A DNA stretch of 64,000 bases from Rhodoplanes sp. Z2-YC6860 (GTDB lineage: Bacteria; Pseudomonadota; Alphaproteobacteria; Rhizobiales; Xanthobacteraceae), in the NCBI RefSeq assembly GCF_001579845.1, contig NZ_CP007440.1, forward strand, positions 6,780,029 through 6,844,028, written 5' to 3'. Shown piece after piece: positions 1 to 64,000 of this stretch. The translations under genes were made by a program, and so were the position numbers. The notes under the pieces are model-generated. The model was not told the DNA's origin. It saw nothing but the letters and a program-made list of their open reading frames with translations, and ran no database searches. Within the stretch, counting starts at the first letter, position 1; each line of letters starts with the position of its first letter.

Positions 1-367
1 TGACATATTGCGCCACCACCACGTCGAATGATGCATCGGGCACCGCGAGGTGCTTGGCGTCCATCACGGCCAGCGCCTCGACGTTGTCGAGCTTGTGCTC
101 GACGACACGCTCCCGCGCCCGTTTCAGCATCGGCGCCGAGATGTCTAAGCCGACGATGCGATTGACGCGTGAATAGTCGGGCAGCGAAATTCCGGTGCCG
201 ACGCCGACCTCGAGAATGCGCCCGCCGCTCGCGCCGCAGTGCTTCTCGGCGGCCTCGATCGCGGCCATCCGGCCACGCTCGAAAACCGTACCGAACACCA
301 AGTCATAGACCGGCGCCCAGCGCGCATACGCCTTTTCGATCTGCTCGCGATCGAGCGCCGCCCCCAT
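1..367 (-). CDS. Class I SAM-dependent methyltransferase, PmtA-like (partial, C-terminus missing)
   Basis: Only the first 122 codons are present; the gene runs off the left edge. The protein opens with an ARWAPVYD segment and then has the class I motif EVGVGTG (SAM-binding loop) and GLDIS (acidic residue at the end of strand 2). This layout resembles rhizobial and Rhodobacter-type phosphatidylethanolamine N-methyltransferases, which methylate membrane phosphatidylethanolamine toward phosphatidylcholine. Other small-molecule methyltransferases share these motifs, so the substrate is inferred. The ATG at 365-367 lies 40 bases downstream of the mnmA stop on the same strand, so the two may be co-transcribed. 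Confidence 0.7.
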   Translation of the reverse strand, partial: MGAALDREQIEKAYARWAPVYDLVFGTVFERGRMAAIEAAEKHCGASGGRILEVGVGTGISLPDYSRVNRIVGLDISAPMLKRARERVVEHKLDNVEALAVMDAKHLAVPDASFDVVVAQYV

Positions 368-407
368 CGCCCCGCCCCCTGCTCTTCTTCCGGCTTACGC
401 CGCTCTC

Positions 408-1556
408 TCAGGCTGCTCTTGCGGTCGCCGCAGCCGCCTTGATGAAGCCGCCGCCGAGCACCCGCGCCTGCCCCTGCGCGCTGTCGTAGAATACACAGGC
501 CTGACCGGGCGAAACCCCGTCCTCACCGTCAATGAGTTCGACCTCGAAGCCACTTGCACCGCGCGAAAGCCACGCCGCCTGCGGCGGCCGGGTCGAGCGC
601 ACCTTGACGAACACTTCGAGACGTCCGTCGCCGACAGCGCCATCGAGGGCGCCCTGGCCGATCCAATTGACGTCGCGCAGCGCGATACGCCGCATGGTCA
701 GCGCCTCGCGGGGGCCGACGATGACGCGCTGGCTCGCGGCGTCGAGCGCCACGACGTAAAGCGGCGCCGGGCCTGCGATCTTCAGCCCCTTCCGCTGGCC
801 GACGGTGAAATGGATGATGCCGTCGTGGCGGCCGAGCACCTTGCCGTCGAGATCGACGATGTCTCCGGCCGCCGCCGCGCCAGGCTTCAGCCGCTCGATG
901 ATGTCGGTGTAGCGGCCGGTCGGCACGAAGCAGATATCCTGGCTGTCGTGCTTTTCGGCAATCGCAAGACCGAAGCGCCGCGCATGCTCGCGCGTCTCGG
1001 CCTTGGTCATGTCGCCGAGCGGGAAGCGCAGGATGTCGAGTTGCTCGCGCGTGGTGCCGAACAGGAAGTAGCTCTGATCGCGCTCCTCTTCCTTGGCGCG
1101 ATAGAGCGCGCGGCCGTCCGCCGTGACCCGCGAGGCGACGTAGTGGCCGGTCGCCAGCACCTTGGCGCCGAGCTCGCGCGCGGTGCCGAGCAGGTCCTTG
1201 AACTTGATCGCCATGTTGCAGTCGACGCAAGGCACCGGTGTCTCGCCCGAGACATAGCTTTCGGCAAAGCGGTCGATCACGGCCTCTTTGAAGCGGCTCT
1301 CATAGTCGAGCACGTAGTGCGGAATGCCGATCCGGTCGGCGACCGCGCGGGCGTCGTGGATGTCCTGGCCGGCGCAGCAGGCGCCCTTGCGATGGGTCGC
1401 GGCGCCGTGGTCGTAGAGCTGCAAGGTCACGCCGACGACGTCGTAGCCCTCGGCCTTGAGCAGTGCCGCGGTCACCGACGAGTCGACGCCGCCGGACATG
1501 GCGACGACGACGCAGGTGTCCTGCGGGGGTCCGTCGAGGTCGAGACTGTTGCGCAT
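408..1556 (-). CDS. mnmA: tRNA-specific 2-thiouridylase MnmA
   Basis: 382 residues, close to the usual length of about 360-380. MnmA activates U34 of Lys, Glu and Gln tRNAs with ATP and transfers persulfide sulfur to make the 2-thio group of mnm5s2U. The PP-loop SGGVDSS sits at residues 21-27. The two cysteines expected for catalysis are C113 (in VDCN) and C209 (in DSQDICF), matching E. coli C102 and C199. An ATGHYV motif lies between them. The ATG start directly precedes the conserved core. The methyltransferase follows 40 bases downstream. It is a housekeeping gene flanking the motility block, transcribed away from fliK. Confidence 0.97.
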
Positions 1557-1766
1557 TCCGGCAGCGGCGTCCGCCGCGCTCCTGCATTTTCAAGGCTATC
1601 GGAGACAGGCCCTTACTATAGGGACCGACTGTGGCCAAGCAATGCGAGGCCCCCAGATCGCGGACCCGGCAATTCTTGCCGCCCGAGGCGCAAAGCGTGC
1701 CGGTGCCCTGCTCCGGGCGGCGCTCTTAATGCATTGATATTTCTCATGAATTAATTCCAGAGGCCC

Positions 1767-1782
1767 TGGCCCGGCGGTTGCA
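1767..1782 (+). promoter_or_regulatory. Sigma-54 type -24/-12 promoter of fliK-flgD
   Basis: TGGCCCGGCGGTTGCA matches the sigma-54 consensus TGGCACG-N4-TTGCA at all fixed positions but one. GG at 1768-1769 and GC at 1780-1781 are 10 bases apart, as required. Predicted transcription start is near 1793, about 40 bases before the GTG of fliK. The sigma-54 activator FlbD is encoded about 8 kb downstream. Found by eye, not by experiment. Confidence 0.7.
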
Positions 1783-1833
1783 CAGGTCCTGACAGGACCA
1801 ACCCTGCTTAAAAAATATCAATCGAGGTGCTAG

Positions 1834-3444
1834 GTGCCGAGCGTCGCGTCTGAAATCAATGCCGCCCAGCAGTCGCGTTTCCATCATTCCCAACCCCGGG
1901 GCCGCGCGGAAGCCAACGACGGCGCCCAAAGCTCGCCGTTCGCCGACATGCTGGATAGCGCCACGCCGCCATCAGACCAGACGCCGGCAGCTCACACCGC
2001 CCGGAGCGACCGCAGCGACGACAGCCGCCCGGCGGGCCAGGACCGGCAGCCCAACGCCAGGGCGGACCGCAATTCCACGAATGACGCCAAGAGCCCAAGC
2101 GACAATTCGAGTCCGGCAAACGCCAAGGATGCCAAGGACACGGAGGCGAACGCGAGCGTGAACGTGACCGCAGAGGTGAACGTGAACGCCAAGGGCGCCG
2201 TGGCCGGCAAAGACGGCGACAAAACCGGCAAAACCGACGACAGCAACCCGGCGCCGGCGGATGCCGATTCCGACACCAAGGCCGGCGATGGCGCCACCGT
2301 GGCGATGCCGGCGGTTGTCGATGCGGCGCAGCAGCCCGTTGCCGTTGCCGCCGACCCCAACGTCGTAGCGCCGCAACCGCTCGTGACCGACGCGGCGCAG
2401 TCCGATGCAGCCACAAGCGGCAAGGCTGCACAGACCGACGCGCTGGCGGGCCTGCAGGCGGCCGTGCAGAACGCCGCCACGGCGAATGCCGGCGCGGCCG
2501 ACCCGGCGGCAGCGACCGATGACGCGAAGGGCAAGGGCAAAGCCGCCCCCAACGACGACATCAAGGGCGACGGCAAGAAAGACGCGAAGGCCGATGCCAA
2601 AGGTGATGCCAAGGTCGATACCAAGGGCGGGACCAAGGCATTGGCGCAGGCCAAATCCGACGCGATCTCCGACACCAGGATCGCGGCAGCCCAGTCCCAG
2701 TCCGATTCCGACGACGTCTCCGGCCAGCAGGGCGGCGACCAGCCCGCCGATGTGAGCCATCACAGCGCGGCCAAGCCCGCCCCTGACGTCAACGAGGCCG
2801 ACACGCGCGGCCGTCGCGCGACGCCGGCCGCCGACGCGGCCAAGACCGCTGCAGTGCAGGTGCAGAATGCTCAGGCTGCCGCGAATGCCGCCGCAGCGGA
2901 CGCAGCCGCTTCGGCTCCCGCGACGGCCACGGCAGCCGCGTCCGGCGCCACCACAAACCAGACGCAGGCCCCGACGCCGTCATCGACGCAGTTTCATGCG
3001 CAGCTTCAACTCGGCACCGACAATTCGGCGGCCTTTCAAGTGAGCGCACTGCCGGTGGAGATCGCCAGTCGTGCCGTCGCCGGCAAGCGGCAGTTCGAGA
3101 TCCGCCTCGACCCGCCGGAGCTCGGCCGTGTCGACGTCAAAGTCGATATCGACAAGAACGGCAATGCCACCACACGTCTGGTCGTCGACAAAGCCGAGAC
3201 CCTCGACCTGCTCAAGCGCGATTCCCAGCAGCTCGAGCGCGCGCTGCAGCAGGCGGGCCTGAAGACCTCCGACAACGGTCTTGAGTTCTCGCTGCGTCAG
3301 CAATCGGCGCAGAGCGACGATCAGGGTTCGTTCAAAGGCACCACGGTGATGGTGCCGGACGAAGACACGACTCCGCTGCCGGTACAGCGTCAAGGCTACG
3401 GCCGCCTGCTCGGAATGAGCGGCGGCCTCGACATCCGCGTCTGA
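1834..3444 (+). CDS. fliK: Flagellar hook-length control protein FliK
   Basis: 536 residues. FliK is exported through the flagellar type III gate, measures hook length, and switches export from hook to filament substrates. Roughly the first 380 residues are low-complexity, rich in Ala, Asp, Lys and Gln, as expected for the extended ruler region. The C-terminal part (about 395-500) matches the Flg_hook domain: FEIRLDPPELG, DVKVDID, then a helix with LKRDSQQLERAL and a short strand before a Gln-rich tail. The start is GTG at 1834, with GAGG six bases upstream. flgD follows after 20 bases, so the pair forms a hook-assembly operon behind the sigma-54-like promoter. Confidence 0.88.
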   Translation: MPSVASEINAAQQSRFHHSQPRGRAEANDGAQSSPFADMLDSATPPSDQTPAAHTARSDRSDDSRPAGQDRQPNARADRNSTNDAKSPSDNSSPANAKDAKDTEANASVNVTAEVNVNAKGAVAGKDGDKTGKTDDSNPAPADADSDTKAGDGATVAMPAVVDAAQQPVAVAADPNVVAPQPLVTDAAQSDAATSGKAAQTDALAGLQAAVQNAATANAGAADPAAATDDAKGKGKAAPNDDIKGDGKKDAKADAKGDAKVDTKGGTKALAQAKSDAISDTRIAAAQSQSDSDDVSGQQGGDQPADVSHHSAAKPAPDVNEADTRGRRATPAADAAKTAAVQVQNAQAAANAAAADAAASAPATATAAASGATTNQTQAPTPSSTQFHAQLQLGTDNSAAFQVSALPVEIASRAVAGKRQFEIRLDPPELGRVDVKVDIDKNGNATTRLVVDKAETLDLLKRDSQQLERALQQAGLKTSDNGLEFSLRQQSAQSDDQGSFKGTTVMVPDEDTTPLPVQRQGYGRLLGMSGGLDIRV

Positions 3445-3464
3445 GACTTTCAGGACAACGCATC

Positions 3465-4151
3465 ATGACAACGATCCCAGCCACCACATCGCAGGTTACC
3501 TCACAGACGACCAACAACGGCTCGTCGTCGAGCTCGACCGGTGTCGACGACGGCACGATCGCCGGCAATTTCCAGACCTTTCTGCAACTGCTCACGACGC
3601 AGCTGCAGAACCAGAATCCGCTCGACCCGCTCGACACCAACCAGTTCACCGCGCAGCTCGTGCAATTCGCGCAAGTCGAGCAACAGCTCAAATCCAACAG
3701 CCAGCTCACGACGCTGGTGTCGCTGCAGCAGACCGCGCAGAACACGCAGGCGCTCAACTTCGTCGGCCAGACGGTCGCGGTCGACGGCGACACCGCACCG
3801 CTCACCAACGGCAGCGCGACCTGGCTGATGTCGGTGGCGAAGCCCGCGAATGCGACCATCAACATCATCAACTCGGCGGGCCAGACGGTCTATACGGCCT
3901 CCGGCTCGCTGAATGCCGGTAGCAATCAGCCGTTCACCTGGGATGGCAAGGACAACACCGGCGCGAAAGTGCCCGACGGCAACTACAAGCTCACGGTCAC
4001 CGCAACCGACAGCACCGGACAGACAGTGGCGGTCCCGACCGAGATCCAGGCAATGGTCGATTCCGCCGATCTCACGCAATCGCCGCCGACGCTGTCGATC
4101 GCCGGACAAAACTACACGCTCGACAAGCTCAAGCGCGTCATCCGCGAGTGA
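3465..4151 (+). CDS. flgD: Flagellar hook-capping (scaffolding) protein FlgD
   Basis: 228 residues. FlgD caps the growing hook and directs FlgE assembly before being displaced. The N-terminal signature FLQLLTTQLQNQNPLDPLD (about residues 38-56) followed by a Gln-rich helix is diagnostic. The C-terminal half has a Tudor/Fn-like pair of beta domains including a GKDNTGAKVPDGNY segment typical of FlgD. It lies 20 bases after fliK with no separate promoter visible. A hairpin with 7-bp arms (TTCTCAA/TTGAGAA, 4257-4274) lies downstream but lacks a T-run, so it is not a standard terminator. Confidence 0.95.
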   Translation: MTTIPATTSQVTSQTTNNGSSSSSTGVDDGTIAGNFQTFLQLLTTQLQNQNPLDPLDTNQFTAQLVQFAQVEQQLKSNSQLTTLVSLQQTAQNTQALNFVGQTVAVDGDTAPLTNGSATWLMSVAKPANATINIINSAGQTVYTASGSLNAGSNQPFTWDGKDNTGAKVPDGNYKLTVTATDSTGQTVAVPTEIQAMVDSADLTQSPPTLSIAGQNYTLDKLKRVIRE

Positions 4152-4354
4152 TCGGCGCGCGACCAAGGTAACGCTTCGTTTAGTTCTGAAGCCCGCAGGG
4201 GAATCGAAAACCGCGCAAATTCAGGAAAAATGCCGCTGCGCGGGCCGTTGCACACCTTCTCAAGCCGTTGAGAAACTAGGGGCAATTTTTACCCAATTGT
4301 CTGGCGCGCTTAGCCAAATTTTAAGTCGCGGCCCGTAATGTGTCATCACAGTCA

Positions 4355-4385
4355 GTGAGTGTGTTCTCAGTAGTCGTGAGTGTGT
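4355..4385 (+). repeat. 21-bp-spaced direct repeat in the sciP leader
   Basis: GTGAGTGTGT occurs at 4355-4364 and again at 4376-4385, exactly 21 bases (two helical turns) apart. The second copy ends 4 bases before the sciP ATG at 4390. Such spacing suits binding of a regulator to one DNA face or a translational control element, but no known consensus was recognised. Confidence 0.5.
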
Positions 4386-4389
4386 ATCG

Positions 4390-4665
4390 ATGACCGAGCC
4401 CCACCGCCCGAGGGTCAAGTATGTGATCGGGCCCGACGGAAGTCCGTTGACGATCGCGGATCTGCCGGCCCCGGGTACCAAGCGCTGGGTTATTCGCCGC
4501 AAGGCGGAGGTGGTCGCGGCCGTTCGCGGCGGCCTGCTGTCACTTGAAGAGGCCTGCGCCCGATACACCCTGACGGTCGAGGAATTCCTGTCCTGGCAGT
4601 ACTCGATCGACCAGCACGGCCTCGCCGGCCTGCGCACCACGCGCATCCAGCAATACCGGCAGTAG
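4390..4665 (+). CDS. sciP: CtrA inhibitor SciP (DUF1153)
   Basis: 91 residues, nearly the length of Caulobacter SciP. The family is conserved across alphaproteobacteria and recognisable here by KYVIGPDGSPLT, the basic KRWVIRRKAEVV helix and the EEFLSWQ segment of a helix-turn-helix fold. In Caulobacter, SciP binds CtrA and blocks recruitment of RNA polymerase at CtrA promoters, many of them flagellar. Its position between flgD and fliF fits that role. ATG at 4390 is the only sensible start. A 238-base leader with direct repeats precedes it and a strong terminator follows, so it is probably monocistronic. Confidence 0.93.
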   Translation: MTEPHRPRVKYVIGPDGSPLTIADLPAPGTKRWVIRRKAEVVAAVRGGLLSLEEACARYTLTVEEFLSWQYSIDQHGLAGLRTTRIQQYRQ

Positions 4666-4686
4666 CCAAATCCCAGAGAATTCCTG

Positions 4687-4713
4687 AAGCGCCGGCGTTT
4701 CGCCGGCGCTTTT
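4687..4713 (+). terminator. Rho-independent terminator of sciP
   Basis: A perfect stem AAGCGCCGGCG / CGCCGGCGCTT with a TTT loop is followed by a short T-run. It lies 22 bases after the sciP stop codon. Confidence 0.9.
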
Positions 4714-4858
4714 CATTTGGGTTCCGCGATCACGGTGCGGCCCGAGCAATACCCAATATGCGGCAGGAACAGCGCGTTGCGACCGCCGTTTCCGTCTCGG
4801 CTATGGGGCTTGCGTGGCGCGAAGGTGCGTGCACGCGCTGAAGGCAAGGAGACGGATG

Positions 4859-5212
4859 ATGAGAACCGCATTGTTGACCGGCGCCGCTGCTGCTGCATTT
4901 GCCCTCGCGGCCACGGCCGCCGCACGCGCCGAAACCCTGTACGTCGCCGACATGGATGCCGTTGCGGCGCCCGCACTAGGCTACGTCTACGACAACGGCC
5001 CCGACTACGTGGTGCAGGATAGGTCCTACGTGGTGGTCGCACCGCCGCGCGAACGCGTCGTCGTCGTGCCGCGCCGCGAGGTGATCGTCGACCAACCGGC
5101 CTACGTGGCCCCGCGCGAGACCGTCGTGGCACCGCGCGGCGGCTATTACACCACCGGCTATTCCACAGGCGGCTGCATGATCGACAGTCGCGGCTTCGAA
5201 CGCTGCTACTGA
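4859..5212 (+). CDS. Small secreted Val/Tyr/Arg-rich protein of unknown function
   Basis: 117 residues from the chosen ATG. The N-terminus is a clear Sec signal peptide (basic start, Ala-rich core, cleavage near ARA-ET). The mature part is low-complexity, with repeated hydrophobic-plus-proline units such as VVVAPPRERVVVVPRREVIV, and ends in a small domain with two cysteines (GGCMIDS and ERCY) that could pair in the periplasm. AAGGAG at 4846-4851 is 7 bases from ATG 4859; ATG 4856 is the alternative. I do not recognise a function. Similar short secreted proteins are common in Bradyrhizobium-like genomes. Confidence 0.7.
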   Translation: MRTALLTGAAAAAFALAATAAARAETLYVADMDAVAAPALGYVYDNGPDYVVQDRSYVVVAPPRERVVVVPRREVIVDQPAYVAPRETVVAPRGGYYTTGYSTGGCMIDSRGFERCY

Positions 5213-5386
5213 CCCCGCCAGACACACCGCCGGCCCCGGGAACATGGCTGCGACCGCCATGTTTCCGCGGCCATTTCCGCATTCCCGCCGCTAACGGCCT
5301 GCAATATGGGACGAGAACCGCGGTGCAGCGCGGAACCCGGCCGCGCGGCAAACGTTCTTAATCATTGGTTTTTGGCGGAGGTAAAC

Positions 5387-5785
5387 ATGGTTGGCCACAA
5401 TCGAATCAAAGCGCGGCTTTACCTCGCTGCTGCTGCGGCCATGCTGACGCTATCGCTGCCGGTCGAGGCGCAAATTCCCAGCACGTCGGGCACCGCGCCG
5501 TCGCAGGCCGCCGAAACCGTCAATCTGACGATGGAGCAGCGGCACATCATCAAGGAAATCGTCCTTAAGGACATGAAGGTCGAGCCACCGCAGGAGCAGA
5601 ACCAGGTCGCCAAGGTCCCGATGACGGTTGGCGAGGTCGTGCCCGCGGGCATTCCTCTGAAGCCCATGCCGGTGGAGGTTGCCTCCAAGGTGCCGCAGGT
5701 CAAGGCGCATTCGATCCTGGTCAAGGACGACAAGGTGCTGATCATCGATCCGAAGGACAACCGCGTCGCGGCGCTGATCCAATAA
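5387..5785 (+). CDS. Periplasmic DUF1236 family protein
   Basis: 132 residues. A signal peptide (RLYLAAAAAMLTLSLPVEA) is followed by a helix and a C-terminal DUF1236-like pattern: VGEVVPAGIPLKPMP, then VPQVKAHSILVKDDKVLIIDP and a final hydrophobic segment. DUF1236 proteins are small rhizobial envelope proteins of unknown role. Start ATG 5387 was chosen because GGAGG at 5377-5381 is well placed and the signal peptide begins there; the frame is open further upstream. The gene lies just before the fliF promoter, with no sign of involvement in flagella. Confidence 0.8.
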   Translation: MVGHNRIKARLYLAAAAAMLTLSLPVEAQIPSTSGTAPSQAAETVNLTMEQRHIIKEIVLKDMKVEPPQEQNQVAKVPMTVGEVVPAGIPLKPMPVEVASKVPQVKAHSILVKDDKVLIIDPKDNRVAALIQ

Positions 5786-5855
5786 TTCGCAAATCGCGCG
5801 ATTCTTTCATGGGCGGCACAACTGTGCCGCCCAATTTGTTAGCGCCGGAGCCCGG

Positions 5856-5886
5856 TTAACGCGTCCATTAACCCGGTGGTAACCAT
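5856..5886 (+). promoter_or_regulatory. CtrA-type binding site before fliF
   Basis: TTAA at 5868-5871, seven bases, then GTAACCAT at 5879-5886; an extra TTAA lies at 5856-5859. The CtrA consensus is TTAA-N7-TTAA. The same TTAA-N7-GTAACCAT arrangement, followed by a similar GGCAA...TGCCGG stretch, occurs before flhA at 29032. The site is 55 bases upstream of the fliF start. Confidence 0.65.
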
Positions 5887-5940
5887 GCGCTGGGCAATTT
5901 CTGCCGGTCGGTACTTTTTGCCGACTCAGGGGACGCCCGC

Positions 5941-7614
5941 GTGCAAGCCTTCATCACGTTCTTTCGGACTCTCGGCATCACTCGCATCATTGCATTGGGC
6001 GGCGTCGGCCTCGCGCTGATGGGATTTTTCGCCTTCCTGATCATGCGCGCCGCAGCACCGCAAATGGTGCCGCTCTTCACCGATCTGTCCGTCGAAGACT
6101 CATCGGCCATCATCAAAGACCTCGAACGCCAGGGCATCCCCTACGACCTCAAGAGCGACGGCGCGATCGTGCTGGTGCCGCGGGAGCAGGTGCCGCGGCT
6201 GCGGATGAAGCTTGCCGAGTCCGGCCTGCCGAAGGGCGGCGGCGTCGGCTACGAGATTTTCGACAAGTCGGACGCGCTGGGCGCGACGAGCTTCGTGCAG
6301 AACATCAACCATCTGCGAGCGCTGGAAGGCGAGCTCGCGCGCACCATCCGCGCCATCGACCGCGTGCAGCAGGCGCGCGTGCATCTGGTACTGCCGGAGC
6401 GGCCGCTGTTCTCGCGCGATAAGGCCGAGCCGTCGGCCTCGATCGTGCTGAAGGTCCGCGGCGCGCTGGAGCAGCAGCAGGTGCGGGCGATCCGCCATCT
6501 GGTCGCGACCGCTGTGAACGGCCTCAAGCCGCAGCGCGTCTCGGTGATCGACGAGGCTGGCCGGCTGCTCGCCGACGGCAACGGCGATGACGCGGGCGGC
6601 GGCTCGACCGCCGACGAACGCAAGACCGCGGCCGAAAATCGCATGCGGCAGGACGTCGAAGCGATCGTCACCTCGGTCGTGGGGCCGGGCCGCGCCCAGG
6701 TCCGCGTCAACATCGACTTCGACTTCAACCGCGTCACCCAGACCACCGATCGCTTCGATCCGGAAAGCCGCGTGGTGCGTTCGAGCCAGACCCGCGAGGA
6801 ATCGAGCGGCGCCGCCGACGCGGGCGCGGCGGCTGTCTCGGTCGGCAACGACCTGCCGGGCGGCGCGCAGCGCAACGACGGCCAGCCGCCGCAGAAAGAG
6901 CAGAACCGCAAGACCGAGGAGGTCGTCAACTACGAGATCTCCCGCACCACCAAGACCGAGGTGATCGAAGGCGGCCGCATCAACCGTCTCTCGGTCGCGG
7001 TCGTGGTCGATGGCAATTACGCCAAGAACGACAAGGGCGAGACGGTCTATCAGCCGCGCAGCCAGGAAGAGATCGACCGCATCGCTGCCCTGGTCCGCAG
7101 CACGGTCAACTTCGACGCCAAGCGCGGCGACCAGGTCGAGGTCGCAAACCTCCGCCTCGCCGAGACGCCGTCGGTGCCGGCCGCCGAGCCCGCGAGCTGG
7201 ATGGGCATGCTGCAGTTCACCAAGGACGACATCATGCGCGGCATCGAGCTCGGCGTGATGGCGCTGCTCGGCCTGCTGGCGATGCTGCTGGTGGTGCGCC
7301 CGATGCTCCGCCGCATCATGACGCCGGAAGCGCAGCAGCAGGCTGCGATCGCCGCCGCCTACCCCACACTCACCGCACTCGGCCTGCCGCCGGCCGCAAT
7401 CGCCGCCACGGGAGCGGCCGGGACCGCACCCGCCGCCGAGCAGGCCCCGCTGCCGCCTCCGCCGCCGAGCCGCACCTCCGCGATGATCGAGATCGCCCAG
7501 GTGCAAGGCCAGGTGCACGCCCAATCCGTGCAGAAGGTCGGCGATCTCGCCGACAAGAATCCGAACGAGACCGCAGCCATCGTCCGCGCCTGGCTGCACG
7601 AGAACGCCGCTTAA
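5941..7614 (+). CDS. fliF: Flagellar MS-ring protein FliF
   Basis: 557 residues. FliF forms the membrane ring on which the export gate and C-ring assemble. Transmembrane helix 1 is at about 15-35, followed by the YscJ/FliF ring-building motifs (ERQGIPYDL, LAESGLPKGG, the RVHLVLPE segment) and a variable periplasmic region. Transmembrane helix 2 is at about 434-456, then a cytoplasmic tail ending in PNETAAIVRAWLHENAA, the FliG-binding end. GTG at 5941 is preceded by AGGGGA seven bases upstream. It is the first gene of fliF-fliG-fliH-fliN-flbD and lies behind the CtrA-type box. Confidence 0.97.
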   Translation: MQAFITFFRTLGITRIIALGGVGLALMGFFAFLIMRAAAPQMVPLFTDLSVEDSSAIIKDLERQGIPYDLKSDGAIVLVPREQVPRLRMKLAESGLPKGGGVGYEIFDKSDALGATSFVQNINHLRALEGELARTIRAIDRVQQARVHLVLPERPLFSRDKAEPSASIVLKVRGALEQQQVRAIRHLVATAVNGLKPQRVSVIDEAGRLLADGNGDDAGGGSTADERKTAAENRMRQDVEAIVTSVVGPGRAQVRVNIDFDFNRVTQTTDRFDPESRVVRSSQTREESSGAADAGAAAVSVGNDLPGGAQRNDGQPPQKEQNRKTEEVVNYEISRTTKTEVIEGGRINRLSVAVVVDGNYAKNDKGETVYQPRSQEEIDRIAALVRSTVNFDAKRGDQVEVANLRLAETPSVPAAEPASWMGMLQFTKDDIMRGIELGVMALLGLLAMLLVVRPMLRRIMTPEAQQQAAIAAAYPTLTALGLPPAAIAATGAAGTAPAAEQAPLPPPPPSRTSAMIEIAQVQGQVHAQSVQKVGDLADKNPNETAAIVRAWLHENAA

Positions 7615-7643
7615 CCGAACATCATTGAAACCATCGACGCATC

Positions 7644-8726
7644 ATGGCCGCTCCAGCGAAAAAAGCCTCTACTGACGTCGAATCCCTGGTCGCCACGCTC
7701 GCCAACAGGCAGAGCGAGACGCCAAAGGGACAGAAGCAGCTCACCGGTCCGGAACGGGCGGCGGTGCTGATGCTCGCGCTCGGCGAGCAGCATGGCGCAA
7801 AAATCTGGGCCCTGCTGGATGACGACGAGCTCCGCCAGCTGTCGATCGTGATGTCGACGCTCGGCACCGTCGAAGCAAACCTCGTCGAGAATCTGCTGCT
7901 GGAATTCGTCGGCCGGTTGTCGGCCTCCGGCGCGATCCTCGGCAACTACGACGCCACCGAGCGGCTGCTGCAGCAATACCTGCCGCCGGAGCGCGTCAAC
8001 GGCATCATGGACGAAATCCGTGGACCGGCCGGCCGCAACATGTGGGAGAAGCTCGCCAACGTCCAGGAAGAGGTGCTGGCGAACTATCTCAAGAACGAAT
8101 ATCCGCAGACCGTCGCCGTGGTGCTGTCGAAGCTGCAGCCGGAACATGCCGCCCGCGTGCTCGCCATTCTGCCGGAGGACCTCTCGCTCGATGTGGTCAA
8201 CCGCATGCTTCGGATGGAAGCGGTGCAGAAAGAGGTGCTGGAGCGCGTCGAGCAGACGCTGCGCACCGAATTCATGTCGAGCCTGTCGCAGACCCACCGT
8301 CGCGATGCCCACGAGGTGATGGCCGAAATCTTCAACAACTTCGACCGCCAGACCGAAACCCGCTTCATGACCTCGCTGGAAGAGGCCAACCGCGAATCGG
8401 CCGAGCGCATCAAGACGCTGATGTTCACCTTCGACGACCTGGTGCGGCTCGATTCGGGCTCCGCGCAGACGCTGCTGCGCAACGTCGACAAGGACAAGCT
8501 TGCGGTCGCGCTCAAGGGCGCCAGCGAGACGGTGCGGGAATTCTTCCTCGGCAACATGTCGAGCCGTGCCGCCAAGATGCTGGTCGATGACATGCAGTCC
8601 ATGGGCCCGGTCCGGCTGCGCGACGTCGACGAGGCGCAGGTCATGCTGGTCAACATGGCCAAGGACCTTGCCGCCAAGGGCGAGATCGTCATCTCCAAGA
8701 CGCGTGACGAAGAGCTGGTCTACTGA
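7644..8726 (+). CDS. fliG: Flagellar motor switch protein FliG
   Basis: 360 residues, slightly longer than usual because of an extra N-terminal basic stretch. FliG links FliF to the switch complex and takes torque from the MotA stator. Visible hallmarks: [14 protein letters not shown] at the start of the N-terminal domain, [13 protein letters not shown] in the middle domain, and the C-terminal torque helix region [11 protein letters not shown] followed by [10 protein letters not shown]. The start ATG is 29 bases after fliF. The fliH start follows its stop almost directly, indicating translational coupling. Confidence 0.97.
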
Positions 8727-8728
8727 GG

Positions 8729-9382
8729 ATGAGTGGCGTGACCGCAAAAGCCAAATTCCTGTTCGACCAAGACTTCGCGCCAACCGCCAAGGCCGAGAAG
8801 GCGGTCGCCGCGGCCGAGCACGCGCTGATGCTGGCCGAAGCGGAAGCCAAGGGCTTCCGCGAGGGCTATGCGGGAGGCCAGCAGGACGCCACCGCTGCCG
8901 CCACCCAGCAGACCGCCACAGCCTTCGGGCAGATCGGCGACGCCATCGAGCGCTTTGCACGTGGTGTGGTCGCGGCCGAGCAGCGCATCGAGCAGGAATC
9001 CATCGAGCTTGCGCTCGCCATTGCCCGCAAGATCGTGCCGGAGCTGATGGCGCGCCAGCCGTTCGGCGAGGTCGAGGCCCTCGTCACCGAATGCTTCCGC
9101 CAGCTCACGTCGGCGCCGCATGTCGTGGTGCGCGTCAACGACGCGCTGCTCGAGACCGCCCGCGAGCAGCTCACCGAAATCGCCCGCAATCGCGGCTTCG
9201 ACGGCCGCGTCGTGGTGCTGGCCGAGCCCGAAATCGCGCTCGGCGACTGCAAGATCGAATGGGCCGACGGTGGTGTGATCCGCGACATCAACAAGATCGA
9301 CGCCGCCGTGACCACCGCCATCGCCCGCTATCTCGGCGCACGGCCTTCAGCCCTGATGCCTGAACTTGGAGACATCACATGA
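8729..9382 (+). CDS. fliH: Flagellar export ATPase regulator FliH
   Basis: 217 residues. The order after fliG, a long Ala/Glu-rich N-terminal helix (about 20-60) with the FREGY/GGQ segment typical of FliH glycine repeats, and a C-terminal V/A-ATPase E-subunit-like domain (EQESIELALAIARKIVPELM, later VVLAEPEIALGDCKIEW) identify FliH. It binds the FliI ATPase, whose gene lies separately at 32483-33817, and docks it at the C-ring. Its stop overlaps the fliN start by four bases (ATGA). Sequence conservation of FliH is low, so context carries part of the call. Confidence 0.88.
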   Translation: MSGVTAKAKFLFDQDFAPTAKAEKAVAAAEHALMLAEAEAKGFREGYAGGQQDATAAATQQTATAFGQIGDAIERFARGVVAAEQRIEQESIELALAIARKIVPELMARQPFGEVEALVTECFRQLTSAPHVVVRVNDALLETAREQLTEIARNRGFDGRVVVLAEPEIALGDCKIEWADGGVIRDINKIDAAVTTAIARYLGARPSALMPELGDIT

Positions 9383-9732
9383 ACGACAAAGTCCCGCTTC
9401 CCGATCTCGACAACGCCGCGGCTCCGCCGGCCGATCCGGCCGATTCCACCATCGCCGCCCAGGACGGCGAGAACAACGCGCGAAGCGCGGCCGACCTCGA
9501 AGCGGTGTTCGACGTGCCGGTGCAGGTGTCGGCGATTCTCGGCCGCGCCCGCATGGATGTCGGCGAACTGCTGCGGCTTGGCCCCGGCATGGTGCTGGAG
9601 CTCGACCGCAAGGTCGGCGAAGCGATCGACATCTACGTCAATAACCGCCTGGTCGCCCGCGGCGAGGTGGTGCTCGTCGAGGACAAGCTCGGCGTGACGA
9701 TGACGGAAGTCATCAAGACCGAAAGAAACTAG
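9379..9732 (+). CDS. fliN: Flagellar motor switch protein FliN
   Basis: 117 residues. The C-terminal SpoA domain is clear: FDVPVQVSAILGRARM, GELLRLGPGMVLELDRKVGE, IYVNNRLVARGEVV, LGVTMTEVI. FliN makes up the bottom of the C-ring, where it binds FliH and, in many species, CheY-P. The N-terminal 45 residues are disordered-looking and Ala/Asp-rich. It overlaps fliH by four bases. fliM is not in this window. Confidence 0.96.
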   Translation: MNDKVPLPDLDNAAAPPADPADSTIAAQDGENNARSAADLEAVFDVPVQVSAILGRARMDVGELLRLGPGMVLELDRKVGEAIDIYVNNRLVARGEVVLVEDKLGVTMTEVIKTERN

Positions 9733-9813
9733 AGCGTGATCCCGTCGAGCGGAAACCGCCGACCCGACGAGATCGTGCCGACAACACAGAAACACTAAGG
9801 AAAGGGCGAACCC

Positions 9814-11178
9814 ATGCGACTTCTGATTGTCGGAACGCTCAAAGGCCAGCTGACCTCCGCAACCAAGATGGCGATGGATCGCGGCGCCGCCGTGACCCAC
9901 GCCGAGACCATCGATCAGGCGCTCGCCGTGATGCGCGGCCGCGGCGCGGATCTCATGATGGTCGAGGTGGCGCTCGATATCGGCGATCTCGTCTCCCGCC
10001 TCGAGCTCGAGCACATCCATGTGCCGATCGTCGCCTGCGGCATCGAGAACAACGCCCGCGCAGCGGTCGACGCGATCCATGCCGGCGCCAAGGAATACAT
10101 TCCGCTGCCGCCCGACCCGGAGCTGATCGCCGCCGTTCTCGCCGCCGTGACCGACGATTCGCGCGACCTGATCTACCGCGACGACGCGACCGCCCAGGTG
10201 ATCAAGCTTGCCACGCAGATCGCCACTTCGGACGCGTCGGTGCTGATCACCGGCGAGTCCGGCACCGGCAAGGAGGTGCTGGCGCGCTACGTCCACACCC
10301 GTTCCAATCGTTCGAAGAAGCCTTTCATCTGCGTCAACTGCGCGGCGATCCCGGAAAATCTTCTGGAGTCCGAGCTGTTCGGCCACGAGAAGGGCGCCTT
10401 CACGGGCGCCATCGCGCGGCGCATCGGCAAGTTCGAAGAGGCGACCGGCGGCACGCTGCTGCTCGACGAAATCTCCGAGATGGACGTGCGGCTGCAGGCC
10501 AAGCTCCTGCGTGCCATCCAGGAGCGCGTCATCGATCGCGTCGGCGGCACCCGCCCGGTGCCGGTCGACATCCGCATCATCGCGACCTCGAACCGCAACC
10601 TCGCCGAGGCGGCGCGTGCCGGCACATTCCGTGAGGACCTCTTGTTCCGCCTCAACGTCGTCAACCTCAAGCTGCCGCCGCTCCGCGAGCGTCCCGCCGA
10701 CGTCATCGAGCTCGCGCAGTTCTTCGCCAAGAAATATTCCGAAGCCAATGGCGTGGCGCTGCGGCCGTTCTCGGCCGAGGCCCGCCGGGCGCTATCGGTG
10801 CACCGCTGGCCGGGCAACGTCCGCGAGTTGGAGAACACCATCCATCGCGCGGTGCTGCTTGCGACCGGCACTGACATTGGCGTCGACGGCATCCTGACCC
10901 CGGACGGCGCGCGCCTCGATCAGGCTCGCTCGGGGCCCGCGGCTTACGCGGCGCAGGCCGCCGAGCAGGTGACGCGCACGCTGGTCGGCCGCACCGTCGC
11001 CGATGTCGAGCGTGACCTTATTCTCGAGACGCTCAAACATTGCCTCGGCAACCGCACGCACGCGGCCAACATCTTAGGGATCTCGATCCGCACCCTGCGC
11101 AACAAGCTCAACGAATACACGGCCGGCGGCGTGCCGGTGCCGCCGCCCGGCGGCGGCGAAGTCCGCGGCGCGGCTTAG
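9814..11178 (+). CDS. flbD: Sigma-54-dependent flagellar regulator FlbD
   Basis: 454 residues, the size of Caulobacter FlbD. The order is a receiver-like domain (1-110), an AAA+ domain with Walker A GESGTGKE, the sigma-54 contact loop GAFTGA, Walker B LLLDE and RLNV, then a Fis-type helix-turn-helix (HCLGNRTHAANILGISIRTL). It activates sigma-54 promoters of late flagellar genes. The receiver pocket is degenerate: the N-terminal acidic pair is replaced by Gly-Thr, the phospho-acceptor position is Glu51 (MMVEVA), and the strand-5 Lys is Leu (IPLPPD). Phosphorylation control is therefore unlikely, consistent with FliX-type control known for this family. It ends the fliF operon before a strong terminator. 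Confidence 0.94.
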   Translation: MRLLIVGTLKGQLTSATKMAMDRGAAVTHAETIDQALAVMRGRGADLMMVEVALDIGDLVSRLELEHIHVPIVACGIENNARAAVDAIHAGAKEYIPLPPDPELIAAVLAAVTDDSRDLIYRDDATAQVIKLATQIATSDASVLITGESGTGKEVLARYVHTRSNRSKKPFICVNCAAIPENLLESELFGHEKGAFTGAIARRIGKFEEATGGTLLLDEISEMDVRLQAKLLRAIQERVIDRVGGTRPVPVDIRIIATSNRNLAEAARAGTFREDLLFRLNVVNLKLPPLRERPADVIELAQFFAKKYSEANGVALRPFSAEARRALSVHRWPGNVRELENTIHRAVLLATGTDIGVDGILTPDGARLDQARSGPAAYAAQAAEQVTRTLVGRTVADVERDLILETLKHCLGNRTHAANILGISIRTLRNKLNEYTAGGVPVPPPGGGEVRGAA

Positions 11179-11180
11179 AA

Positions 11181-11222
11181 CTCAAGACTTGGCACTCAAG
11201 ACTTGGCCCTCAAGACTTGACG
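11181..11222 (+). repeat. Three tandem 14-base repeats after flbD
   Basis: CTCAAGACTTGGCA, CTCAAGACTTGGCC and CTCAAGACTTGACG follow head to tail (11181-11194, 11195-11208, 11209-11222) between the flbD stop and its terminator. Probably slippage expansion in the 3' untranslated region. Confidence 0.85.
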
Positions 11223-11226
11223 CTTC

Positions 11227-11260
11227 AAAGGCCGGCTTGAAGCCGGCCTTTTTCTTTTCT
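11227..11260 (+). terminator. Rho-independent terminator of the fliF-flbD operon
   Basis: Perfect 11-bp stem AAAGGCCGGCT / AGCCGGCCTTT with loop TGA, followed by a T-rich run. Its end touches the stop codon of the convergent binding-protein gene at 11259. Confidence 0.93.
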
Positions 11261-12227
11261 ACTCGATCACCTCATCGGCACGCGCCAGCACCGACGACGT
11301 CACCTCGAGGCCGAGCGTCTTCGCGGTCCTGGTGTTGACGATCAGTTCAAACCGCGTCGGCAGTTCGAATGGCAGGTCGCGCGGTGCCGCGCTCTTCAGA
11401 ATGCGGTCGACCTGCATCGCGATCCGCGCGAACAGATCGCGGTGGTCGGCGAAGTAGGACATCAGGCCACCGGCCTCGACGTCGCGCTTGGACATCAGCA
11501 TGGAAGGCAACCGGCGCTCGGTCGCAAGGCGGCCGGTGTCGGCGCCAAGTGCGAAGCCCTGCCCGGCCAGACGCAGCACCGCGTCCGCCTTCCATTCGAC
11601 GGCTTGCCGCATCGACCGCAGCAGATCGTCCGTGGACCGCATCGGAAACGTCCGATACTCGATGCCGAGCTTTCCTGCCGATGCCTCGATGTCTTTCATC
11701 TGTGGCGCAACGATCGGCTCGTCGGGATGCAGGAACACGGCCACGCGCCGGACCGACGGCGCGACCTCCTTCAGGAGCGCGATTCGCTTCGATGTGATGT
11801 CGCCCGCCATATTGGCGACGCCGGTGATGTTGCGTTCCGGACGCGCAATGCTTTTCACAAAGCCAAGCAGCACCGGATCGCCCACCGCCGCAGACACGAT
11901 GGGAATCGTACTGGTGGCGTCGGCCGCCGCCTGGGTGCCGGGGGTGTTCACCGCGACAATGACATTCGGCGCGGTTCGAACCGCATCGTCGGCCAGCTTG
12001 CGCAGGCGATCGAGCTTGCCGTCGGCGGAGACCACGTCGACGCGGAGATTGACGCCTTCCCGATAGCCAAGTCCGGCCAGCGTCTCGTGAAAGATTTTGG
12101 GAATCCATTGCGTCTGCGCCGGCGTCAGGACGACGACTCGCGGCATCTGCTGTCCGCATGCTACCTGACTACCGCAAAGCACGCCGAAAATCGCGAATAC
12201 GACGCGCCAATTCTTCAATGTGCCCAT
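11259..12227 (-). CDS. ABC-type substrate-binding protein (PF04392 family)
   Basis: 322 residues with an N-terminal signal peptide ending near QVACGQQ. The mature protein matches the ABC_sub_bind family: GLGYREGVNLRVD, then IVAVNTPGTQAAADAT, TSTIPIV, a central GVANMAGDITSKRIALLKE, and RLPSMLMSKRDVEAGGLMSY near the C-terminus. These proteins are periplasmic receptors of still poorly defined ligands (some bind tryptophan or other amino acids). No permease or ATPase gene lies beside it, so it is an orphan, as is common in Bradyrhizobium relatives. It converges with flbD. Confidence 0.85.
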   Translation of the reverse strand: MGTLKNWRVVFAIFGVLCGSQVACGQQMPRVVVLTPAQTQWIPKIFHETLAGLGYREGVNLRVDVVSADGKLDRLRKLADDAVRTAPNVIVAVNTPGTQAAADATSTIPIVSAAVGDPVLLGFVKSIARPERNITGVANMAGDITSKRIALLKEVAPSVRRVAVFLHPDEPIVAPQMKDIEASAGKLGIEYRTFPMRSTDDLLRSMRQAVEWKADAVLRLAGQGFALGADTGRLATERRLPSMLMSKRDVEAGGLMSYFADHRDLFARIAMQVDRILKSAAPRDLPFELPTRFELIVNTRTAKTLGLEVTSSVLARADEVIE

Positions 12228-12393
12228 TCAAAGCCCCCCAAGAACCGGCAAACGATTTTTCCGAAACCCCAGCATGGTCTGCACCTTTGCCTCTGACTGC
12301 AAGCCGACCAAGCGCTTCACGCAGCCGTGGAGGGCAACGGGCCAACCGTTGCTACCGGTTGCATCGAAGCGCAGGGCCTGAGTTAATCCGACG

Positions 12394-12738
12394 ATGAGCG
12401 TGATCTATAAAATCTGCACCGCGTCCGAATGGCACGAGGCCGAGCGTTCGGGCGCCTATCGCGGCTCGGCGGTCGACCGCAAAGACGGGTTCATCCATTT
12501 CTCGACCGCCGAACAGGCCGCCGAAACCGCCAGCAAATGGTTTGCCGGCCAGCACGACCTCGTCCTGGTTGCGATCGACGGCGATGCGCTTGGTGCGCGC
12601 TTGAAGTGGGAGCCGTCCCGCGGCGGTGCGCTCTTTCCGCACCTTTATGGCGAGCTTCTGCTGCAAGCCGTACTTCGCGTTGATCCGCTGCCGCTGGATA
12701 CCGCGGGACGGCATATTTTTCCGCAGGCTATGGCCTAA
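12394..12738 (+). CDS. DUF952 domain protein
   Basis: 114 residues covering the whole DUF952 domain: a start with IYKICTASEW, then DGFIHFSTAEQ and a closing FPHLYGEL. The fold resembles a minimal ADP-ribosyltransferase-like barrel, but biochemical function is unknown. The gene is divergent from the upstream binding protein; a 7-bp inverted repeat (GCAACGG/CCGTTGC, 12334-12352) lies before it. ATG 12394 is the natural start because homologues begin with this motif. Confidence 0.88.
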   Translation: MSVIYKICTASEWHEAERSGAYRGSAVDRKDGFIHFSTAEQAAETASKWFAGQHDLVLVAIDGDALGARLKWEPSRGGALFPHLYGELLLQAVLRVDPLPLDTAGRHIFPQAMA

Positions 12739-12821
12739 ACGCCTTTGCCGAAACGACACGTGCACGCCATATCGTCACGAGGGCGGTGTGAATTCGCGCG
12801 CGCTTGGACAGACAGCAGATC

Positions 12822-13553
12822 ATGGCCTCCTCTTCGCTGACATTCGCCATCGGTGACGTGCACGGCTGCTTCGCCAAGCTCGACAACCTGATGCACCGTT
12901 GTGCCGAATACGCCGGATCGCGGCCGCACCGCTTTGTCCTGCTCGGCGACTATATCGATCGCGGCACTGACAGCCGTCAGGTGATCAAGAAACTCCGGCG
13001 GCTCACCGGGCAGCGCCCGGACGAGGTCATCTGCCTCAAAGGCAATCACGAGGACATGCTGCTGTCCGCCGTCGATGAGCCGTGCGACTCGTTGTGGATC
13101 AACAACGGCGGCGACACGACTCTGGCGAGCTACGGTGTCGAAAGGCCTGCGGAGTTGCCGGCCGACGACATCGCCTGGATCCGCGGCCTGCCGCTCTGCC
13201 ATGACGACGGCCTGCGGTTCTTCGTCCATGCCGGCATTGATCCGGCGGTGCCGCTGGATCGGCAGGACGGCAACACGATGCTGTGGACGCGCAAGCGCTA
13301 TTCCGACGAGTTCAATCCCGGGCGTCTCATCGTGCATGGCCACACGCCGCTGCGCTCCCAACGTCCGGACCTCGGTCCCCACCGGATCAATCTCGACACC
13401 GGGGCGGTGTACGGCGGGCCGCTGTCTGCTGCGGCTTTTACCGATCAAGATGCCGCCCCGGAGGCGTTGCTGGTTGGATCGGAGGTTTTTCAGGTCGGCT
13501 GCGGCCCGAATGTAAAGCACTTGCAACGATTCGTGATAACTGACGAATATTGA
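12822..13553 (+). CDS. Serine/threonine protein phosphatase (metallophosphoesterase)
   Basis: 243 residues. It shows the PPP-family metal-site motifs in order: GDVHG, GDYIDRG and GNHE, then two later histidines (FVHAGI and VHGHTP). Such enzymes use two metal ions to dephosphorylate phosphoproteins or diadenosine polyphosphates; which one cannot be told. ATG 12822 is preferred to an in-frame TTG at 12804 because the phosphatase core begins soon after it. The stop codon lies inside the operator-like palindrome of the following RND efflux operon, so the two units are tightly packed. Confidence 0.9.
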   Translation: MASSSLTFAIGDVHGCFAKLDNLMHRCAEYAGSRPHRFVLLGDYIDRGTDSRQVIKKLRRLTGQRPDEVICLKGNHEDMLLSAVDEPCDSLWINNGGDTTLASYGVERPAELPADDIAWIRGLPLCHDDGLRFFVHAGIDPAVPLDRQDGNTMLWTRKRYSDEFNPGRLIVHGHTPLRSQRPDLGPHRINLDTGAVYGGPLSAAAFTDQDAAPEALLVGSEVFQVGCGPNVKHLQRFVITDEY

Positions 13554-13578
13554 CTTTCGTCATTCATATAATCATTAT
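13529..13578 (+). promoter_or_regulatory. Promoter and overlapping TetR-type operator of the RND efflux operon
   Basis: TGACGAA (13541-13547) and TTCGTCA (13556-13562) form a palindrome with an 8-base centre. A further half-site makes TTCGT/ACGAA/TTCGT at 13530, 13543 and 13556, each 13 bases apart, i.e. two overlapping palindromes. A -35 (TTGACT, 13550-13555) and a -10-like CATTAT (13573-13578), 17 bases apart, overlap the palindrome, as expected for repression by the TetR protein at the end of the operon. Confidence 0.65.
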
Positions 13579-13601
13579 ATTGCAGCGCAAGAGGTGCTGC
13601 A

Positions 13602-14714
13602 ATGGCTGGAAAAACCAATTTCGCCCAATATTCCAATACGTTGTCGGCAGCGCTGCTGCTGCTGACCCTGGCCTTGGGTCTGGTGGGCTGCAACGAGATC
13701 ACCGCGCAGACCGTAGCCCCGGCCCGGCCGGTCCTGGCCGTGCCCGTGCATTACGAGACCCAGGTCGCCGACCGCAGCTTCGTCGGCACCATCCGGCCGC
13801 GGATCGAAAGCGATCTCGGCTTCCGGGTCACCGGCAAGGTGCTGAAGCGCCTGGTCGAGGTCGGCAATCTGGTCGAAGCGGGCCAGCCGCTTGCCACTCT
13901 GGATGAGGTCGACCTCAGCCTCCAGGTCGAGCAGGCGGAAGCCGAGCAGCGCGCCGCGACCGGCGTGCTGGCGCAAGCCGCCGCCGCCGAGAACCGGGCG
14001 AAAGAGCTCAAGCAGAAGGGCTGGACAACCGACGCCCAGGTCGAGCAGGCCAGGGCCACCGCCGACGAGGCGCGGGCGCGGCTCAACCGCGGTGAACGCG
14101 CGCTCGAACTCGCCAAGAACTCGCTGTCATACGCGACGCTGGTCGCCGACGCGCCAGGCGTGGTCACCGCGACGCTGATCGAGCCCGGTCAGGTGGTGGC
14201 CGCCGGCCAGGCCGCGATCCGCGTGGCGCGGCTCGCCGAGAAGGAGACCGTGGTCGCGATTCCCGAAACGCTGCTGGCGCGCGCCAAGTCGGACGAAGCG
14301 CGGGTCGCCGTCTGGTCCGAGCCGAACAAGCGCTACGTCGCCAAGCTTCGCGAGCTTGCGCCCTCGGCCGACACCATGACGCGGACTTATCTCGCCAAGT
14401 TCTCGATGCCCGACGCCGACGGCAACGTGCAGCTCGGCATGACCGCGACGCTGACGCTGTCGGACCCGGCGAGCGAAAAGGTCGCACGTCTGCCGCTCGC
14501 CGCGCTGTTCGATCAGGGCCAGGGGCCGTCGCTTTATGTCGTCGATGACAAGACCGGCGCGCTGACGCTGAAGCGCGTCACCGTGAAGGCCTATCAGAGC
14601 AACGAAGTCCTGGTCAGCAGCGGTGTCGACGAAGGCAACAACGTCGTCGCGGTCGGCGTGCAGAAGCTCGACCCCGCGCAGAAGGTGCGGGTCGTCTCGT
14701 CGCTGTCGTTCTGA
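13602..14714 (+). CDS. RND efflux periplasmic adaptor lipoprotein
   Basis: 370 residues. The signal peptide ends with LALGLVGC, a lipobox with acylated Cys30, so the protein should be anchored to the inner membrane. It has the membrane-fusion-protein layout: barrel-sandwich half (GNLVEAGQPLATLD), an alpha-helical hairpin rich in Ala/Glu (about 110-175), second half (DAPGVVTATLIEPGQVV) and beta-barrel (LPLAALFDQG). It links the RND pump at 14784 to an outer-membrane channel, which is not encoded nearby. First gene of a three-gene operon with the pump and a TetR regulator. Confidence 0.92.
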   Translation: MAGKTNFAQYSNTLSAALLLLTLALGLVGCNEITAQTVAPARPVLAVPVHYETQVADRSFVGTIRPRIESDLGFRVTGKVLKRLVEVGNLVEAGQPLATLDEVDLSLQVEQAEAEQRAATGVLAQAAAAENRAKELKQKGWTTDAQVEQARATADEARARLNRGERALELAKNSLSYATLVADAPGVVTATLIEPGQVVAAGQAAIRVARLAEKETVVAIPETLLARAKSDEARVAVWSEPNKRYVAKLRELAPSADTMTRTYLAKFSMPDADGNVQLGMTATLTLSDPASEKVARLPLAALFDQGQGPSLYVVDDKTGALTLKRVTVKAYQSNEVLVSSGVDEGNNVVAVGVQKLDPAQKVRVVSSLSF

Positions 14715-14783
14715 AGCCAACGTACTGAAGCCAATTACCGAAGCTAAGCGTCCCAACGATCCCGATCGTCGAGGAGAACTTCC

Positions 14784-17700
14784 ATGCGCCGCTTCAATCT
14801 CTCGGCCTGGGCCGTCGCGCATCCTGCGCTGATCCTGTTCCTGATCGTGATGTTCGGCGGCGCGGGGCTTCTGTCCTACGAGAAGCTCGGCCGCGCCGAA
14901 GACCCCTCCTTCACCATCAAGGTCGTGGTGGTCACCGCGACCTGGCCCGGCGCCACCGCAACCGAGATGCAGGCGCAGGTCGCCGATCCGGTCGAGAAGA
15001 AAATGCAGGAGCTGCCCTACTTCGACAAGGTGACGACCTATACGAAGCCGGGCTTCACCGCGATGCAGGTGGCGTTCAAGGACAACACGCCGGCGCGCGA
15101 CGTGCCGCAGCTGTTCTACCAGATCCGCAAGAAAATCGACGACATCCGGAACGACCTCCCGGCCGGCGTACAAGGCCCGGCGGTCAACGACGAATACGGC
15201 GACGTCGATTCGATTCTTTACATGCTGACCGCCGACGGCGCCGACTACGCGCAGATGAAGAAGGTCGCCGAAGGCCTGCGCCAGCGGCTGCTCAAGGTGA
15301 AGAACGTCACCAAGGTCAATCTCTACGGCACCCAGGCCGAGAAGATCTTCGTCGAGTTCTCGAACTCCAAGCTCGCGACGCTCGGCATCACCACCGATCA
15401 GATTTTCCAGTCGCTCGCCAAGCAGAACGCCGTGGTGCCGGCCGGCACGGTGGAAACCGGCGCGCAGCGCGTGCCATTGCGCGTCACCGGCGCGCTCGAC
15501 GGCGCCAAGACCGTGGCCGAGACGCCGGTTGAGGCCAACGGCCGCACGTTCCGCCTGGGCGATATCGCGACCGTCACCCACGGTTATGTCGATCCGCCGG
15601 ACTTCCAGGTGCGCCAGGAGGGCAAGGCCGCGCTCGGCATCGGCGTCGTGATGGCGAGAGGCGCCAACATCCTCGAACTCGGCCCCGCGGTCGCAAGCGC
15701 CACGCAGGAATTCATGAAGGCCGTGCCGCAGGGCTTCGAGCTCGAACAGATCGCCGACCAACCAGTCGTGGTCGAGCATGCGGTCGGCGAGTTCGTGCAC
15801 TCCTTCATCGAGGCGCTGGCGATCGTGCTGTTCGTGAGCTTCCTCGCGCTCGGCTGGCGCACCGGCATCGTGGTCGCGCTATCGGTGCCGCTGGTGCTCG
15901 CCATCGTCTTCATCATCATGAATGCGATGGGCCTCGACCTGCACCGCATCACGCTCGGCGCGCTGATCATCGCGCTCGGCCTGCTGGTCGACGATGCCAT
16001 CATCGCGGTCGAGATGATGGTGGTGAAGATGGAACAGGGCTGGGACCGCATGCGCGCCGCATCCTTCGCCTGGGAGTCCACCGCCTTTCCGATGCTGACC
16101 GGCACGCTGGTCACCGCGGCGGGCTTCCTGCCGATCGGCTTCGCCAATTCATCGGTCGGCGAATATGCCGGCGGCATCTTCTGGGTGGTGGCGCTTGCGC
16201 TGGTCGCGTCATGGTTCGTTGCCGTGATCTTCACGCCCTACATCGGCGTCAAGCTCCTGCCGAACTTCAAGAAGGCCGCAGCCAGCCACGATCCGCACGC
16301 GATCTACGAGACACGCATGTATCGCGGGCTGCGCCGCATCATCGAATGGTGCGTCAATCGCCGCATCACGGTGGTGCTCGCCACGGTCGGCATCTTCGTC
16401 GCTTCGATCGTGGGTTTCGGCCGCGTGCAGCAGCAGTTCTTCCCGCTCTCGGAGCGGCCCGAGCTGTTCTTCCAGCTCCGACTGCCGGCCGGCACCGCGT
16501 TCGGCACGACGCTGCAGTCGGTCAAGAAGGCCGAAGCCATGCTCAAGGGCGACAAGGACATCGCGACCTACACGGCCTATGTCGGCCAGGGCTCGCCGCG
16601 GTTCTGGCTCGGCCTCAATCCGCAACTGCCGAACGAGTCCTTCGCCGAGATCGTCATCGTGTCGAAGGACGTCGACGCCCGCGAGCGCATCAAGGCGCGG
16701 CTCGAGAAGTCGGTCGCCGACGGCGCGCTGTCGGAGGCGCGCGTGCGCGTCGACCGCTTCAACTTCGGCCCGCCGGTCGGCTTCCCGGTGCAGTTCCGCG
16801 TGATCGGCCCTGACACCCAGAAAGTGCGCGACATCGCCTATCAGGTGCGCGAGGTGATGCGCACCGACGAAATGGTGGTCGACCCGCATCTCGATTGGAA
16901 CGAACAGTCGCCGTATCTCAAGCTCGTGGTCAACCAGGATCGCGTGCGGGCGCTCGGGCTGACGCCGCAGGACATCTCACAATCGCTCAGCATGCTGATC
17001 TCGGGCACGTCGGTCACCACGGTGCGCGACGGCATCGAGAAGGTCGAGGTGGTGGCGCGCGCTGTGCCGACCGAGCGGCTCGATCTCGGCCGCATCGGCG
17101 ACCTCTCGCTCTACACCCGCAATGGCGTGGCCGTGCCGCTCTCGCAGATCGCCAAGGTCGAATACTCCCACGAGGAGCCGATACTCTGGCGCATCAACCG
17201 CGACATGGCGATCACGGTGCGCGCCGACGTGATCGACGGCGTGCAGCCGCCGGACGTCACCAACGCGATCTGGCCGAAGCTCAAGGACATCCGCGACCAT
17301 CTCGAGCCGGCCTACCGGATCGAGATCGGCGGCGCCATCGAGGAGTCTGAAAAGGGCAACGCCTCGATCTTCGTGCTCTTCCCGCTGATGCTGTTCGTCA
17401 TGCTGACGCTGCTGATGATCCAGCTGCAGAGCATCTCACGGCTGATCCTGGTGTTCCTCACCGCTCCGCTCGGCATCATCGGCGCGTCGCTGGGCCTGAA
17501 CGTCGCCGACAAGCCGTTCGGCTTCGTGGCGCTGCTCGGCCTCATCGCGCTCGCCGGCATGATCATGCGCAACGCCGTGATCCTGGTGGACCAGATCGAG
17601 TCCGACGTGACCCACGGGCTGACCCGCCGCGAGGCAATCGTCGAGGCCACGGTGCGGCGCGCCCGGCCGGTGGTGCTCACGGCGCTCGCCGCGATTCTCG

Positions 17701-17924
17701 CGATGATCCCGCTGTCGCGCTCGGCCTTCTGGGGCCCGATGGCGATCACCATCATGGGCGGGCTGTTCGTTGCGACCTTCCTGACGCTCCTTTACCTGCC
17801 GGGTCTCTATGCCTTGTGGTATCGCAAGCGCCTGGACGAGCACGGCGACGCGGAAATTTCGCCCGCCGGCCCGGAGCACAGTTCGCCGCCGGTTCCGGGG
17901 CCGCTTGCGATTGCGGCCGAATAA
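14784..17924 (+). CDS. RND family efflux transporter permease
   Basis: 1046 residues, the standard size. It has twelve predicted membrane helices with two large periplasmic loops. The proton-relay pair is seen in LLVDDAIIAVE (helix 4), and the second half carries GLIALAGMIMRNAVILVDQIE (helices 10-11). It would expel drugs, solvents or metabolites with proton motive force in complex with the adaptor at 13602. The 69-base gap after the adaptor contains an AGGAGAA ribosome site. Its substrate cannot be inferred; the sequence looks like the AcrB/MexF broad class rather than the metal CzcA class. Confidence 0.95.
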   Translation: MRRFNLSAWAVAHPALILFLIVMFGGAGLLSYEKLGRAEDPSFTIKVVVVTATWPGATATEMQAQVADPVEKKMQELPYFDKVTTYTKPGFTAMQVAFKDNTPARDVPQLFYQIRKKIDDIRNDLPAGVQGPAVNDEYGDVDSILYMLTADGADYAQMKKVAEGLRQRLLKVKNVTKVNLYGTQAEKIFVEFSNSKLATLGITTDQIFQSLAKQNAVVPAGTVETGAQRVPLRVTGALDGAKTVAETPVEANGRTFRLGDIATVTHGYVDPPDFQVRQEGKAALGIGVVMARGANILELGPAVASATQEFMKAVPQGFELEQIADQPVVVEHAVGEFVHSFIEALAIVLFVSFLALGWRTGIVVALSVPLVLAIVFIIMNAMGLDLHRITLGALIIALGLLVDDAIIAVEMMVVKMEQGWDRMRAASFAWESTAFPMLTGTLVTAAGFLPIGFANSSVGEYAGGIFWVVALALVASWFVAVIFTPYIGVKLLPNFKKAAASHDPHAIYETRMYRGLRRIIEWCVNRRITVVLATVGIFVASIVGFGRVQQQFFPLSERPELFFQLRLPAGTAFGTTLQSVKKAEAMLKGDKDIATYTAYVGQGSPRFWLGLNPQLPNESFAEIVIVSKDVDARERIKARLEKSVADGALSEARVRVDRFNFGPPVGFPVQFRVIGPDTQKVRDIAYQVREVMRTDEMVVDPHLDWNEQSPYLKLVVNQDRVRALGLTPQDISQSLSMLISGTSVTTVRDGIEKVEVVARAVPTERLDLGRIGDLSLYTRNGVAVPLSQIAKVEYSHEEPILWRINRDMAITVRADVIDGVQPPDVTNAIWPKLKDIRDHLEPAYRIEIGGAIEESEKGNASIFVLFPLMLFVMLTLLMIQLQSISRLILVFLTAPLGIIGASLGLNVADKPFGFVALLGLIALAGMIMRNAVILVDQIESDVTHGLTRREAIVEATVRRARPVVLTALAAILAMIPLSRSAFWGPMAITIMGGLFVATFLTLLYLPGLYALWYRKRLDEHGDAEISPAGPEHSSPPVPGPLAIAAE

Positions 17925-17963
17925 GAAGATATAAGACCAAGAGAGCGCCTGAGATAAACGCCG

Positions 17964-18557
17964 ATGCTGAACGTGGCAGAACAGGTCGAAACAGACACGC
18001 GCGAGCGGATCCTCGTGACCGCCGAACGGCTGTTCCGCGAGATCGGCTACCAGAAGACCACGGTGGCCGACATCGCCAAGGCTCTGAAGATGAGCCCGGC
18101 CAATGTCTACCGCTTCTTCGATTCCAAGAAGTCGATCAATGGCGGCGTCGCCCGCCGGCTGATGGGCCAGGTCGAGCGGCAGTCGCAGGCCATCGCGGCT
18201 GGAAACGACAAGGCCGCGGTCAAGCTCCGCGAGCTGGTCACCACCATCCACCGGATGAATTCCGAGCGCTATGTCGCCGATCTCAAGATGCACGACATGG
18301 TGGCGGTCGCCATGGAAGAGGACTGGGAAGGCTGCAAGGCGCACATCGATTGCCTCACCGCCTCGATCGCGGCTGTGATCGCCGACGGCGTCGCCTCCGG
18401 CGAATTCAAGGTGTCCGACGTGGAGCTTGCCGCGGTCTGCACCTGCACCTCGATGGTGCGCTTCTTCCATCCGCAATTGATCGCGCAATGCGCCGACAAG
18501 CCTGAGCCGACGATCGATCAGATGGTCGATTTCGTGATCGCGGGGCTGCGGGCATAG
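17964..18557 (+). CDS. TetR/AcrR family regulator of the efflux operon
   Basis: 197 residues. The N-terminal helix-turn-helix is typical: RILVTAERLFREIGYQKTTVADIAKALKMS then VYRFFDSKKS. The C-terminal ligand domain resembles TetR_C_7/AefR-like proteins. It is the last gene of the operon, 39 bases after the permease, and the likely ligand of the palindrome at 13529-13562, giving autoregulated repression relieved by the pump substrate. A palindromic element follows before the convergent RidA gene. Confidence 0.92.
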   Translation: MLNVAEQVETDTRERILVTAERLFREIGYQKTTVADIAKALKMSPANVYRFFDSKKSINGGVARRLMGQVERQSQAIAAGNDKAAVKLRELVTTIHRMNSERYVADLKMHDMVAVAMEEDWEGCKAHIDCLTASIAAVIADGVASGEFKVSDVELAAVCTCTSMVRFFHPQLIAQCADKPEPTIDQMVDFVIAGLRA

Positions 18558-18589
18558 GACGTCTGGCGCTAGCCCTGAAAATAGTCGCT

Positions 18590-18711
18590 GTCATGGCCGG
18601 GCATAGCCGTCCAAAGGACGGCGTCGCTTCGCTCGCCTATGTCCCGGCCATCTCGCTTAGGGACGCACTGTGCCCCCTAAGCGAGATGCCCGGCACAAGG
18701 CCGGGCATGAC
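18590..18711. repeat. Complex palindromic element in a convergent gap (A)
   Basis: Three hairpins are nested in imperfect outer arms (GTCATGGCCGGGC at 18590 and GGCCGGGCATGAC at 18699-18711). They are GCCGTCC/GGACGGC (18606-18622), a 14-bp perfect arm pair (18649-18662 and 18675-18688) with a 12-base loop, and GCCCGGC/GCCGGGC (18688-18706). The element fills the gap between the tails of the TetR and RidA genes and may end transcription from both sides. Confidence 0.85.
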
Positions 18712-18743
18712 GGCGGAGAATGGCGCAAATAGTTGGGCAGTAG

Positions 18744-19154
18744 TCACTCCCTGATCACCGCGATCACCTCGACCTCGATCAGAAAATCCGGATGCGACAG
18801 CCTGCGCACCTCGACCGCTGTGCTGGTCGAAAGCGCGTCGCCGCAGAACTCCATGCGCGCATCAATGTGCTGGTAATAAGCCTCGATGTCGGTGGTGAAG
18901 GTCTGCCGCTTCACCACGTCGGCGAACGTGGCTCCGACTGACGCCAGCGCGGTGCGGATGTTCCGGAACACCTGCCGGATCTGCGCCCGCATGTCACCCT
19001 TGCCGACGATCTCGCCGTTCACGTCGCGCGACAAGATGCCGGAGAGAAACACGAGCTTGCCCGGCACGACGGTCACGACCGGCGCATAAAGCAGATGGCC
19101 TTTGACGACCCGCTTCGACAACCCTTCCGGAAATACGTTCTGACGTTCGAACAT
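18744..19154 (-). CDS. RidA family (Rid/YjgF/UK114) protein
   Basis: 136 residues. The Rid fold is shown by LVFLSGILSRD, the IRTALASVGATFADVVK helix and FLIEVEVIAVI at the end. RidA proper hydrolyses reactive enamines/imines such as 2-aminoacrylate using a conserved Arg; here that position (in STSTAVEV) is Ser or Thr, so this is a divergent Rid subgroup of uncertain activity. ATG 19154 is chosen over an upstream in-frame ATG because a GAGGA box lies nine bases before it. It is divergent from the Bug receptor gene at 19264. Confidence 0.88.
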   Translation of the reverse strand: MFERQNVFPEGLSKRVVKGHLLYAPVVTVVPGKLVFLSGILSRDVNGEIVGKGDMRAQIRQVFRNIRTALASVGATFADVVKRQTFTTDIEAYYQHIDARMEFCGDALSTSTAVEVRRLSHPDFLIEVEVIAVIRE

Positions 19155-19263
19155 CGCGATGCTTCCTCTGCTTGCCCGGCCCTGTCCTTGCATGGACACC
19201 ATTCAGGGAGCGGCTACTATCGAGGCTTCGACTGCCGCTGTCGATGCACGGGGGAATGCCGCG

Positions 19264-20247
19264 ATGCAGATGCGCTCCGCAATAATCGCCGGACTGTTCG
19301 CCGTGGGCGCGTGCTTCGCCGCAGCCACACACGCCGCAGCGCAGAGCTTTCCATCCAAACCGGTCCGCATCGTCGTGCCTTATCCGGCCGGCGGCTCGGT
19401 CGATATCGTCACCCGCGCGGTGTCGCAGCGGCTCACGACACTGTGGGGCCAGAGCATCGTGATCGAGAACAAGGGCGGCGGCGGCACCCAGATCGGCGCC
19501 GAGGCGGTCGCGAAATCGCCGGCCGACGGCTATACGCTGTTTGCCACCGGGATGGAGACCTTCGCGATCACGCCGTTCATGGTGAGCAAACTGGCGTTCG
19601 ATCCGGACAAGGACTTCACGCCTGTGAGCGGGTTCGGCTTCTCGAACCAGTTCCTGGTGCTGACGGCGTCTTCGCCGATGACGACCGTCAGCGACGTGAT
19701 CGCCGCCGCGAAAGCAAAACCCGGCGAGCTGCAGTACGGCACGGTCGGGCTCGGCGGATCGAGCCACATCAACATGGTGCTGTTCGAGAGCATGACCGGC
19801 ATCAAGCTCACGCCGGTGCATTATCGCGGCGGCGCGCCGCTCGTCACCGACCTGCTCGGCGGCCATGTGCCGATGAGCTTTCTCAGCGGCGCACTGGTCG
19901 ACCAGGGCATCAAGGCCGGCAAGCTCCGGCCGGCCGCCATCGCCAGCAAGCAGCGCCTGCCGCAATATCCGAATGTGCCGACTGTCGACGAAAGCGGCGT
20001 GCCGGGCTTCGAAGCGGTGAGCTGGTACGGCCTCTGGGCGCCGGCCGGCACGCCGCCCGACATCGTCACCAAGATCAATGCCGACGTTCAGAAGATCTTC
20101 GCCGATGACGACTTCCGCACGAAATTTCTAGAGCCGAACTTTCTGGGCGCCGTGACTGGCTCTCCCGCCGAGTTCGCGGCCTTCATCAAGGCCGAGGCCA
20201 CAAAGTGGGGCAAGCTCGTCCGTGAGGCCGGCATCAAGGCCGAGTAA
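19264..20247 (+). CDS. Tripartite tricarboxylate transporter receptor (Bug/TctC family)
   Basis: 327 residues. A signal peptide (AIIAGLFAVGACFAAATHAAA) precedes PSKPVRIVVPYPAGG, the first ligand-loop signature of Bug proteins. Further hallmarks are ENKGGGGTQIGAEAVAKSPADGYTL and the HYRGGAPLVTDLLGGHV loop. They capture organic acids in the periplasm. No TctA/TctB membrane genes are nearby, so it is an orphan receptor. ATG 19264 has GGGGGAA seven bases upstream. Its stop is four bases from the stop of the convergent ABC ATPase gene. Confidence 0.93.
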   Translation: MQMRSAIIAGLFAVGACFAAATHAAAQSFPSKPVRIVVPYPAGGSVDIVTRAVSQRLTTLWGQSIVIENKGGGGTQIGAEAVAKSPADGYTLFATGMETFAITPFMVSKLAFDPDKDFTPVSGFGFSNQFLVLTASSPMTTVSDVIAAAKAKPGELQYGTVGLGGSSHINMVLFESMTGIKLTPVHYRGGAPLVTDLLGGHVPMSFLSGALVDQGIKAGKLRPAAIASKQRLPQYPNVPTVDESGVPGFEAVSWYGLWAPAGTPPDIVTKINADVQKIFADDDFRTKFLEPNFLGAVTGSPAEFAAFIKAEATKWGKLVREAGIKAE

Positions 20248-20250
20248 GGC

Positions 20251-21765
20251 TCAATGCCCCGCCATGTGACGGCCGATGCGCGTGAGATCGGCGCTCTGCG
20301 CCGGCGTCTCGTAGACGAAGGTGCCGTGGAACATCACCACGATGCGATCGGCAAGTTCCAACAGCTCGTCGAGGTCCTCGCTGACCAGCAGCACCGCGGC
20401 GCCGCGGTTGCGCACCGCCATGATCTCGGCGCGGATCTGCGCCACCGCCGCGAAGTCGAGACCGAAGCACGGGTTCGCCGCGATCATGATGTCGACGTCG
20501 CGGCCGAGCTCGCGCGCCAGCACGGCGCGCTGCACGTTGCCGCCCGACAGCTCGCCGATCGGCGTGTCGGGCGTGCGCGTCCGCACCTTGTAGCTCTCGA
20601 TCTGCTTCTTCGCATTCGCCGTGAACGCGCCGCCGTCGAGCCACCAGTTGCCGCGGGCAAACGGCGCGCGATCGAAATCTCGGAACGCCATGTTGTCGGC
20701 GACGCTCATGCGGCCGACGCAGGCGTTGCGCAGCGGTTCCTCCGGCAGACACGACAGCTTGTGCTCGCGCATCTCGGAGCGCAACGCATGATAGGCCTCG
20801 CCGTGCAGCGTGATGGCGCCGCCCTGGGCCTCGCGCTGGCCGGCCAGCACCTCGACGAGCTGCCGCTGGCCGTTGCCCGAGACGCCGGCGATGCCGACGA
20901 TCTCGCCGCCGCTCACGGTCAGCGACAGGTCGTGCACCGCGATCGCGCCGGCGTCGTCGAGCGCATTCAGCTTCGAGATTTCGAGCCGCGGCTTGCCGGA
21001 CACTTGGCTCCTTGGCGGCCGCGCCGTCAGTGCCGCGTCGCCGATCATCATCCTGGCCATGGCGTCGGGCGTGAGATCGGTGACCTTGCCGCCGCCGGCG
21101 AGCTTGCCGCGCCGGAGTACCGTCACCGCGTCGGCGAAGGCCATGACCTCGCGGAACTTGTGGGTGATCATCAGGATCGTCAGATCGCCCGCTTTGACCA
21201 TGTCGCGGAGAAGCCCGAGCACCTCATCGGCCTCACCGGGCGTCAGCACTGATGTGGGCTCGTCGAGGATGAGAAAGCGGCGGTTGAGATAGAGCTGCTT
21301 GAGAATTTCGCACTTCTGCCGCTCGCCGGCCGAGATCGCCGACACCCGCGCATCGAGCGGCAGCTTGAAGGGCATGCGCTCGAAGAACGCGCCGATCTCA
21401 GCCTTCTCCTTCTTCCAGTCGACCACGCTCGGCACATGGTCGCGCGCCAGCACCAGGTTTTCGGCGACCGTCATGGCGGGCACCAGCGTGAAATGCTGGT
21501 ACACCATGCCGAGGCCCAGCGTGTGCGCGGCCTGCGGATTGCCGATCGCTTGTTCGCGGCCGTCGACCAGCACGTCGCCTTCGGTCGGCTGGTAGTAGCC
21601 CATGATGCATTTGACGAGCGTGCTCTTGCCGGCGCCGTTCTCGCCGAGGAGCGCATGGAAAGAGCCCGCCTCGACCTTCATGTCGACATGGTCGAGCGCC
21701 GTGAAGGCGCCGAACCGCTTGGTCATGGCAACCGCCTCGACACCGATGGTGCGCGGTTCGCTCAT
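20251..21765 (-). CDS. BMP-type ABC importer ATPase (two nucleotide-binding domains)
   Basis: 504 residues in one chain with two ABC domains. The first has Walker [10 protein letters not shown], a signature ISAGERQK and Walker B LILDEPT. The second has the altered P-loop [10 protein letters not shown] and signature [10 protein letters not shown], the pattern of RbsA/YufO-type ATPases. It powers import of nucleoside- or base-like compounds with the two permeases and the BMP receptor encoded upstream. Its ATG overlaps the stop of the isochorismatase-family gene by four bases (ATGA), so enzyme and importer are translationally coupled. Confidence 0.93.
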
Positions 21766-22445
21766 GCGATGGCGTCCTTGAAGGCCTTCGACGACGCCAC
21801 CGCGCCGAACACGCCGCCCTGCATCTTGATCATCTTCAGCGCGTGATCGTGGTTGGCCTTGTCGGTCGCGCCGCAGCAGTCCTCCAGCAGCAGGCATTCG
21901 AAGCCGCGGTCGTTGGCCTCGCGCATGGTGGTGTGGACGCAGACGTCGGTGGTGATGCCGGTCAGCACGAAGTTCTGGATGCCGCGCAGCCGCAGCATCA
22001 ACTCGAGGTCAGTGGCGCAGAACGAGCCTTTGCCGGGCTTGTCGATGACCGGCTCGCCGGGCAGAGGCGCCAGGTCGGCGATGATGTCCCAGCCGGGCTC
22101 GCCGCGCACCAGCACGCGGCCGCACGGCCCCGGATCGCCGATGCCGGCGCCGATCCGGCGCGAGCGCCAGCGCTTGTTGTCTGGCAGGTCAGCAAGGTCC
22201 GGGCGGTGCCCTTCGCGGGTGTGGAAGATGTGGAAGCCCTTGGCGCGCATCGCCACGAGCAGCGCCTTGATCGGCTCGATCGGCGCGCGCGTGAGAGAAA
22301 GGTCGTAGCCCATCTTGTCGACATAGCCGCCGATGCCACAGAAGTCGGTCTGCATGTCGATCACGATCAGCGCGGTGTTCTCGGGGCGCAGATCGCCGTT
22401 GTAGGGCCACGGATACGGATCGGACGCGACATAACGTTCGGCCAT
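21762..22445 (-). CDS. Biuret-hydrolase-like isochorismatase-family amidohydrolase
   Basis: 227 residues. The catalytic triad is visible as D30 (IDMQTDF), K136 (DKPGKGSF) and C169 (TTDVCV). This equals D36, K142 and C175 of Rhizobium leguminosarum biuret hydrolase BiuH with a constant offset of six. Long stretches also look like BiuH from memory, e.g. [14 protein letters not shown] and [20 protein letters not shown]. BiuH cleaves biuret to allophanate and ammonia in s-triazine/cyanuric acid breakdown. Triuret hydrolase (TrtA) and ureidoacrylate amidohydrolase (RutB) are close relatives and remain possible. It sits inside the importer operon between a permease and the ATPase, so the imported compound is probably its substrate. 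GGAGG lies upstream of ATG 22445. Confidence 0.85.
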
Positions 22446-22465
22446 GGCGATGATGCCTCCGCGCG

Positions 22466-23392
22466 CTATTTGGTGATGCTCAATTCGGCCGGTGCGCCGA
22501 TCAGCCGGCGCTTCGGCGAGCAGGTGATGATCATGATGACGAGCGTGAGCACATAGGGCGTGGCGTTGAACAGGTGATAGCCCGACGAGATGCCGACCGA
22601 TTGCAGCGCCGGTCCGAGGGCTGCCGCAGCGCCGAACAGCAACGACGCGCCGAGGCAGGCCATCGGATTCCAGCGCGCGAAGATCACGAGCGCCACCGCC
22701 GTGAAGCCCTGGCCGCTGGACAGTCCCTCGTTCCAGCTTCCCGGATAGAACAGCGAGAGAAACGAGCCCGCGACGCCGGCGAGAAAGCCGCCGGTCATGG
22801 TGGCGCGGAGCCGGATCATGTTGACCGAATAGCCCATGGCGAGCGCCGCATCGGCGCTTTCGCCGGCGGTGCGCAGCACCAGGCCCCAGCGCGTCGAGCG
22901 GAACGCCCAGAGGAGAAACGGCGCGAGCGCGATGCCGATCAGGAACAGCACGTTGATCTGCAACGCCGCTTTGACCTGCGGGATATCGCTCCACCAGCCG
23001 AAATCAATGGCGGGCAGCCGCGGCGCGGTCGGCTCGATCAGCGGCTTGCCGAGATAAAACGCGAGACCCGTGCCGAACAGCATCAGCGCGATGCCGAGCG
23101 CCACATCATTGACCTTGGGCAGGCTGCAGATCGAGGCGTGCAGCGCGCCGAGCAGCGCGCCGGCTATGCCCGCGGCGAGCACGCCGAGGAACGGCGAGCC
23201 GGTGAGATAGGACGTCGCATAGCCGCTCATCGCACCCATCACCAAGGTGCCTTCGAGGCCGAGATTGATGCGGCCCGAACGTTCGGTGATGCATTCGCCG
23301 AGGCTGACGAACAGGAACGGCGTCGACACGCGCACCGCGCCGCCGATCATCGCGATCGGCACCACCCAGTAACCGAGCGAGGTGTCGGCCAT
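22466..23392 (-). CDS. BMP-type ABC importer permease (second subunit)
   Basis: 308 residues with about eight hydrophobic segments. The signature [20 protein letters not shown] near residue 31 is characteristic of the smaller permease (YufQ/NupQ-like) of nucleobase/nucleoside importers. A second motif, [18 protein letters not shown], lies near the C-terminus. The ATG at 23390-23392 is five bases from the stop of the other permease gene. Membrane partner of the subunit at 23398-24453. Confidence 0.92.
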
Positions 23393-23397
23393 GATGT

Positions 23398-24453
23398 CTA
23401 AGCCTTCAGCCGGTTGAGCAAGGTGAAGCGGCCGTAGAGCGTCTCGCTCGCCAGCACGCAGATGAAGATGATGCCTTGCAGCACCAGGATCGACGCATCC
23501 GGCAGGCCGAGCCGGCGCTGCAGCAGCCCGCCGCTCGCGCCGATGCCGCCCAGCAGGATCGCGACCGGCACGATCGCCAGCGGATTGTGCCGGGCGAGGA
23601 ACGCGACCAGGATGCCGGTGAACCCGTAACCCGCCGCGAGGTTCGCGTTCGCCCTGCCCTGCACGGCCGCGACCTCGACGGTGCCGGCAAGCCCGGCCAT
23701 CGCGCCTGCGATGAAGCAGACAATGAGAATCAGCCGGCCGACATCGAGACCGACGATCTTGGCGGCGCGGATGTTGCCGCCCGCCACCCGCGCGGCGAAG
23801 CCGAACGTGGTGTGAAAGATCAACACGTAACAGATGACCGCCGCGATGACGCCAAGCGCCAGTCCCCAATGCACGTCGGTGCCCGGGATGGAGCCGATCA
23901 TGTTGATAGCGCCGATCTCGCGGGTCGACGGCTTGTTGAGGCTCGTCGGATCGCGCATCGGCCCCTCGACGATGTGGTTGAGCAGCGCGATCGCGATGTA
24001 GACCAGCAGCAGGCTCGAGATGGTCTCGTTGACGCCGCGATAGTGCTGCAACGCGCCGGAGATCACGATCCAGATGCCGCCGGCCGCGGCGCCCGCCACA
24101 AGCATCGAAAGCTGCACCATGAGCGGCGGCGCCCACGGCATGGCGAGCCCGGTCGCGGTTGCGGTCAGCGCGCCCATCAGCAGCGCGCCCTCGCCGCCGA
24201 TGATGACGAGACCGAGCTGCGCCGGCAGCGCGGTGCACAGCGCCGTGAGAATGAGCGGCGCCGCGCGCGTCAGCGTGTTCTGCCACGAGAACCAGGTGCC
24301 GAACGCGCCCTGGTACATGTAGAAATAAAGATCGAGCGGGCTTCGGCCGGACACGCCGACGAAGGCCCCGAACAGGACAAGCGAGCCGATGAGCGCGAGC
24401 GCGGGGACGAAGATGAATTCCGCCGCGCTCGCCAGACGACGAGCGATCGCCAT
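23398..24453 (-). CDS. BMP-type ABC importer permease (first subunit)
   Basis: 351 residues with about nine to ten hydrophobic helices. YufP/NupP-like motifs include LVIIGGEGALLMGAL, GVNETISSLLLVYIA, GFAARVAGGNIRAAKIVG and GYGFTGILVAFLARHNPLAIVPVA. It forms the translocation path with the permease encoded immediately downstream. It follows the receptor gene by 18 bases on the same strand, so the order is receptor, permease, permease, hydrolase, ATPase. Confidence 0.93.
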   Translation of the reverse strand: MAIARRLASAAEFIFVPALALIGSLVLFGAFVGVSGRSPLDLYFYMYQGAFGTWFSWQNTLTRAAPLILTALCTALPAQLGLVIIGGEGALLMGALTATATGLAMPWAPPLMVQLSMLVAGAAAGGIWIVISGALQHYRGVNETISSLLLVYIAIALLNHIVEGPMRDPTSLNKPSTREIGAINMIGSIPGTDVHWGLALGVIAAVICYVLIFHTTFGFAARVAGGNIRAAKIVGLDVGRLILIVCFIAGAMAGLAGTVEVAAVQGRANANLAAGYGFTGILVAFLARHNPLAIVPVAILLGGIGASGGLLQRRLGLPDASILVLQGIIFICVLASETLYGRFTLLNRLKA

Positions 24454-24471
24454 GGGCCCGGCCGCGACTCG

Positions 24472-25578
24472 TTACGACGTCGATCCGATGACGCCCTCGA
24501 CGAGGTAGTTCATCGACTCGAGCTCCGGCGCAGTCGAACCCTGCTCCGTGCCCGCCGCGATCACGGTGTTGCCCTTGTTGTCCTTGATCGGACCTTTATA
24601 CATGACGTAGCTCCCCGCCATGAACTTGGCCTTGACCTCGTCGGCGTGCTTGCGCGCCTGCTCCGACACCTTCGGACCGTACGGCGACACCTTGACGATC
24701 TCCTCCTTGAGACCGCCGCGGTAGAAGTTCGGGATGGTCTCGCCCGACGTGAACATCTTCACGAACTTCGGATAGATCGCCTCCCAATTCCATTCGGCGC
24801 CGGTGAGGTAGGCTTCGGGCGCAAGCGGCGCGGCGTTGACGTGATAGCCGGAGATCATCGCGCCGCGGCGCGCGGCGTTCTCCATCACGGTCTTGGGGCC
24901 GTCGACGTGGCAGGTCACGACATCGACGCCGGCATCGATCAGGCTGTTGGTGGCCTCGGCCTCCTTCACCGGCATCGACCAGTCGCCGGTGAAGATCACC
25001 TGCAGCGTGGCGTTCGGATTGGACAGCTTGGCGCCGAGGATGAACGCGTTGACGTTGCGCAGGAGCTGCGGGATCGGCTTCGCAGCCACGAAGCCGAGCT
25101 TGCCGGACTTGGTGGCGTAGCCCGCGACGATGCCGGCGATGTATTGCGCCTCGTCGATGTAGCCGAAATAGCTGCCGACGTTTTTCGGATCCTTGTCGGT
25201 CCACAAGCCACCGGCGTGCTCGAACCGCGCCTTCGGATATTTCTTCGCCAGCTTCAGCGTGTGCGGGCTGAAATAGCCGTAGGAGGTCGGAAACAAGAGC
25301 GAGGCGCCGTCGAGATTGATCATGGACTCCATGGTCTTCTCACAGGCGTCGGTCTCCGGGACCTTCTCCTCCTCGACGACCTTGACGCCGGTCATCTTCT
25401 TCAACGCGGCGGCGCCGGCGGCGTGGGCCTGGTTGTAGCCGTAGTCGTCGCGCGAACCGACATAGACGAAGCCGACCACGGTGTCGGCCGCAAAGGCGCG
25501 CTGCGGCACGAGACCCGCGAGCGCGGCGGTGCCGGCGCCCTGCAGCAGGCGCCGACGCGTAACTCGATCGAATGTCAT
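24472..25578 (-). CDS. BMP family ABC transporter receptor (PnrA-like)
   Basis: 368 residues from ATG 25578. The N-terminus carries a twin-arginine-like signal (RVTRRRLLQGAG, cleavage near AFA-AD). The mature part has the BMP/PnrA pattern: VGFVYVGSRDDYGYNQAH, FPTSYGYFSP, GYIDEAQYIAGIVAGYATK and DVVTCHVDGPKT. BMP receptors bind purine nucleosides and related heterocycles; with a biuret-hydrolase-like enzyme in the operon a ureide, biuret or triazine-type ligand is plausible. GAGGGGA precedes the chosen ATG. First gene of the five-gene operon. Confidence 0.92.
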   Translation of the reverse strand: MTFDRVTRRRLLQGAGTAALAGLVPQRAFAADTVVGFVYVGSRDDYGYNQAHAAGAAALKKMTGVKVVEEEKVPETDACEKTMESMINLDGASLLFPTSYGYFSPHTLKLAKKYPKARFEHAGGLWTDKDPKNVGSYFGYIDEAQYIAGIVAGYATKSGKLGFVAAKPIPQLLRNVNAFILGAKLSNPNATLQVIFTGDWSMPVKEAEATNSLIDAGVDVVTCHVDGPKTVMENAARRGAMISGYHVNAAPLAPEAYLTGAEWNWEAIYPKFVKMFTSGETIPNFYRGGLKEEIVKVSPYGPKVSEQARKHADEVKAKFMAGSYVMYKGPIKDNKGNTVIAAGTEQGSTAPELESMNYLVEGVIGSTS

Positions 25579-25919
25579 GGATGATCCCCTCGGATACGAC
25601 ATGAGCAGGTCAAAGCCGGCCCGCGTCATGCAATCCCCGAAACGCGAGCCGCAGTGCTCCACGCCGCAAGTTCCATGCCAGCGTCTCGGACGGCGCTGCG
25701 GAGGCTGACGCATTGAAATCCCGCAACTTTTCGATTTGAAGCCGATGGTACGCTGTCAGTCCCCGCTCGGTGTGCCTGCCAATGCTTTGAGCAAATCTGT
25801 TGGAACGGATGCATTCGATCCGGGCACTCCTTGTGCTTGCCGCGCGCCCTCGCCAGAATTCAAGATCAGTTCGCGTGGCCTAGGGCGAGCCGAGCGCGGA
25901 ATTTTTGGGAGGCTCTTCT
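25579..25919. other. Divergent intergenic region between the BMP operon and the CXXCH/Vgb gene
   Basis: 341 bases without a convincing gene. It must hold the promoters of both divergent units. I saw the ribosome sites at each end (GAGGGGA for the receptor, GGGAGG for the Vgb-like gene) but no strong -35/-10 pair, palindrome or repeat. Confidence 0.5.
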
Positions 25920-27170
25920 ATGGCTGCGCACAAATCCCTTTGGCCGATTCTCGCCTGCTGGGCGCTGAGCTCCGCACCGGCATTCGCCCAGCAACAGCCC
26001 GGCGCCGACTTCCCGCCGGGCCCCGGCAAGGACACCGTGGTCGCGGTGTGCAACGGCTGTCACAGCATCAGCCGGCTCAAAGCGGGATACGACGCCGCCG
26101 GCTGGAACATGATCCAGCACATGATGCAGAACATGGGCGCGCCGGTGGTCGCCGAGGAATGGCCCGACGTCACGGCCTACCTGATGAAGAATTTCCCGGA
26201 GCGGCCGCGGCCGCCGGCGGCCGAGCTGCCGGGCCCGGTGCAGGTCGACATCAAGCTGTGGGATCTGCCGACGCTCGGCTCGCGCCCGCACGATCCGCTG
26301 GCGACGCGCGACGGCGCGATCTGGTGGAGCGGCCAGCTTGCCAACAAGCTCGGCCGTCTCGATCCCAAGACCGGCGCGATGCGCGAGTACTTCCTGAAGT
26401 CGCCGCACACGGCTCCCCACGGGCTCGTCGAGGACAAGGACGGCAACATCTGGTTCACCGGCAACTTCTTAGGGTTGATCGGCAAGCTCGATCCCAAGAC
26501 CGGCATCACCACCGAATATCCGCTGCCCGATCCGAAGGCCAAAGACCCGCACACGCTGATCTTCGATCGCGACGGCATCCTGTGGTTCACGGTGCAGGCC
26601 GGCAACATGGTCGGCCGCCTCGATCCCAAGACCGGCGAGATCAAGCTTGTCACCTCGCCGACGCGGAACTCGCGGCCCTACGGCATGGCGCTGAATTCGA
26701 AGAATATCGTGCACTTCGTCGAGTTCGGCGCCAACAAGGTCGCGACCATCGACGCCAAGACCATGGCGATCAAGGAATACGAGCTGCCGAACAAGGACGC
26801 CCGGCCGCGCCGCATCGCGATCGGACCCGATGACATCGTCTGGTACACCGATTATGCCCGCGGCTTCCTCGGCCGGCTCGACACGACGACCGGCAAGGTG
26901 ACCGAATATCCATCGCCCAGCGGCCCGCAGTCAGCGCCTTACGGCATCGTCTTCACGCAGGGCGCGCTCTGGTACAACGAATCCTTCGCGAAGCCGAACA
27001 CCATCGTGCGCTTCGATCCGAAGACCGAGAAATTCCAGACCTGGGCGATCCCCGGCGGCGGCGACATCGTGCGCAACATGAGCGTCACGCCGGATGGCAA
27101 TCCGGTGACTGCGAACAGCCTGATGAATCAGGTGGGACTGGTGGAGATCAAGTCGCCACCGTCGCGGTGA
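25920..27170 (+). CDS. Secreted c-type heme motif fused to a virginiamycin-B-lyase-like propeller
   Basis: 416 residues. A Sec signal peptide (cleavage near AFA-QQ) is followed by CNGCH at 44-48, a covalent heme c site in a short cytochrome-like domain with several downstream Met residues as possible axial ligands. From about residue 110 there is a beta-propeller of repeated blades, each with a unit such as GRLDPKTG or GKLDPKTG plus an IWF/LWF strand, as in the Vgb (virginiamycin B lyase) superfamily. True antibiotic lyase activity is doubtful; many such propellers are sensors or dehydrogenase-like proteins. ATG 25920 has GGGAGG seven bases upstream. Monocistronic by position. Confidence 0.8.
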   Translation: MAAHKSLWPILACWALSSAPAFAQQQPGADFPPGPGKDTVVAVCNGCHSISRLKAGYDAAGWNMIQHMMQNMGAPVVAEEWPDVTAYLMKNFPERPRPPAAELPGPVQVDIKLWDLPTLGSRPHDPLATRDGAIWWSGQLANKLGRLDPKTGAMREYFLKSPHTAPHGLVEDKDGNIWFTGNFLGLIGKLDPKTGITTEYPLPDPKAKDPHTLIFDRDGILWFTVQAGNMVGRLDPKTGEIKLVTSPTRNSRPYGMALNSKNIVHFVEFGANKVATIDAKTMAIKEYELPNKDARPRRIAIGPDDIVWYTDYARGFLGRLDTTTGKVTEYPSPSGPQSAPYGIVFTQGALWYNESFAKPNTIVRFDPKTEKFQTWAIPGGGDIVRNMSVTPDGNPVTANSLMNQVGLVEIKSPPSR

Positions 27171-27389
27171 CTTGTCGCGGAGCTTGCAAGCATAGGCCCT
27201 CGGATCGGCTCTCCGCTTGAGCCTCTGCGAACAATGGCCAAAGGCCTCGGCTTACGGTTGAGCAAAGTGTAAAGCCGTCCACCATTATCGTCGTATTCGC
27301 GGCGCGGGTGTCGACGTTCTATAATCGCCTTTTATTCTTCGCGAGACTTTCGGCGGGCTTCACATCAGGACCATTATACGAATCCCCGC

Positions 27390-27408
27390 GTCTACAATCC
27401 ACGTAGAC
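27390..27408. promoter_or_regulatory. Inverted repeat in the HEPN gene leader
   Basis: GTCTAC (27390-27395) and GTAGAC (27403-27408) flank a 7-base centre, 20 bases before the HEPN gene start. It could be an operator or a small hairpin covering the ribosome binding region. Confidence 0.4.
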
Positions 27409-27428
27409 TGAGACACAAGGGATTTAAT

Positions 27429-28205
27429 ATGCCGTCGGTGCCTTGGTTCGAAAAATTGAGCGTACCTGAACGGATCTCTGCTGCGAAAGAGAAGACGCAA
27501 CGCGTCGTCGATCACGTCCACTATTTGCTTGAGTTGCACGAGAACAACGCAATCGTGCTCTACAGCCCTACCCTTTCGCAACAGATTCCTAAGTCATTTG
27601 CAGCGAACGCATTCAACGTATTTCAGCAGGGCATGCATCAATTCGAGATCGTTCGGTTGTGCGCGCTGTGGGACACTGCCGGCGCGGAAAAGGAAAATAT
27701 CCCGAGCATCATCGAACTCATCGATGATCACGACGTGATCGAGGCCTTAGCCGAAGAAATGGCCTCGTTTTGGCGTGGCCAGGGCACCGGCATTTTGAAT
27801 CCGCCAGAAGATGCGGAGTTAGCGAACCTTGAGCGAATGGCAATCGCGCGCAGCAATGAGCAGTTTGGGCAAGAGCAGGCGCATAAGGCGAGAGCTAGCC
27901 TGCGCCAAGCGATCGCCGATACCCATGCAATCTTGGCGTCACAGAGGCACGCCTCGATCATGAATTTGCGTGACAAGCATCTCGCGCACTCCCTTACCGA
28001 GACGCGCCGCGAAAGGAAGGTTGGGCCGCTGCCGCCCGTGAAATACGGTGATGAGAGCGAGATGTTGACGGTCACGTTGCCGATCGTCGAAGCAGTGCAC
28101 TGTTGGGTGAACGGCACTAGCCTTTCGTTTGACGAGAGTCGCGAGATCGATCGAAAGAACGCTAAAGCTTTATGGGAGGCTTGCATATTCAACGTCACTC
28201 GATAG
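27429..28205 (+). CDS. AbiU2-type HEPN domain protein, putative defence RNase
   Basis: 258 residues, all helical. The HEPN RNase motif R-x4-6-H appears as R181 to H187 in NLRDKHLAHS, and the segment EIVRLCALWD...KENIPSIIELI resembles the AbiU2 family of abortive-infection proteins. HEPN RNases cut RNA to stop growth of infected cells or act as toxin halves. No antitoxin or partner gene is adjacent. Base use differs from the neighbours: the 60 bases from 27601 contain 29 G+C, against clearly G+C-rich flanks, so transfer is likely. Function in defence is inference; the motif is seen directly. Confidence 0.75.
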   Translation: MPSVPWFEKLSVPERISAAKEKTQRVVDHVHYLLELHENNAIVLYSPTLSQQIPKSFAANAFNVFQQGMHQFEIVRLCALWDTAGAEKENIPSIIELIDDHDVIEALAEEMASFWRGQGTGILNPPEDAELANLERMAIARSNEQFGQEQAHKARASLRQAIADTHAILASQRHASIMNLRDKHLAHSLTETRRERKVGPLPPVKYGDESEMLTVTLPIVEAVHCWVNGTSLSFDESREIDRKNAKALWEACIFNVTR

Positions 28206-29031
28206 TAAACCGTCAGGATGCAAACCTTGAAAGCAACCTCTAAGTTTGTGAGGCGCATCATTCCGCCCCTTGGGATGAGCGAATTCTAGATATTTGCGTT
28301 TGATCGGCCGACGCATGCACAGACGGCCAACTCGCACGTCCATTACCGCTGGGGCTCATTCGCGGGATCGTAGATCGCAGGCATTCGACATTTTGCCGAA
28401 TGTCCGTTGATCACCGTCAACGCCAGTGCCGCGTTGATCGGCTCGAGGGCGAGTTGCCGCAACCGGCGAAGCCATACTCGGCACGAGGTCCCAGTTTTTG
28501 ACGACGTCTTACTCGACAAACCTGCTGCGAACCGAGATCAAGAGACTACGATCGCCGGCCATCTCCTGGCCACGGACGTGGACGTCATTCCGTGCAACAA
28601 TTTTTGTTCTTGATTTGTTCTTACATCTAGCGTAGGGATCATTCCGTCTTGCAGTGTCGAAGGCGTCGTCGATCGCGACGCCTGACAACGGAGCAAGATG
28701 CGGCCGCCGCAACGCGGACCGCGGATGGAGCGCCAGGAGGCGTCGGGCTCTTCGCACGGGCCCGCGCGCCCCGGGACCCCCACTGCCCTCACAGCATTGG
28801 GTCCCGGAAGCTCGGCGCGCAGGCCGGCCGATCGCAAGGCTGGCCTGACGGAGCCTCGCAAGCTCCGTGGCGCCTCCCGGCGCTCCATTCCTCTCCCGTT
28901 CGGGAGAGAGAAGGAAAACAGGGAGACGGGCGCATCCGGGCGTCCGAAAACAAAACCCCGGGCCAGCGGAGCGTTGGCTGCAACACCAAGCTACCGGCGA
29001 TCGCCCGAATGACGGCACCAAGACACCGCTA
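28206..29031. other. Long gene-free region with degenerate sequence and palindromes
   Basis: 826 bases with no gene I can support. The left half is less G+C-rich and looks like a remnant linked to the HEPN gene. It holds a LexA-type box at 28607-28621. The right half is very G+C-rich, with an 8-bp palindrome pair (AGGCGTCG/CGACGCCT, 28661-28683), a run of GGGCCC, GCGCGC and CCCGGG words around 28758-28782, and a hairpin CTCTCCCG/CGGGAGAG at 28891-28908. The ORFs here look random in composition and lack ribosome sites. Confidence 0.6.
28607..28621 (+). promoter_or_regulatory. LexA-type SOS box (orphan)
   Basis: GTTC-N7-GTTC, the alphaproteobacterial LexA operator, is present exactly (GTTC 28607-28610 and 28618-28621). 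No intact gene starts just after it on either strand: flhA begins 463 bases downstream and the HEPN gene ends about 400 bases upstream. Either it is a leftover of a lost SOS gene or it controls a transcript I cannot see. Confidence 0.5.
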
Positions 29032-29067
29032 TTAACCGGCCGGTAACCATACACCCGGCAAATATTG
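29032..29067 (+). promoter_or_regulatory. CtrA-type binding site before flhA
   Basis: TTAA (29032-29035), seven bases, GTAACCAT (29043-29050), then the palindrome CCGGCAA-ATA-TTGCCGG. The arrangement copies the fliF upstream site (5868-5886) including the following GGCAA...TGCCGG stretch, which suggests a shared promoter class. The box lies 34 bases before the flhA ATG. Confidence 0.65.
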
Positions 29068-29083
29068 CCGGGGAGTTCTCAGC

Positions 29084-31216
29084 ATGAGCGATGTCACTGC
29101 CTCCGGATCCGCGCCCGCGAGCTCGTCTTCGGGCGGGCTAGACCTGTCCGGACTCCGCAAGATCGGTGACCTGCTCCGGCGCGGCGACATCACGCTCGCG
29201 CTCGGCGTTCTGACCATCCTGGTGGTCCTGATCCTGCCGCTGCCGCCGATCGTGCTCGACCTGTTCCTGGCGGTCTCGATCACGCTCTCGGTGCTGATCC
29301 TGATGACCTCGCTGTTCATCCAGGCGCCGCTCGAATTCTCTGCCTTCCCGACCGTGCTGCTGATCTCGACGATGCTGCGGCTGTCGCTGAACCTGGCGTC
29401 GACCCGCCTGATCCTGTCGCACGGCCACGAGGGCACCTCCGCCGCGGGTCACGTCATCGAAGCCTTCGGCAACTTCGTGATGAGCGGCAACTTCGTGATC
29501 GGTATCATCGTGTTCACGATCCTGGTCATCGTGAACTTCGTGGTCATCACCAAAGGTTCGGGCCGTATCGCCGAAGTGGCGGCACGCTTCCACTTGGACG
29601 CCATGCCCGGCAAGCAGATGGCGATCGACGCCGATCTCAGCGCCGGCCTGATCGACGAGAAGGAGGCGCGGCGCCGCCGCACCGAGCTCGAGGACGAAAG
29701 CGGATTCTTCGGCGCCATGGACGGCGCCTCGAAGTTCGTGCGCGGCGACGCGATCGCGGGCCTGCTGGTCGTGTTCATCAACGTCATCGGCGGCATGATC
29801 ATCGGCATCGCGCAGCAAGGCTTGAGCTTCGCCGAAGCCGGCCGCACCTACACGCTGCTGACCGTCGGTGACGGCCTCGTCACGCAAGTGCCGGCGCTGA
29901 TCGTGTCGACCGCGGCGGGCCTGCTGGTTTCCAAGGCCGGCATCTCCGGATCCGCCGACAAGGCGCTGATGGGTCAGCTGTCCGGCTATCCCAAGGCGCT
30001 CGGCATGTCGGCCGCCGTGATGATCGTCATGTCGCTATTGCCCGGCATTCCGATGATCCCGTTCCTGATGCTGGGCGGCGGCGCGGGCGCGCTCGCCTAC
30101 ATCATGGACAAGCGTCACAAGGCCACGGCCGAGGCCGCGACGCGCCAGGCCGCCGCGGAAAAGCTCGCGGCCGCGCCCGATGAGCCGATCACCGCCGCGC
30201 TCAAGATCGACGACCTCAAGATCGAGCTCGGCTACGCGCTGCTGCCTCTCGTCAACTCGCCGGACGGCGGCGACCGGCTGACCGAGCAGATCAAGGCGCT
30301 GCGCCGCTCGCTCGCGATCGAGATGGGTTTCGTGATGCCCGCCGTGCGCATCCTCGACAACGTGCAGCTCGAGGCCAACAGCTACGTCATCAAGATCAAG
30401 GAGGTCGATGCCGGCACCGGCCGGATCTGGCCGAACCAGTACATGGTGATGGACCCGACCGGCGCGCAAGTGAAGCTGCCGGGCATCCACACCACCGAGC
30501 CGACCTTCGGCCTGCCCGCGACCTGGGTCGACGTCTCGCAGAAAGAAGAAGCCGCGATGAAGGGCTACACGGTGGTCGATGCGGCGACCGTGATGTCGAC
30601 GCACCTCACCGAACTGCTCAAGGCCAACACCGCGGAGCTTCTGTCCTACGGCGAGGTCCACAAGCTGATCAAGGAACTGCCGAAGGAGCAGGCCGATCTC
30701 ATCAAGGACATCTCGCCCGCGCAGATCACGGTGTCGGGCATCCAGCGCGTGCTGCAGATCCTGCTCGGCGAGCGCGTCTCGATTCGCGACTTCTCCGGCA
30801 TCCTCGAAGGCATCGCCGACGCGCTGTCGTTCACCCGCAATCCGACGGTCATCGCCGAGCACGTGCGCACCCGCCTCGCCCGCCAGCTCTGCGCCCAGCA
30901 CACCACGCCGGCCGGCTACCTGCCGCTGATCGCGCTGTCGGCGAAATGGGAGCAGAACTTCGCCGAGTCGATCGTGGGTCAGGGCGACGAGCGCAGCCTC
31001 GCGATGCAGCCCTCGAAGCTGTCGGAGTTCATCACCGCGGTCCGCGAACGGTTCGAGGACGCCGCCCGCGAAGGCGAGGCGCCGGTGCTGGTCACCTCGC
31101 CGGCGGTGCGGCCGTTCGTGCGCAGCATCGTCGAGCGCTTCCGCGCCCAGACCAGCGTGCTGTCGCAGTCGGAGATCCATCCCCGGGCCCGGCTCAAGAC
31201 GGTCGGTAGCATCTAA
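29084..31216 (+). CDS. flhA: Flagellar export gate protein FlhA
   Basis: 710 residues, the usual size. About eight membrane helices fill the first half, and the signature RLSLNLASTRLILSHG plus GFVVITKGSGRIAEVAARFHLDAMPGKQMAIDADL identifies the FHIPEP family. The C-terminal cytoplasmic domain (from about 370) has the chaperone/substrate docking parts, e.g. ILDNVQLEANSYVIKIKE. FlhA forms the ring of the export gate that hands substrates into the flagellar channel. Its ATG is behind the CtrA-type box shared with fliF. It is separated from the fliF operon by nearly 18 kb of unrelated genes. Confidence 0.98.
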   Translation: MSDVTASGSAPASSSSGGLDLSGLRKIGDLLRRGDITLALGVLTILVVLILPLPPIVLDLFLAVSITLSVLILMTSLFIQAPLEFSAFPTVLLISTMLRLSLNLASTRLILSHGHEGTSAAGHVIEAFGNFVMSGNFVIGIIVFTILVIVNFVVITKGSGRIAEVAARFHLDAMPGKQMAIDADLSAGLIDEKEARRRRTELEDESGFFGAMDGASKFVRGDAIAGLLVVFINVIGGMIIGIAQQGLSFAEAGRTYTLLTVGDGLVTQVPALIVSTAAGLLVSKAGISGSADKALMGQLSGYPKALGMSAAVMIVMSLLPGIPMIPFLMLGGGAGALAYIMDKRHKATAEAATRQAAAEKLAAAPDEPITAALKIDDLKIELGYALLPLVNSPDGGDRLTEQIKALRRSLAIEMGFVMPAVRILDNVQLEANSYVIKIKEVDAGTGRIWPNQYMVMDPTGAQVKLPGIHTTEPTFGLPATWVDVSQKEEAAMKGYTVVDAATVMSTHLTELLKANTAELLSYGEVHKLIKELPKEQADLIKDISPAQITVSGIQRVLQILLGERVSIRDFSGILEGIADALSFTRNPTVIAEHVRTRLARQLCAQHTTPAGYLPLIALSAKWEQNFAESIVGQGDERSLAMQPSKLSEFITAVRERFEDAAREGEAPVLVTSPAVRPFVRSIVERFRAQTSVLSQSEIHPRARLKTVGSI

Positions 31217-31563
31217 ACACCGTCTCCTGGAACCATTTGAAAATACAAAGGTTTCCCGCCGCCCGGGCCGCTGACCTGCCGGTTCGATCAACGAAATGTG
31301 AGCGGGGCTTGGAACTGTGGCAGCGGTCACTAGTTGACTGTGCGACAGCCGCAACGGGAGGGCCGGCACATCATACCCCAGGGGTTAGGGGTGGGAGTGC
31401 TGACCCATGTCCGGAGCGGAATCGTTAAGCGTCGGTAACCGTCTTTTATAAGCCCCTGAAAGTGCAGACTAACCGGGTTTATAAGCGGATCGACGGTAAC
31501 GGGTGGTGGTATTGAACCTTTAAGAGGCGTTGTCCGACAACAGGGTAATTTCGGAGAAGCGTC
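31217..31563. other. Gene-free region between flhA and a small membrane-protein gene
   Basis: 347 bases with no gene. The nonamer TTTATAAGC occurs twice (31445-31453 and 31478-31486), 33 bases apart, about 80 bases before the next start. A near-CtrA arrangement (TTAA, six bases, GTAACC, at 31429-31440) lies upstream but has the wrong spacing. This likely holds the promoter of the small gene at 31564. Confidence 0.5.
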
Positions 31564-31776
31564 ATGAACAACTACACGCTGAGCACTGCTGATCGCCTCA
31601 CGCACATCAAGATCGTGGCTGTGTCGCTGATCGCTGGGATCGCCGTTGTCGGCGTCGGCATCGCGGCCCGTCCAGAACTTCCCGACATGAGCACGAGGCT
31701 CGAAGCCCGCGCGCCGGTTTTGAAGCCCGGCAAGCCGGTGGTCTGGACTCGCGCGGACGACGTCACGATCCGCTAA
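31564..31776 (+). CDS. Small single-pass membrane protein of unknown function
   Basis: 70 residues. A basic/polar N-terminus is followed by a hydrophobic helix (about 17-35: IVAVSLIAGIAVVGVGIAA) and a short Pro/Arg-rich tail. CGGAGAA lies a few bases before the ATG and a strong terminator follows, so it is expressed as its own small transcript. I do not recognise a family. Placement between flhA and fliJ-fliI could be chance or could mark a motility accessory. Confidence 0.7.
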   Translation: MNNYTLSTADRLTHIKIVAVSLIAGIAVVGVGIAARPELPDMSTRLEARAPVLKPGKPVVWTRADDVTIR

Positions 31777-31805
31777 CCCATTCCGACACGTCAAAACACA
31801 GCCGG

Positions 31806-31835
31806 TCGCGCGCCATCAGGCGCGCGATTTTTTTT
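31806..31835 (+). terminator. Rho-independent terminator of the small membrane-protein gene
   Basis: Perfect 9-bp stem TCGCGCGCC / GGCGCGCGA with loop ATCA, followed by eight T residues. Confidence 0.93.
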
Positions 31836-31850
31836 GGCAAGCCGAAACGT

Positions 31851-31877
31851 CAATGCCCGGCCATTCGCCGGGCATTG
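31851..31877. terminator. Hairpin between convergent small gene and fliJ
   Basis: Perfect 11-bp stem CAATGCCCGGC / GCCGGGCATTG with a five-base loop, 21 bases after the fliJ stop on the opposite strand. No T-run follows on either strand, so it may terminate weakly or protect mRNA ends. Confidence 0.55.
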
Positions 31878-31897
31878 GAAGTTCGTGACGTGTGAGA

Positions 31898-32311
31898 TCA
31901 GGCCGTGCGGGTGCTGCGCATGAGGCCGATGGCGTCGAGCTCGGACTGCTCGAAGGCGGCTTCCGCCGCGCGCTCGCGCATCTGGTCGCGCTCGTCGAGC
32001 AGCTCGACCTTCTTCAATTCCTCGAAGGCCTCGGCCAATGCGTCCTTGGCATCGTTGAGCTGCACGCGCAGCTCGTCCGCCGAATTCTTGAGGTTCTCGC
32101 GGCGCTGGATCGCAGCCTTCGCGTAGGTCGGATAAGCAAAGTGGCTCGGATCGTGAATGTTGGCACGATCCTGTTCGGTCTTGATCTCGCGCTCGAGCTC
32201 GGTCGCCATCCGATCGAACTCTGCGATCATGCCTTCAATCTGCATGACCTTTCGGCGCTTTTCGTCGACCTGGAACTTCTTCAGACGAATGAGCGTATCG
32301 CGTGACTTCAT
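31898..32311 (-). CDS. fliJ: Flagellar export chaperone FliJ
   Basis: 137 residues, almost entirely coiled coil, with the N-terminal SRDTLIRLKKFQVDEKRRKV pattern typical of FliJ. FliJ fits the central hole of the FliI ATPase ring and contacts FlhA. The gene lies 171 bases downstream of fliI on the same strand, as expected, although that gap is larger than usual and contains only an imperfect hairpin. Confidence 0.93.
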   Translation of the reverse strand: MKSRDTLIRLKKFQVDEKRRKVMQIEGMIAEFDRMATELEREIKTEQDRANIHDPSHFAYPTYAKAAIQRRENLKNSADELRVQLNDAKDALAEAFEELKKVELLDERDQMRERAAEAAFEQSELDAIGLMRSTRTA

Positions 32312-32482
32312 CGACTCTTACTCCCCCGAAGCCGCGAGGACGTGGCAAACAGGCCCAACGAACCCCAAACAGCGGGCAACCAAGTCGACTGTGCCGCGAT
32401 AACGTTAGTTTTCGGTTTCCAGCCTGCCCGCAATGGTAGGGAAGCCGGTTTTTCTGTGATCTGCACAGTAAGCCCTTGCTTC

Positions 32483-33817
32483 TCAAGGCTTTCCGGCTTG
32501 CGGCGCCGGCGCCATGCCGAGGATCTCGGCAAGCCTCTGATAACCATCCAGGAGGCTCGTGCATTCGTCCTTGTACTGGCCGAGGAAGGCCTCGAGCGGT
32601 GTGTGCAGGCCGATCGCCTCGTCGACCTCGAGGCTGGAGCCAGGACGGTAAGCGCCGAGCCGGATCAATTCCTCCATATCGGCGTAAGTCGCCATCACCT
32701 TGCGGGCGCGGGTCAGCACATCGAGAAAATCGGGATTGGCCGACTTCGGCATCGAGCGCGACACTGACTTCAGCACGTTGATCGCGGGATAGCGGCCGCG
32801 CTCCGCGATGGCGCGCTCCATGACGATATGGCCGTCGAGGATCGAGCGCACCGCGTCCGCGATCGGCTCGTTGTGATCGTCGCCTTCGACCAGCACCGTA
32901 AAGATGCCGGTGATGCTGCCGTCTGCCGAGCCCGGTCCGGCACGCTCCAGCAACCGCGGCAGTTCGGCGAACACCGTCGGTGTATAGCCTTTGGCGGTGG
33001 GAGGCTCGCCGGTGGCAAGACCGATTTCGCGCTGCGCGATGGCGAAGCGCGTGACCGAGTCCATCAGGAGCAGCACCTGCTGGGCCTGGTCGCGGAAGTA
33101 CTCGGCGATCGAGAGCGTGAGATAGGCCGCCTGACGGCGCATCAGCGCCGGCTCGTCGGAGGTCGCGACCACCACGACCGAACGGGCCAGGCCCTCCTCG
33201 CCCAGATCGTCCTGCAGGAATTCCTGCACCTCGCGGCCGCGCTCGCCGACCAGGCCGATCACCGACACGTCGGCCACGACGTTGCGGGCCATCATCGAGA
33301 GCAGCACCGACTTGCCGACGCCGGAGCCGGCGAAGATGCCCATGCGCTGGCCGTGGCAGCAGGTGATGAAGGTGTTGAGCGCGCGGACGCCCAGATCGAT
33401 CGGCGCGCCGACCCGCCTCCGGGCATGCGCTGCCGGCGGCGGCGCCTTGAACGGATAAGGCAGCGGCCCCGACGGCAGCGGACCCTTGCCGTCGATCGGC
33501 TCGCCCATGGCATTGACGACCCGGCCGAGCCAGGCGCTGGTCGGCCGGACCGCGGCGCGGACCGCGGAGACGACCGCGCGGCAGCCGCGCCGCACGCCTT
33601 CCAGCGTCGCGAACGGCATCAGCAGCGCATGACCGCCGGAAAAGCCGACCACCTCACAGGGAATTGGCGCACTCTGCGTCTCGATCACGACCCGGGCGCC
33701 GACCGACATAGTATGAAGAGGCCCCGCCACCTCGACCATCAGCCCCCGGACCCCAACCACCCGGCCGTAAACCTCGTTTCCGTCCAGTTCCTCGATCTGT
33801 TCGAGAAGTGCCCTCAT
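32483..33817 (-). CDS. fliI: Flagellum-specific ATPase FliI
   Basis: 444 residues. Walker A AGSGVGKS lies at 163-170, followed by [13 protein letters not shown] and Walker [12 protein letters not shown], the T3SS ATPase signature. FliI hexamers unfold or release substrates at the export gate with FliH and FliJ. Its ATG at 33817 is 372 bases from ctrA, divergently oriented. The gap holds TTAA-type half-sites (33854-33857 with TTTA seven bases later, and TTAA at 33878) and a dense cluster of GANTC sites. Confidence 0.97.
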
Positions 33818-34189
33818 AAAAGATGGCCTTTTGGTAACGTTTTGAGGCTCGTATTAACCGCCTGTTTACCCGCGTCGTTAATCATTACGTCACCGTCGTT
33901 GGGATTAAGGCGACGCTCATCCCGCCAGGACGGATGGATGAGTCTCGAGAGTCGGTTGGACCCGATTCTTAATGTGGAGTCTGAACGGGACCGTGGCGAA
34001 AAAACCACTCTCGGGCAACATCTTAAGGCGATTCGGCCGAATCTGGCCAGCCAATGGTTGCGACCCGGAAAAAGGTTTTGTTAACCATATCCTTGTTAAG
34101 CTTCCGAATCGTTTGTCCCAAGGCGTTTTCACGGGCCGCCCCTGCGGCGCCCCAGGTTTGAGCCCGCAGCGGCGAAGAAGGGGTTTGGC
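33818..34189. promoter_or_regulatory. fliI-ctrA divergent control region with GANTC cluster
   Basis: 372 bases without a gene. Seven GANTC (CcrM) sites lie at 33940, 33949, 33964, 33977, 34030, 34039 and 34106, far more than chance for this base composition. TTAACCAT, a CtrA-type half-site, is at 34081-34088 and TTAA recurs at 34096-34099, about 90-110 bases before the ctrA start. Near fliI there are further TTAA/TTTA half-sites (33854-33881). In Caulobacter the ctrA promoter is controlled by CcrM methylation and by CtrA itself. Confidence 0.7.
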
Positions 34190-34891
34190 ATGCGCGTTCT
34201 GCTGATCGAGGACGATAGCGCCACTGCGCAATCGATTGAGCTCATGCTCAAGTCCGAGAGCTTTAACGTCTACACGACGGATCTCGGCGAAGAGGGCGTC
34301 GATCTCGGCAAACTCTACGACTACGACATCATCCTGCTCGACCTGAACCTGCCGGACATGTCCGGCTTCGAGGTTCTGCGGTCGCTGCGGGTCTCCAAGG
34401 TCAAGACTCCGATCCTGATCCTGTCCGGCCTCGCCGGCATCGAGGACAAGGTGAAGGGCCTGGGCTTCGGCGCCGACGACTACATGACCAAGCCGTTTCA
34501 CAAGGACGAGCTGATCGCGCGCATCCACGCGATCGTGCGCCGCTCCAAGGGTCATGCGCAGTCGGTCATCAACACCGGCGACCTCACCGTCAATCTCGAC
34601 CAGAAGACGGTGGAAGTCTCCGGCGCCCGCGTGCACCTCACGGGCAAGGAATACCAGATGCTGGAGCTGCTTTCGCTCCGCAAGGGCACGACGCTGACCA
34701 AGGAGATGTTCCTCAACCATCTCTACGGCGGCATGGACGAGCCCGAACTCAAGATCATCGACGTGTTCATCTGCAAGCTCCGCAAGAAGCTCGCGAACGC
34801 CTCGAACGGCAAGAACTACATCGAGACGGTTTGGGGCCGCGGCTACGTGCTGCGCGAGCCGAGCGAGTCCGACGAGCGGATTCCAGCGTAA
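34190..34891 (+). CDS. ctrA: Cell-cycle response regulator CtrA
   Basis: 233 residues, full length. The receiver domain has the acidic pair at D8/D9, phospho-acceptor D51 ([13 protein letters not shown]) and the Lys of MTKPF. The OmpR-type winged helix ends with [13 protein letters not shown]. The linker and DNA helices ([31 protein letters not shown]) match alphaproteobacterial CtrA almost word for word. CtrA phosphorylated via CckA-ChpT controls flagellar, chemotaxis and cell-division genes by binding TTAA-N7-TTAA. chpT is encoded at 50723 in this same window. A strong terminator follows. Confidence 0.98.
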
Positions 34892-34919
34892 CGCCGCGAA
34901 GGCGGAACGCTCCGAAAAG

Positions 34920-34948
34920 AAAAAGCCCCGCCGCAAGGCGGGGTTTTT
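34920..34948 (+). terminator. Rho-independent terminator of ctrA
   Basis: CCCCGCC / GGCGGGG stem with a GCAA tetraloop, A-rich on the left and TTTTT on the right, 30 bases after the ctrA stop. The flanking A and T runs may let it also serve the convergent LysR gene. Confidence 0.93.
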
Positions 34949-34974
34949 GTTTGCGGCGTCCAGGCGAGACCCAA

Positions 34975-35904
34975 TCAAGAAGCTTCGGGCGATCGCAGCG
35001 CGGTCCGGCATTCCCGCCGCAGCGTGTCCAGAAAGGTGCCGAGTGCTTTCGACACCACCGGCATCCGGGTGATGACGCCGATATGCGGCAGACGTCCGGA
35101 AAGCTTGATCGGCAGCACCGCAAGCTCGCCGCTGCGCGTATAGCCGAGCGACGCCTCGTAGGTGATGACGCCAATCATGTCGGTCTCCGACACCACCGCC
35201 TGAACCAGCCGGAATGACGTGGACTCGATGGCCGGGACCGGCGGCGCCAGTCCGAGATCGGTGAATTCGCGCTCGATCGCCGCACGGATGGGCGCGCCGC
35301 GCGGCGGCAGGATCCACGGATAGGCCAACAGATCGGGCCACGACGGCCGCCGCTTTCGCGTCAGCGGATGCGATGGGCTCGCCACGATGGCGATCGGCAG
35401 CTGGATCAGCTTCTCGATGTGCAGATCACGTTCCCCGGTGCCGGCATCGAGGCGGCCGATCACGCAATCGATCTCGCCGCGGCGAAGTGCGCTGAGCATG
35501 ACGTCGCGCGTGCCATCCTCGATCTGAACCGCAAGCCCGGGCGCGGTCTTGCGCAGCGCCAGGAGCGTGGTGGAGAGAAGCCGCGCCTCCGCAACCGGCA
35601 GCACGCCGACACGGACGCGGCCGGCAACGCCGCGCGCAATCGATGCAATCTCGTCCCTGGCGTTCTCGAGATCGTTGAGCACGAGTTGCGCGCGTCCGAT
35701 CAGCGCCTGGCCGCATTCGGTCGGGATGACCCCGCGCCGGCTCCGTTCGAACAACGGCGCGCCCAGCGTGTCCTCCAGTTCTCCGATCAGCTTGCTGATC
35801 GCCGGCTGACTGAGATGCGCTTCGCGCGAGGCGCGCTGCATGCTGCCGGTCTTGGCAACGGCGAGGAAGACCTGGAGATGGCGCGTCTTGAGCGAGAGGG
35901 ACAT
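34975..35904 (-). CDS. LysR family transcriptional regulator
   Basis: 309 residues from the preferred ATG (35904); an upstream in-frame ATG at 35940 adds 12 residues. Family hallmarks are the helix-turn-helix LSQPAISKLIGELEDTLGAPLFERSRRG and an effector-binding fold like GbpR (galactose-binding protein regulator). It is divergent from the MBL-hydrolase/Bug operon at 36002 with a gap of about 100 bases, so it probably regulates that operon in response to its substrate. Confidence 0.92.
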   Translation of the reverse strand: MSLSLKTRHLQVFLAVAKTGSMQRASREAHLSQPAISKLIGELEDTLGAPLFERSRRGVIPTECGQALIGRAQLVLNDLENARDEIASIARGVAGRVRVGVLPVAEARLLSTTLLALRKTAPGLAVQIEDGTRDVMLSALRRGEIDCVIGRLDAGTGERDLHIEKLIQLPIAIVASPSHPLTRKRRPSWPDLLAYPWILPPRGAPIRAAIEREFTDLGLAPPVPAIESTSFRLVQAVVSETDMIGVITYEASLGYTRSGELAVLPIKLSGRLPHIGVITRMPVVSKALGTFLDTLRRECRTALRSPEAS

Positions 35905-36001
35905 CGGCAGATATTCCAATCCGTGATCACCTGATGCCATAAATCTATTTTTGATTATCGCATTTGTCTCCTATCGTTTTCCGGTTCCAAGGGAGATGGC
36001 G

Positions 36002-36895
36002 ATGCGGATCATCCTGCTCGGCACTGGGGCTGCCCTACCCGACCCGGACCGTTGCCACACCTCGATCCTGCTGACGCTGAACAACGGCCGGCACTTCCTG
36101 CTCGACTGCGGCCATGGCGCGACGCGGCAGATGATGCGCGTCAACGTCAATCCGGCCGACGTCGCGCATCTCCTGCTGACGCACCTGCACCACGATCACG
36201 TCTGCGAACTGCCGTTTTTCGTGATCTCGAGCTGGATTCTGAGCCGGCCCGGCGCGCTCGACATTCGCGGACCGCAAGGCACGAAGCAGCTCGTGAGCCA
36301 CCTGTTCGAGGGCGGCGCCTTCGACGCCGACATTCGGGCCCGCTCGGCCTATCCGGTGCGGCAGGCGAACATCGACGCGGTGCGGCCGAAGGTGACCGAA
36401 TACGAGGCCGGCGTGATCTTCGAGGACAACGACATCAAGATCACGGCCGATCATGTCGATCATATTCCGCCGGAAATCTCGCAATGCTTCGGCTTCCGCA
36501 TCGAGGCCGAAGGCAAGATCGTGACCTTCAGCGGCGACACGGCGCCCTGCGACGGCATCACGCGGCTATCGCGCGACGCCGATCTGCTGATCCATGAATG
36601 CACCTTCACGGAAGCCTTCATCGAGCATCGGCGGAAGTCGCAGGTCGGCACCTTCTCGCACACCAGCCCCAGCGAACTCGGCCAGCTTGCCGTGGACTGC
36701 CGCGTCAAGCGGCTGGTCGCCACCCACATCGGCCACGTCGATTCGTTGAGCCCGGTGCTCAAGCGCGCGGCGGTCAAGCACATGCCGGTCGATCTGATGG
36801 GACCGCAGCAGATCGACGAATTCGTCCGCGACATCCGCCAGACCTACGGCGGGCCGCTGCAAATCGCCCATGACCTGATGAGGATCGACCTCTAG
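36002..36895 (+). CDS. MBL-fold metal-dependent hydrolase (RNase Z-like)
   Basis: 297 residues. The metal site HLHHDH (HxHxDH) lies in LLLTHLHHDHVCELPFF, with further ligands in SGDTAPC and the ATHIGH segment. The layout resembles RNase Z/arylsulfatase-type MBL proteins with an N-terminal LLGTGAALPDPDR start. True tRNase Z is unlikely because of context: it heads an operon with two Bug receptors, suggesting hydrolysis of an imported ester or lactone. ATG 36002 is chosen because GGGAG lies six bases upstream; two other in-frame ATG codons precede it. Confidence 0.87.
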   Translation: MRIILLGTGAALPDPDRCHTSILLTLNNGRHFLLDCGHGATRQMMRVNVNPADVAHLLLTHLHHDHVCELPFFVISSWILSRPGALDIRGPQGTKQLVSHLFEGGAFDADIRARSAYPVRQANIDAVRPKVTEYEAGVIFEDNDIKITADHVDHIPPEISQCFGFRIEAEGKIVTFSGDTAPCDGITRLSRDADLLIHECTFTEAFIEHRRKSQVGTFSHTSPSELGQLAVDCRVKRLVATHIGHVDSLSPVLKRAAVKHMPVDLMGPQQIDEFVRDIRQTYGGPLQIAHDLMRIDL

Positions 36896-36906
36896 GAGGG
36901 AAAGCA

Positions 36907-37857
36907 ATGCTCCCGAGATTTTCGATTGCACTGCTATTGCTCTCGCTCGTCGTTGCTCCCTCGCTCGCTCAAACGGTGACCGTCGTCGTTCCAACCGGCG
37001 CGGGCGCCGCGCCTGACCTTCTGGCCCGAAAGGTGGGACAAGACCTCGCGCCCAGGCTTGGCAACTCCTTCGTTGTCGAAAACCGGCCGGGTGCTGCAGG
37101 GATGATCGGCGCCACCACCGTTGCGCGTTCTTCACCGGACGGGCACACGCTCCTGCTCGCCTGGGACGGCATGATGGCCGTCAACCCGGCGCTTTATCCG
37201 CAGATCAACTACAACCCGCAAACGGACTTTCTGCCCATTGCCGCGCTCGGCCGTGTCGAGTTCGTATTGGTCGCGCATCCTTCGTTTGCGCCAAACACGC
37301 TTGCCGAACTGATTGCGGCGGCAAAGGCCGCGCCCGCAAAGTTCAACTATGGGTCGGCGGGCGTGGGAGAGGTTCACCACATCGCGATGGCCGCGCTCGC
37401 CGCGCAGGCCGGCATTCAGCTGACCCACGTACCCTACAAAGGTGGCCCGGCCGAGCTCAACGACATCATGGGTGGCCACGTGCCATTTGGCTTCATCGGT
37501 CTGACGCCGGCGCTGCCGCTGCTGAAAAGCGGAACGATCAAGGCGATCGCGGTGCTGGGGCAGCGGCGTTCAGAGCATCTGCCCACGGTCCCGACCGTCG
37601 CGGAGACATTGCCTGGATATTCGATCGAAGGTTCATGGCTGGGGCTGTTCGCGCCGGCCGGAACGCCAAGTGAAGTCGTTCAACGGCTGAATTCGGAAAC
37701 GAACAAACTGATCAAGGAAAGGCAGTTCATCGATTTCGTGGTTGGCCAAGGCATGGTGCCGATGGAATTGAGCGTCGCGCAATTCGCGGAATTGATCCGG
37801 TCGGACACCGCGAGATTTCGGGACATCATCACCAAACTTGGCATCCATATCAATTGA
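36907..37857 (+). CDS. Bug/TctC family periplasmic receptor (first of a tandem pair)
   Basis: 316 residues with a signal peptide (cleavage near LAQ-TV). Bug signatures are VVPTGAGAAPDLLARKVGQDL, VENRPGAAGMIGATTVA and HVPYKGGPAELNDIMGGHV. It binds an organic acid in the periplasm. AGGAGG sits just upstream of ATG 36907, 11 bases after the MBL gene, so both are one transcript. No membrane subunits are nearby. Confidence 0.93.
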   Translation: MLPRFSIALLLLSLVVAPSLAQTVTVVVPTGAGAAPDLLARKVGQDLAPRLGNSFVVENRPGAAGMIGATTVARSSPDGHTLLLAWDGMMAVNPALYPQINYNPQTDFLPIAALGRVEFVLVAHPSFAPNTLAELIAAAKAAPAKFNYGSAGVGEVHHIAMAALAAQAGIQLTHVPYKGGPAELNDIMGGHVPFGFIGLTPALPLLKSGTIKAIAVLGQRRSEHLPTVPTVAETLPGYSIEGSWLGLFAPAGTPSEVVQRLNSETNKLIKERQFIDFVVGQGMVPMELSVAQFAELIRSDTARFRDIITKLGIHIN

Positions 37858-37873
37858 TGACTGTTCGAGCGTC

Positions 37874-38845
37874 ATGACCATGTCGACACGCCGATCGATG
37901 GTGCTATTGGGCCTTGCCCTGGTCGCGGGCCTGTCACGAGCGTCGGCCGCGGAATTTCCCGAGCGGCCGATCACCGTCATTATTCCTTACGCGGCCGGCG
38001 GTGCCGGCGACACGATCACCCGTCTCCTGTCGCCCGTCATCGAGCGAGAACTCGGGCAGCCGCTCGTCATCGACAACCGCCCGGGCGGCGGCGGAATGAT
38101 CGGCGCGCAGGCCGTAGCCAAAGCAGCGCCGGATGGCCACACGCTCATGGTCGGCGCAGCCAACAATTTCGTCATCAATCAGTTTCTGTTTCCGAAGGTG
38201 TCGTTCGATCCGCTGACGGCGTTCACGCTGATCACCAAGATCGCGGACGTGCCCTCGGTGCTCTATGCAAGCCTCTCCGCGCCATCGACACTCGCAGAGT
38301 TCATCGCGCGGGCGAAGGCCAATCCGGGGAAGCTCAGCTACGCCTCGCCTAGCGTCGGAACGACGCCGCATCTCGCCGTCGAACGGTTGAAGCAGCTGAC
38401 CGGCATCGATCTGGTGCATGTGCCCTATCGCGGTGCGCCGCCCGCCATGCAGGCGCTGATGGCTGACGAGGTGCAGCTTTATCTGGCCGGCTGGGGCGTC
38501 GGCAAAGCCCAGGTCGAAGCGCGGCGCGTGCAGGCTCTTGCGGTCGCGAGCCGCGAACGCGTGCCGAGCGTGCCGCTGCCCACCGCCATCGAAAGCGGCG
38601 TACCGGACTATGTCGCGTCGAACTGGTGGGGGCTGGCTGCGCCGCGTGGAACGCCGCAGCCGGTCATCGACAGGATTCACCGTGCAGCCTTGGCAGCGCT
38701 GGCCGATCCGACGATCCGCCAACGCCTGGACGATTTGGCTTTCGTGCCGGCCGGCGACGCACCGCAGAAATTCCTCGACGATTGCAAAGCCGAAGCCAAG
38801 GTCTGGGGCGAGACCATCAGCCGCGGCAAGCTCGCGATCGAGTGA
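37874..38845 (+). CDS. Bug/TctC family periplasmic receptor (second of a tandem pair)
   Basis: 323 residues from ATG 37874. Signal peptide MVLLGLALVAGLSRASA, then FPERPITVIIPYAAGGAGDT, IDNRPGGGGMIGAQAVAKAAPDGHTLM and HVPYRGAPPAMQAL, all Bug hallmarks. It follows its tandem neighbour by 16 bases. The two are clearly different in sequence, so they are not a fresh duplication; they may bind different acids or two forms of one. The alternative start at 37880 differs by two residues. Confidence 0.92.
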   Translation: MTMSTRRSMVLLGLALVAGLSRASAAEFPERPITVIIPYAAGGAGDTITRLLSPVIERELGQPLVIDNRPGGGGMIGAQAVAKAAPDGHTLMVGAANNFVINQFLFPKVSFDPLTAFTLITKIADVPSVLYASLSAPSTLAEFIARAKANPGKLSYASPSVGTTPHLAVERLKQLTGIDLVHVPYRGAPPAMQALMADEVQLYLAGWGVGKAQVEARRVQALAVASRERVPSVPLPTAIESGVPDYVASNWWGLAAPRGTPQPVIDRIHRAALAALADPTIRQRLDDLAFVPAGDAPQKFLDDCKAEAKVWGETISRGKLAIE

Positions 38846-38854
38846 GAGCGTGGC

Positions 38855-39601
38855 CTACTTCGCGTCATGAAAGATGATCCCAAGCGTGTGCCGGCGGCCC
38901 TCGCGGACGCGGCTGACGCCATGGCGCATGTTAACCCGATAAGTGCCGCGGGTGCCCTGCACCGGCCGGTGATGAACCGGAAAGATCACGATCTCGCCCT
39001 GCGAGAGTGGCACCACCTCGGCGCGCGATTGCATCCGCGGACGCTGTTCGGTGAGCATGAATTCGCCGCCCGCGAAGTCGTCGCCCGGTCGCGACAGCAG
39101 CACGGTCGCCTGTAACGGAAAAACATTCTCGCCATAGAGGTCCTGGTGCAGACAGTTGTAGTCGCCCGGGCCGTATTGGAGGAGCAGCGGCGTGGGCTTG
39201 GGCTGACCGGCCTTGTGGCAGCGATCGAGATAGCTGCCGTGGCCGTCCGGATAACGGACCTCGACGCCCATCGTCTCGTTCCAGCGATTGGCGACCGTTG
39301 CGAGCCGCGGATAAAGCGCGGTGCGCAGCTCCGCGATGACCCCTGGCAGCGGATAGGCGAAATATTTGTACTCGCCGCGGCCGAAGCCGTGCCGCGCCAT
39401 GATCACCCGGCTGCGAAATGGCTCATCGGCGGGATAAAGCGCGGCGAGTGCCTCGCATTCCTCGGGCGTCAGCAGCGGCCCAATGACGGCACAGCCATGG
39501 GCGTCCAGTTCGCCGGCGATCGCGCTCCAGTCGAGCGCTCCGACGCGCTCGGAAATAACAGACGCGGATGCGTTCTTGCGGCTGGCGACGGTGGCTCGCA
39601 T
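38855..39601 (-). CDS. 2OG-Fe(II) oxygenase (PF09859-like)
   Basis: 248 residues. The iron site HxD is H152-Q-D154 in CLHQDLYGENVFPLQ, with a distal His in the C-terminal RHGVSRVREGRRHTLGIIFHD segment. The pattern GRGEYKYF, PTPLLLQYGPGDYNC and GGEFMLTEQRPRMQSR fits the family annotated as oxygenases acting on damaged nucleic acids (AlkB-like), although that role is predicted. ATG 39601 has GGGAG eight bases upstream. It ends ten bases from the stop of the convergent Bug gene. Confidence 0.88.
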   Translation of the reverse strand: MRATVASRKNASASVISERVGALDWSAIAGELDAHGCAVIGPLLTPEECEALAALYPADEPFRSRVIMARHGFGRGEYKYFAYPLPGVIAELRTALYPRLATVANRWNETMGVEVRYPDGHGSYLDRCHKAGQPKPTPLLLQYGPGDYNCLHQDLYGENVFPLQATVLLSRPGDDFAGGEFMLTEQRPRMQSRAEVVPLSQGEIVIFPVHHRPVQGTRGTYRVNMRHGVSRVREGRRHTLGIIFHDAK

Positions 39602-39739
39602 GGCATTTCTCCCTCGATGGCCCCGAACTTGGCAATCCGGCCGGCCCGTCGCCACCCGATTCCCGCGGATTCACATGCCCCGAGGCTCGACCGCGACGCC
39701 CCGCTTCGCTAGAAAATTTGCGGGTTTGGGAGGGAAACT

Positions 39740-40648
39740 ATGAAACTGACTGTGCGTGGCGTCCGCAGCGTCGAGATCGAAATGAGCGAGCCGCAGCGGG
39801 CCGCCGATTTTTACAGCCGCATTTGGAATCTGACCGAGGTGGCGCGTGACAACGGCTCGTTCTGGTTTCGCGGCACCGGGCATTGCCATCACATCCTCGC
39901 CATTCACCCCGCGACCAAAGGCCCGGCGATCCGCCGCCTGGTGTTCGACGCAGCGAACAATGACATCGTTCAGTCTCTGCATGCCAAGGTGGCATCGAGC
40001 GGGTGCACCGCAGAAGCCCCGCATGCCTTGTCGGGCCAGGGCGGCGGCTATGGCTTCGGTTTCGTCGACGTCGAAGGCCGCAATCTCGCGGTGGTGTGCG
40101 GTGAGCGCGATCACGCCGACACCGCCGACGTTCGCGACCGACCGCGCAAGATCGCACACGTCAATCTCAACGCCGCGCAACTCGAGAGGAGCAACGCATT
40201 CCTTTCCGACGTGCTGGGCTTCCGCAAGGTCGACCACAGCGGTCCTCTGCACTTCTTCCATTGCGACAGCACCGACCATTCTTCGATGGTGATGGGCGCG
40301 GCGGCAACGCCGACACTCAATCATGTGTCGTTCGAATTGCCTGACCTCGAATCCTGCATGCGCGGCGGCGGCCGCATGCGCGACGCTGGCTATCCGATCG
40401 AATGGGGGCCGGGACGGCATGGGTCCGGCAACAACGTGTTCTGCTATTTTGCGGGTCCCGAGGAATTTCCGATCGAATACACCGCCGAGGTGCTGCAGAT
40501 CGACGACAGTTACGAATTCCACGGCCCGGAATACTGGAAGTGGCCGCCCGGCCGACTCGACCAATGGGGCATCACGCCGCCGCACACGGCGCGCTGGAAG
40601 CGGATTCAGGATCTGATGCTGTTTCCGGCGGGGCAGCATCGGTTGTAA
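39740..40648 (+). CDS. VOC-superfamily protein, type I extradiol dioxygenase-like
   Basis: 302 residues with two VOC (glyoxalase/dioxygenase) modules. The second carries the metal ligands expected for extradiol dioxygenases: His in IAHVNLN, His in LNHVSFE and Glu in PIEYTAE. Such enzymes cleave catechol-type rings next to the diol, using Fe(II). The C-terminal PPGRLDQWGI tail is like catechol 2,3-dioxygenase relatives. It is divergent from the oxygenase at 38855 and ends at a large palindromic element. Substrate not known. Confidence 0.83.
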   Translation: MKLTVRGVRSVEIEMSEPQRAADFYSRIWNLTEVARDNGSFWFRGTGHCHHILAIHPATKGPAIRRLVFDAANNDIVQSLHAKVASSGCTAEAPHALSGQGGGYGFGFVDVEGRNLAVVCGERDHADTADVRDRPRKIAHVNLNAAQLERSNAFLSDVLGFRKVDHSGPLHFFHCDSTDHSSMVMGAAATPTLNHVSFELPDLESCMRGGGRMRDAGYPIEWGPGRHGSGNNVFCYFAGPEEFPIEYTAEVLQIDDSYEFHGPEYWKWPPGRLDQWGITPPHTARWKRIQDLMLFPAGQHRL

Positions 40649-40665
40649 GCGGGCCGCATACTCCG

Positions 40666-40778
40666 CTGTCATTCCGGGGCAGTCGCGTAAGCGAGCGAAC
40701 CCGGAATCCAGACAAACACGAGTCTTTGCTTTTCTGGATTCCGGGTTCACGCGCTGCGCGCGTGCCCCGGAATGACAG
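40666..40778. repeat. Complex palindromic element in a convergent gap (B)
   Basis: Perfect 16-bp outer arms (CTGTCATTCCGGGGCA at 40666-40681 and its complement at 40763-40778) enclose perfect 15-bp inner arms (40698-40712 and 40733-40747) with a 20-base loop. It fills the gap between the VOC gene and the convergent CoA-transferase gene. Confidence 0.92.
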
Positions 40779-40784
40779 CCTGCC

Positions 40785-41990
40785 TTAGCGCTTACCGTCA
40801 GCGGTGATCTTCGAGGCCACCATCTCGTCGATCTCGGCCTTCGCGTAGCCGAGCTCGCCCAGGATCGCGACGCTGTCGGCGCCGAGATACGGCGCAGGCG
40901 TCTGCTCGTCACGAAGCCCTGCCGAAAACTTGTTCGGATTGTTGAGCTCGTACTTGGTGCCTTCCACCGGATGATCGATCTTGCGGAAGAAGCCAACGTC
41001 GTTGAGGTGCTCGTCCTCGGGCAGCGTGTCGATCGAGTGCACGCGGCCGGCCGGCACATCGGCCTTCTCCAGAATGTCGAGCCATTCGGCCGAGGTCTTC
41101 TGCTTCAGGCCTTCGGCGCGGATCGAGAAGTATTCGCGGACGTTGGCGTAACGCGCCTTCACGGAATTGAACTTCGGATCGGTTTTCAGTTCCGGCCGGC
41201 CGATGGCGTCGAACATCGCAAAGGCCTGGCCGTCGGTGTTGGCGGAAACGCAGATCCAGCCGTCTTTCGTCGCGATCGGCTGCGCCAGCGGATCGAGCAC
41301 GCGGCGGTCGCCCCAGTCGCCAAGCGGCGGCACGAACGTGTGGTCGCCCATGTGCTCGACCAGCACGAAAGTCGCGGCGTTCTCGAACATCGGCACTTCG
41401 ATGGCCTGCCCCTCGCCGGTCTTCTCGCGATGGAACAGCGCCGCCAGAATGCACTGCGTCGCGATCAGCCCAACGGTGTGGTCCATCATCACCATCGGCA
41501 CGAACTTCGGCTCCCCGAAGATGCGCGCGTTGCAGGCGGCAACGCCGGACATGCCCTGGATGATCGAGTCATAAGCCGGCCGCTCGGCATAGCGGCCATC
41601 GCGGCCGAAGCCCATCAGGTTGCAGACGATCAGCCGCTTGTGCCGGGCACGCAGCGCCTCGGTGCCGAGACCAAGTCGCTCCAGCGCCGCGGGGCGGATG
41701 TTGGCGATGAACACGTCGGCGGTCTCAAGGAGCTTGTGCAGCGCCTCCATCGCCTTCTTCTGCTTGAGGTCGAGCACGATCGACCGCTTGTTGCGGTTGA
41801 AATGCGTGAACTTGCCGGAGAGCTGTCCGCTCTTGGAGCGGCCGCCGAGCGTGCGCAGCAGATCGCCGCCGGGCGATTCCACCTTGATGACCTCGGCGCC
41901 GTAGTCGGCGAGGAACAGCGTCGCCGTGGGCCCCACGACAACCGTCGTCAGATCGACGACGCGAATTCCGGCAAGCGGTCCACCACTCAT
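40785..41990 (-). CDS. CaiB/BaiF family (class III) CoA-transferase
   Basis: 401 residues. Family motifs: GIRVVDLTTVVVGPTATLFLADYGAEVIKVE at the start, NRNKRSIVLDL, and the catalytic Asp in PAYDSIIQGMSG. Class III enzymes move CoA between acids. With the MaoC-type hydratase downstream and the CitE-like lyase beyond, it forms the transferase step of a trio like itaconate CoA-transferase, itaconyl-CoA hydratase and citramalyl-CoA lyase (Ict/Ich/Ccl) of Pseudomonas, or mesaconate metabolism. Substrate is inferred from context only. First gene of the two-gene minus-strand unit. Confidence 0.93.
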   Translation of the reverse strand: MSGGPLAGIRVVDLTTVVVGPTATLFLADYGAEVIKVESPGGDLLRTLGGRSKSGQLSGKFTHFNRNKRSIVLDLKQKKAMEALHKLLETADVFIANIRPAALERLGLGTEALRARHKRLIVCNLMGFGRDGRYAERPAYDSIIQGMSGVAACNARIFGEPKFVPMVMMDHTVGLIATQCILAALFHREKTGEGQAIEVPMFENAATFVLVEHMGDHTFVPPLGDWGDRRVLDPLAQPIATKDGWICVSANTDGQAFAMFDAIGRPELKTDPKFNSVKARYANVREYFSIRAEGLKQKTSAEWLDILEKADVPAGRVHSIDTLPEDEHLNDVGFFRKIDHPVEGTKYELNNPNKFSAGLRDEQTPAPYLGADSVAILGELGYAKAEIDEMVASKITADGKR

Positions 41991-42005
41991 AACGACAGTC
42001 TCTTG

Positions 42006-42881
42006 TTACTTTTTGTTGAGCGAAATATTGACGCGGTAGTGCACGCCGCCTTCAGGACTCGACGCCCAGGTCTCGACGGTGTCGCCGGCCGCGCGGCTGT
42101 TGAGCAGCACGGTCTGGCCCATGAACAGCGGCGCCATGGCGCGCGCGTCATAGCCCGCGATCGTACCGGCGAGCTTCGGCCGTGCCGCCTCGACCAGCAT
42201 GAGCGCCGTGAGCCCGCCATTGATGACGAGCGCCGGATAGCCCTCGATCTCGCGCGCATAAGGCAGGTCGTAATGGATGCGGTGGGCGTTGTAGGTCAGC
42301 GCCGAATAGCGGAATAGCTGCACCGTGTCGGGCGTCCATTCGACGGTGTGGTCGGCCTGCTCGGTCGCGGCCTTGGGCTTGGCCTGCTGCGCGGGCTTCG
42401 CCGCGCCATCGGCCGCGGCGGTCGCGTCCTCGCGATAGACCAGATCCTGTTCTTCGGTGACCGCAACACCCGATCCGGCGCTGATCTCATGCACGATCGT
42501 CACCAGGACGAACGAGCCGGTGCGGCCGGTCTTGGGCTCGACATTCCGAATGGTCGAGACACGCTCGACCATATCGCCGACCTTGAGCGGCTTGTGAAAC
42601 GTGGCCCTGCGGCCGGCAAACATGCGGCGCGTGTTGTGCAGCGGCGGCAGCAGATCGTCGCCCGTTTTCGGATGGCCGTCGCGGCCGATAATGCTCTGCC
42701 GGGCGGTCGGCCCGAACAGAATGGCGTACCAGGCCTCCGGCAATTCGACGCCGCGGCGGTACGGGCTCGGGTCCTGGTCGAGCAGCGCGGCGAGCCGCCG
42801 CACCGAGCCGGTCGACAGTTCGTCATCCTCGCGCCTGCTCCGGCCAAGCCAGTCCTTCAGCTTCGCGGTCTGATCGAGCAT
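42006..42881 (-). CDS. MaoC/FAS1-like enoyl-CoA hydratase (itaconyl/mesaconyl-CoA hydratase type)
   Basis: 291 residues from ATG 42881 (AGGAG five bases upstream). The N-terminal half is a FAS1-like hotdog domain; the C-terminal half carries the hydratase motif LFRYSALTYNAHRIHYDLPYA. This combination is typical of 3-methylfumaryl-CoA, mesaconyl-C4-CoA and itaconyl-CoA hydratases. It lies 15 bases upstream of the CoA-transferase gene on the same strand, and is divergent from the lyase gene 146 bases away. Confidence 0.88.
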   Translation of the reverse strand: MLDQTAKLKDWLGRSRREDDELSTGSVRRLAALLDQDPSPYRRGVELPEAWYAILFGPTARQSIIGRDGHPKTGDDLLPPLHNTRRMFAGRRATFHKPLKVGDMVERVSTIRNVEPKTGRTGSFVLVTIVHEISAGSGVAVTEEQDLVYREDATAAADGAAKPAQQAKPKAATEQADHTVEWTPDTVQLFRYSALTYNAHRIHYDLPYAREIEGYPALVINGGLTALMLVEAARPKLAGTIAGYDARAMAPLFMGQTVLLNSRAAGDTVETWASSPEGGVHYRVNISLNKK

Positions 42882-43027
42882 GGGCGCTCCTGAGCTCTGC
42901 CGTTTTCCGGCTTGTTTCGCCGGCTCCGATTGGTCATTGATTGCCGCGCATAAATGGCAAAGTGACGCCGAAACACAAGGCATAAATCGTCATCGCTGTC
43001 GGCCAGTCAAAAAGACGGAGTGATAAC

Positions 43028-43873
43028 GTGATCCGGTCCCTGCTCTACGTTCCGGCGAGCGCCGAACGCTTCATCGCCAAGGCCCATGAGCGCGGCGCCG
43101 ACGCCATCATCCTCGATCTCGAGGACGCTGTGGCACGCTCCGAGAAGGCGTCGGCGCGGGCGAAGCTCCCGGACACCGTGAAGCGGGTCGGCCAGAACGG
43201 GGCGAAAGTGTTCGTCCGCATCAATGCCGATCTCGATATGATCCGGCTCGACGCTGAAGCGGCCTGCCGGGCCGGCGCATTCGGTCTGTTTGTTCCGAAA
43301 GTGCAGACGCCGGTGACCTTGCAGGAGCTCACGGCCCTGCTCGACAGCGTGGAGCGGAGCATCGGCCGTGAAAAGACCGTGCTGGTGCCGATGCTCGAGG
43401 ATGCCGGCGCGGTGTTCGACGCCCGCATCATCGCCAAGGCGACGCCGCGGGTGTTCGCGCTGATCACCGGCGGCGAAGACCTCGCCACGGCGCTCGGCGC
43501 CGAGCCGACGCCCGAGGTGCTGACGCCGCCGAAGCTCCTGGTGCACTACGCCGCCAAAGCCACCGGCGTGCTGTCGTTCGGGCTCCTTCGCACCGTCGCC
43601 GACTACAATGATCTCGCCGGGATCGAAAAGTCAGTGCGTGAGGCGCGGATGCACGGTTTCGACGGCGCGAGCTGTGTGCATCCGGCCGTGGTGCCGCTCC
43701 TCAACAAGGGCTTCTCGCCGAGCGACAAAGAGGTCGAGACCGCACGCCGGATCGTTGCAGGCTACGACGATGCGCTCGCCAAGGGGCTCGGCGCCATCGA
43801 GCTCGACGGCAAGATGATCGATGAACCGGTCTATCAGCGCGCCAAGGCGCTGCTCGCGAGAGTGCTCAAATGA
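43028..43873 (+). CDS. CitE-like (HpcH/HpaI) CoA-ester lyase
   Basis: 281 residues. Typical features are RSLLYVPASAERFIAKA, DAIILDLEDAV, VFVRIN, a Mg-binding Glu in VPMLEDAGAV and GEDLATALG, and the segment CVHPAVVPLLN. Relatives cleave citramalyl-CoA, malyl-CoA or citryl-CoA. Next to a class III CoA-transferase and an itaconyl/mesaconyl-type hydratase, (S)-citramalyl-CoA lyase giving acetyl-CoA and pyruvate is the best guess. GTG start with GGAG seven bases upstream. Overlaps the next gene by four bases (ATGA). Confidence 0.9.
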   Translation: MIRSLLYVPASAERFIAKAHERGADAIILDLEDAVARSEKASARAKLPDTVKRVGQNGAKVFVRINADLDMIRLDAEAACRAGAFGLFVPKVQTPVTLQELTALLDSVERSIGREKTVLVPMLEDAGAVFDARIIAKATPRVFALITGGEDLATALGAEPTPEVLTPPKLLVHYAAKATGVLSFGLLRTVADYNDLAGIEKSVREARMHGFDGASCVHPAVVPLLNKGFSPSDKEVETARRIVAGYDDALAKGLGAIELDGKMIDEPVYQRAKALLARVLK

Positions 43874-44862
43874 AAGCGATCCAGATCAGCCGCACCGGCG
43901 GTCCCGAGGTGCTGGAACCGGTCGAACTGTCGACGCCCTCGCCCCGCCCGGGCGAGGTGCTGGTGAAGGCCACCGCCATCGGCGTGAATTACTTCGACAC
44001 CATGATCCGCACCGGCCGCTACCGCTGGATGCCGAAGCTTCCGTTTGTCTTGGGCAATGAGATGAGCGGCACGGTCGCGGCGCTGGGCGCGGGCGTCACG
44101 ACGCTCAAAGTCGGCCAGCCGGTGTTCGTCGCCGGCTACGAGATCGGCAATCGCGGCGGGCTCTATGCCGAATATGCCGCCGTGCCGGAGAAAGCGGCCT
44201 GGCCGCTGCCGGAGGGGCTCGGCGCGGAGGCCGCGACCGCACTGACCAACTATCAGCTTGCCTTCATTCTGCTCCGTCACGCCGCGCGCGGCGTTTCGCC
44301 GAACACCGTCGTGGTCTACGGCGCGGCCGGCGGCGTCGGCTCGGCGCTCATCGATGTCGCCAAGCTTGCCGGTGCGACCGTGATCGGCACGGCCGGCTCG
44401 GACGACAAATGCGCCTTCGTGACAGCGCGCGGCGCGGCGCACGCGATCAACTACAAGACCGAATCCGTGGTCGAGCGCGTGCTGGCGCTCACCGACAATC
44501 ACGGCGCCGACATCGTGTTCGATCATGTCGCCGGCAAGGCCTTCACCGACGGGCTGAAGATGGTCGCGCCGCTCGGCATGATCGTGTCCTACGCGGTGCT
44601 GGGCGGCATGCCGGAGACCGACCTGTTCAAGGAGATGCGCGCCAACATCGAGCGGAGCCCGGCGGTGCGCTGCTTCACCATGCACACCTATGACCACATG
44701 GAGGCGCCGCGCCGTGAGGCCATGGCGCTCGCGGTCGATCTGCTCGGCAGCGGCAAGGTGATGCCGGCGATCGCCGCGCGTTTTCCGCTCGCAGAGGCGC
44801 GCCGCGCCCACGATCTGATCGAGGCGCGCAGCGCGGCCGGAAAGATCGTGCTGGTTCCTTGA
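43870..44862 (+). CDS. Zinc-independent MDR oxidoreductase (quinone oxidoreductase-like)
   Basis: 330 residues. The nucleotide-binding motif YGAAGGVGSALIDVAKLAG and the N-terminal GVNYFDTMIRTGRY identify the quinone oxidoreductase branch of the MDR superfamily; zinc-binding cysteines are absent. It would reduce a quinone or enone with NADPH. Translationally coupled to the CitE-like lyase, so it may act on the same pathway, for example reducing an unsaturated acid or its derivative. Its stop is seven bases from the cheR stop. Confidence 0.9.
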   Translation: MKAIQISRTGGPEVLEPVELSTPSPRPGEVLVKATAIGVNYFDTMIRTGRYRWMPKLPFVLGNEMSGTVAALGAGVTTLKVGQPVFVAGYEIGNRGGLYAEYAAVPEKAAWPLPEGLGAEAATALTNYQLAFILLRHAARGVSPNTVVVYGAAGGVGSALIDVAKLAGATVIGTAGSDDKCAFVTARGAAHAINYKTESVVERVLALTDNHGADIVFDHVAGKAFTDGLKMVAPLGMIVSYAVLGGMPETDLFKEMRANIERSPAVRCFTMHTYDHMEAPRREAMALAVDLLGSGKVMPAIAARFPLAEARRAHDLIEARSAAGKIVLVP

Positions 44863-44868
44863 CGACGA

Positions 44869-45750
44869 TCAGCCGCGCGAGCCGGCCAAAGCCGGCTCCG
44901 GTGCGCTGAAGCTCACCACATTGCTCGGCGCAGCGCTGGCGTTCGACTGCGCATAGAGCCCGCGCTTGTCGGCAATCAGCTTGAAGCGGCTGGTCAGCCC
45001 CACCACGGTCTCGGCGCCTCCGAGCACCAGATAGCCGTCGCGTTCGGTGACGCTGGCCAGGCGATCGAGCACGGCCGATTTGGTGGCCTGATCGAAATAG
45101 ATCAACACGTTGCGGCAGAACACCAGGTCGAAGCGGCCGAGGTGCGAGAAATCGTCGAGCAGGTTGAGCGGCATGAACTTCACCATGCCGCGGATTTCCG
45201 GTGCGATCTGCCACATCTCGCCGATCTGCGAGAAGTATTTGATCAGCATCAGTGCCGGCAGGCCGCGCTGCACCTCGAACTGGGTATAGATGCCGGCCTT
45301 GGCCTTATCCAGAACCTCGTTCGAGAGATCCGTCGCAAGAATTTCGACGCGCCAGCCCCTCAGTTCCTTGCCCATTTCCTTGAGACTGATGGCGAGCGAA
45401 TACGGCTCCTGACCGGTGGATGCGGCGGCGCACCAGATGCGAATGCGGCGGCTGCCCTCACGCGCTGCCTTCAGGGCCGGCAGGACTGTGTCGCGGAACT
45501 GCTCGAACGGCAGCTTGTCGCGGAAGAAGAAGGACTCGTTGGTGGTCATCGCCTCGACCACCTCGACGGTCAGCGCCTCGGCGTCAGGCCCCTTCAGCTT
45601 CGCAACGAGACCGGTGAGATTGAACAGGCTGTGCTTGCGCGCGATCGGCATCAGCCGGCTTTCGACGAGGTAGTGCTTTTCCGGCGCGAGCACGAGGCCC
45701 GAGCGGGCCTTCAGAAGCTTGCGGATGAAATCATAATCCGACGGGGTCAT
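44869..45750 (-). CDS. cheR: Chemotaxis receptor methyltransferase CheR
   Basis: 293 residues. SAM motif WCAAASTGQEPYSLAI and the CRNVLIYFD segment are the CheR signatures, with an N-terminal all-helical CheR_N domain. It methylates glutamates of chemoreceptors to reset sensitivity. Its ATG overlaps the cheB stop by four bases (ATGA). Last gene of the operon. Confidence 0.97.
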   Translation of the reverse strand: MTPSDYDFIRKLLKARSGLVLAPEKHYLVESRLMPIARKHSLFNLTGLVAKLKGPDAEALTVEVVEAMTTNESFFFRDKLPFEQFRDTVLPALKAAREGSRRIRIWCAAASTGQEPYSLAISLKEMGKELRGWRVEILATDLSNEVLDKAKAGIYTQFEVQRGLPALMLIKYFSQIGEMWQIAPEIRGMVKFMPLNLLDDFSHLGRFDLVFCRNVLIYFDQATKSAVLDRLASVTERDGYLVLGGAETVVGLTSRFKLIADKRGLYAQSNASAAPSNVVSFSAPEPALAGSRG

Positions 45751-46943
45751 GGCTTGGCCCCCAGAAACATGCGCACGACCTTGGGCGCAATCTGGTCAAG
45801 CGGCAGCACGGCCGAGCAGACGCCGGCATGCACCGCCGAGCCGGGCATGCCCCAGACCACGCTCGTCGCCTCGTCCTGGGCGATGACGCTGCCGCCGGCC
45901 GCGGCGATCGCGGCGGCGCCGTCGGTGCCGTCGGTGCCCATGCCGGTGAGGATCACCGCGAGATTCCACGAACCCCAGACCTCGGCGGCCGATGCGAACA
46001 ACGGATCGACCGCGGGCTTGCAGAAATGCACCGGCGGCCCGTCATCGAGCACGATCATCGCGGTGCCGTCGCGGCGCGCCACCCGCATGTGCTTGCCGCC
46101 CGGCGCGAGATAAATCGTGCCGGCCAGCACCGGCTCGCCATCGATCGCCTCGCGCACCGGCCTGGCGCCGGTCCGCGACAGATGCTCAGCCAGGATGGTG
46201 GTGAACGTCGGCGGCATGTGCTGGGTGACCAGCACCGGCGCGGTGTCGGTGACGGCGTCCAAATGCGAGACGATCTTGGTCAGCGCCTGCGGTCCGCCTG
46301 TGGACGAACCGATCAGCAGGACGCGCGGCGGCACCGGTGCAAACGGACGCAGCTTGAGCTGACCGGAAACGGTCTCATCCGCATCGGCGGTGCGCCATTT
46401 GACGGCGCGCTGCACCGCGCCCCCGAGCCGCCGCGTCGCCGCATAGGTGGTGCGCCGCGCATAGGGCGGCAGCGGCGGCCGCGAGCGTTTGCGGTGGCCG
46501 AGCGCCTGGATCTTGGCGATCAGATCGCGCTGGAACGCCACCGACGTCATCACGCCGCCTTCGCCGGTCGGCTTGGGGATGTAATCGGCGGCGCCGAGCG
46601 ACAGCGCCTTCAGCGTAACCTCGGCGTGGTCACGCGTCAGCGCCGACGCCATGATCACGATCAGATCGCGGCGGCGCTCCAGAAGCCTGGGCAGCGTCGA
46701 AATGCCATCGAGTTCGGGCATCTCGATGTCGAGCACCACCACATCGGGCCTCGTGCGGTCGAGTTGCTCGATCGCCTCGCGGCCGTTGCGCAATGCCGCG
46801 ACGAGCCTCAGGTCCGGCGTTTCCTCGATCCAACGCGACAGCAGGCTGCGCACGACCACGGCGTCATCGACGACCATCACGCGGATCTGGTCGGATGTCG
46901 CAACTTGCGGTGCGCCTGACGGGGCCGGGACGGCGGCGTTCAT
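45747..46943 (-). CDS. cheB: Chemotaxis receptor methylesterase/deamidase CheB
   Basis: 398 residues. An N-terminal receiver (VVLDIEMPELDGI with phospho-Asp) is joined by a basic linker to the catalytic domain, where the Ser is in IGSSTGGPQAL, His in VTQHMPP and Asp in GMGTDGTDGAA. CheA phosphorylates it to demethylate receptors. Lies between cheY and cheR. Start ATG 46943. Confidence 0.97.
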   Translation of the reverse strand: MNAAVPAPSGAPQVATSDQIRVMVVDDAVVVRSLLSRWIEETPDLRLVAALRNGREAIEQLDRTRPDVVVLDIEMPELDGISTLPRLLERRRDLIVIMASALTRDHAEVTLKALSLGAADYIPKPTGEGGVMTSVAFQRDLIAKIQALGHRKRSRPPLPPYARRTTYAATRRLGGAVQRAVKWRTADADETVSGQLKLRPFAPVPPRVLLIGSSTGGPQALTKIVSHLDAVTDTAPVLVTQHMPPTFTTILAEHLSRTGARPVREAIDGEPVLAGTIYLAPGGKHMRVARRDGTAMIVLDDGPPVHFCKPAVDPLFASAAEVWGSWNLAVILTGMGTDGTDGAAAIAAAGGSVIAQDEATSVVWGMPGSAVHAGVCSAVLPLDQIAPKVVRMFLGAKP

Positions 46944-46999
46944 GTCGACGCCTCACTCTCAACGCGACTGAAACAATGCAACGGGACGGGCCAATCCGG

Positions 47000-47365
47000 T
47001 CAGATCAGCCCGACCTCCTGGAACTTCGCCTCGACAATCTCCTTGTCGAACGGCTTCATGATGTACTCGTTGGCACCGGCATGCAGCGCACGGGCAATAT
47101 GCGCCACGTCGTTCTCGGTGGTGCAAAACACGACCTTCGGCCGGTCGCCGCCCGGCATCCGGCGCAGCGCCTTCAGGAATTCATAGCCGTCCATCTTCGG
47201 CATGTTCCAGTCGAGCAGGATCGCATCTGGCAGTCCGCGCTGACACGCGCCGAGCGCCTGCTCGCCGTCCTCGGCCTCGGTGATCTGGAATTCCATGCCT
47301 TCCAGGATGCGGCGGGCCACCTTGCGAATAACGCTCGAGTCGTCCACGACCAGACACGATTTCAT
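47000..47365 (-). CDS. cheY: Chemotaxis response regulator CheY
   Basis: 121 residues, a lone receiver. Acidic pair D8/D9, phospho-acceptor D52 (ILLDWNMPKMDGYEF), the Thr of CTTEN and the Lys of IMKPFDKE are present. CheY-P binds the flagellar switch (FliM/FliN) to change rotation. It lies 44 bases after cheW and 56 before cheB. Confidence 0.97.
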   Translation of the reverse strand: MKSCLVVDDSSVIRKVARRILEGMEFQITEAEDGEQALGACQRGLPDAILLDWNMPKMDGYEFLKALRRMPGGDRPKVVFCTTENDVAHIARALHAGANEYIMKPFDKEIVEAKFQEVGLI

Positions 47366-47409
47366 GACGCTTTACTCCTTTGGTCTCTCTTGTTGGCCCG
47401 CTCGCGGAA

Positions 47410-47880
47410 TCATGCGGCCGCGGCCCCGCTTCGGATGTCGAGCACGCAGTCGACGTCGAGCACCACCAGAAGCTGGCCCTCGAGCCGGTAGACGCCGGCG
47501 GCGACACGCGCCAGCCGGGGATCGAGATTGGCGGGCTTGGCCTGACACTCGCTGTCAGGCAGCGCCATCACCTCGCCGACAGCGTCGACGAGAAGACCGT
47601 AAGACTCGCTTTTGAACTCGATGCCGATCGCCATCACCGGCTGGCCCGGCGTCTGGGCGCCGAGATCGAGCCGCGAGCGCATGTCGATCGCGGTCACCAC
47701 GCGGCCACGCAGGTTGAGGATGCCGGCCACCTCCGGCGGCGCGAGCGGCACCCGCGTCAGACGGTCCGGCACGAACACATCCTGCACCCGCGCGATCGGC
47801 AGACCGAACAGATGGTCGCCGATCGTCACGGTGACGAATTCGGTGGTGGATGCGCCTGCGGTGTTGCTCTGCGCTGACAT
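47410..47880 (-). CDS. cheW: Chemotaxis coupling protein CheW
   Basis: 156 residues, a single CheW domain: FGLPIARVQDVFVPD, VPLAPPEVAGILNLRGRVVTAIDMR and the closing YGLLVDAVGEVM. It bridges receptors to CheA. Its ATG is two bases from the cheA stop, so the two are tightly coupled. Confidence 0.96.
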   Translation of the reverse strand: MSAQSNTAGASTTEFVTVTIGDHLFGLPIARVQDVFVPDRLTRVPLAPPEVAGILNLRGRVVTAIDMRSRLDLGAQTPGQPVMAIGIEFKSESYGLLVDAVGEVMALPDSECQAKPANLDPRLARVAAGVYRLEGQLLVVLDVDCVLDIRSGAAAA

Positions 47881-47882
47881 GG

Positions 47883-50525
47883 TTAGGCGGCCTGGGTCAT
47901 GTCGGCGGTTTGCTCTTTCAGTGCGGCGATCAGGCTTTGGCGATCGAACTTGGCGACATAGTCGTGGAAGCCGACGCGGCGGCCGCGTTCGATCGCCTCG
48001 GGCGAACTCGACGCGGACAGCGCGATGATCGGCAGTTCATTGAAGCGCGGCTCGCCGCGCACCGCTTCAGCAAGCTCGAAGCCGTCCATCTCGGGCATGT
48101 CGATGTCGGTGACCAGCGCTTCGAAACGGTTGCCTTTGCGGAGAAGATCGAGCGCGTCGCGGGCCGACGGCACCGCGGTCACCGAATAGCCCGCAGCCTT
48201 GAGCACCGGCGCCAGCATGTTGCGGAAGAACGCGGAATCGTCGACGAGCAGCAGCGGCCGCTCGCGCGAGGCGCTGCGCTGATCCCTGCGACGGAACCAG
48301 TCGGCGAAGGCCATCGGCAGGAAGTGGCCGATATCGACGATCTCGGTGGCCTGGCCGCGCACGATGGCCGAGCCAAGCACGCCTTCACGCTCGCTGCCGA
48401 CCTGGATGTCGAGAACGTCTTCGACGATGTCGATGATCTCGTCGACCGCGAGGCCCATGGAGCGGTCGCCGTCGGAGAACACGAGCAGCGGCTGCGAGCC
48501 GTCGCGCTTCATCGCTTCGTTGCCGCCGATGTGAATGAGCGGCATCAGGTGGCCGCGGTACTGCACCATAAAGCGGCCGTTCGAGAGCTCGATCTTGGTG
48601 CAATCGATCTCTTCGAGCCGCGTGACGAGCGACAGCGGCACCGCCTTGGGCTGCGGCGAACCGGAGCGGAACACCAGCAAGGATACGGTGTCATCGACGG
48701 TTGCGCGCCGCTCGGTCTCGACATCGGCGTGCGCCGCCACGGTGGTGGCTGCGACGGAGCCGATCGACTGGGAGACGCCGTTCGGATCGATGATCAGGAT
48801 GACCGAGCCGTCACCGAGAATCGTGTTGCCGGAGTACATGCCGATGTGGCGGAGCTTGCTCGCCATCGGCTTCACCACGATCTCCTCGGTGTGGAACACC
48901 GCATCGACCACGATGCCGAAGGTCTGCGACCCGACATGCGTGATGACGATGAAGCCTCTTTCCGGGATGGCGTGCTCGGGAACGAGGCCCAGCAGACTGC
49001 CGAGGCGAACCAGCGGCAGGAGCTTGTTGCGGAGCCGAAGCACGGCTGCGTCCTTGATGCGCTCGATGCGGTGCTCGGATTTGCCGTGCACGCGCACCAA
49101 TTCGACCACCGAGAGCTGCGGAATGGCGAAGCGCTCGCCGTTCGATTCGACGATCAGCGCCGAGATGATGGCAAGCGTCAGCGGAATCTTGATGGTGAAG
49201 CTCAAGCCCTGGCCCTGCACCGAATGCACGTCGATGGTGCCGCCGATCTGATCGATGTTGTTGCGCACCACATCGAGGCCGACGCCGCGGCCGGACACGC
49301 TGGTGACGGTCTGCGCGGTCGAGAAGCCGGGATGGAAGATGAACTTGTGGACTTGCGCCTCCGACATGCGGTCGAGGTCGGCTTCGTTGGCGAGCCCCAG
49401 CCCCAGCGCCTTGTCGCGAATGCGCGCGGTGTCGAGGCCGCGGCCGTCATCGGCGATGCCGATCACGATCTGGCCGCCCTCGTGGTAGGCGGTGAGGCGG
49501 ATGGTGCCCTTCTCGGGCTTGCCGGCGGCGATGCGCGCTGCGCGTTGCTCGATGCCATGGTCGGCCGAGTTGCGCACCATGTGGGTGAGCGGGTCCTTGA
49601 TGCGGTCGAGCACCTGGCGGTCGAGCTCGGTGTCGGCGCCGTGCATCTCGAGCTCGATATCCTTGCCGAGCTCGGCGGTGAGGTCTCGCACGATCCGCGG
49701 CAGCTTCTGCCAGGCGTGGCCGATCGGCTGCATGCGGGTGCGCATGACGCCGTCCTGGAGTTCCGCGGTGACGTTGGAGAGCCGCTGCAGCGGCACCTTG
49801 TATTCGGAATCGTCGTGGCGGCGCGCGATGTCGAGCAACTGATTGCGGGTCAGCACCAGTTCCGACACCATGGTCATGAGCTGTTCGATGGTGTCGACGC
49901 CGACGCGGATCGATTTGTTGGCGACCCGCGCCTCGGCGCGATCGTCGTCGTCGGCCTCGGCCGCGACTTTCTTCGGCTCAGCCTTGGGCGCGGCGGCTGG
50001 CGCCGGCCCCGGCGCGGATCGGAACGCACGCTCCAATTCGTCGAGCGGCACCTCGCCAGGGCGCAGTGGCCGCTCCAGCACCTGCGGCACCAGTGTGCCG
50101 ACCGTACGGCTGGCATCCGGATCGGCGGCGGCCTTCCGCGGCGCTTCACTCGCCGCCTGCGTCATCCGATTGAGCAAAGCGATCAGTTCGGCGTCGTCAC
50201 CATCCGGCTCGCGTTCGGTCTTCTCGATGATGATGAGAATGTCCTTGATGCGATCGATGGTCGAAAGCACCAGCGTGACGGCCTCGCCGGTGACCGGCGC
50301 GCCGTCGCGGAATTTCGACATCAAGCCTTCGGCCGCATGCGCCAGCATTTCCAGACGCGGCAGGCCGATGAACCCGCAGGTGCCCTTGATGGTGTGCACG
50401 ATGCGGAAAATGTTGGCCAATATCTTTGCGTTGTTGGGCTCCTGCTCGAAACGCACGAGTTCGACGTCGACAACGTCGAGGCTCTCGTTGGTCTCCACCA
50501 GGAAGTCCCGAAGCAGTTCGTCCAT
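47883..50525 (-). CDS. cheA: Hybrid chemotaxis histidine kinase CheA with C-terminal receiver
   Basis: 880 residues, longer than classical CheA. In order: HPt domain with phospho-His44 (FRIVHTIKGTCGF), Pro/Ala-rich linker, dimerisation helix, HATPase with N box HMVRNSADHGIE and G boxes (GIADDGRGLD), a CheW-like domain, a second partial CheW-like stretch, and a receiver (PLLLVDDSAFFRN, then LVTDIDMPEMDGF) at about 755-875. The added receiver may act as a phosphate sink or feed a branched relay. First gene of cheA-W-Y-B-R. Behind it lies a perfect TTAA-N7-TTAA site. Confidence 0.97.
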   Translation of the reverse strand: MDELLRDFLVETNESLDVVDVELVRFEQEPNNAKILANIFRIVHTIKGTCGFIGLPRLEMLAHAAEGLMSKFRDGAPVTGEAVTLVLSTIDRIKDILIIIEKTEREPDGDDAELIALLNRMTQAASEAPRKAAADPDASRTVGTLVPQVLERPLRPGEVPLDELERAFRSAPGPAPAAAPKAEPKKVAAEADDDDRAEARVANKSIRVGVDTIEQLMTMVSELVLTRNQLLDIARRHDDSEYKVPLQRLSNVTAELQDGVMRTRMQPIGHAWQKLPRIVRDLTAELGKDIELEMHGADTELDRQVLDRIKDPLTHMVRNSADHGIEQRAARIAAGKPEKGTIRLTAYHEGGQIVIGIADDGRGLDTARIRDKALGLGLANEADLDRMSEAQVHKFIFHPGFSTAQTVTSVSGRGVGLDVVRNNIDQIGGTIDVHSVQGQGLSFTIKIPLTLAIISALIVESNGERFAIPQLSVVELVRVHGKSEHRIERIKDAAVLRLRNKLLPLVRLGSLLGLVPEHAIPERGFIVITHVGSQTFGIVVDAVFHTEEIVVKPMASKLRHIGMYSGNTILGDGSVILIIDPNGVSQSIGSVAATTVAAHADVETERRATVDDTVSLLVFRSGSPQPKAVPLSLVTRLEEIDCTKIELSNGRFMVQYRGHLMPLIHIGGNEAMKRDGSQPLLVFSDGDRSMGLAVDEIIDIVEDVLDIQVGSEREGVLGSAIVRGQATEIVDIGHFLPMAFADWFRRRDQRSASRERPLLLVDDSAFFRNMLAPVLKAAGYSVTAVPSARDALDLLRKGNRFEALVTDIDMPEMDGFELAEAVRGEPRFNELPIIALSASSSPEAIERGRRVGFHDYVAKFDRQSLIAALKEQTADMTQAA

Positions 50526-50640
50526 CGCAATCGGCCTTCGCCCGAGAATCGGAGGCCGGCTGGCCGTTCCGCTCGGGTCGGCGCAGTGTGTGGGGAAGCC
50601 GCTTAATTTCTGTTGAACGGATGGTGCGGGTTCGTTTCCG

Positions 50641-50655
50641 TTAACGCGCCGTTAA
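50641..50655. promoter_or_regulatory. Perfect CtrA box between chpT and cheA
   Basis: TTAA (50641-50644), seven bases, TTAA (50652-50655) inside an extended palindrome (CCG and CGG on each side). This is the exact CtrA consensus. It lies 116 bases before the cheA start and just past the chpT stop. Confidence 0.75.
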
Positions 50656-50722
50656 CGGCAAAACGCCGCGGCGTTTTGCAACGCGACGGCGTGGAAATGT
50701 TCGCAATGACGATCGTCGACAG

Positions 50723-51364
50723 CTACCTTGCGGCGACGACGATGGCCTCGCCTTCCGGCGCCATGGAGACGCTCAGGCCGCAATTCTTGGCGAGCATGCC
50801 GGTGTAGAACGGCTGGATCGCGTGCGCGTCGATCGCATGGTCGCTCGGCGTCGCTGCGAGCAGCGGCGGGATCGCCTGCGGGATCTTGGCGTTGGTTCCG
50901 GTCACCGAGAGCTTGAAGCCGATCGTGTCACCCTCGCCGACCGGATCGACGACGATCTGGCCGCCGCGCGGGATCGCCTGCGCGGCCAGGAGCATCATGT
51001 TGAGCAGGAGCTTCACACGGTTCTTGGCCATCAGCACCCGCGGCAGGTTCCAGGCGAGCTTGGTCCTGTCGTCCTCGATCAGACCGCGCGCCACCTTCTC
51101 GGCATCGCCGGTGTCGATCTGAGCCCCGGCGGAACCGGCCGCGCCGAACGCCAGCCGGCAGAACTGCAGCTTGGCCGACGCGGTCTTAGCGCTCTTCTTG
51201 ATCAGGTCCATGGCGAACTTGGACGTCTCTTCGTCCTTGCCGTCCTCCATGACTTCGAGGCCGTTCATGATCGCCCCCACCGGACTGATCAGGTCGTGAC
51301 AAACCCGCGAGCAAAGCAGGGCAGCAAGATCGAGGCCTTCAAGGGCAATGGTGGTGCCTGACAT
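50723..51364 (-). CDS. chpT: Histidine phosphotransferase ChpT
   Basis: 213 residues. The phospho-His motif is H23 in CSRVCHDLISPVGAIMNGLEVM, followed by a DHp-like helix pair and a degenerate ATPase-like domain without intact G boxes, as in Caulobacter ChpT. It carries phosphate from CckA to CtrA and to CpdR. ATG 51364 is preferred because it begins the conserved ALEGLDLAALLCSR start; the frame is open further upstream but without homologous content. It is upstream of cheA on the same strand. Confidence 0.93.
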   Translation of the reverse strand: MSGTTIALEGLDLAALLCSRVCHDLISPVGAIMNGLEVMEDGKDEETSKFAMDLIKKSAKTASAKLQFCRLAFGAAGSAGAQIDTGDAEKVARGLIEDDRTKLAWNLPRVLMAKNRVKLLLNMMLLAAQAIPRGGQIVVDPVGEGDTIGFKLSVTGTNAKIPQAIPPLLAATPSDHAIDAHAIQPFYTGMLAKNCGLSVSMAPEGEAIVVAAR

Positions 51365-51437
51365 GTCTGCGGTCTCCGAATGACTGAGGGACCCGTTTAG
51401 GCGATTCGGCGGCCTTCCGGGAATAACGCTGGGGACA

Positions 51438-51950
51438 TCAACGGGAGACGGTCCGCCGCACCTCGGGCCAATAGCGTTCGGCGGCCTCGATCGCGCTGCC
51501 GGGGTCGTTGGCGAAGGCCTCCCGGGCTTCCTCGCTGTAGAACAGATAAAGCCGATGCTCCTCGATCGCCCAGAGCATCGGATGGCCGGGCGTCGCAGCA
51601 CCCCGCACGATGGCCACCGGATCGTGGCCGCCGAAGCGGGGGGCGTAGACCTCGGGATCGGCCGCGAATGCCGCCATGTTGCCTTCATTGACAAAGCGCC
51701 AGCCGGCGCCGCCGTAGCGCACTTCGAAATCCGGCCGGCCGAGCCGCGGCTTACCGTCCACGAAGTAGGCCACCGGATCGTAGCCATCGATGGCAAGCCC
51801 GGTGTTGCGGTTGAAAACCGCCGGGTCGGCGGCCTGTGCAGCCGCGGGCTGATGCAAAACTGTCATCAGGAGCCAAGCCGCGCCCCACAGAATCGCCCGA
51901 GTGCCGGCCCATAGAGGGCGCGACTTTCGTTCCTGCCGCGCTGCCGTCAT
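51438..51950 (-). CDS. Secreted YHS domain protein
   Basis: 170 residues from ATG 51950. An N-terminal hydrophobic signal/anchor is followed by the YHS pattern: GYDPVAYFVDGKPRLGRPDF, then GGAGWRFVNEGNMAAFAADPEVYAPRFGGH. YHS modules bind metals or occur in copper-related proteins. Divergent from eipA with a gap of 116 bases. Function unknown. Confidence 0.82.
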   Translation of the reverse strand: MTAARQERKSRPLWAGTRAILWGAAWLLMTVLHQPAAAQAADPAVFNRNTGLAIDGYDPVAYFVDGKPRLGRPDFEVRYGGAGWRFVNEGNMAAFAADPEVYAPRFGGHDPVAIVRGAATPGHPMLWAIEEHRLYLFYSEEAREAFANDPGSAIEAAERYWPEVRRTVSR

Positions 51951-52066
51951 ATTCCACGCCTGTGGTGCTGATTCGAGTGGATCGCCCGCCGGCAAAGCTA
52001 AGGCGGGCGCGTGAGCAACGCGTTAAGCCGGGGGCCTTCGCCCCCAATCTCGAGGGGGACCACCTG

Positions 52067-52669
52067 ATGCGCGCCTTGATCCGTTTGTTGGCTGCGGCTG
52101 CCGTCCTTGGCACGCTCAGCGTTGCGCCGCTTGCGGCGCAGCCGCAGCAGGAGGCCCCGCCGCCCGGCACGCTGCCAGCCGGCGAAAGCCGCTTCTCGTC
52201 GGACGACATCGTCAATGCCGGCCACCGCTTCTTTGGCACGGTGTCGCGGGGTCTCGCCCAGATCGTCGAGAAGGCGGTCAGCCAATGGGGCCTGCCGAAC
52301 GGCTACGTCCTGGGTGAGGAAGCCGCCGGCGCCTTCGTGGCCGGGCTCCGCTACGGCGAGGGCATCCTCTACACCAAGAACGCCGGCGACCTGAAAGTCT
52401 ACTGGCAGGGGCCGTCGATCGGCTTCGACGCCGGCGGCGAAGGCGCCCGGACCATGATGCTGGTCTACAGTCTGCCGGCCACCAGCGCGATCTACGAGCG
52501 GTTCGGCGGCATCGATGGATCCGCCTACTTTGTCGGCGGCTTCGGCATGACGGCGCTGACCGCCAACAACATCGTCCTGGTGCCGATCCGCTCGGGTGTC
52601 GGGCTGCGCCTCGGCGCCAACATCGGCTACCTGAAGTTCACGCCGAAGCCGACCTGGAACCCGCTCTAG
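52067..52669 (+). CDS. eipA: Envelope integrity protein EipA (DUF1134)
   Basis: 200 residues: a signal peptide (cleavage near LAA-QP) and the DUF1134 fold, recognised by GLAQIVEKAVSQWGLPNGYVLGEEAAGAFV, YTKNAGDLKVYWQGPSIGFD and VGLRLGANIGYLKFTPKPTWNP at the end. In Brucella abortus EipA is a small periplasmic barrel needed for envelope stress resistance and under direct CtrA control. ATG 52067 has GAGGGGG eight bases upstream; the frame extends further up but without the family. Confidence 0.9.
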   Translation: MRALIRLLAAAAVLGTLSVAPLAAQPQQEAPPPGTLPAGESRFSSDDIVNAGHRFFGTVSRGLAQIVEKAVSQWGLPNGYVLGEEAAGAFVAGLRYGEGILYTKNAGDLKVYWQGPSIGFDAGGEGARTMMLVYSLPATSAIYERFGGIDGSAYFVGGFGMTALTANNIVLVPIRSGVGLRLGANIGYLKFTPKPTWNPL

Positions 52670-52696
52670 TCCGATCGTACGATTGATTTCGTCTCT

Positions 52697-52718
52697 GGCC
52701 GGGCCTCAAGGCCCGGCC
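52697..52718 (+). terminator. Hairpin after eipA
   Basis: GGCCGGGCCT / AGGCCCGGCC perfect stem with a two-base gap, 28 bases after the stop; only a weak T tail (TTGCC). Confidence 0.6.
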
Positions 52719-52855
52719 TTGCCATATTTGGTCCCCATGAAACCCGGGCCGAAGGCGCCCAGCGCCGAGAGCCAACGCCAGTAATCCTGGCAGCGCCCGC
52801 GAGAGCGTGGCATGGTTGTGGCTCGGCAATCATCCCGGGTTGGAGGCCCCCGTTC

Positions 52856-54124
52856 ATGATCGAGCCGATCATGTTTTTCGGCATTGGTTTTTTTGTCGCG
52901 AGTCTGCTTGGCCTCGTGCTGATTCCACTTGTGCATAATCGGGCCGTCCGGCTGACGATGAAGCGGCTTGAGGCCGCGACACCGCTGTCGATGGCCGAAA
53001 TTCAGGCCGACAAGGACCAGCTCCGGGCGGAGTTCGCCATGTCGACGCGACGGCTGGAGCTGTCCGTCGAGCAGATGAAGGCCAAGACCACGAGCCAGCT
53101 CGCGGAACTCGGCAAGAAGAGCGACGCCATCAACCGTCTCAAGGTCGAGCTTGGCGAAAAGACCGCCGCGATCTTCTCGCTGGAAGCGCGCGAGAAGTCG
53201 CTGAAGGACCAGCTCTCCGCGACCGAGTCGGAGCATTCGGTGAAGATCGGCGCGCTCCGCGAAGCCGAGCGCATGCTGCAGGAAAAGCAGGGCGAGCTCT
53301 CGAAGCTGTCCTCCGATCTGGGCGAACGCTCCGCGACTGCCGACAGCACGCGCGTCGAGGCGACGGCGTTGCGCGTGCAGGTCGAGGCGCTGAAGGATCG
53401 CGTTTCCGGTCATGAGCGCGAAGCGCAGGAAATCAGCGACCGGCTCAACCGCGAGCGCAGAGACGCCTCCAAGGCGACTGCGGAACTCCAGGACGAGCGC
53501 GGCAAGGTCGAGAAGCTCAGCGACCGCGTGGCCCAGCTCGAACGCGCGCTGGTCGCGCAGACCACCGAGGCCGAGGTGCTTGGCCGCCGGGTGCAAGAGG
53601 TCGAAGGCCGCATGGCCGAGCAGGTGCAGGTCCTGTCCGAGCGCGAGATCGAAATCGCCCAGCTCAAGGACCAGGTTACCCAGAACCAGAAGGTCGAGAA
53701 CGATCTGCGCGCAGAGCTCTCGGGTGCCGCGGGCAAGAGCCGCGCCGCGACCGAGAGCCTCGTCAAGGAAAAGGCGCTGATGGAGGACCAGCTCAACCAG
53801 GTCAGGGCCGAACGGACCAGGCTGCAGCAGGAAATCGCCGGCATGAAGCGCGAAGCCGAGCAGAGCTGGGCGGCCGAGCGGGTCGAGAATGCCCTGCTGC
53901 GCGAGCGGATCAACGACATCGCGGCCGAGATCGCCCGGCTCACGGTCGCTCTCGAAGGTTCCGATTCGCCGATCGAGGCGATGCTGGCGAGTGATCCCAC
54001 CACGGCGCAAGCGCCGCGGCCGGCCAATGGCGAGCGCAAGCCCGCAGCCGAAGGCAAGGGCAATCTGGCGGATCGCATCCGTGCATTGCAGATGAAGGCG
54101 TCGCGGGTTCCCGCGGCCAGCTAG
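52856..54124 (+). CDS. Membrane-anchored long coiled-coil protein
   Basis: 422 residues. An N-terminal membrane helix (about 5-27) is followed by a continuous charged coiled coil (about 45-365), then a short disordered tail and a terminal amphipathic helix (NLADRIRALQMKAS). The architecture resembles membrane-tethered filament-like or tethering proteins, but I do not recognise a named family. It lies after eipA and before the DUF2927 gene, all on the plus strand, so an envelope role is plausible. ATG 52856 starts directly at the membrane helix. Confidence 0.82.
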   Translation: MIEPIMFFGIGFFVASLLGLVLIPLVHNRAVRLTMKRLEAATPLSMAEIQADKDQLRAEFAMSTRRLELSVEQMKAKTTSQLAELGKKSDAINRLKVELGEKTAAIFSLEAREKSLKDQLSATESEHSVKIGALREAERMLQEKQGELSKLSSDLGERSATADSTRVEATALRVQVEALKDRVSGHEREAQEISDRLNRERRDASKATAELQDERGKVEKLSDRVAQLERALVAQTTEAEVLGRRVQEVEGRMAEQVQVLSEREIEIAQLKDQVTQNQKVENDLRAELSGAAGKSRAATESLVKEKALMEDQLNQVRAERTRLQQEIAGMKREAEQSWAAERVENALLRERINDIAAEIARLTVALEGSDSPIEAMLASDPTTAQAPRPANGERKPAAEGKGNLADRIRALQMKASRVPAAS

Positions 54125-54223
54125 CCCCGCATCGCGGGCTATACATGCGGTGGTGGCATTGCGTCACCCGGAATCAACCGCCATGATATAACGGCGTTGG
54201 GGCGATATCAGAGCACGACGACC

Positions 54224-55057
54224 ATGACGTTCGGCGGAATTCGTCGAGCTATCGCGAACTCGGATGTCCTGTCGCGAAGCTTCGCGACCATTTTGCTGGC
54301 AGGCATTCTCATCGCCACCGCCTGGCCCGCTACCGCCGAGTCCGAAAATCCGGAGATCGCCTATCGCCGCTCCATCGAACGGCGAACCTTCACCGACGCC
54401 GAAATCCTCGACGGGTTTTTCAAAGTGACGTTCGGCGCCGAGTTCCATGTCGCCGGCGGCGTCGATCGCATCCGCAAATATGCCGTACCGGTGCGCGTGT
54501 TCATCGACAATCGCGCCACGCCCGACCGGACGCTTCAGGTGCAGGCGGCCATCGGCGACATCCGCAGCCGCATCCGCAATCTCGATATCGCAACGACCGA
54601 ACGCCGCGACGACGCCAACATGATCGTGTCGCTGGTGAACGACAGCGATCTGTCGCGCATGATCCGCACGATCTACGGCATCGATCGGGCGCGGCGCATC
54701 CAGCGCACGCTGGAGCCGCAATGCCTGTCGGGCTTCCGCAAGGACGAAGGCTCGCACATCCTGCGCTCCGACGTGATCATCACTGCCGACGTCGGCGAGT
54801 TCGTGTTCTACGACTGCGTCTACGAGGAGCTGCTGCAGGCGCTCGGTCCGATCAACGACGACACCACCGTGCCCTGGACCATGTTCAACGACGACGTCCA
54901 GATGGGCTTTTTCGATCTCTACGATCAATACCTTTTGAACATCCTGTACGACACGCGGGTCCAGCCCGGCATGACGCGGGCCGACGTGCAGACGCTGATC
55001 CCGAAGGTGCTGCCCGACGTGCGCGCCTGGGTCGAAGACAACAACAAAGGGCCTTAA
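54224..55057 (+). CDS. Periplasmic DUF2927 protein
   Basis: 277 residues: signal peptide (cleavage near ATA-ES), then the DUF2927 signature, including CLSGFRKDEGSHILRSDV and the closing LYDTRVQPGMTRADV segment. DUF2927 proteins are secreted and widespread in Rhizobiales with unknown function. ATG 54224 is preferred to the in-frame TTG at 54197 because the signal peptide begins there. Followed by a palindromic element. Confidence 0.88.
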   Translation: MTFGGIRRAIANSDVLSRSFATILLAGILIATAWPATAESENPEIAYRRSIERRTFTDAEILDGFFKVTFGAEFHVAGGVDRIRKYAVPVRVFIDNRATPDRTLQVQAAIGDIRSRIRNLDIATTERRDDANMIVSLVNDSDLSRMIRTIYGIDRARRIQRTLEPQCLSGFRKDEGSHILRSDVIITADVGEFVFYDCVYEELLQALGPINDDTTVPWTMFNDDVQMGFFDLYDQYLLNILYDTRVQPGMTRADVQTLIPKVLPDVRAWVEDNNKGP

Positions 55058-55095
55058 GCGCCCTAAGTCTGCTGAGAGGATTGACGCTCTCGTCG

Positions 55096-55175
55096 TTCGT
55101 CCCCGCGAAAGCGGGGACGAAGCTTAAAGAGGCTGACGGCCGCTCTGGGCAGAACTGGATTCCCGCTTACGCGGG
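55096..55175. repeat. Palindromic element in a convergent gap (C)
   Basis: An 11-bp perfect stem around a GAAA tetraloop (TTCGTCCCCGC / GCGGGGACGAA, 55096-55121) and a second short hairpin (CCCGC/GCGGG near 55162-55175) lie between the tails of the DUF2927 and dehydrogenase genes. Sequence style matches common rhizobial GC hairpin repeats. Confidence 0.75.
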
Positions 55176-55192
55176 CATGAACGGATGCGGTC

Positions 55193-56257
55193 TTAGCGAG
55201 TCCCCAGCGGCTCGATCTTGAGGTTGGCGGCAAGATCGTCGAGCTGCTTGATCAAGGTCGCGGGCAGTGAAACGCCGTTGGCGTTCCGGTCGGCACGCCG
55301 CTTGCGGCGATCCTCGCCCGGCAGACGGATTTTGTCGAAGCCCGGCAGCGTCGGCGACGAGCGCAGATCGTTCAGATGCCGATCCATTTCGGCTGCGAAC
55401 ACCTCCGGCGCGATGAAGCGCGACACGTCGAGCGCTATGACGAACTGCCCGGTGTTGGTCGGGTTGTTGCCTGGCCCCAGCGCGTCGACCACGTCATGAC
55501 CGAACGCGGCGCCGTTGAGCACGCCTGCAAGCAGACCGATGATCAGCGCGAGCCCCGCGCCCTTGTGCTCGCCGATCGGCAGCAGCACGCCTTCGCCGAC
55601 CTTCTTCGGATCGAGGATCGGCTCGCCGGTCTTGCTGTGGATGACCCAGCCTTCTTGCAGCGGCTCGCCCGTCACCTGGCGCTGCCGGATGGTGCCGAAC
55701 GACGACACCGACGTGGCGATATCGAGCACCACCGGTGCGTTCTTGCCCGCCGGAATGCCGACCGCAATCGGATTGGTGCCGATCATCGGCTCGGCGCCGC
55801 CCCACGGCCCCATGTGGTTGACCGTCGACACCGCCGCGTAGATGCCGACCATGCCGTGAGCTACCGGCATCTCGGCATAGATGCCAGCTGCGCCTGCGTG
55901 ATTGGAATTGCGCGCGCCGACCCAGCCGATACCGGTCTCCCTGGCTAGTTCGATCGCCAGATTGGTGGCGTAGGTCATCACCAGATGGCCAATGCCGTCG
56001 TCGCCATCGACCAGCGCAGTCGAAGGCGCGCGCTTCAGCACCTTGATGTTGGGCTTGGCCTTGACGCGGCCCGACTTGAGTTGCGCCACATAGGGAGCAA
56101 GGCGAAAGATGCCGTGCGCGTCGAAGCCGGTAAGATCGGCCTCGATGAACTGCTTCGCAGCGATCGCGGCATCGGCCTCGGGCACACCGGCCGCGACAAA
56201 TGCCTCGCGAGCAAAGGCGATCATCGCCGGAATGGCGTAGCGCTTGTTCTCAGTCAT
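55193..56257 (-). CDS. Ldh-family (malate/lactate/ureidoglycolate) dehydrogenase
   Basis: 354 residues. The catalytic His in RNSNHAGAAGIYAE and the segments AAVSTVNHMGPWGGAEPMIGTNPIAVGIPAG and GEHKGAGLALIIGLLAGVLNGA mark the type 2 malate/lactate dehydrogenase family, which oxidises 2-hydroxy acids with NAD(P). Five bases separate its start from the stop of the hydrolase gene upstream, so the two are probably co-transcribed; a lactone or ester hydrolysed first and then oxidised would fit. Confidence 0.93.
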   Translation of the reverse strand: MTENKRYAIPAMIAFAREAFVAAGVPEADAAIAAKQFIEADLTGFDAHGIFRLAPYVAQLKSGRVKAKPNIKVLKRAPSTALVDGDDGIGHLVMTYATNLAIELARETGIGWVGARNSNHAGAAGIYAEMPVAHGMVGIYAAVSTVNHMGPWGGAEPMIGTNPIAVGIPAGKNAPVVLDIATSVSSFGTIRQRQVTGEPLQEGWVIHSKTGEPILDPKKVGEGVLLPIGEHKGAGLALIIGLLAGVLNGAAFGHDVVDALGPGNNPTNTGQFVIALDVSRFIAPEVFAAEMDRHLNDLRSSPTLPGFDKIRLPGEDRRKRRADRNANGVSLPATLIKQLDDLAANLKIEPLGTR

Positions 56258-56262
56258 CGGAG

Positions 56263-57153
56263 TTACGCCGCGACGGCCCGCGCCTGGACCGGGAAATACT
56301 TCTCCAGCCAGTCATAGATCACCGTGCGCACGCGCGTGTTGCTTTCGGCAAACATGAAATGATCGGTCTCGGCGAAGAGATGCAGGTCGCACGGCTGGCC
56401 CGCGCGCTTGAACATCTCGATCGACTGCTCGGTCGGGGTCACCGAGTCGACCGACGAATGCAGCAGCAGGATCGGCCGGCCGTTGGCCTTGCCGATCACA
56501 TCGTCGGCGCGGAAGTCGTACATGCTCTGCGCCGTCTCGGCGGTGAACATCTGGATGGAATTCCCGGCCAGATGACCGCGCAGATGCTCGGGGATCGGCA
56601 CGATGTCGTAGCGCGGCACCATCAGCGACTTCCCGGTCTTCTCGCGATGATGCTTTCCTTCCGCCAGCATGTCGGTGAACTTCTTCCACGCCTCGGCGCC
56701 CGGATGCTGACCGCGGAACTTGCGCTCGCCATCGCCCCAGCCGCCCGACGAAATGGACGCCGCGACGCGGCTGTCGACGCCGATGGTGTAGACCGCAATC
56801 GCAGCACCGAAGCTCGACCCGATCAGGCCGATCCGGTCGGCCTCCACGTTCGGATGCTTGGTCAGAAACGTGAGCCCGTCGCTCGCCGCCTGCACCTGCT
56901 CCAGGCAGATGAGATTGCCGCGCTCGCCTTCGCTTTCGCCGCAGCCCGGCATGTCAAAGCGCAGCGTCACGTAGCCGAGCTTTTCGAACATGGCGCAGGG
57001 CTCCATGACGTTGCTCGAGCTCGAATTGCTGCCGAAGCCGTGCATGACGATGAAGGCCGGCCGTTTCTCGCCGGGCTTCACGCTGTCCGGCACCCGCACC
57101 GCACCCGAAAGCTTGCGGCCCATCGATTGAAACGTGATCTTGGTGTCGGACAT
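56263..57153 (-). CDS. Alpha/beta hydrolase (dienelactone-hydrolase-like)
   Basis: 296 residues from ATG 57153 (GGAGG nine bases upstream). Nucleophile Ser in [10 protein letters not shown], acid Asp in HSSVDSVTP and His in ETDHFMF make the triad. Its lid and the [17 protein letters not shown] strand are typical of short-chain esterases. It heads a two-gene unit with the Ldh-family dehydrogenase. Confidence 0.88.
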
Positions 57154-57401
57154 TTTTGAATTCCTCCCTGCCCTGCGCATCCGCGCCCGCGGCATCATTT
57201 CCGTCAAAAATCCATGTGCCAGATGCGGATGCGGGTGTCCACGAAACGCTTTGTGGACCCGGCATGCGCAAATCCCGCGCGACAAAAGGCCGATTTAGGC
57301 GCAGTCGCGCGCCGCCAGCTTTTGACGGCAAAACCACAAAATATAGAGGGGTGCCCGGGCAGGTCGCCCATCTGTTGATACTTGTGCGGGGTCGACCTGA
57401 A

Positions 57402-57677
57402 CTAACGCGCCGACCGCGCCAGCACGTCCATGAGTTCGGCGACCTTGCGGCGTTGCTCGGTCTTGTTGCCGCTCGCGATCGCGTGCTCGATGCAATGCGA
57501 GGCGTGATCGCGCATCACCTCATCCTCGGCTGCGCGCAGTGCGGCTCGTATCGCCGACAACTGCGTCACGATGTCGATGCAGTAGCGGTCCTCCTCGACC
57601 ATGCGCGACAGGCCGCGCACCTGACCTTCGATACGCTGAAGTCTTTTGAGGACCGACGCCTTGGCTTCTGCTTGCAT
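57402..57677 (-). CDS. csoR: CsoR-type copper-sensing repressor
   Basis: 91 residues, all helical. The Cu(I) ligands expected for CsoR are present with exact spacing: C33, then H58 (+25) and C62 (+29), matching C36/H61/C65 of Mycobacterium CsoR. The N-terminal [17 protein letters not shown] helix is the family signature. It is divergent from the copper ATPase gene with an operator-like palindrome between them (57687-57705) and represses it until copper binds. Close relatives sense nickel or formaldehyde, but the ligand set favours copper. Confidence 0.92.
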
Positions 57678-57686
57678 GCCGTCTAT

Positions 57687-57705
57687 GTACCCCCCCAGGG
57701 TATAC
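57687..57705. promoter_or_regulatory. CsoR-type operator
   Basis: GTACCCCCCCAGGGTATAC is a near palindrome with the TACCC...GGGTA form of CsoR/RcnR-family operators, 9 bases before csoR and 23 before the ATPase start, so it can control both. Confidence 0.7.
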
Positions 57706-57728
57706 AATTCAAGCGAGCCGGCAGTCCG

Positions 57729-60086
57729 ATGACAGACCATTCCCACCACCATCACCACGCCGGTCACGACCACACGCACCATCACGCTTCGGACGGCGCA
57801 AAAGCCTTGGACCCGGTCTGCGGCATGACCGTCGATCCGGCGGCCACGCCGCATCAGCACAATCATCACGGCGAGACCTATTACTTCTGCTCCGGCGGTT
57901 GCCGGACCAAGTTCGCCGCCGATCCAAACAAATATCTGAGCCCGCGCGCTGCCGCCGAACCGATGCCGGAGGGCACGATCTACACCTGCCCGATGCATCC
58001 CGAGGTGCGGCAGCCCGGCCCGGGCTCCTGCCCGATCTGCGGCATGGCGCTGGAGCCTGAGATGCCGAGTGCCGACGCGGGTCCCAATCCCGAGCTGGTC
58101 GACATGACGCGGCGGTTTTGGATCGGCCTGGCACTCTCGGTTCCGGTGGTGATGCTCGAGATGGGCGGCCATCTGTTCGGCTGGCATGGGGTCATTGAAC
58201 CTGCGGCGTCGAACTGGATTCAGTTCGCACTCGCGACGCCCGTGGTGCTGTGGGCCGGCTGGCCGTTCTTCGAACGCGGCTGGCAATCGCTCGTGACGCG
58301 CAACCTCAACATGTTCACGCTGATCGCGCTCGGCACCGGCGTGGCGTGGCTCTACAGCGTGGTCGCGACGGTCGCGCCGTTTGCATTTCCACCGGCGTTC
58401 CGCGACGCCCATGGCGTGGTCGCGGTGTACTTCGAAGCAGCCGCCGTGATCACCGTGCTGGTGCTGCTCGGCCAGCTCCTCGAACTGCGGGCGCGCGAAC
58501 AGACCTCCGGCGCGATCCGCGCGCTGCTCGATCTCGCGCCGAAGATCGCACGCCGCGTCGATGCTGACGGCACGGACCAGGAGGTGCCGCTCGACACTGT
58601 TGCCGTGGGCGACCTGTTGCGCGTACGGCCCGGCGAAAAAGTCCCGGTCGACGGCGTGCTGACCGAAGGCCATTCGACGCTCGATGAATCGATGGTCACC
58701 GGCGAGTCCATGCCGGTGACCAAAGACATCGGCGGGAACGTCATGGCCGGCACCATCAACCGCAGCGGCGGTTTCGTGATGCGCGCCGAGAAGGTCGGCC
58801 GCGATACGCTGCTGTCGCAGATCGTCCAGATGGTGGCGACGGCGCAGCGCTCACGCGCGCCAATCCAGAAGCTCGCCGATCGCGTCGCGGGCTGGTTCGT
58901 GCCGACGGTGATAGCGGTCGCCGCGCTGGCCTTTGCGGCCTGGGCGCTGTACGGCCCCGAACCGCGATTGACCTTCGGGCTGATCGCCGCCGTCACGGTG
59001 CTGATCATCGCCTGCCCCTGTGCGCTTGGCCTTGCGACGCCGATGTCGATCATGGTCGGTGTCGGCCGCGGCGCCGAGGCCGGCGTCCTGATCAAGAACG
59101 CCGAAGCGCTGGAGCGGATGGAGAAGGTCGACACGCTGGTGGTCGACAAGACCGGGACGCTGACCGAAGGCCGCCCGAAGGTCGCGGCGCTGGCCACGGT
59201 CGAGGGTGTCGACGAAATACAGATGCTGCGCTTCGCGGCGAGCGTCGAGCGCTCCAGCGAACATCCGCTGGCCCGTGCCATCGTCGAGGCGGCAAGCGAA
59301 CGCAAGATCGAGCTCGCACCGGTGCGTGGCTTCGACTCGCCGACCGGCAAGGGCGCCATCGGCATGGTCGAGCGCCGCCGCGTCGCGCTGGGCAACGCCA
59401 ACTTCCTGAGCGAACTCGGCATCACGACCGATGCGCTGCAAGCCTGGGCCGAGCAGCAGCGCCGCGACGGGGCGACCGCGATCTTCGCCGCGATCGACGG
59501 CAAGCTTGCGGGCGCCATCGCGATCGCCGATCCGGTGAAGGCCAGCACCCCGGAGGCGCTCGCCGCGCTGAAGGCCAGCGGCATCCACATCGTCATGCTG
59601 ACTGGCGATAACCGCACCACCGCCGAAGCCGTGGCACGCAGGCTCGGTATCACTGAGGTCGAGGCCGAGGTGCTGCCTGACGGCAAGAGCGCCGTCATCG
59701 ACAAGCTCAAGCGCGCGGGCCGCGTCGTCGCCATGGCCGGCGACGGCGTCAACGACGCACCCGCGCTCGCGGCCGCCGATGTCGGCATCGCCATGGGCAG
59801 CGGCACCGACGTCGCGATGGAAAGCGCCGGCGTCACGCTGCTCAAAGGCGATCTCAACGGCATCGTCAAGGCGCTCGCGCTGTCGAAGGCCGCGATGCGC
59901 AACATCCGGCAGAATCTGTTTTTCGCCTTCATCTACAACGCGGCCGGCGTGCCGATCGCGGCGGGCGTGCTCTATCCGGTGTTCGGCATTCTGCTTTCGC
60001 CAATCGTCGGCGCGCTGGCCATGGCGCTGTCGTCGGTGAGCGTGATCGGCAACGCGCTGCGCCTGCGCATCGTCAAGCTCGACTAG
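57729..60086 (+). CDS. P1B-type copper-translocating ATPase with YHS and HMBD metal domains
   Basis: 785 residues. A His-rich N-terminus ([16 protein letters not shown]) is followed by a YHS module (about 28-72: [14 protein letters not shown]) and a heavy-metal-binding domain (about 84-110: [24 protein letters not shown]). Then come the P-type parts: the transport motif C429-P-C431, phosphorylation D473 in DKTGT, the SEHPLA HP motif and GDGVNDAP hinge. It exports Cu(I), possibly CopB/SilP-like. ATG 57729 is chosen because it begins the His-rich tail; the open frame extends further. Controlled by CsoR. Confidence 0.94.
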
Positions 60087-60093
60087 CGCCACT

Positions 60094-60232
60094 CGTGTCC
60101 CGGACGCGGTGCAGCGTGAAGCGAAGCGGAACGGTGCACCGCTGATCCGGGACCCCGGTTGCTTTCCGCATAAGGAAATAACCGGGGTCCCGGGCGCAGC
60201 GCATCACTTCGTGCTGCGCTGCGCCCGGGACA
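60094..60232. repeat. Complex palindromic element in a convergent gap (D)
   Basis: Outer arms GTGTCCCGG (60094-60102) and its complement (60224-60232) enclose two perfect hairpins: 14-bp arms at 60146-60159/60179-60192 and 12-bp arms at 60191-60202/60214-60225. It lies between the copper ATPase and the SDR gene. Confidence 0.9.
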
Positions 60233-60241
60233 CAAGGTCCG

Positions 60242-61069
60242 CTACGACTGCCCGCCGCTGCAATTGATCACCTGCCCGGTGATGAAGCTCGCATCCTCGG
60301 AGGCGAGAAACGCAATCGCCGCCGCCTGCTCCTCCGGCGTCCCGCGCCGTCGCAGCGCCTGCTGATTGCGGATGTCCTCCACCATCTCGCGGCGGTAGGC
60401 CGCCTCGTCCTCCGGCTCGTCGACGGTGACGCCGGGCTTGATGAACTGCCGCGGCACCACACGATCGGAAATGTCAGTGCCACCCGGCGCCATCGCGTTG
60501 ATGCGGATGCCGTGTCGGCCGTATTCCAAAGACAACACCTTGGTCAGCGCCAGGATACCGCCCTTGCTGGTGGCATAAGGCAAACGGTAAAGCCCGCGCG
60601 TCGACTGCGAGCCGACATTGATGATCGAGCCCGATTGCTGCTTCATCATCACCGGCAGTGCCGCAAGGCAGCACCACATCGTCGGAAAAAGCGAACGCTC
60701 CAGTTCGAGCTTCACTTCGTCCTCGGTGTAAAGATGGTACGGCTTGATGAAGATCGTGCCGCCGACGTTGTTCACCAGGACATCGACCCGGCCGTAAGCC
60801 GCCACGGTCTTGTCGATCATGTCCTGCGCTCCGGCCATGGTCGACAGATCGACCAGCGCCTTCAGCGCCTCGACGCCATGCTCGTGCAACTCCGCAACTG
60901 TCTGCGTCGCGCCCTCGTCGACGCGATCGGCAACAACGATGATGCCGCCTTCGGCGCCAAGCCGCCTGGCGGTCGAGCGGCCGATGCCCTGCCCCGCACC
61001 GGTGACGATGCAGACCTTGCCCTTGAGGCGGCGGCCGCCCGCCGCCCGCGCGTCGAGTTCTGCGGTCAT
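60242..61069 (-). CDS. SDR family dehydrogenase, BenD-like
   Basis: 275 residues. NAD(P) motif TGAGQGIG, Ser in GSQS and catalytic YATSK. The middle segment NNVGGTIFIKPYHLYTEDE and the LERSLFPTMWCC segment recall BenD, which converts benzoate cis-diols to catechol. Encoded next to a Rieske dioxygenase, so an aromatic ring dihydroxylation/dehydrogenation pair is likely. Exact substrate unknown. Confidence 0.9.
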   Translation of the reverse strand: MTAELDARAAGGRRLKGKVCIVTGAGQGIGRSTARRLGAEGGIIVVADRVDEGATQTVAELHEHGVEALKALVDLSTMAGAQDMIDKTVAAYGRVDVLVNNVGGTIFIKPYHLYTEDEVKLELERSLFPTMWCCLAALPVMMKQQSGSIINVGSQSTRGLYRLPYATSKGGILALTKVLSLEYGRHGIRINAMAPGGTDISDRVVPRQFIKPGVTVDEPEDEAAYRREMVEDIRNQQALRRRGTPEEQAAAIAFLASEDASFITGQVINCSGGQS

Positions 61070-61093
61070 GATGATCGGCTCAGATCCAATCGC

Positions 61094-62377
61094 CTAGATC
61101 GAAGTGTGGTGCACGCCTTCGCGGACCGTGAGGTCCTCGCGCTTGGCTTCCGCAAACGGCACATTGTGCGGCAGTACGAAGGTCGCCGACCGCACGCGCT
61201 GGTTTTCCGGCTGCAAGCCCGGCGGCGTCACGCCGTTCTGCAGATCGCGCGCGATCTTCAGGAGCCGCGCCCGCGCCATGATGATGGCGTTGTCGGTCGA
61301 GACCAGGTTTTCCTTGGTGCGATCCTGGATCGGCCCCATGCTTTCCTGCACGGCCGCATCCTGCATCGCGATGCCTTTGACGCCGCAATAGGTCTCGCCG
61401 CGCTTCTGCGCCGCACGATCCATCATGTAATCGTTGTCCATGTTGATGGTCGGACGGAACGAGCCGTCGGGGACCAGCACCACATGCGTGCCGCCGCCCT
61501 TCTTCATCACGTCGATCTCCATGTCGGAGAGCTTTCGCGTCGGATGATAGGTGAAGGTCCAGGTGAAGCAGTTATTGTCGTCGATCGGCACCCAGGCGTG
61601 GGCGTTCAGCGCGTTGTCGCCGTAGGGCGGCACCATGGTGTACCAGGGCATGATCCACTGGGTGATCCGCCAGTAGTAATGGCCTTCCTCAGCGTTGCGC
61701 CGCGCCGCGATGTACAGGCCGCCGGAGGATTCCACGATCTCGAACTTCGGCTTCTGGTCGGACTGATAGCCCGCGCCCTTGGTGTTCCGATGAAGCGGGT
61801 CGCGATGCATGTCGCCGGAGTGCAGGAAGGACACGTGGCTGGAGTCGATGCCGCCCTCCATCGCCTGCAGGTAGTTGCATTCCTGCAGGCGCTTGGAATT
61901 GTAGACCTGGGACTCGGGCAACATCCCCCATTCGAATTCCGGAAACGGCGGCTGCAATTCCGGCGGGCCCATATAGGCCCAGAGAATCCCGCCGCGCTCG
62001 ATCAGCGGATAGGACTTCAGCTTGATCTTCTGACAGAAGCCGCTCTCGGAGGGTTCCGACGGCACCTCGATGCACTGGCCAGTGTGATCGTATTTCCAGC
62101 CGTGATACGGGCAGCGCAGACCGTTCTGCTCGTTTCGTCCGAACCACAGCGACACGCCGCGGTGGGCGCAGAACTCGTCGGTCAGCGCGTAACGGCCCTG
62201 CGTGTCGCGCCAGGCGAGCAGCCGCTCGGACATCAGCTTGATCCGCACCGGCGGGCATTCGTTCTCCGGCAGTTCCGACACATGCATCGCCGGAATCCAG
62301 TAGCGCCGGAACAGATTGCCCATCGGCGTGCCGGGGCCGGTCTCGGTTGCGAACTTGTTCTGTTCAGCTCTGAGCAT
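61094..62377 (-). CDS. Rieske aromatic ring-hydroxylating oxygenase, phthalate-dioxygenase type
   Basis: 427 residues. Rieske cluster ligands C70, H72, C89, H92 (CAHRG and CPYHGW). The mononuclear Fe(II) site is shown by GIDSSHVSFLH with H181 and H186; D178 is the usual electron bridge. Length and start (MGNLFRRYWIPAMH) are like phthalate 4,5-dioxygenase oxygenase subunits. No reductase gene is in view; it may be supplied in trans. It lies just upstream of the SDR gene on the same strand. Confidence 0.92.
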   Translation of the reverse strand: MLRAEQNKFATETGPGTPMGNLFRRYWIPAMHVSELPENECPPVRIKLMSERLLAWRDTQGRYALTDEFCAHRGVSLWFGRNEQNGLRCPYHGWKYDHTGQCIEVPSEPSESGFCQKIKLKSYPLIERGGILWAYMGPPELQPPFPEFEWGMLPESQVYNSKRLQECNYLQAMEGGIDSSHVSFLHSGDMHRDPLHRNTKGAGYQSDQKPKFEIVESSGGLYIAARRNAEEGHYYWRITQWIMPWYTMVPPYGDNALNAHAWVPIDDNNCFTWTFTYHPTRKLSDMEIDVMKKGGGTHVVLVPDGSFRPTINMDNDYMMDRAAQKRGETYCGVKGIAMQDAAVQESMGPIQDRTKENLVSTDNAIIMARARLLKIARDLQNGVTPPGLQPENQRVRSATFVLPHNVPFAEAKREDLTVREGVHHTSI

Positions 62378-62450
62378 GGGCTGCTCCTTGTTGTTTCGCC
62401 CCGACGGTTCGCTCGATCTTACAACAGAGCGAGCATGCCGCGCATCTCTT

Positions 62451-63797
62451 TCAACCCGGCACGTACACCCACAGGTCTACTTGAACGCGCGCACCGGGAA
62501 CCGGCAGCCACGCGGTCTCGACCGGTGACAGCGGCAATGGCGCACGATCCATCGCCTCGTCCCACACTTCAATCGCGGCCGGAAGATCGGCGAGATCCGT
62601 ATGGAATTGCTGAATGCGCACAGCGTTCCGCAGAGAGGTACCGGCCGCGCGGCAGATCGCTTCCGCCTGCCGGATGATCGATCGCATCTCGGCTTTGATG
62701 GGAATGCCGTAGAACGGCTGGCGCGCATCGACCTGCGCTTCGGGGATCAGCCGGCCGCCTTCCATCGCCATCAAGCCGGAGAGGAACAGGAGATCGCCAG
62801 CTTTGACGGCCGACACCCAGCCGTCGAACAACGGCGGCTCACGGCCGCGGATCACCTCACGCCTGGTCTTGCCTTTCGCGGCAATCGAGATGGTGTTGAT
62901 CTCCATCAGGAGCTCGTTGATGGCGAAGCCCGGCTTCGAGGTCGCGATGATGGTCGTCGCCGGCGGACTGTTCTTGAAGTGCGACATCCAGACTTCGTTG
63001 AAGCCCGGCACATCTTCGCGGTCGGTGAGATAGACCTGCGCCTTCACCACGCTGTCGGGGCTTGCGCCCGCGGCCTTCAGCGAGGGCAGCAGCTTCTTCG
63101 TGATGATGAACTCGCTTTCGAGCTTCACGGGCCACTTGCGCCACGGCGCGCGCGGATCGCGCACCTGCGGATCGAGCGCCGGCCCGTCGTCGCTCATCGA
63201 CTCCGCGGTCTGGCCCGGAATGAATCGGAAGTCGCCGGCGCTCAACGCCGGGCTATAGCCCGACACCTGCGGAATGCTGTAGCCGGCCTTCGCAGTCTCG
63301 TGCCTGGCTTTGAAGCCCGGACCGGGCACTGCGGCCATGATCTGGATCTCGATGGTCTGGCCGGTGCGTGAAAACCGCTGATGCAGGTTCGAGGTCGACG
63401 GCGGGATCTTCGAGCCGAACACCTCGTGACGCACCTGATGATAGGGATGCATCGCGCGCTGTGCCGAATAGTACTGATCGACGCGCACCACGTCGGTGAA
63501 GTCGGCTTTGGCCTTGACCAGCACCTCCTTCACATTGCGATAGATGCGGCGCGACTCGCGCTTGTGGTGCGACTCGCCGTTGAGCGGCCGTGCCGCCTGC
63601 TCGACATCGGGCGCGAGCCCGTTGACGTAGTCGGTCGCGGCCTGACCGGTGGCGAACACCCAGCGGCCGGCGCGGATGCCGCGCGCAAGCCGCGCGGTCG
63701 TGTGCGGAATTTTCACCGGCAGGATCGGCTCGACGCTCTGTTCCGCAGCGGTCTTTTTCTGAGCGAGCGAAACACCCGCCCGCGATGGCCGTTTCAT
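62451..63797 (-). CDS. Three-domain RidA-like fusion protein
   Basis: 448 residues containing three successive Rid/YjgF units (about 36-158, 178-312 and 325-448). Each has a hydrophobic start (e.g. WVFATGQAA, DFRFIPGQTAES, LLFLSGLMAMEGG), a central helix with NVKEVLVKAKADF, LLPSLKAAGASPD or AICRAAGTSL, and a final strand. None of the three keeps the catalytic Arg of RidA at the usual place. Rid fusions are found in aromatic degradation clusters, which fits the Rieske and SDR genes next door. Enzymatic role unknown. Confidence 0.85.
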   Translation of the reverse strand: MKRPSRAGVSLAQKKTAAEQSVEPILPVKIPHTTARLARGIRAGRWVFATGQAATDYVNGLAPDVEQAARPLNGESHHKRESRRIYRNVKEVLVKAKADFTDVVRVDQYYSAQRAMHPYHQVRHEVFGSKIPPSTSNLHQRFSRTGQTIEIQIMAAVPGPGFKARHETAKAGYSIPQVSGYSPALSAGDFRFIPGQTAESMSDDGPALDPQVRDPRAPWRKWPVKLESEFIITKKLLPSLKAAGASPDSVVKAQVYLTDREDVPGFNEVWMSHFKNSPPATTIIATSKPGFAINELLMEINTISIAAKGKTRREVIRGREPPLFDGWVSAVKAGDLLFLSGLMAMEGGRLIPEAQVDARQPFYGIPIKAEMRSIIRQAEAICRAAGTSLRNAVRIQQFHTDLADLPAAIEVWDEAMDRAPLPLSPVETAWLPVPGARVQVDLWVYVPG

Positions 63798-63817
63798 CCT
63801 CGACGTCCTTATGTCGT

Positions 63818-64000
63818 CTACTCGATCTTGATGTTCGATTCTTTGATCATCTCGCCGTATTCATCGAACCGACGACGGATGTAGCTTGCGAACTCGTCGC
63901 CGCACTGGCCGACCGGATAGAGCCCCTGCAACGCGAGCTTGGCCTTGACGTCGGGGTCCTTCAGCGCGGCCTGCAGCCAGCCGCTGATCTGCGCGATCGT
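63818..64000 (-). CDS. Bug/TctC family receptor (partial, N-terminus missing)
   Basis: Only the last 60 codons are present; the gene enters from the right edge. The segment WLQAALKDPDVKAKLALQGLYPVGQCGDEFASYIRRRFDEYG is the typical C-terminal helix pair of Bug receptors. Fourth Bug-family gene of the window; placed upstream of the triple-RidA gene, probably in the same catabolic transcript. Confidence 0.85.
   Translation of the reverse strand, partial: TIAQISGWLQAALKDPDVKAKLALQGLYPVGQCGDEFASYIRRRFDEYGEMIKESNIKIE

Follow-up and report, generated by a model that had tools for sequence, protein, structure and literature searches.

Among the described systems, the closest to the locus presented here is the P1 promoter of ctrA in Caulobacter crescentus, which is activated by CcrM and GcrA and repressed by CtrA, and in which, as PMC4287350 describes it, a GANTC site is located at -28/-29 and a TTAA repressor half-site at -14. 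According to the same source, the Caulobacter cell-cycle starts bearing a GANTC between -10 and -35 are switched on at 40-60 min, a group with GANTC outside the -10/-35 region is at its lowest at 40-60 min, and a third group with evenly spread GANTCs peaks at 80-100 min. In Agrobacterium tumefaciens, the gcrA promoter is described as carrying six GANTCs in 250 bp and as less active when methylated (PMC11514494). For S. meliloti, it is reported that depletion of CtrA changes ctrA P1 mildly and P2 not significantly and that transcription of ctrA is probably governed by other factors (PMC4433202), and that the distal ctrA start gives a 291-nt leader (PMC3616915).

The present analysis bears on whether DNA methylation times ctrA outside Caulobacterales, a subject on which the published accounts differ. 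In the parts of these papers considered here, PMC7987155 infers that GcrA targets ctrA in Caulobacterales and Sphingomonadales only, and leaves it outside the Rhizobiales GcrA regulon; PMC8116508, in which GANTC before ctrA has already been counted, finds the word in only 50% of Rhizobiales ctrA promoters; and the reconstruction of PMC2877005 has CcrM controlling CtrA and GcrA in a cluster including Rhizobiales, with the remark that methylation control is not derivable from site counts.

The window, by which we mean the whole stretch of 64,000 nucleotides from Rhodoplanes sp. Z2-YC6860 that was analysed, contains the following features around ctrA.

32483..33817, minus strand: fliI, the divergent neighbour of ctrA (TIGR03498, 644 bits, above cut-off)
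33940..33953, no strand: inverted pair GAGTC-N4-GAGTC, conserved upstream element (from the sequence and its order-wide recurrence)
33964..33968, no strand: GANTC (GATTC), old site by the family alignment and the genus relatives
33977..33981, no strand: GANTC (GAGTC), new relative to the genus, absent in the five aligned genus relatives
34030..34043, no strand: perfect 14-bp palindrome GATTCGGCCGAATC, composed of the old site 34030 and the new site 34039
34058..34085, plus strand: predicted P1-like promoter TTGC-N19-TTAAC, with the geometry of Caulobacter P1
34068..34072, plus strand: GAAAA replacing the spacer GANTC of relatives (lost site, by comparison with them)
34081..34088, plus strand: TTAACCAT, CtrA half-site TTAA over the predicted -10 (from the sequence)
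34106..34110, no strand: GANTC (GAATC), old site lying shortly after the predicted start (family alignment)
34190..34891, plus strand: ctrA, cell-cycle response regulator (NF045991 equivalog, 425 bits, cut-off 350; Response_reg and Trans_reg_C)

The locus resembles Caulobacter P1 in that it is the same gene with the TTGC-N19-TTAAC core and a TTAA half-site over the -10, and in that most of its relatives having the promoter carry a GANTC in the spacer. It differs in that this genome has no spacer GANTC, that the spacer site of the relatives is mostly 13 and not 15 nt before TTAA, and that there is an extra flanking array with an inverted pair, which the cited part of the work on Caulobacter does not mention. 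With the A. tumefaciens gcrA promoter it shares the nature of a GANTC-dense promoter of a cell-cycle regulator, whereas the gene is another one and the sites of the ctrA region are at conserved offsets.

The GANTC cluster and its genomic background

The 372-bp gap between fliI and ctrA (33818-34189) contains seven GANTCs and no others, at 33940, 33949, 33964, 33977, 34030, 34039 and 34106, that is at -250, -241, -226, -213, -160, -151 and -84 relative to the ATG of ctrA (34190), and they span 171 bp. All of them had been placed in about 170 bases before ctrA by the preliminary description of the window, and its estimate that the word occurs once per several hundred to a thousand bases agrees with the 2.0 per kb found overall in our genome sample, which consists of 40 random 20-kb stretches (800 kb) together with the window, 864 kb in all or 10.5% of the 8.19-Mb genome.

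In fact GANTC is underrepresented in the window, with 128 observed versus 341 expected, and first-order Markov copies of the gap contain 1.4 sites on average and seven or more in 0.05% of 20,000 shuffles. At the sampled intergenic rate of 3.12 per kb, which is approximate because the genes of the background were called by a simple script, the Poisson probability of the seven-site cluster is 2e-4. The density of the ctrA stretch is 18.8 per kb and thus well above this intergenic rate, and it is the highest in the 864 kb sampled, so that a density no higher than in other gaps, which the preliminary description had allowed for, is not what we find. Within these 864 kb, seven GANTCs in 171 bp are unique to the ctrA stretch; among 1604 site-anchored stretches of 171 bp in the random sample, one has six and four have five. 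A chance cluster is ruled out by the gap shuffles and the genome sample.

The cluster before ctrA is exceptional within the sampled DNA, yet dense clusters do occur elsewhere in the genome. The second densest stretch of the sample has six sites in 348 bp (L295:18634-18981, at about 5078.7 kb of G000:C1), including inverted GAGTC/GACTC words, and in the window itself five GANTCs are found in the 188 bp of 40554-40741, where a reading frame ends and a short gap follows.

The predicted P1-like promoter and its spacer site

By analogy with Caulobacter P1, where TTAA is at -14, transcription is predicted to start near 34095, and the seven GANTCs would then stand at about -155, -146, -131, -118, -65, -56 and +12. 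None is located between the -35 and the -10 in this genome. To place this absence, we compared upstream regions in the order Hyphomicrobiales, where ctrA was detected in 155 of 160 genomes and 149 regions (its own and 148 others) were used, with one ctrA truncated by the contig start and five others left out. The spacing from TTGC to TTAAC is exactly 19 in 62 of the 149, while each other spacing from 15 to 23 occurs at most twice and a reversed control gives one; in 41 genomes the TTAAC box was not found. Of the 62 N19 promoters, 52 have a spacer GANTC, which occupies a single position in 49, and eight have GAATT; the remaining two are L133, with neither word, and this genome, with GAAAA. Since eight of the ten spacers without GANTC read GAATT, something other than methylation may have preserved the GAATY element, for example a role as part of a CtrA site.

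The promoter is by no means universal. It is found in only 19 of 46 families, and the P1 geometry with a spacer GANTC in 17, in a survey from which 17 of the 80 named loci dropped out, 16 for lack of the start motif searched for and one for its short upstream region. Outside Hyphomicrobiales, where the view is based on few named loci, seven of nine from other orders or unplaced Alphaproteobacteria have no N19 promoter, including two from Brevundimonas and three from Hyphomonadaceae. The same N19 geometry enclosing a GANTC (GATTC in AP07) is present in Caulobacter sp. AP07 and in a Phenylobacterium MAG, and the AP07 sequence contains the CtrA-binding stretch given for C. crescentus ctrA P1 in PMC3751295.

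Among ten genus relatives searched, ctrA was found in five, and all five have the spacer GANTC. A family tree built from 37 ctrA genes groups this species with these five (support 99/96), and the state of the spacer site needs seven changes across the tree, with clustering no greater than chance. By parsimony, the spacer site was lost after the split from the genus relatives; because these keep the site and the tree needs seven changes, the loss here appears to be a recent one, and changes of this kind recur. The suggestion of a strongly methylation-gated promoter, made in the preliminary description, stands as far as the sites are non-chance and conserved and the genome has CcrM-like and GcrA genes; it is least secure for this very species, because the GANTC equivalent to that of Caulobacter P1 is absent here.

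Conserved positions of the array and its inverted pair

At least one GANTC lies within 300 bp of ctrA in 136 of the 149 order genomes, with a mean of 3.2 against 2.4 for the next of 15 like words. This fraction is higher than that of PMC8116508, a difference which may come from our stricter choice of ctrA orthologues. In the family sample, namely the best-scoring and hence nearest 30 loci of the 116 genomes with ctrA, the mean is 5.0, and in both samples GANTC is the commonest of 16 like words before ctrA despite its scarcity across the window. The GANTC-N4-GANTC pair occurs within this distance in 55 of the 149 order genomes, compared with seven for the best of 15 control words; in the family it occurs in 18 of 30 loci versus 13 for the G+C-rich control word GCNGC, so that there the pair count alone is weak evidence. 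The genomes of either sample are related, and these counts are not independent.

The positions are more telling when measured from the TTAAC box, which was chosen irrespective of GANTC and served as anchor in 108 of the 149 order regions and in 36 of 38. In the 108 order sequences, GANTC peaks at -13 (41 rows from 15 families), +24 (25 rows, 11 families), -132 (20 rows, 10 families) and -141 (19 rows, nine families), and also at -51; in this genome the sites stand at -141, -132, -117, -104, -51, -42 and +25, with none at -13. The highest peaks of the control words (CANTG 21, AANTT 18 and 17, TCNGA 16, AGNCT 14 rows) are at most 16 bases from the box and partly overlap it, and farther away control peaks reach at most nine rows, taking the two top peaks of each of the 15 words.

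In 38 aligned family rows, GANTC is present at -84 in 38, at -160 in 36, in the spacer in 30, at -241 in 28 and at -250 in 27, with rarer occurrence at -226 (15), -151 (3) and -213 (2). The letter at N differs among these positions: it is T in 35 of the 36 rows at -160 (34030) and always A in the spacer, while at -226 (33964) there are 11 GACTC and four GATTC, four of the five genus relatives being included, and at -84, where GANTC is found within three columns in every row, there are 33 GAATC, two GAGTC, two GACTC and one GATTC. All four letters at N would be expected were the methylase motif itself the conserved feature, and it is at -84 that this motif as such is best supported, N being nearly fixed at -160 and in the spacer. 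Several sites are conserved in position within the genus and the family as well as in part of the order, and therefore the preliminary description's reservation, that the sites might not be conserved in close relatives, falls away. To judge from these alignments, the array is old and ancestral and not peculiar to one genome. The number seven, to which that description had attached meaning, is in contrast a lineage-specific tally: this genome retains five of the six sites that occur in the genus and lost one, and it gained two (33977 and 34039), the latter completing the palindrome GATTCGGCCGAATC. As a side observation, one genus relative carries a second CtrA-like gene, 84% identical (L093, G010:C2:114865-115560), for which a mixed assembly is possible.

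The pair itself follows the profile YGAGTC-N4-GARTCR-S-TTR in 54 order sequences, which were picked for having it, so that information can be drawn only from the flanks, the N and the four inner bases. Here N is G in 49 of 54 at the first site and G or A in 53 of 54 at the second, and the inner bases are weakly biased. With 62 of the 149 regions having a pair within 450 bp, and 49 of these a box, the distance from pair to box is 137-149 bp in 43 (14 families), among them 31 at 140-142, and outside this range in six. In five genomes of a further family, f37, the whole module lies more than 100 bp further upstream and the distance from pair to TTAACCA is still 141 bp. Because the distal leader of S. 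meliloti has the length given above, the pair would there fall inside it, upstream of the proximal promoter. We found no published account of the conserved pair or of the N19 geometry with spacer GANTC for Hyphomicrobiales in the literature searched, supplements aside, and both may already be known. S. meliloti ctrA was reportedly mapped by Barnett in 2001.

By eye, a TTR-N10-TTAA motif adjoins the pair at 33956-33972 of the window and in relatives with apparently regular spacing; in several relatives a further TTAA follows 13 bases on, and the arrangement does not fit the N7 rule of CtrA. Searched across the order, YGAGTCN4GARTCRSTTR gives 90 matches in 63 of 160 genomes, compared with five for the backwards control; by hand comparison of coordinates, 39 are at ctrA and 51 elsewhere. 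A regulon of GANTC pairs was considered on the basis of 20 stretches holding 23 of the 51 non-ctrA matches. The ten reading frames scanned beside them share no common gene; nine match families with no relation to one another (GIDA, DnaJ, histidine kinase, lactamase fold, MobA-like, glutaminase, DUF805, phage portal, LrgA), and one is without a match. In L321, L322, L323, L325, L327, L328 and L333, copies of GAGTC-(A/C/T)TTT-GARTC-RSTT were noticed near position 1500, in several genomes, beside unrelated genes and outside any frame of at least 150 aa; they seem to form a distinct recurring element.

A reading of the ctrA region and the alternatives

A single RAMA-type, CcrM-like methylase is encoded in the genome, its RAMA and N6_N4_Mtase domains both scoring above the Pfam cut-offs, as well as two GcrA-family genes above the Pfam cut-off (190.7 bits, and 92.4 bits for the second at G000:C1:5419491-5419910), while the NCBIfam cut-offs are not reached for CcrM (612.7 versus 830) and GcrA (166.7 versus 280). 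The extended GcrA motif YGAKTC makes up 128 of 160 family sites versus 826 of 1604 in the genome sample; in the order, it makes up 321 of 479 sites within 300 bp, no higher than 147 of 216 at 300-600 bp.

We consider it rather probable that the region is an orthologue of ctrA P1 within a conserved array of CcrM sites, and that the methylation input, if used, has shifted here from the spacer to the flanking sites. It would then be anatomically orthologous to the P1 region of Caulobacter, with a predicted sigma-70-type core TTGC-N19-TTAACCAT whose -10 lies under the CtrA half-site, and phosphorylated CtrA could shut this promoter. The ancestral array would have comprised about six CcrM sites, namely the pair about 141 bp upstream of TTAAC, single sites between, one in the spacer and one past the start. 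After passage of the replication fork the array would stay hemimethylated up to the action of CcrM late in the cell cycle, and GcrA or another reader would convert this state into ctrA transcription; methylation, GcrA binding, promoter use, start sites and timing are all supposed here after Caulobacter. In this species the spacer site would have been lost and two flanking sites gained, and because of that loss the methylation input, if any, must come via the flanking sites or be weakened. The parS sites are located at 273-275 kb; if the origin is there, ctrA would be about 1.65 Mb from it, at some 40% of the length of its replichore, and would therefore stay hemimethylated through a good deal of S phase. 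The sites at fixed offsets name the exact bases for testing, and natural losses, as in this genome, are ready-made comparisons.

The pair and the spacer GAATYA may instead be parts of binding sites of a protein, CtrA or another regulator, with GANTC coincidental and methylation irrelevant there. The constrained N of the pair and its biased flanks fit this, as do the near-universal GAATC or GAATT of the spacer and the T at -160; moreover, ctrA of S. meliloti is known to be preceded by five CtrA sites (PMC3616915), and NtrX also binds before ctrA in the cited part of PMC9223101. The four bases between the sites of the pair are weakly biased only, however, GANTC is kept at -84 while N varies, both GACTC and GATTC occur at -226, and the word, scarce in the window, ranks first before ctrA in both samples; we therefore regard this explanation as unlikely.

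An extension of the favoured reading, that is of P1 within a CcrM-site array, would make the pair a dedicated hemimethylation sensor, a paired site for GcrA or another reader which signals fork passage to ctrA from afar and on which species that lost the spacer site, like this one, depend. We hold this to be rather unlikely; if it were so, the epigenetic input to ctrA would have been relocated several times within one family.

Quite improbable in our view is that MucR binds the A+T-rich region and blocks CcrM at some of the sites, which would give a local hypomethylated on/off state and not a switch timed by replication. The genome does encode one MucR-family homologue (PF05443, 180.6 bits), the gap has 54.6% G+C versus 64.9% in the window, and MucR-shielded GANTCs, several in a promoter as here, are described in C. 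crescentus and S. meliloti (PMC5172544). The main text of PMC5172544 does not mention the ctrA promoter or SMc00654, though, and MucR binding to the ctrA region here is putative. A+T richness is a normal property of promoters.

That the array serves the divergent flagellar gene fliI, or is a by-product of a long A+T-richer gap, is very improbable indeed, since although in the window the start of fliI is 123 bp away from the pair, and the gene lies beside ctrA in the fetched stretch at 77 of 124 loci (out of 141), the pair is retained at 22 of the 47 loci without fliI there, compared with 44 of the 77 with it, so that it belongs with ctrA and fliI as the sole cause is rejected, and the composition-matched shuffles yield far fewer than seven sites.

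The region upstream of gcrA (L095:1260-1462, about 7472.7-7472.9 kb of G000:C1) holds five GANTCs at -241, -183, -173, -160 and -43, and is, on this count, another GANTC-dense cell-cycle promoter.
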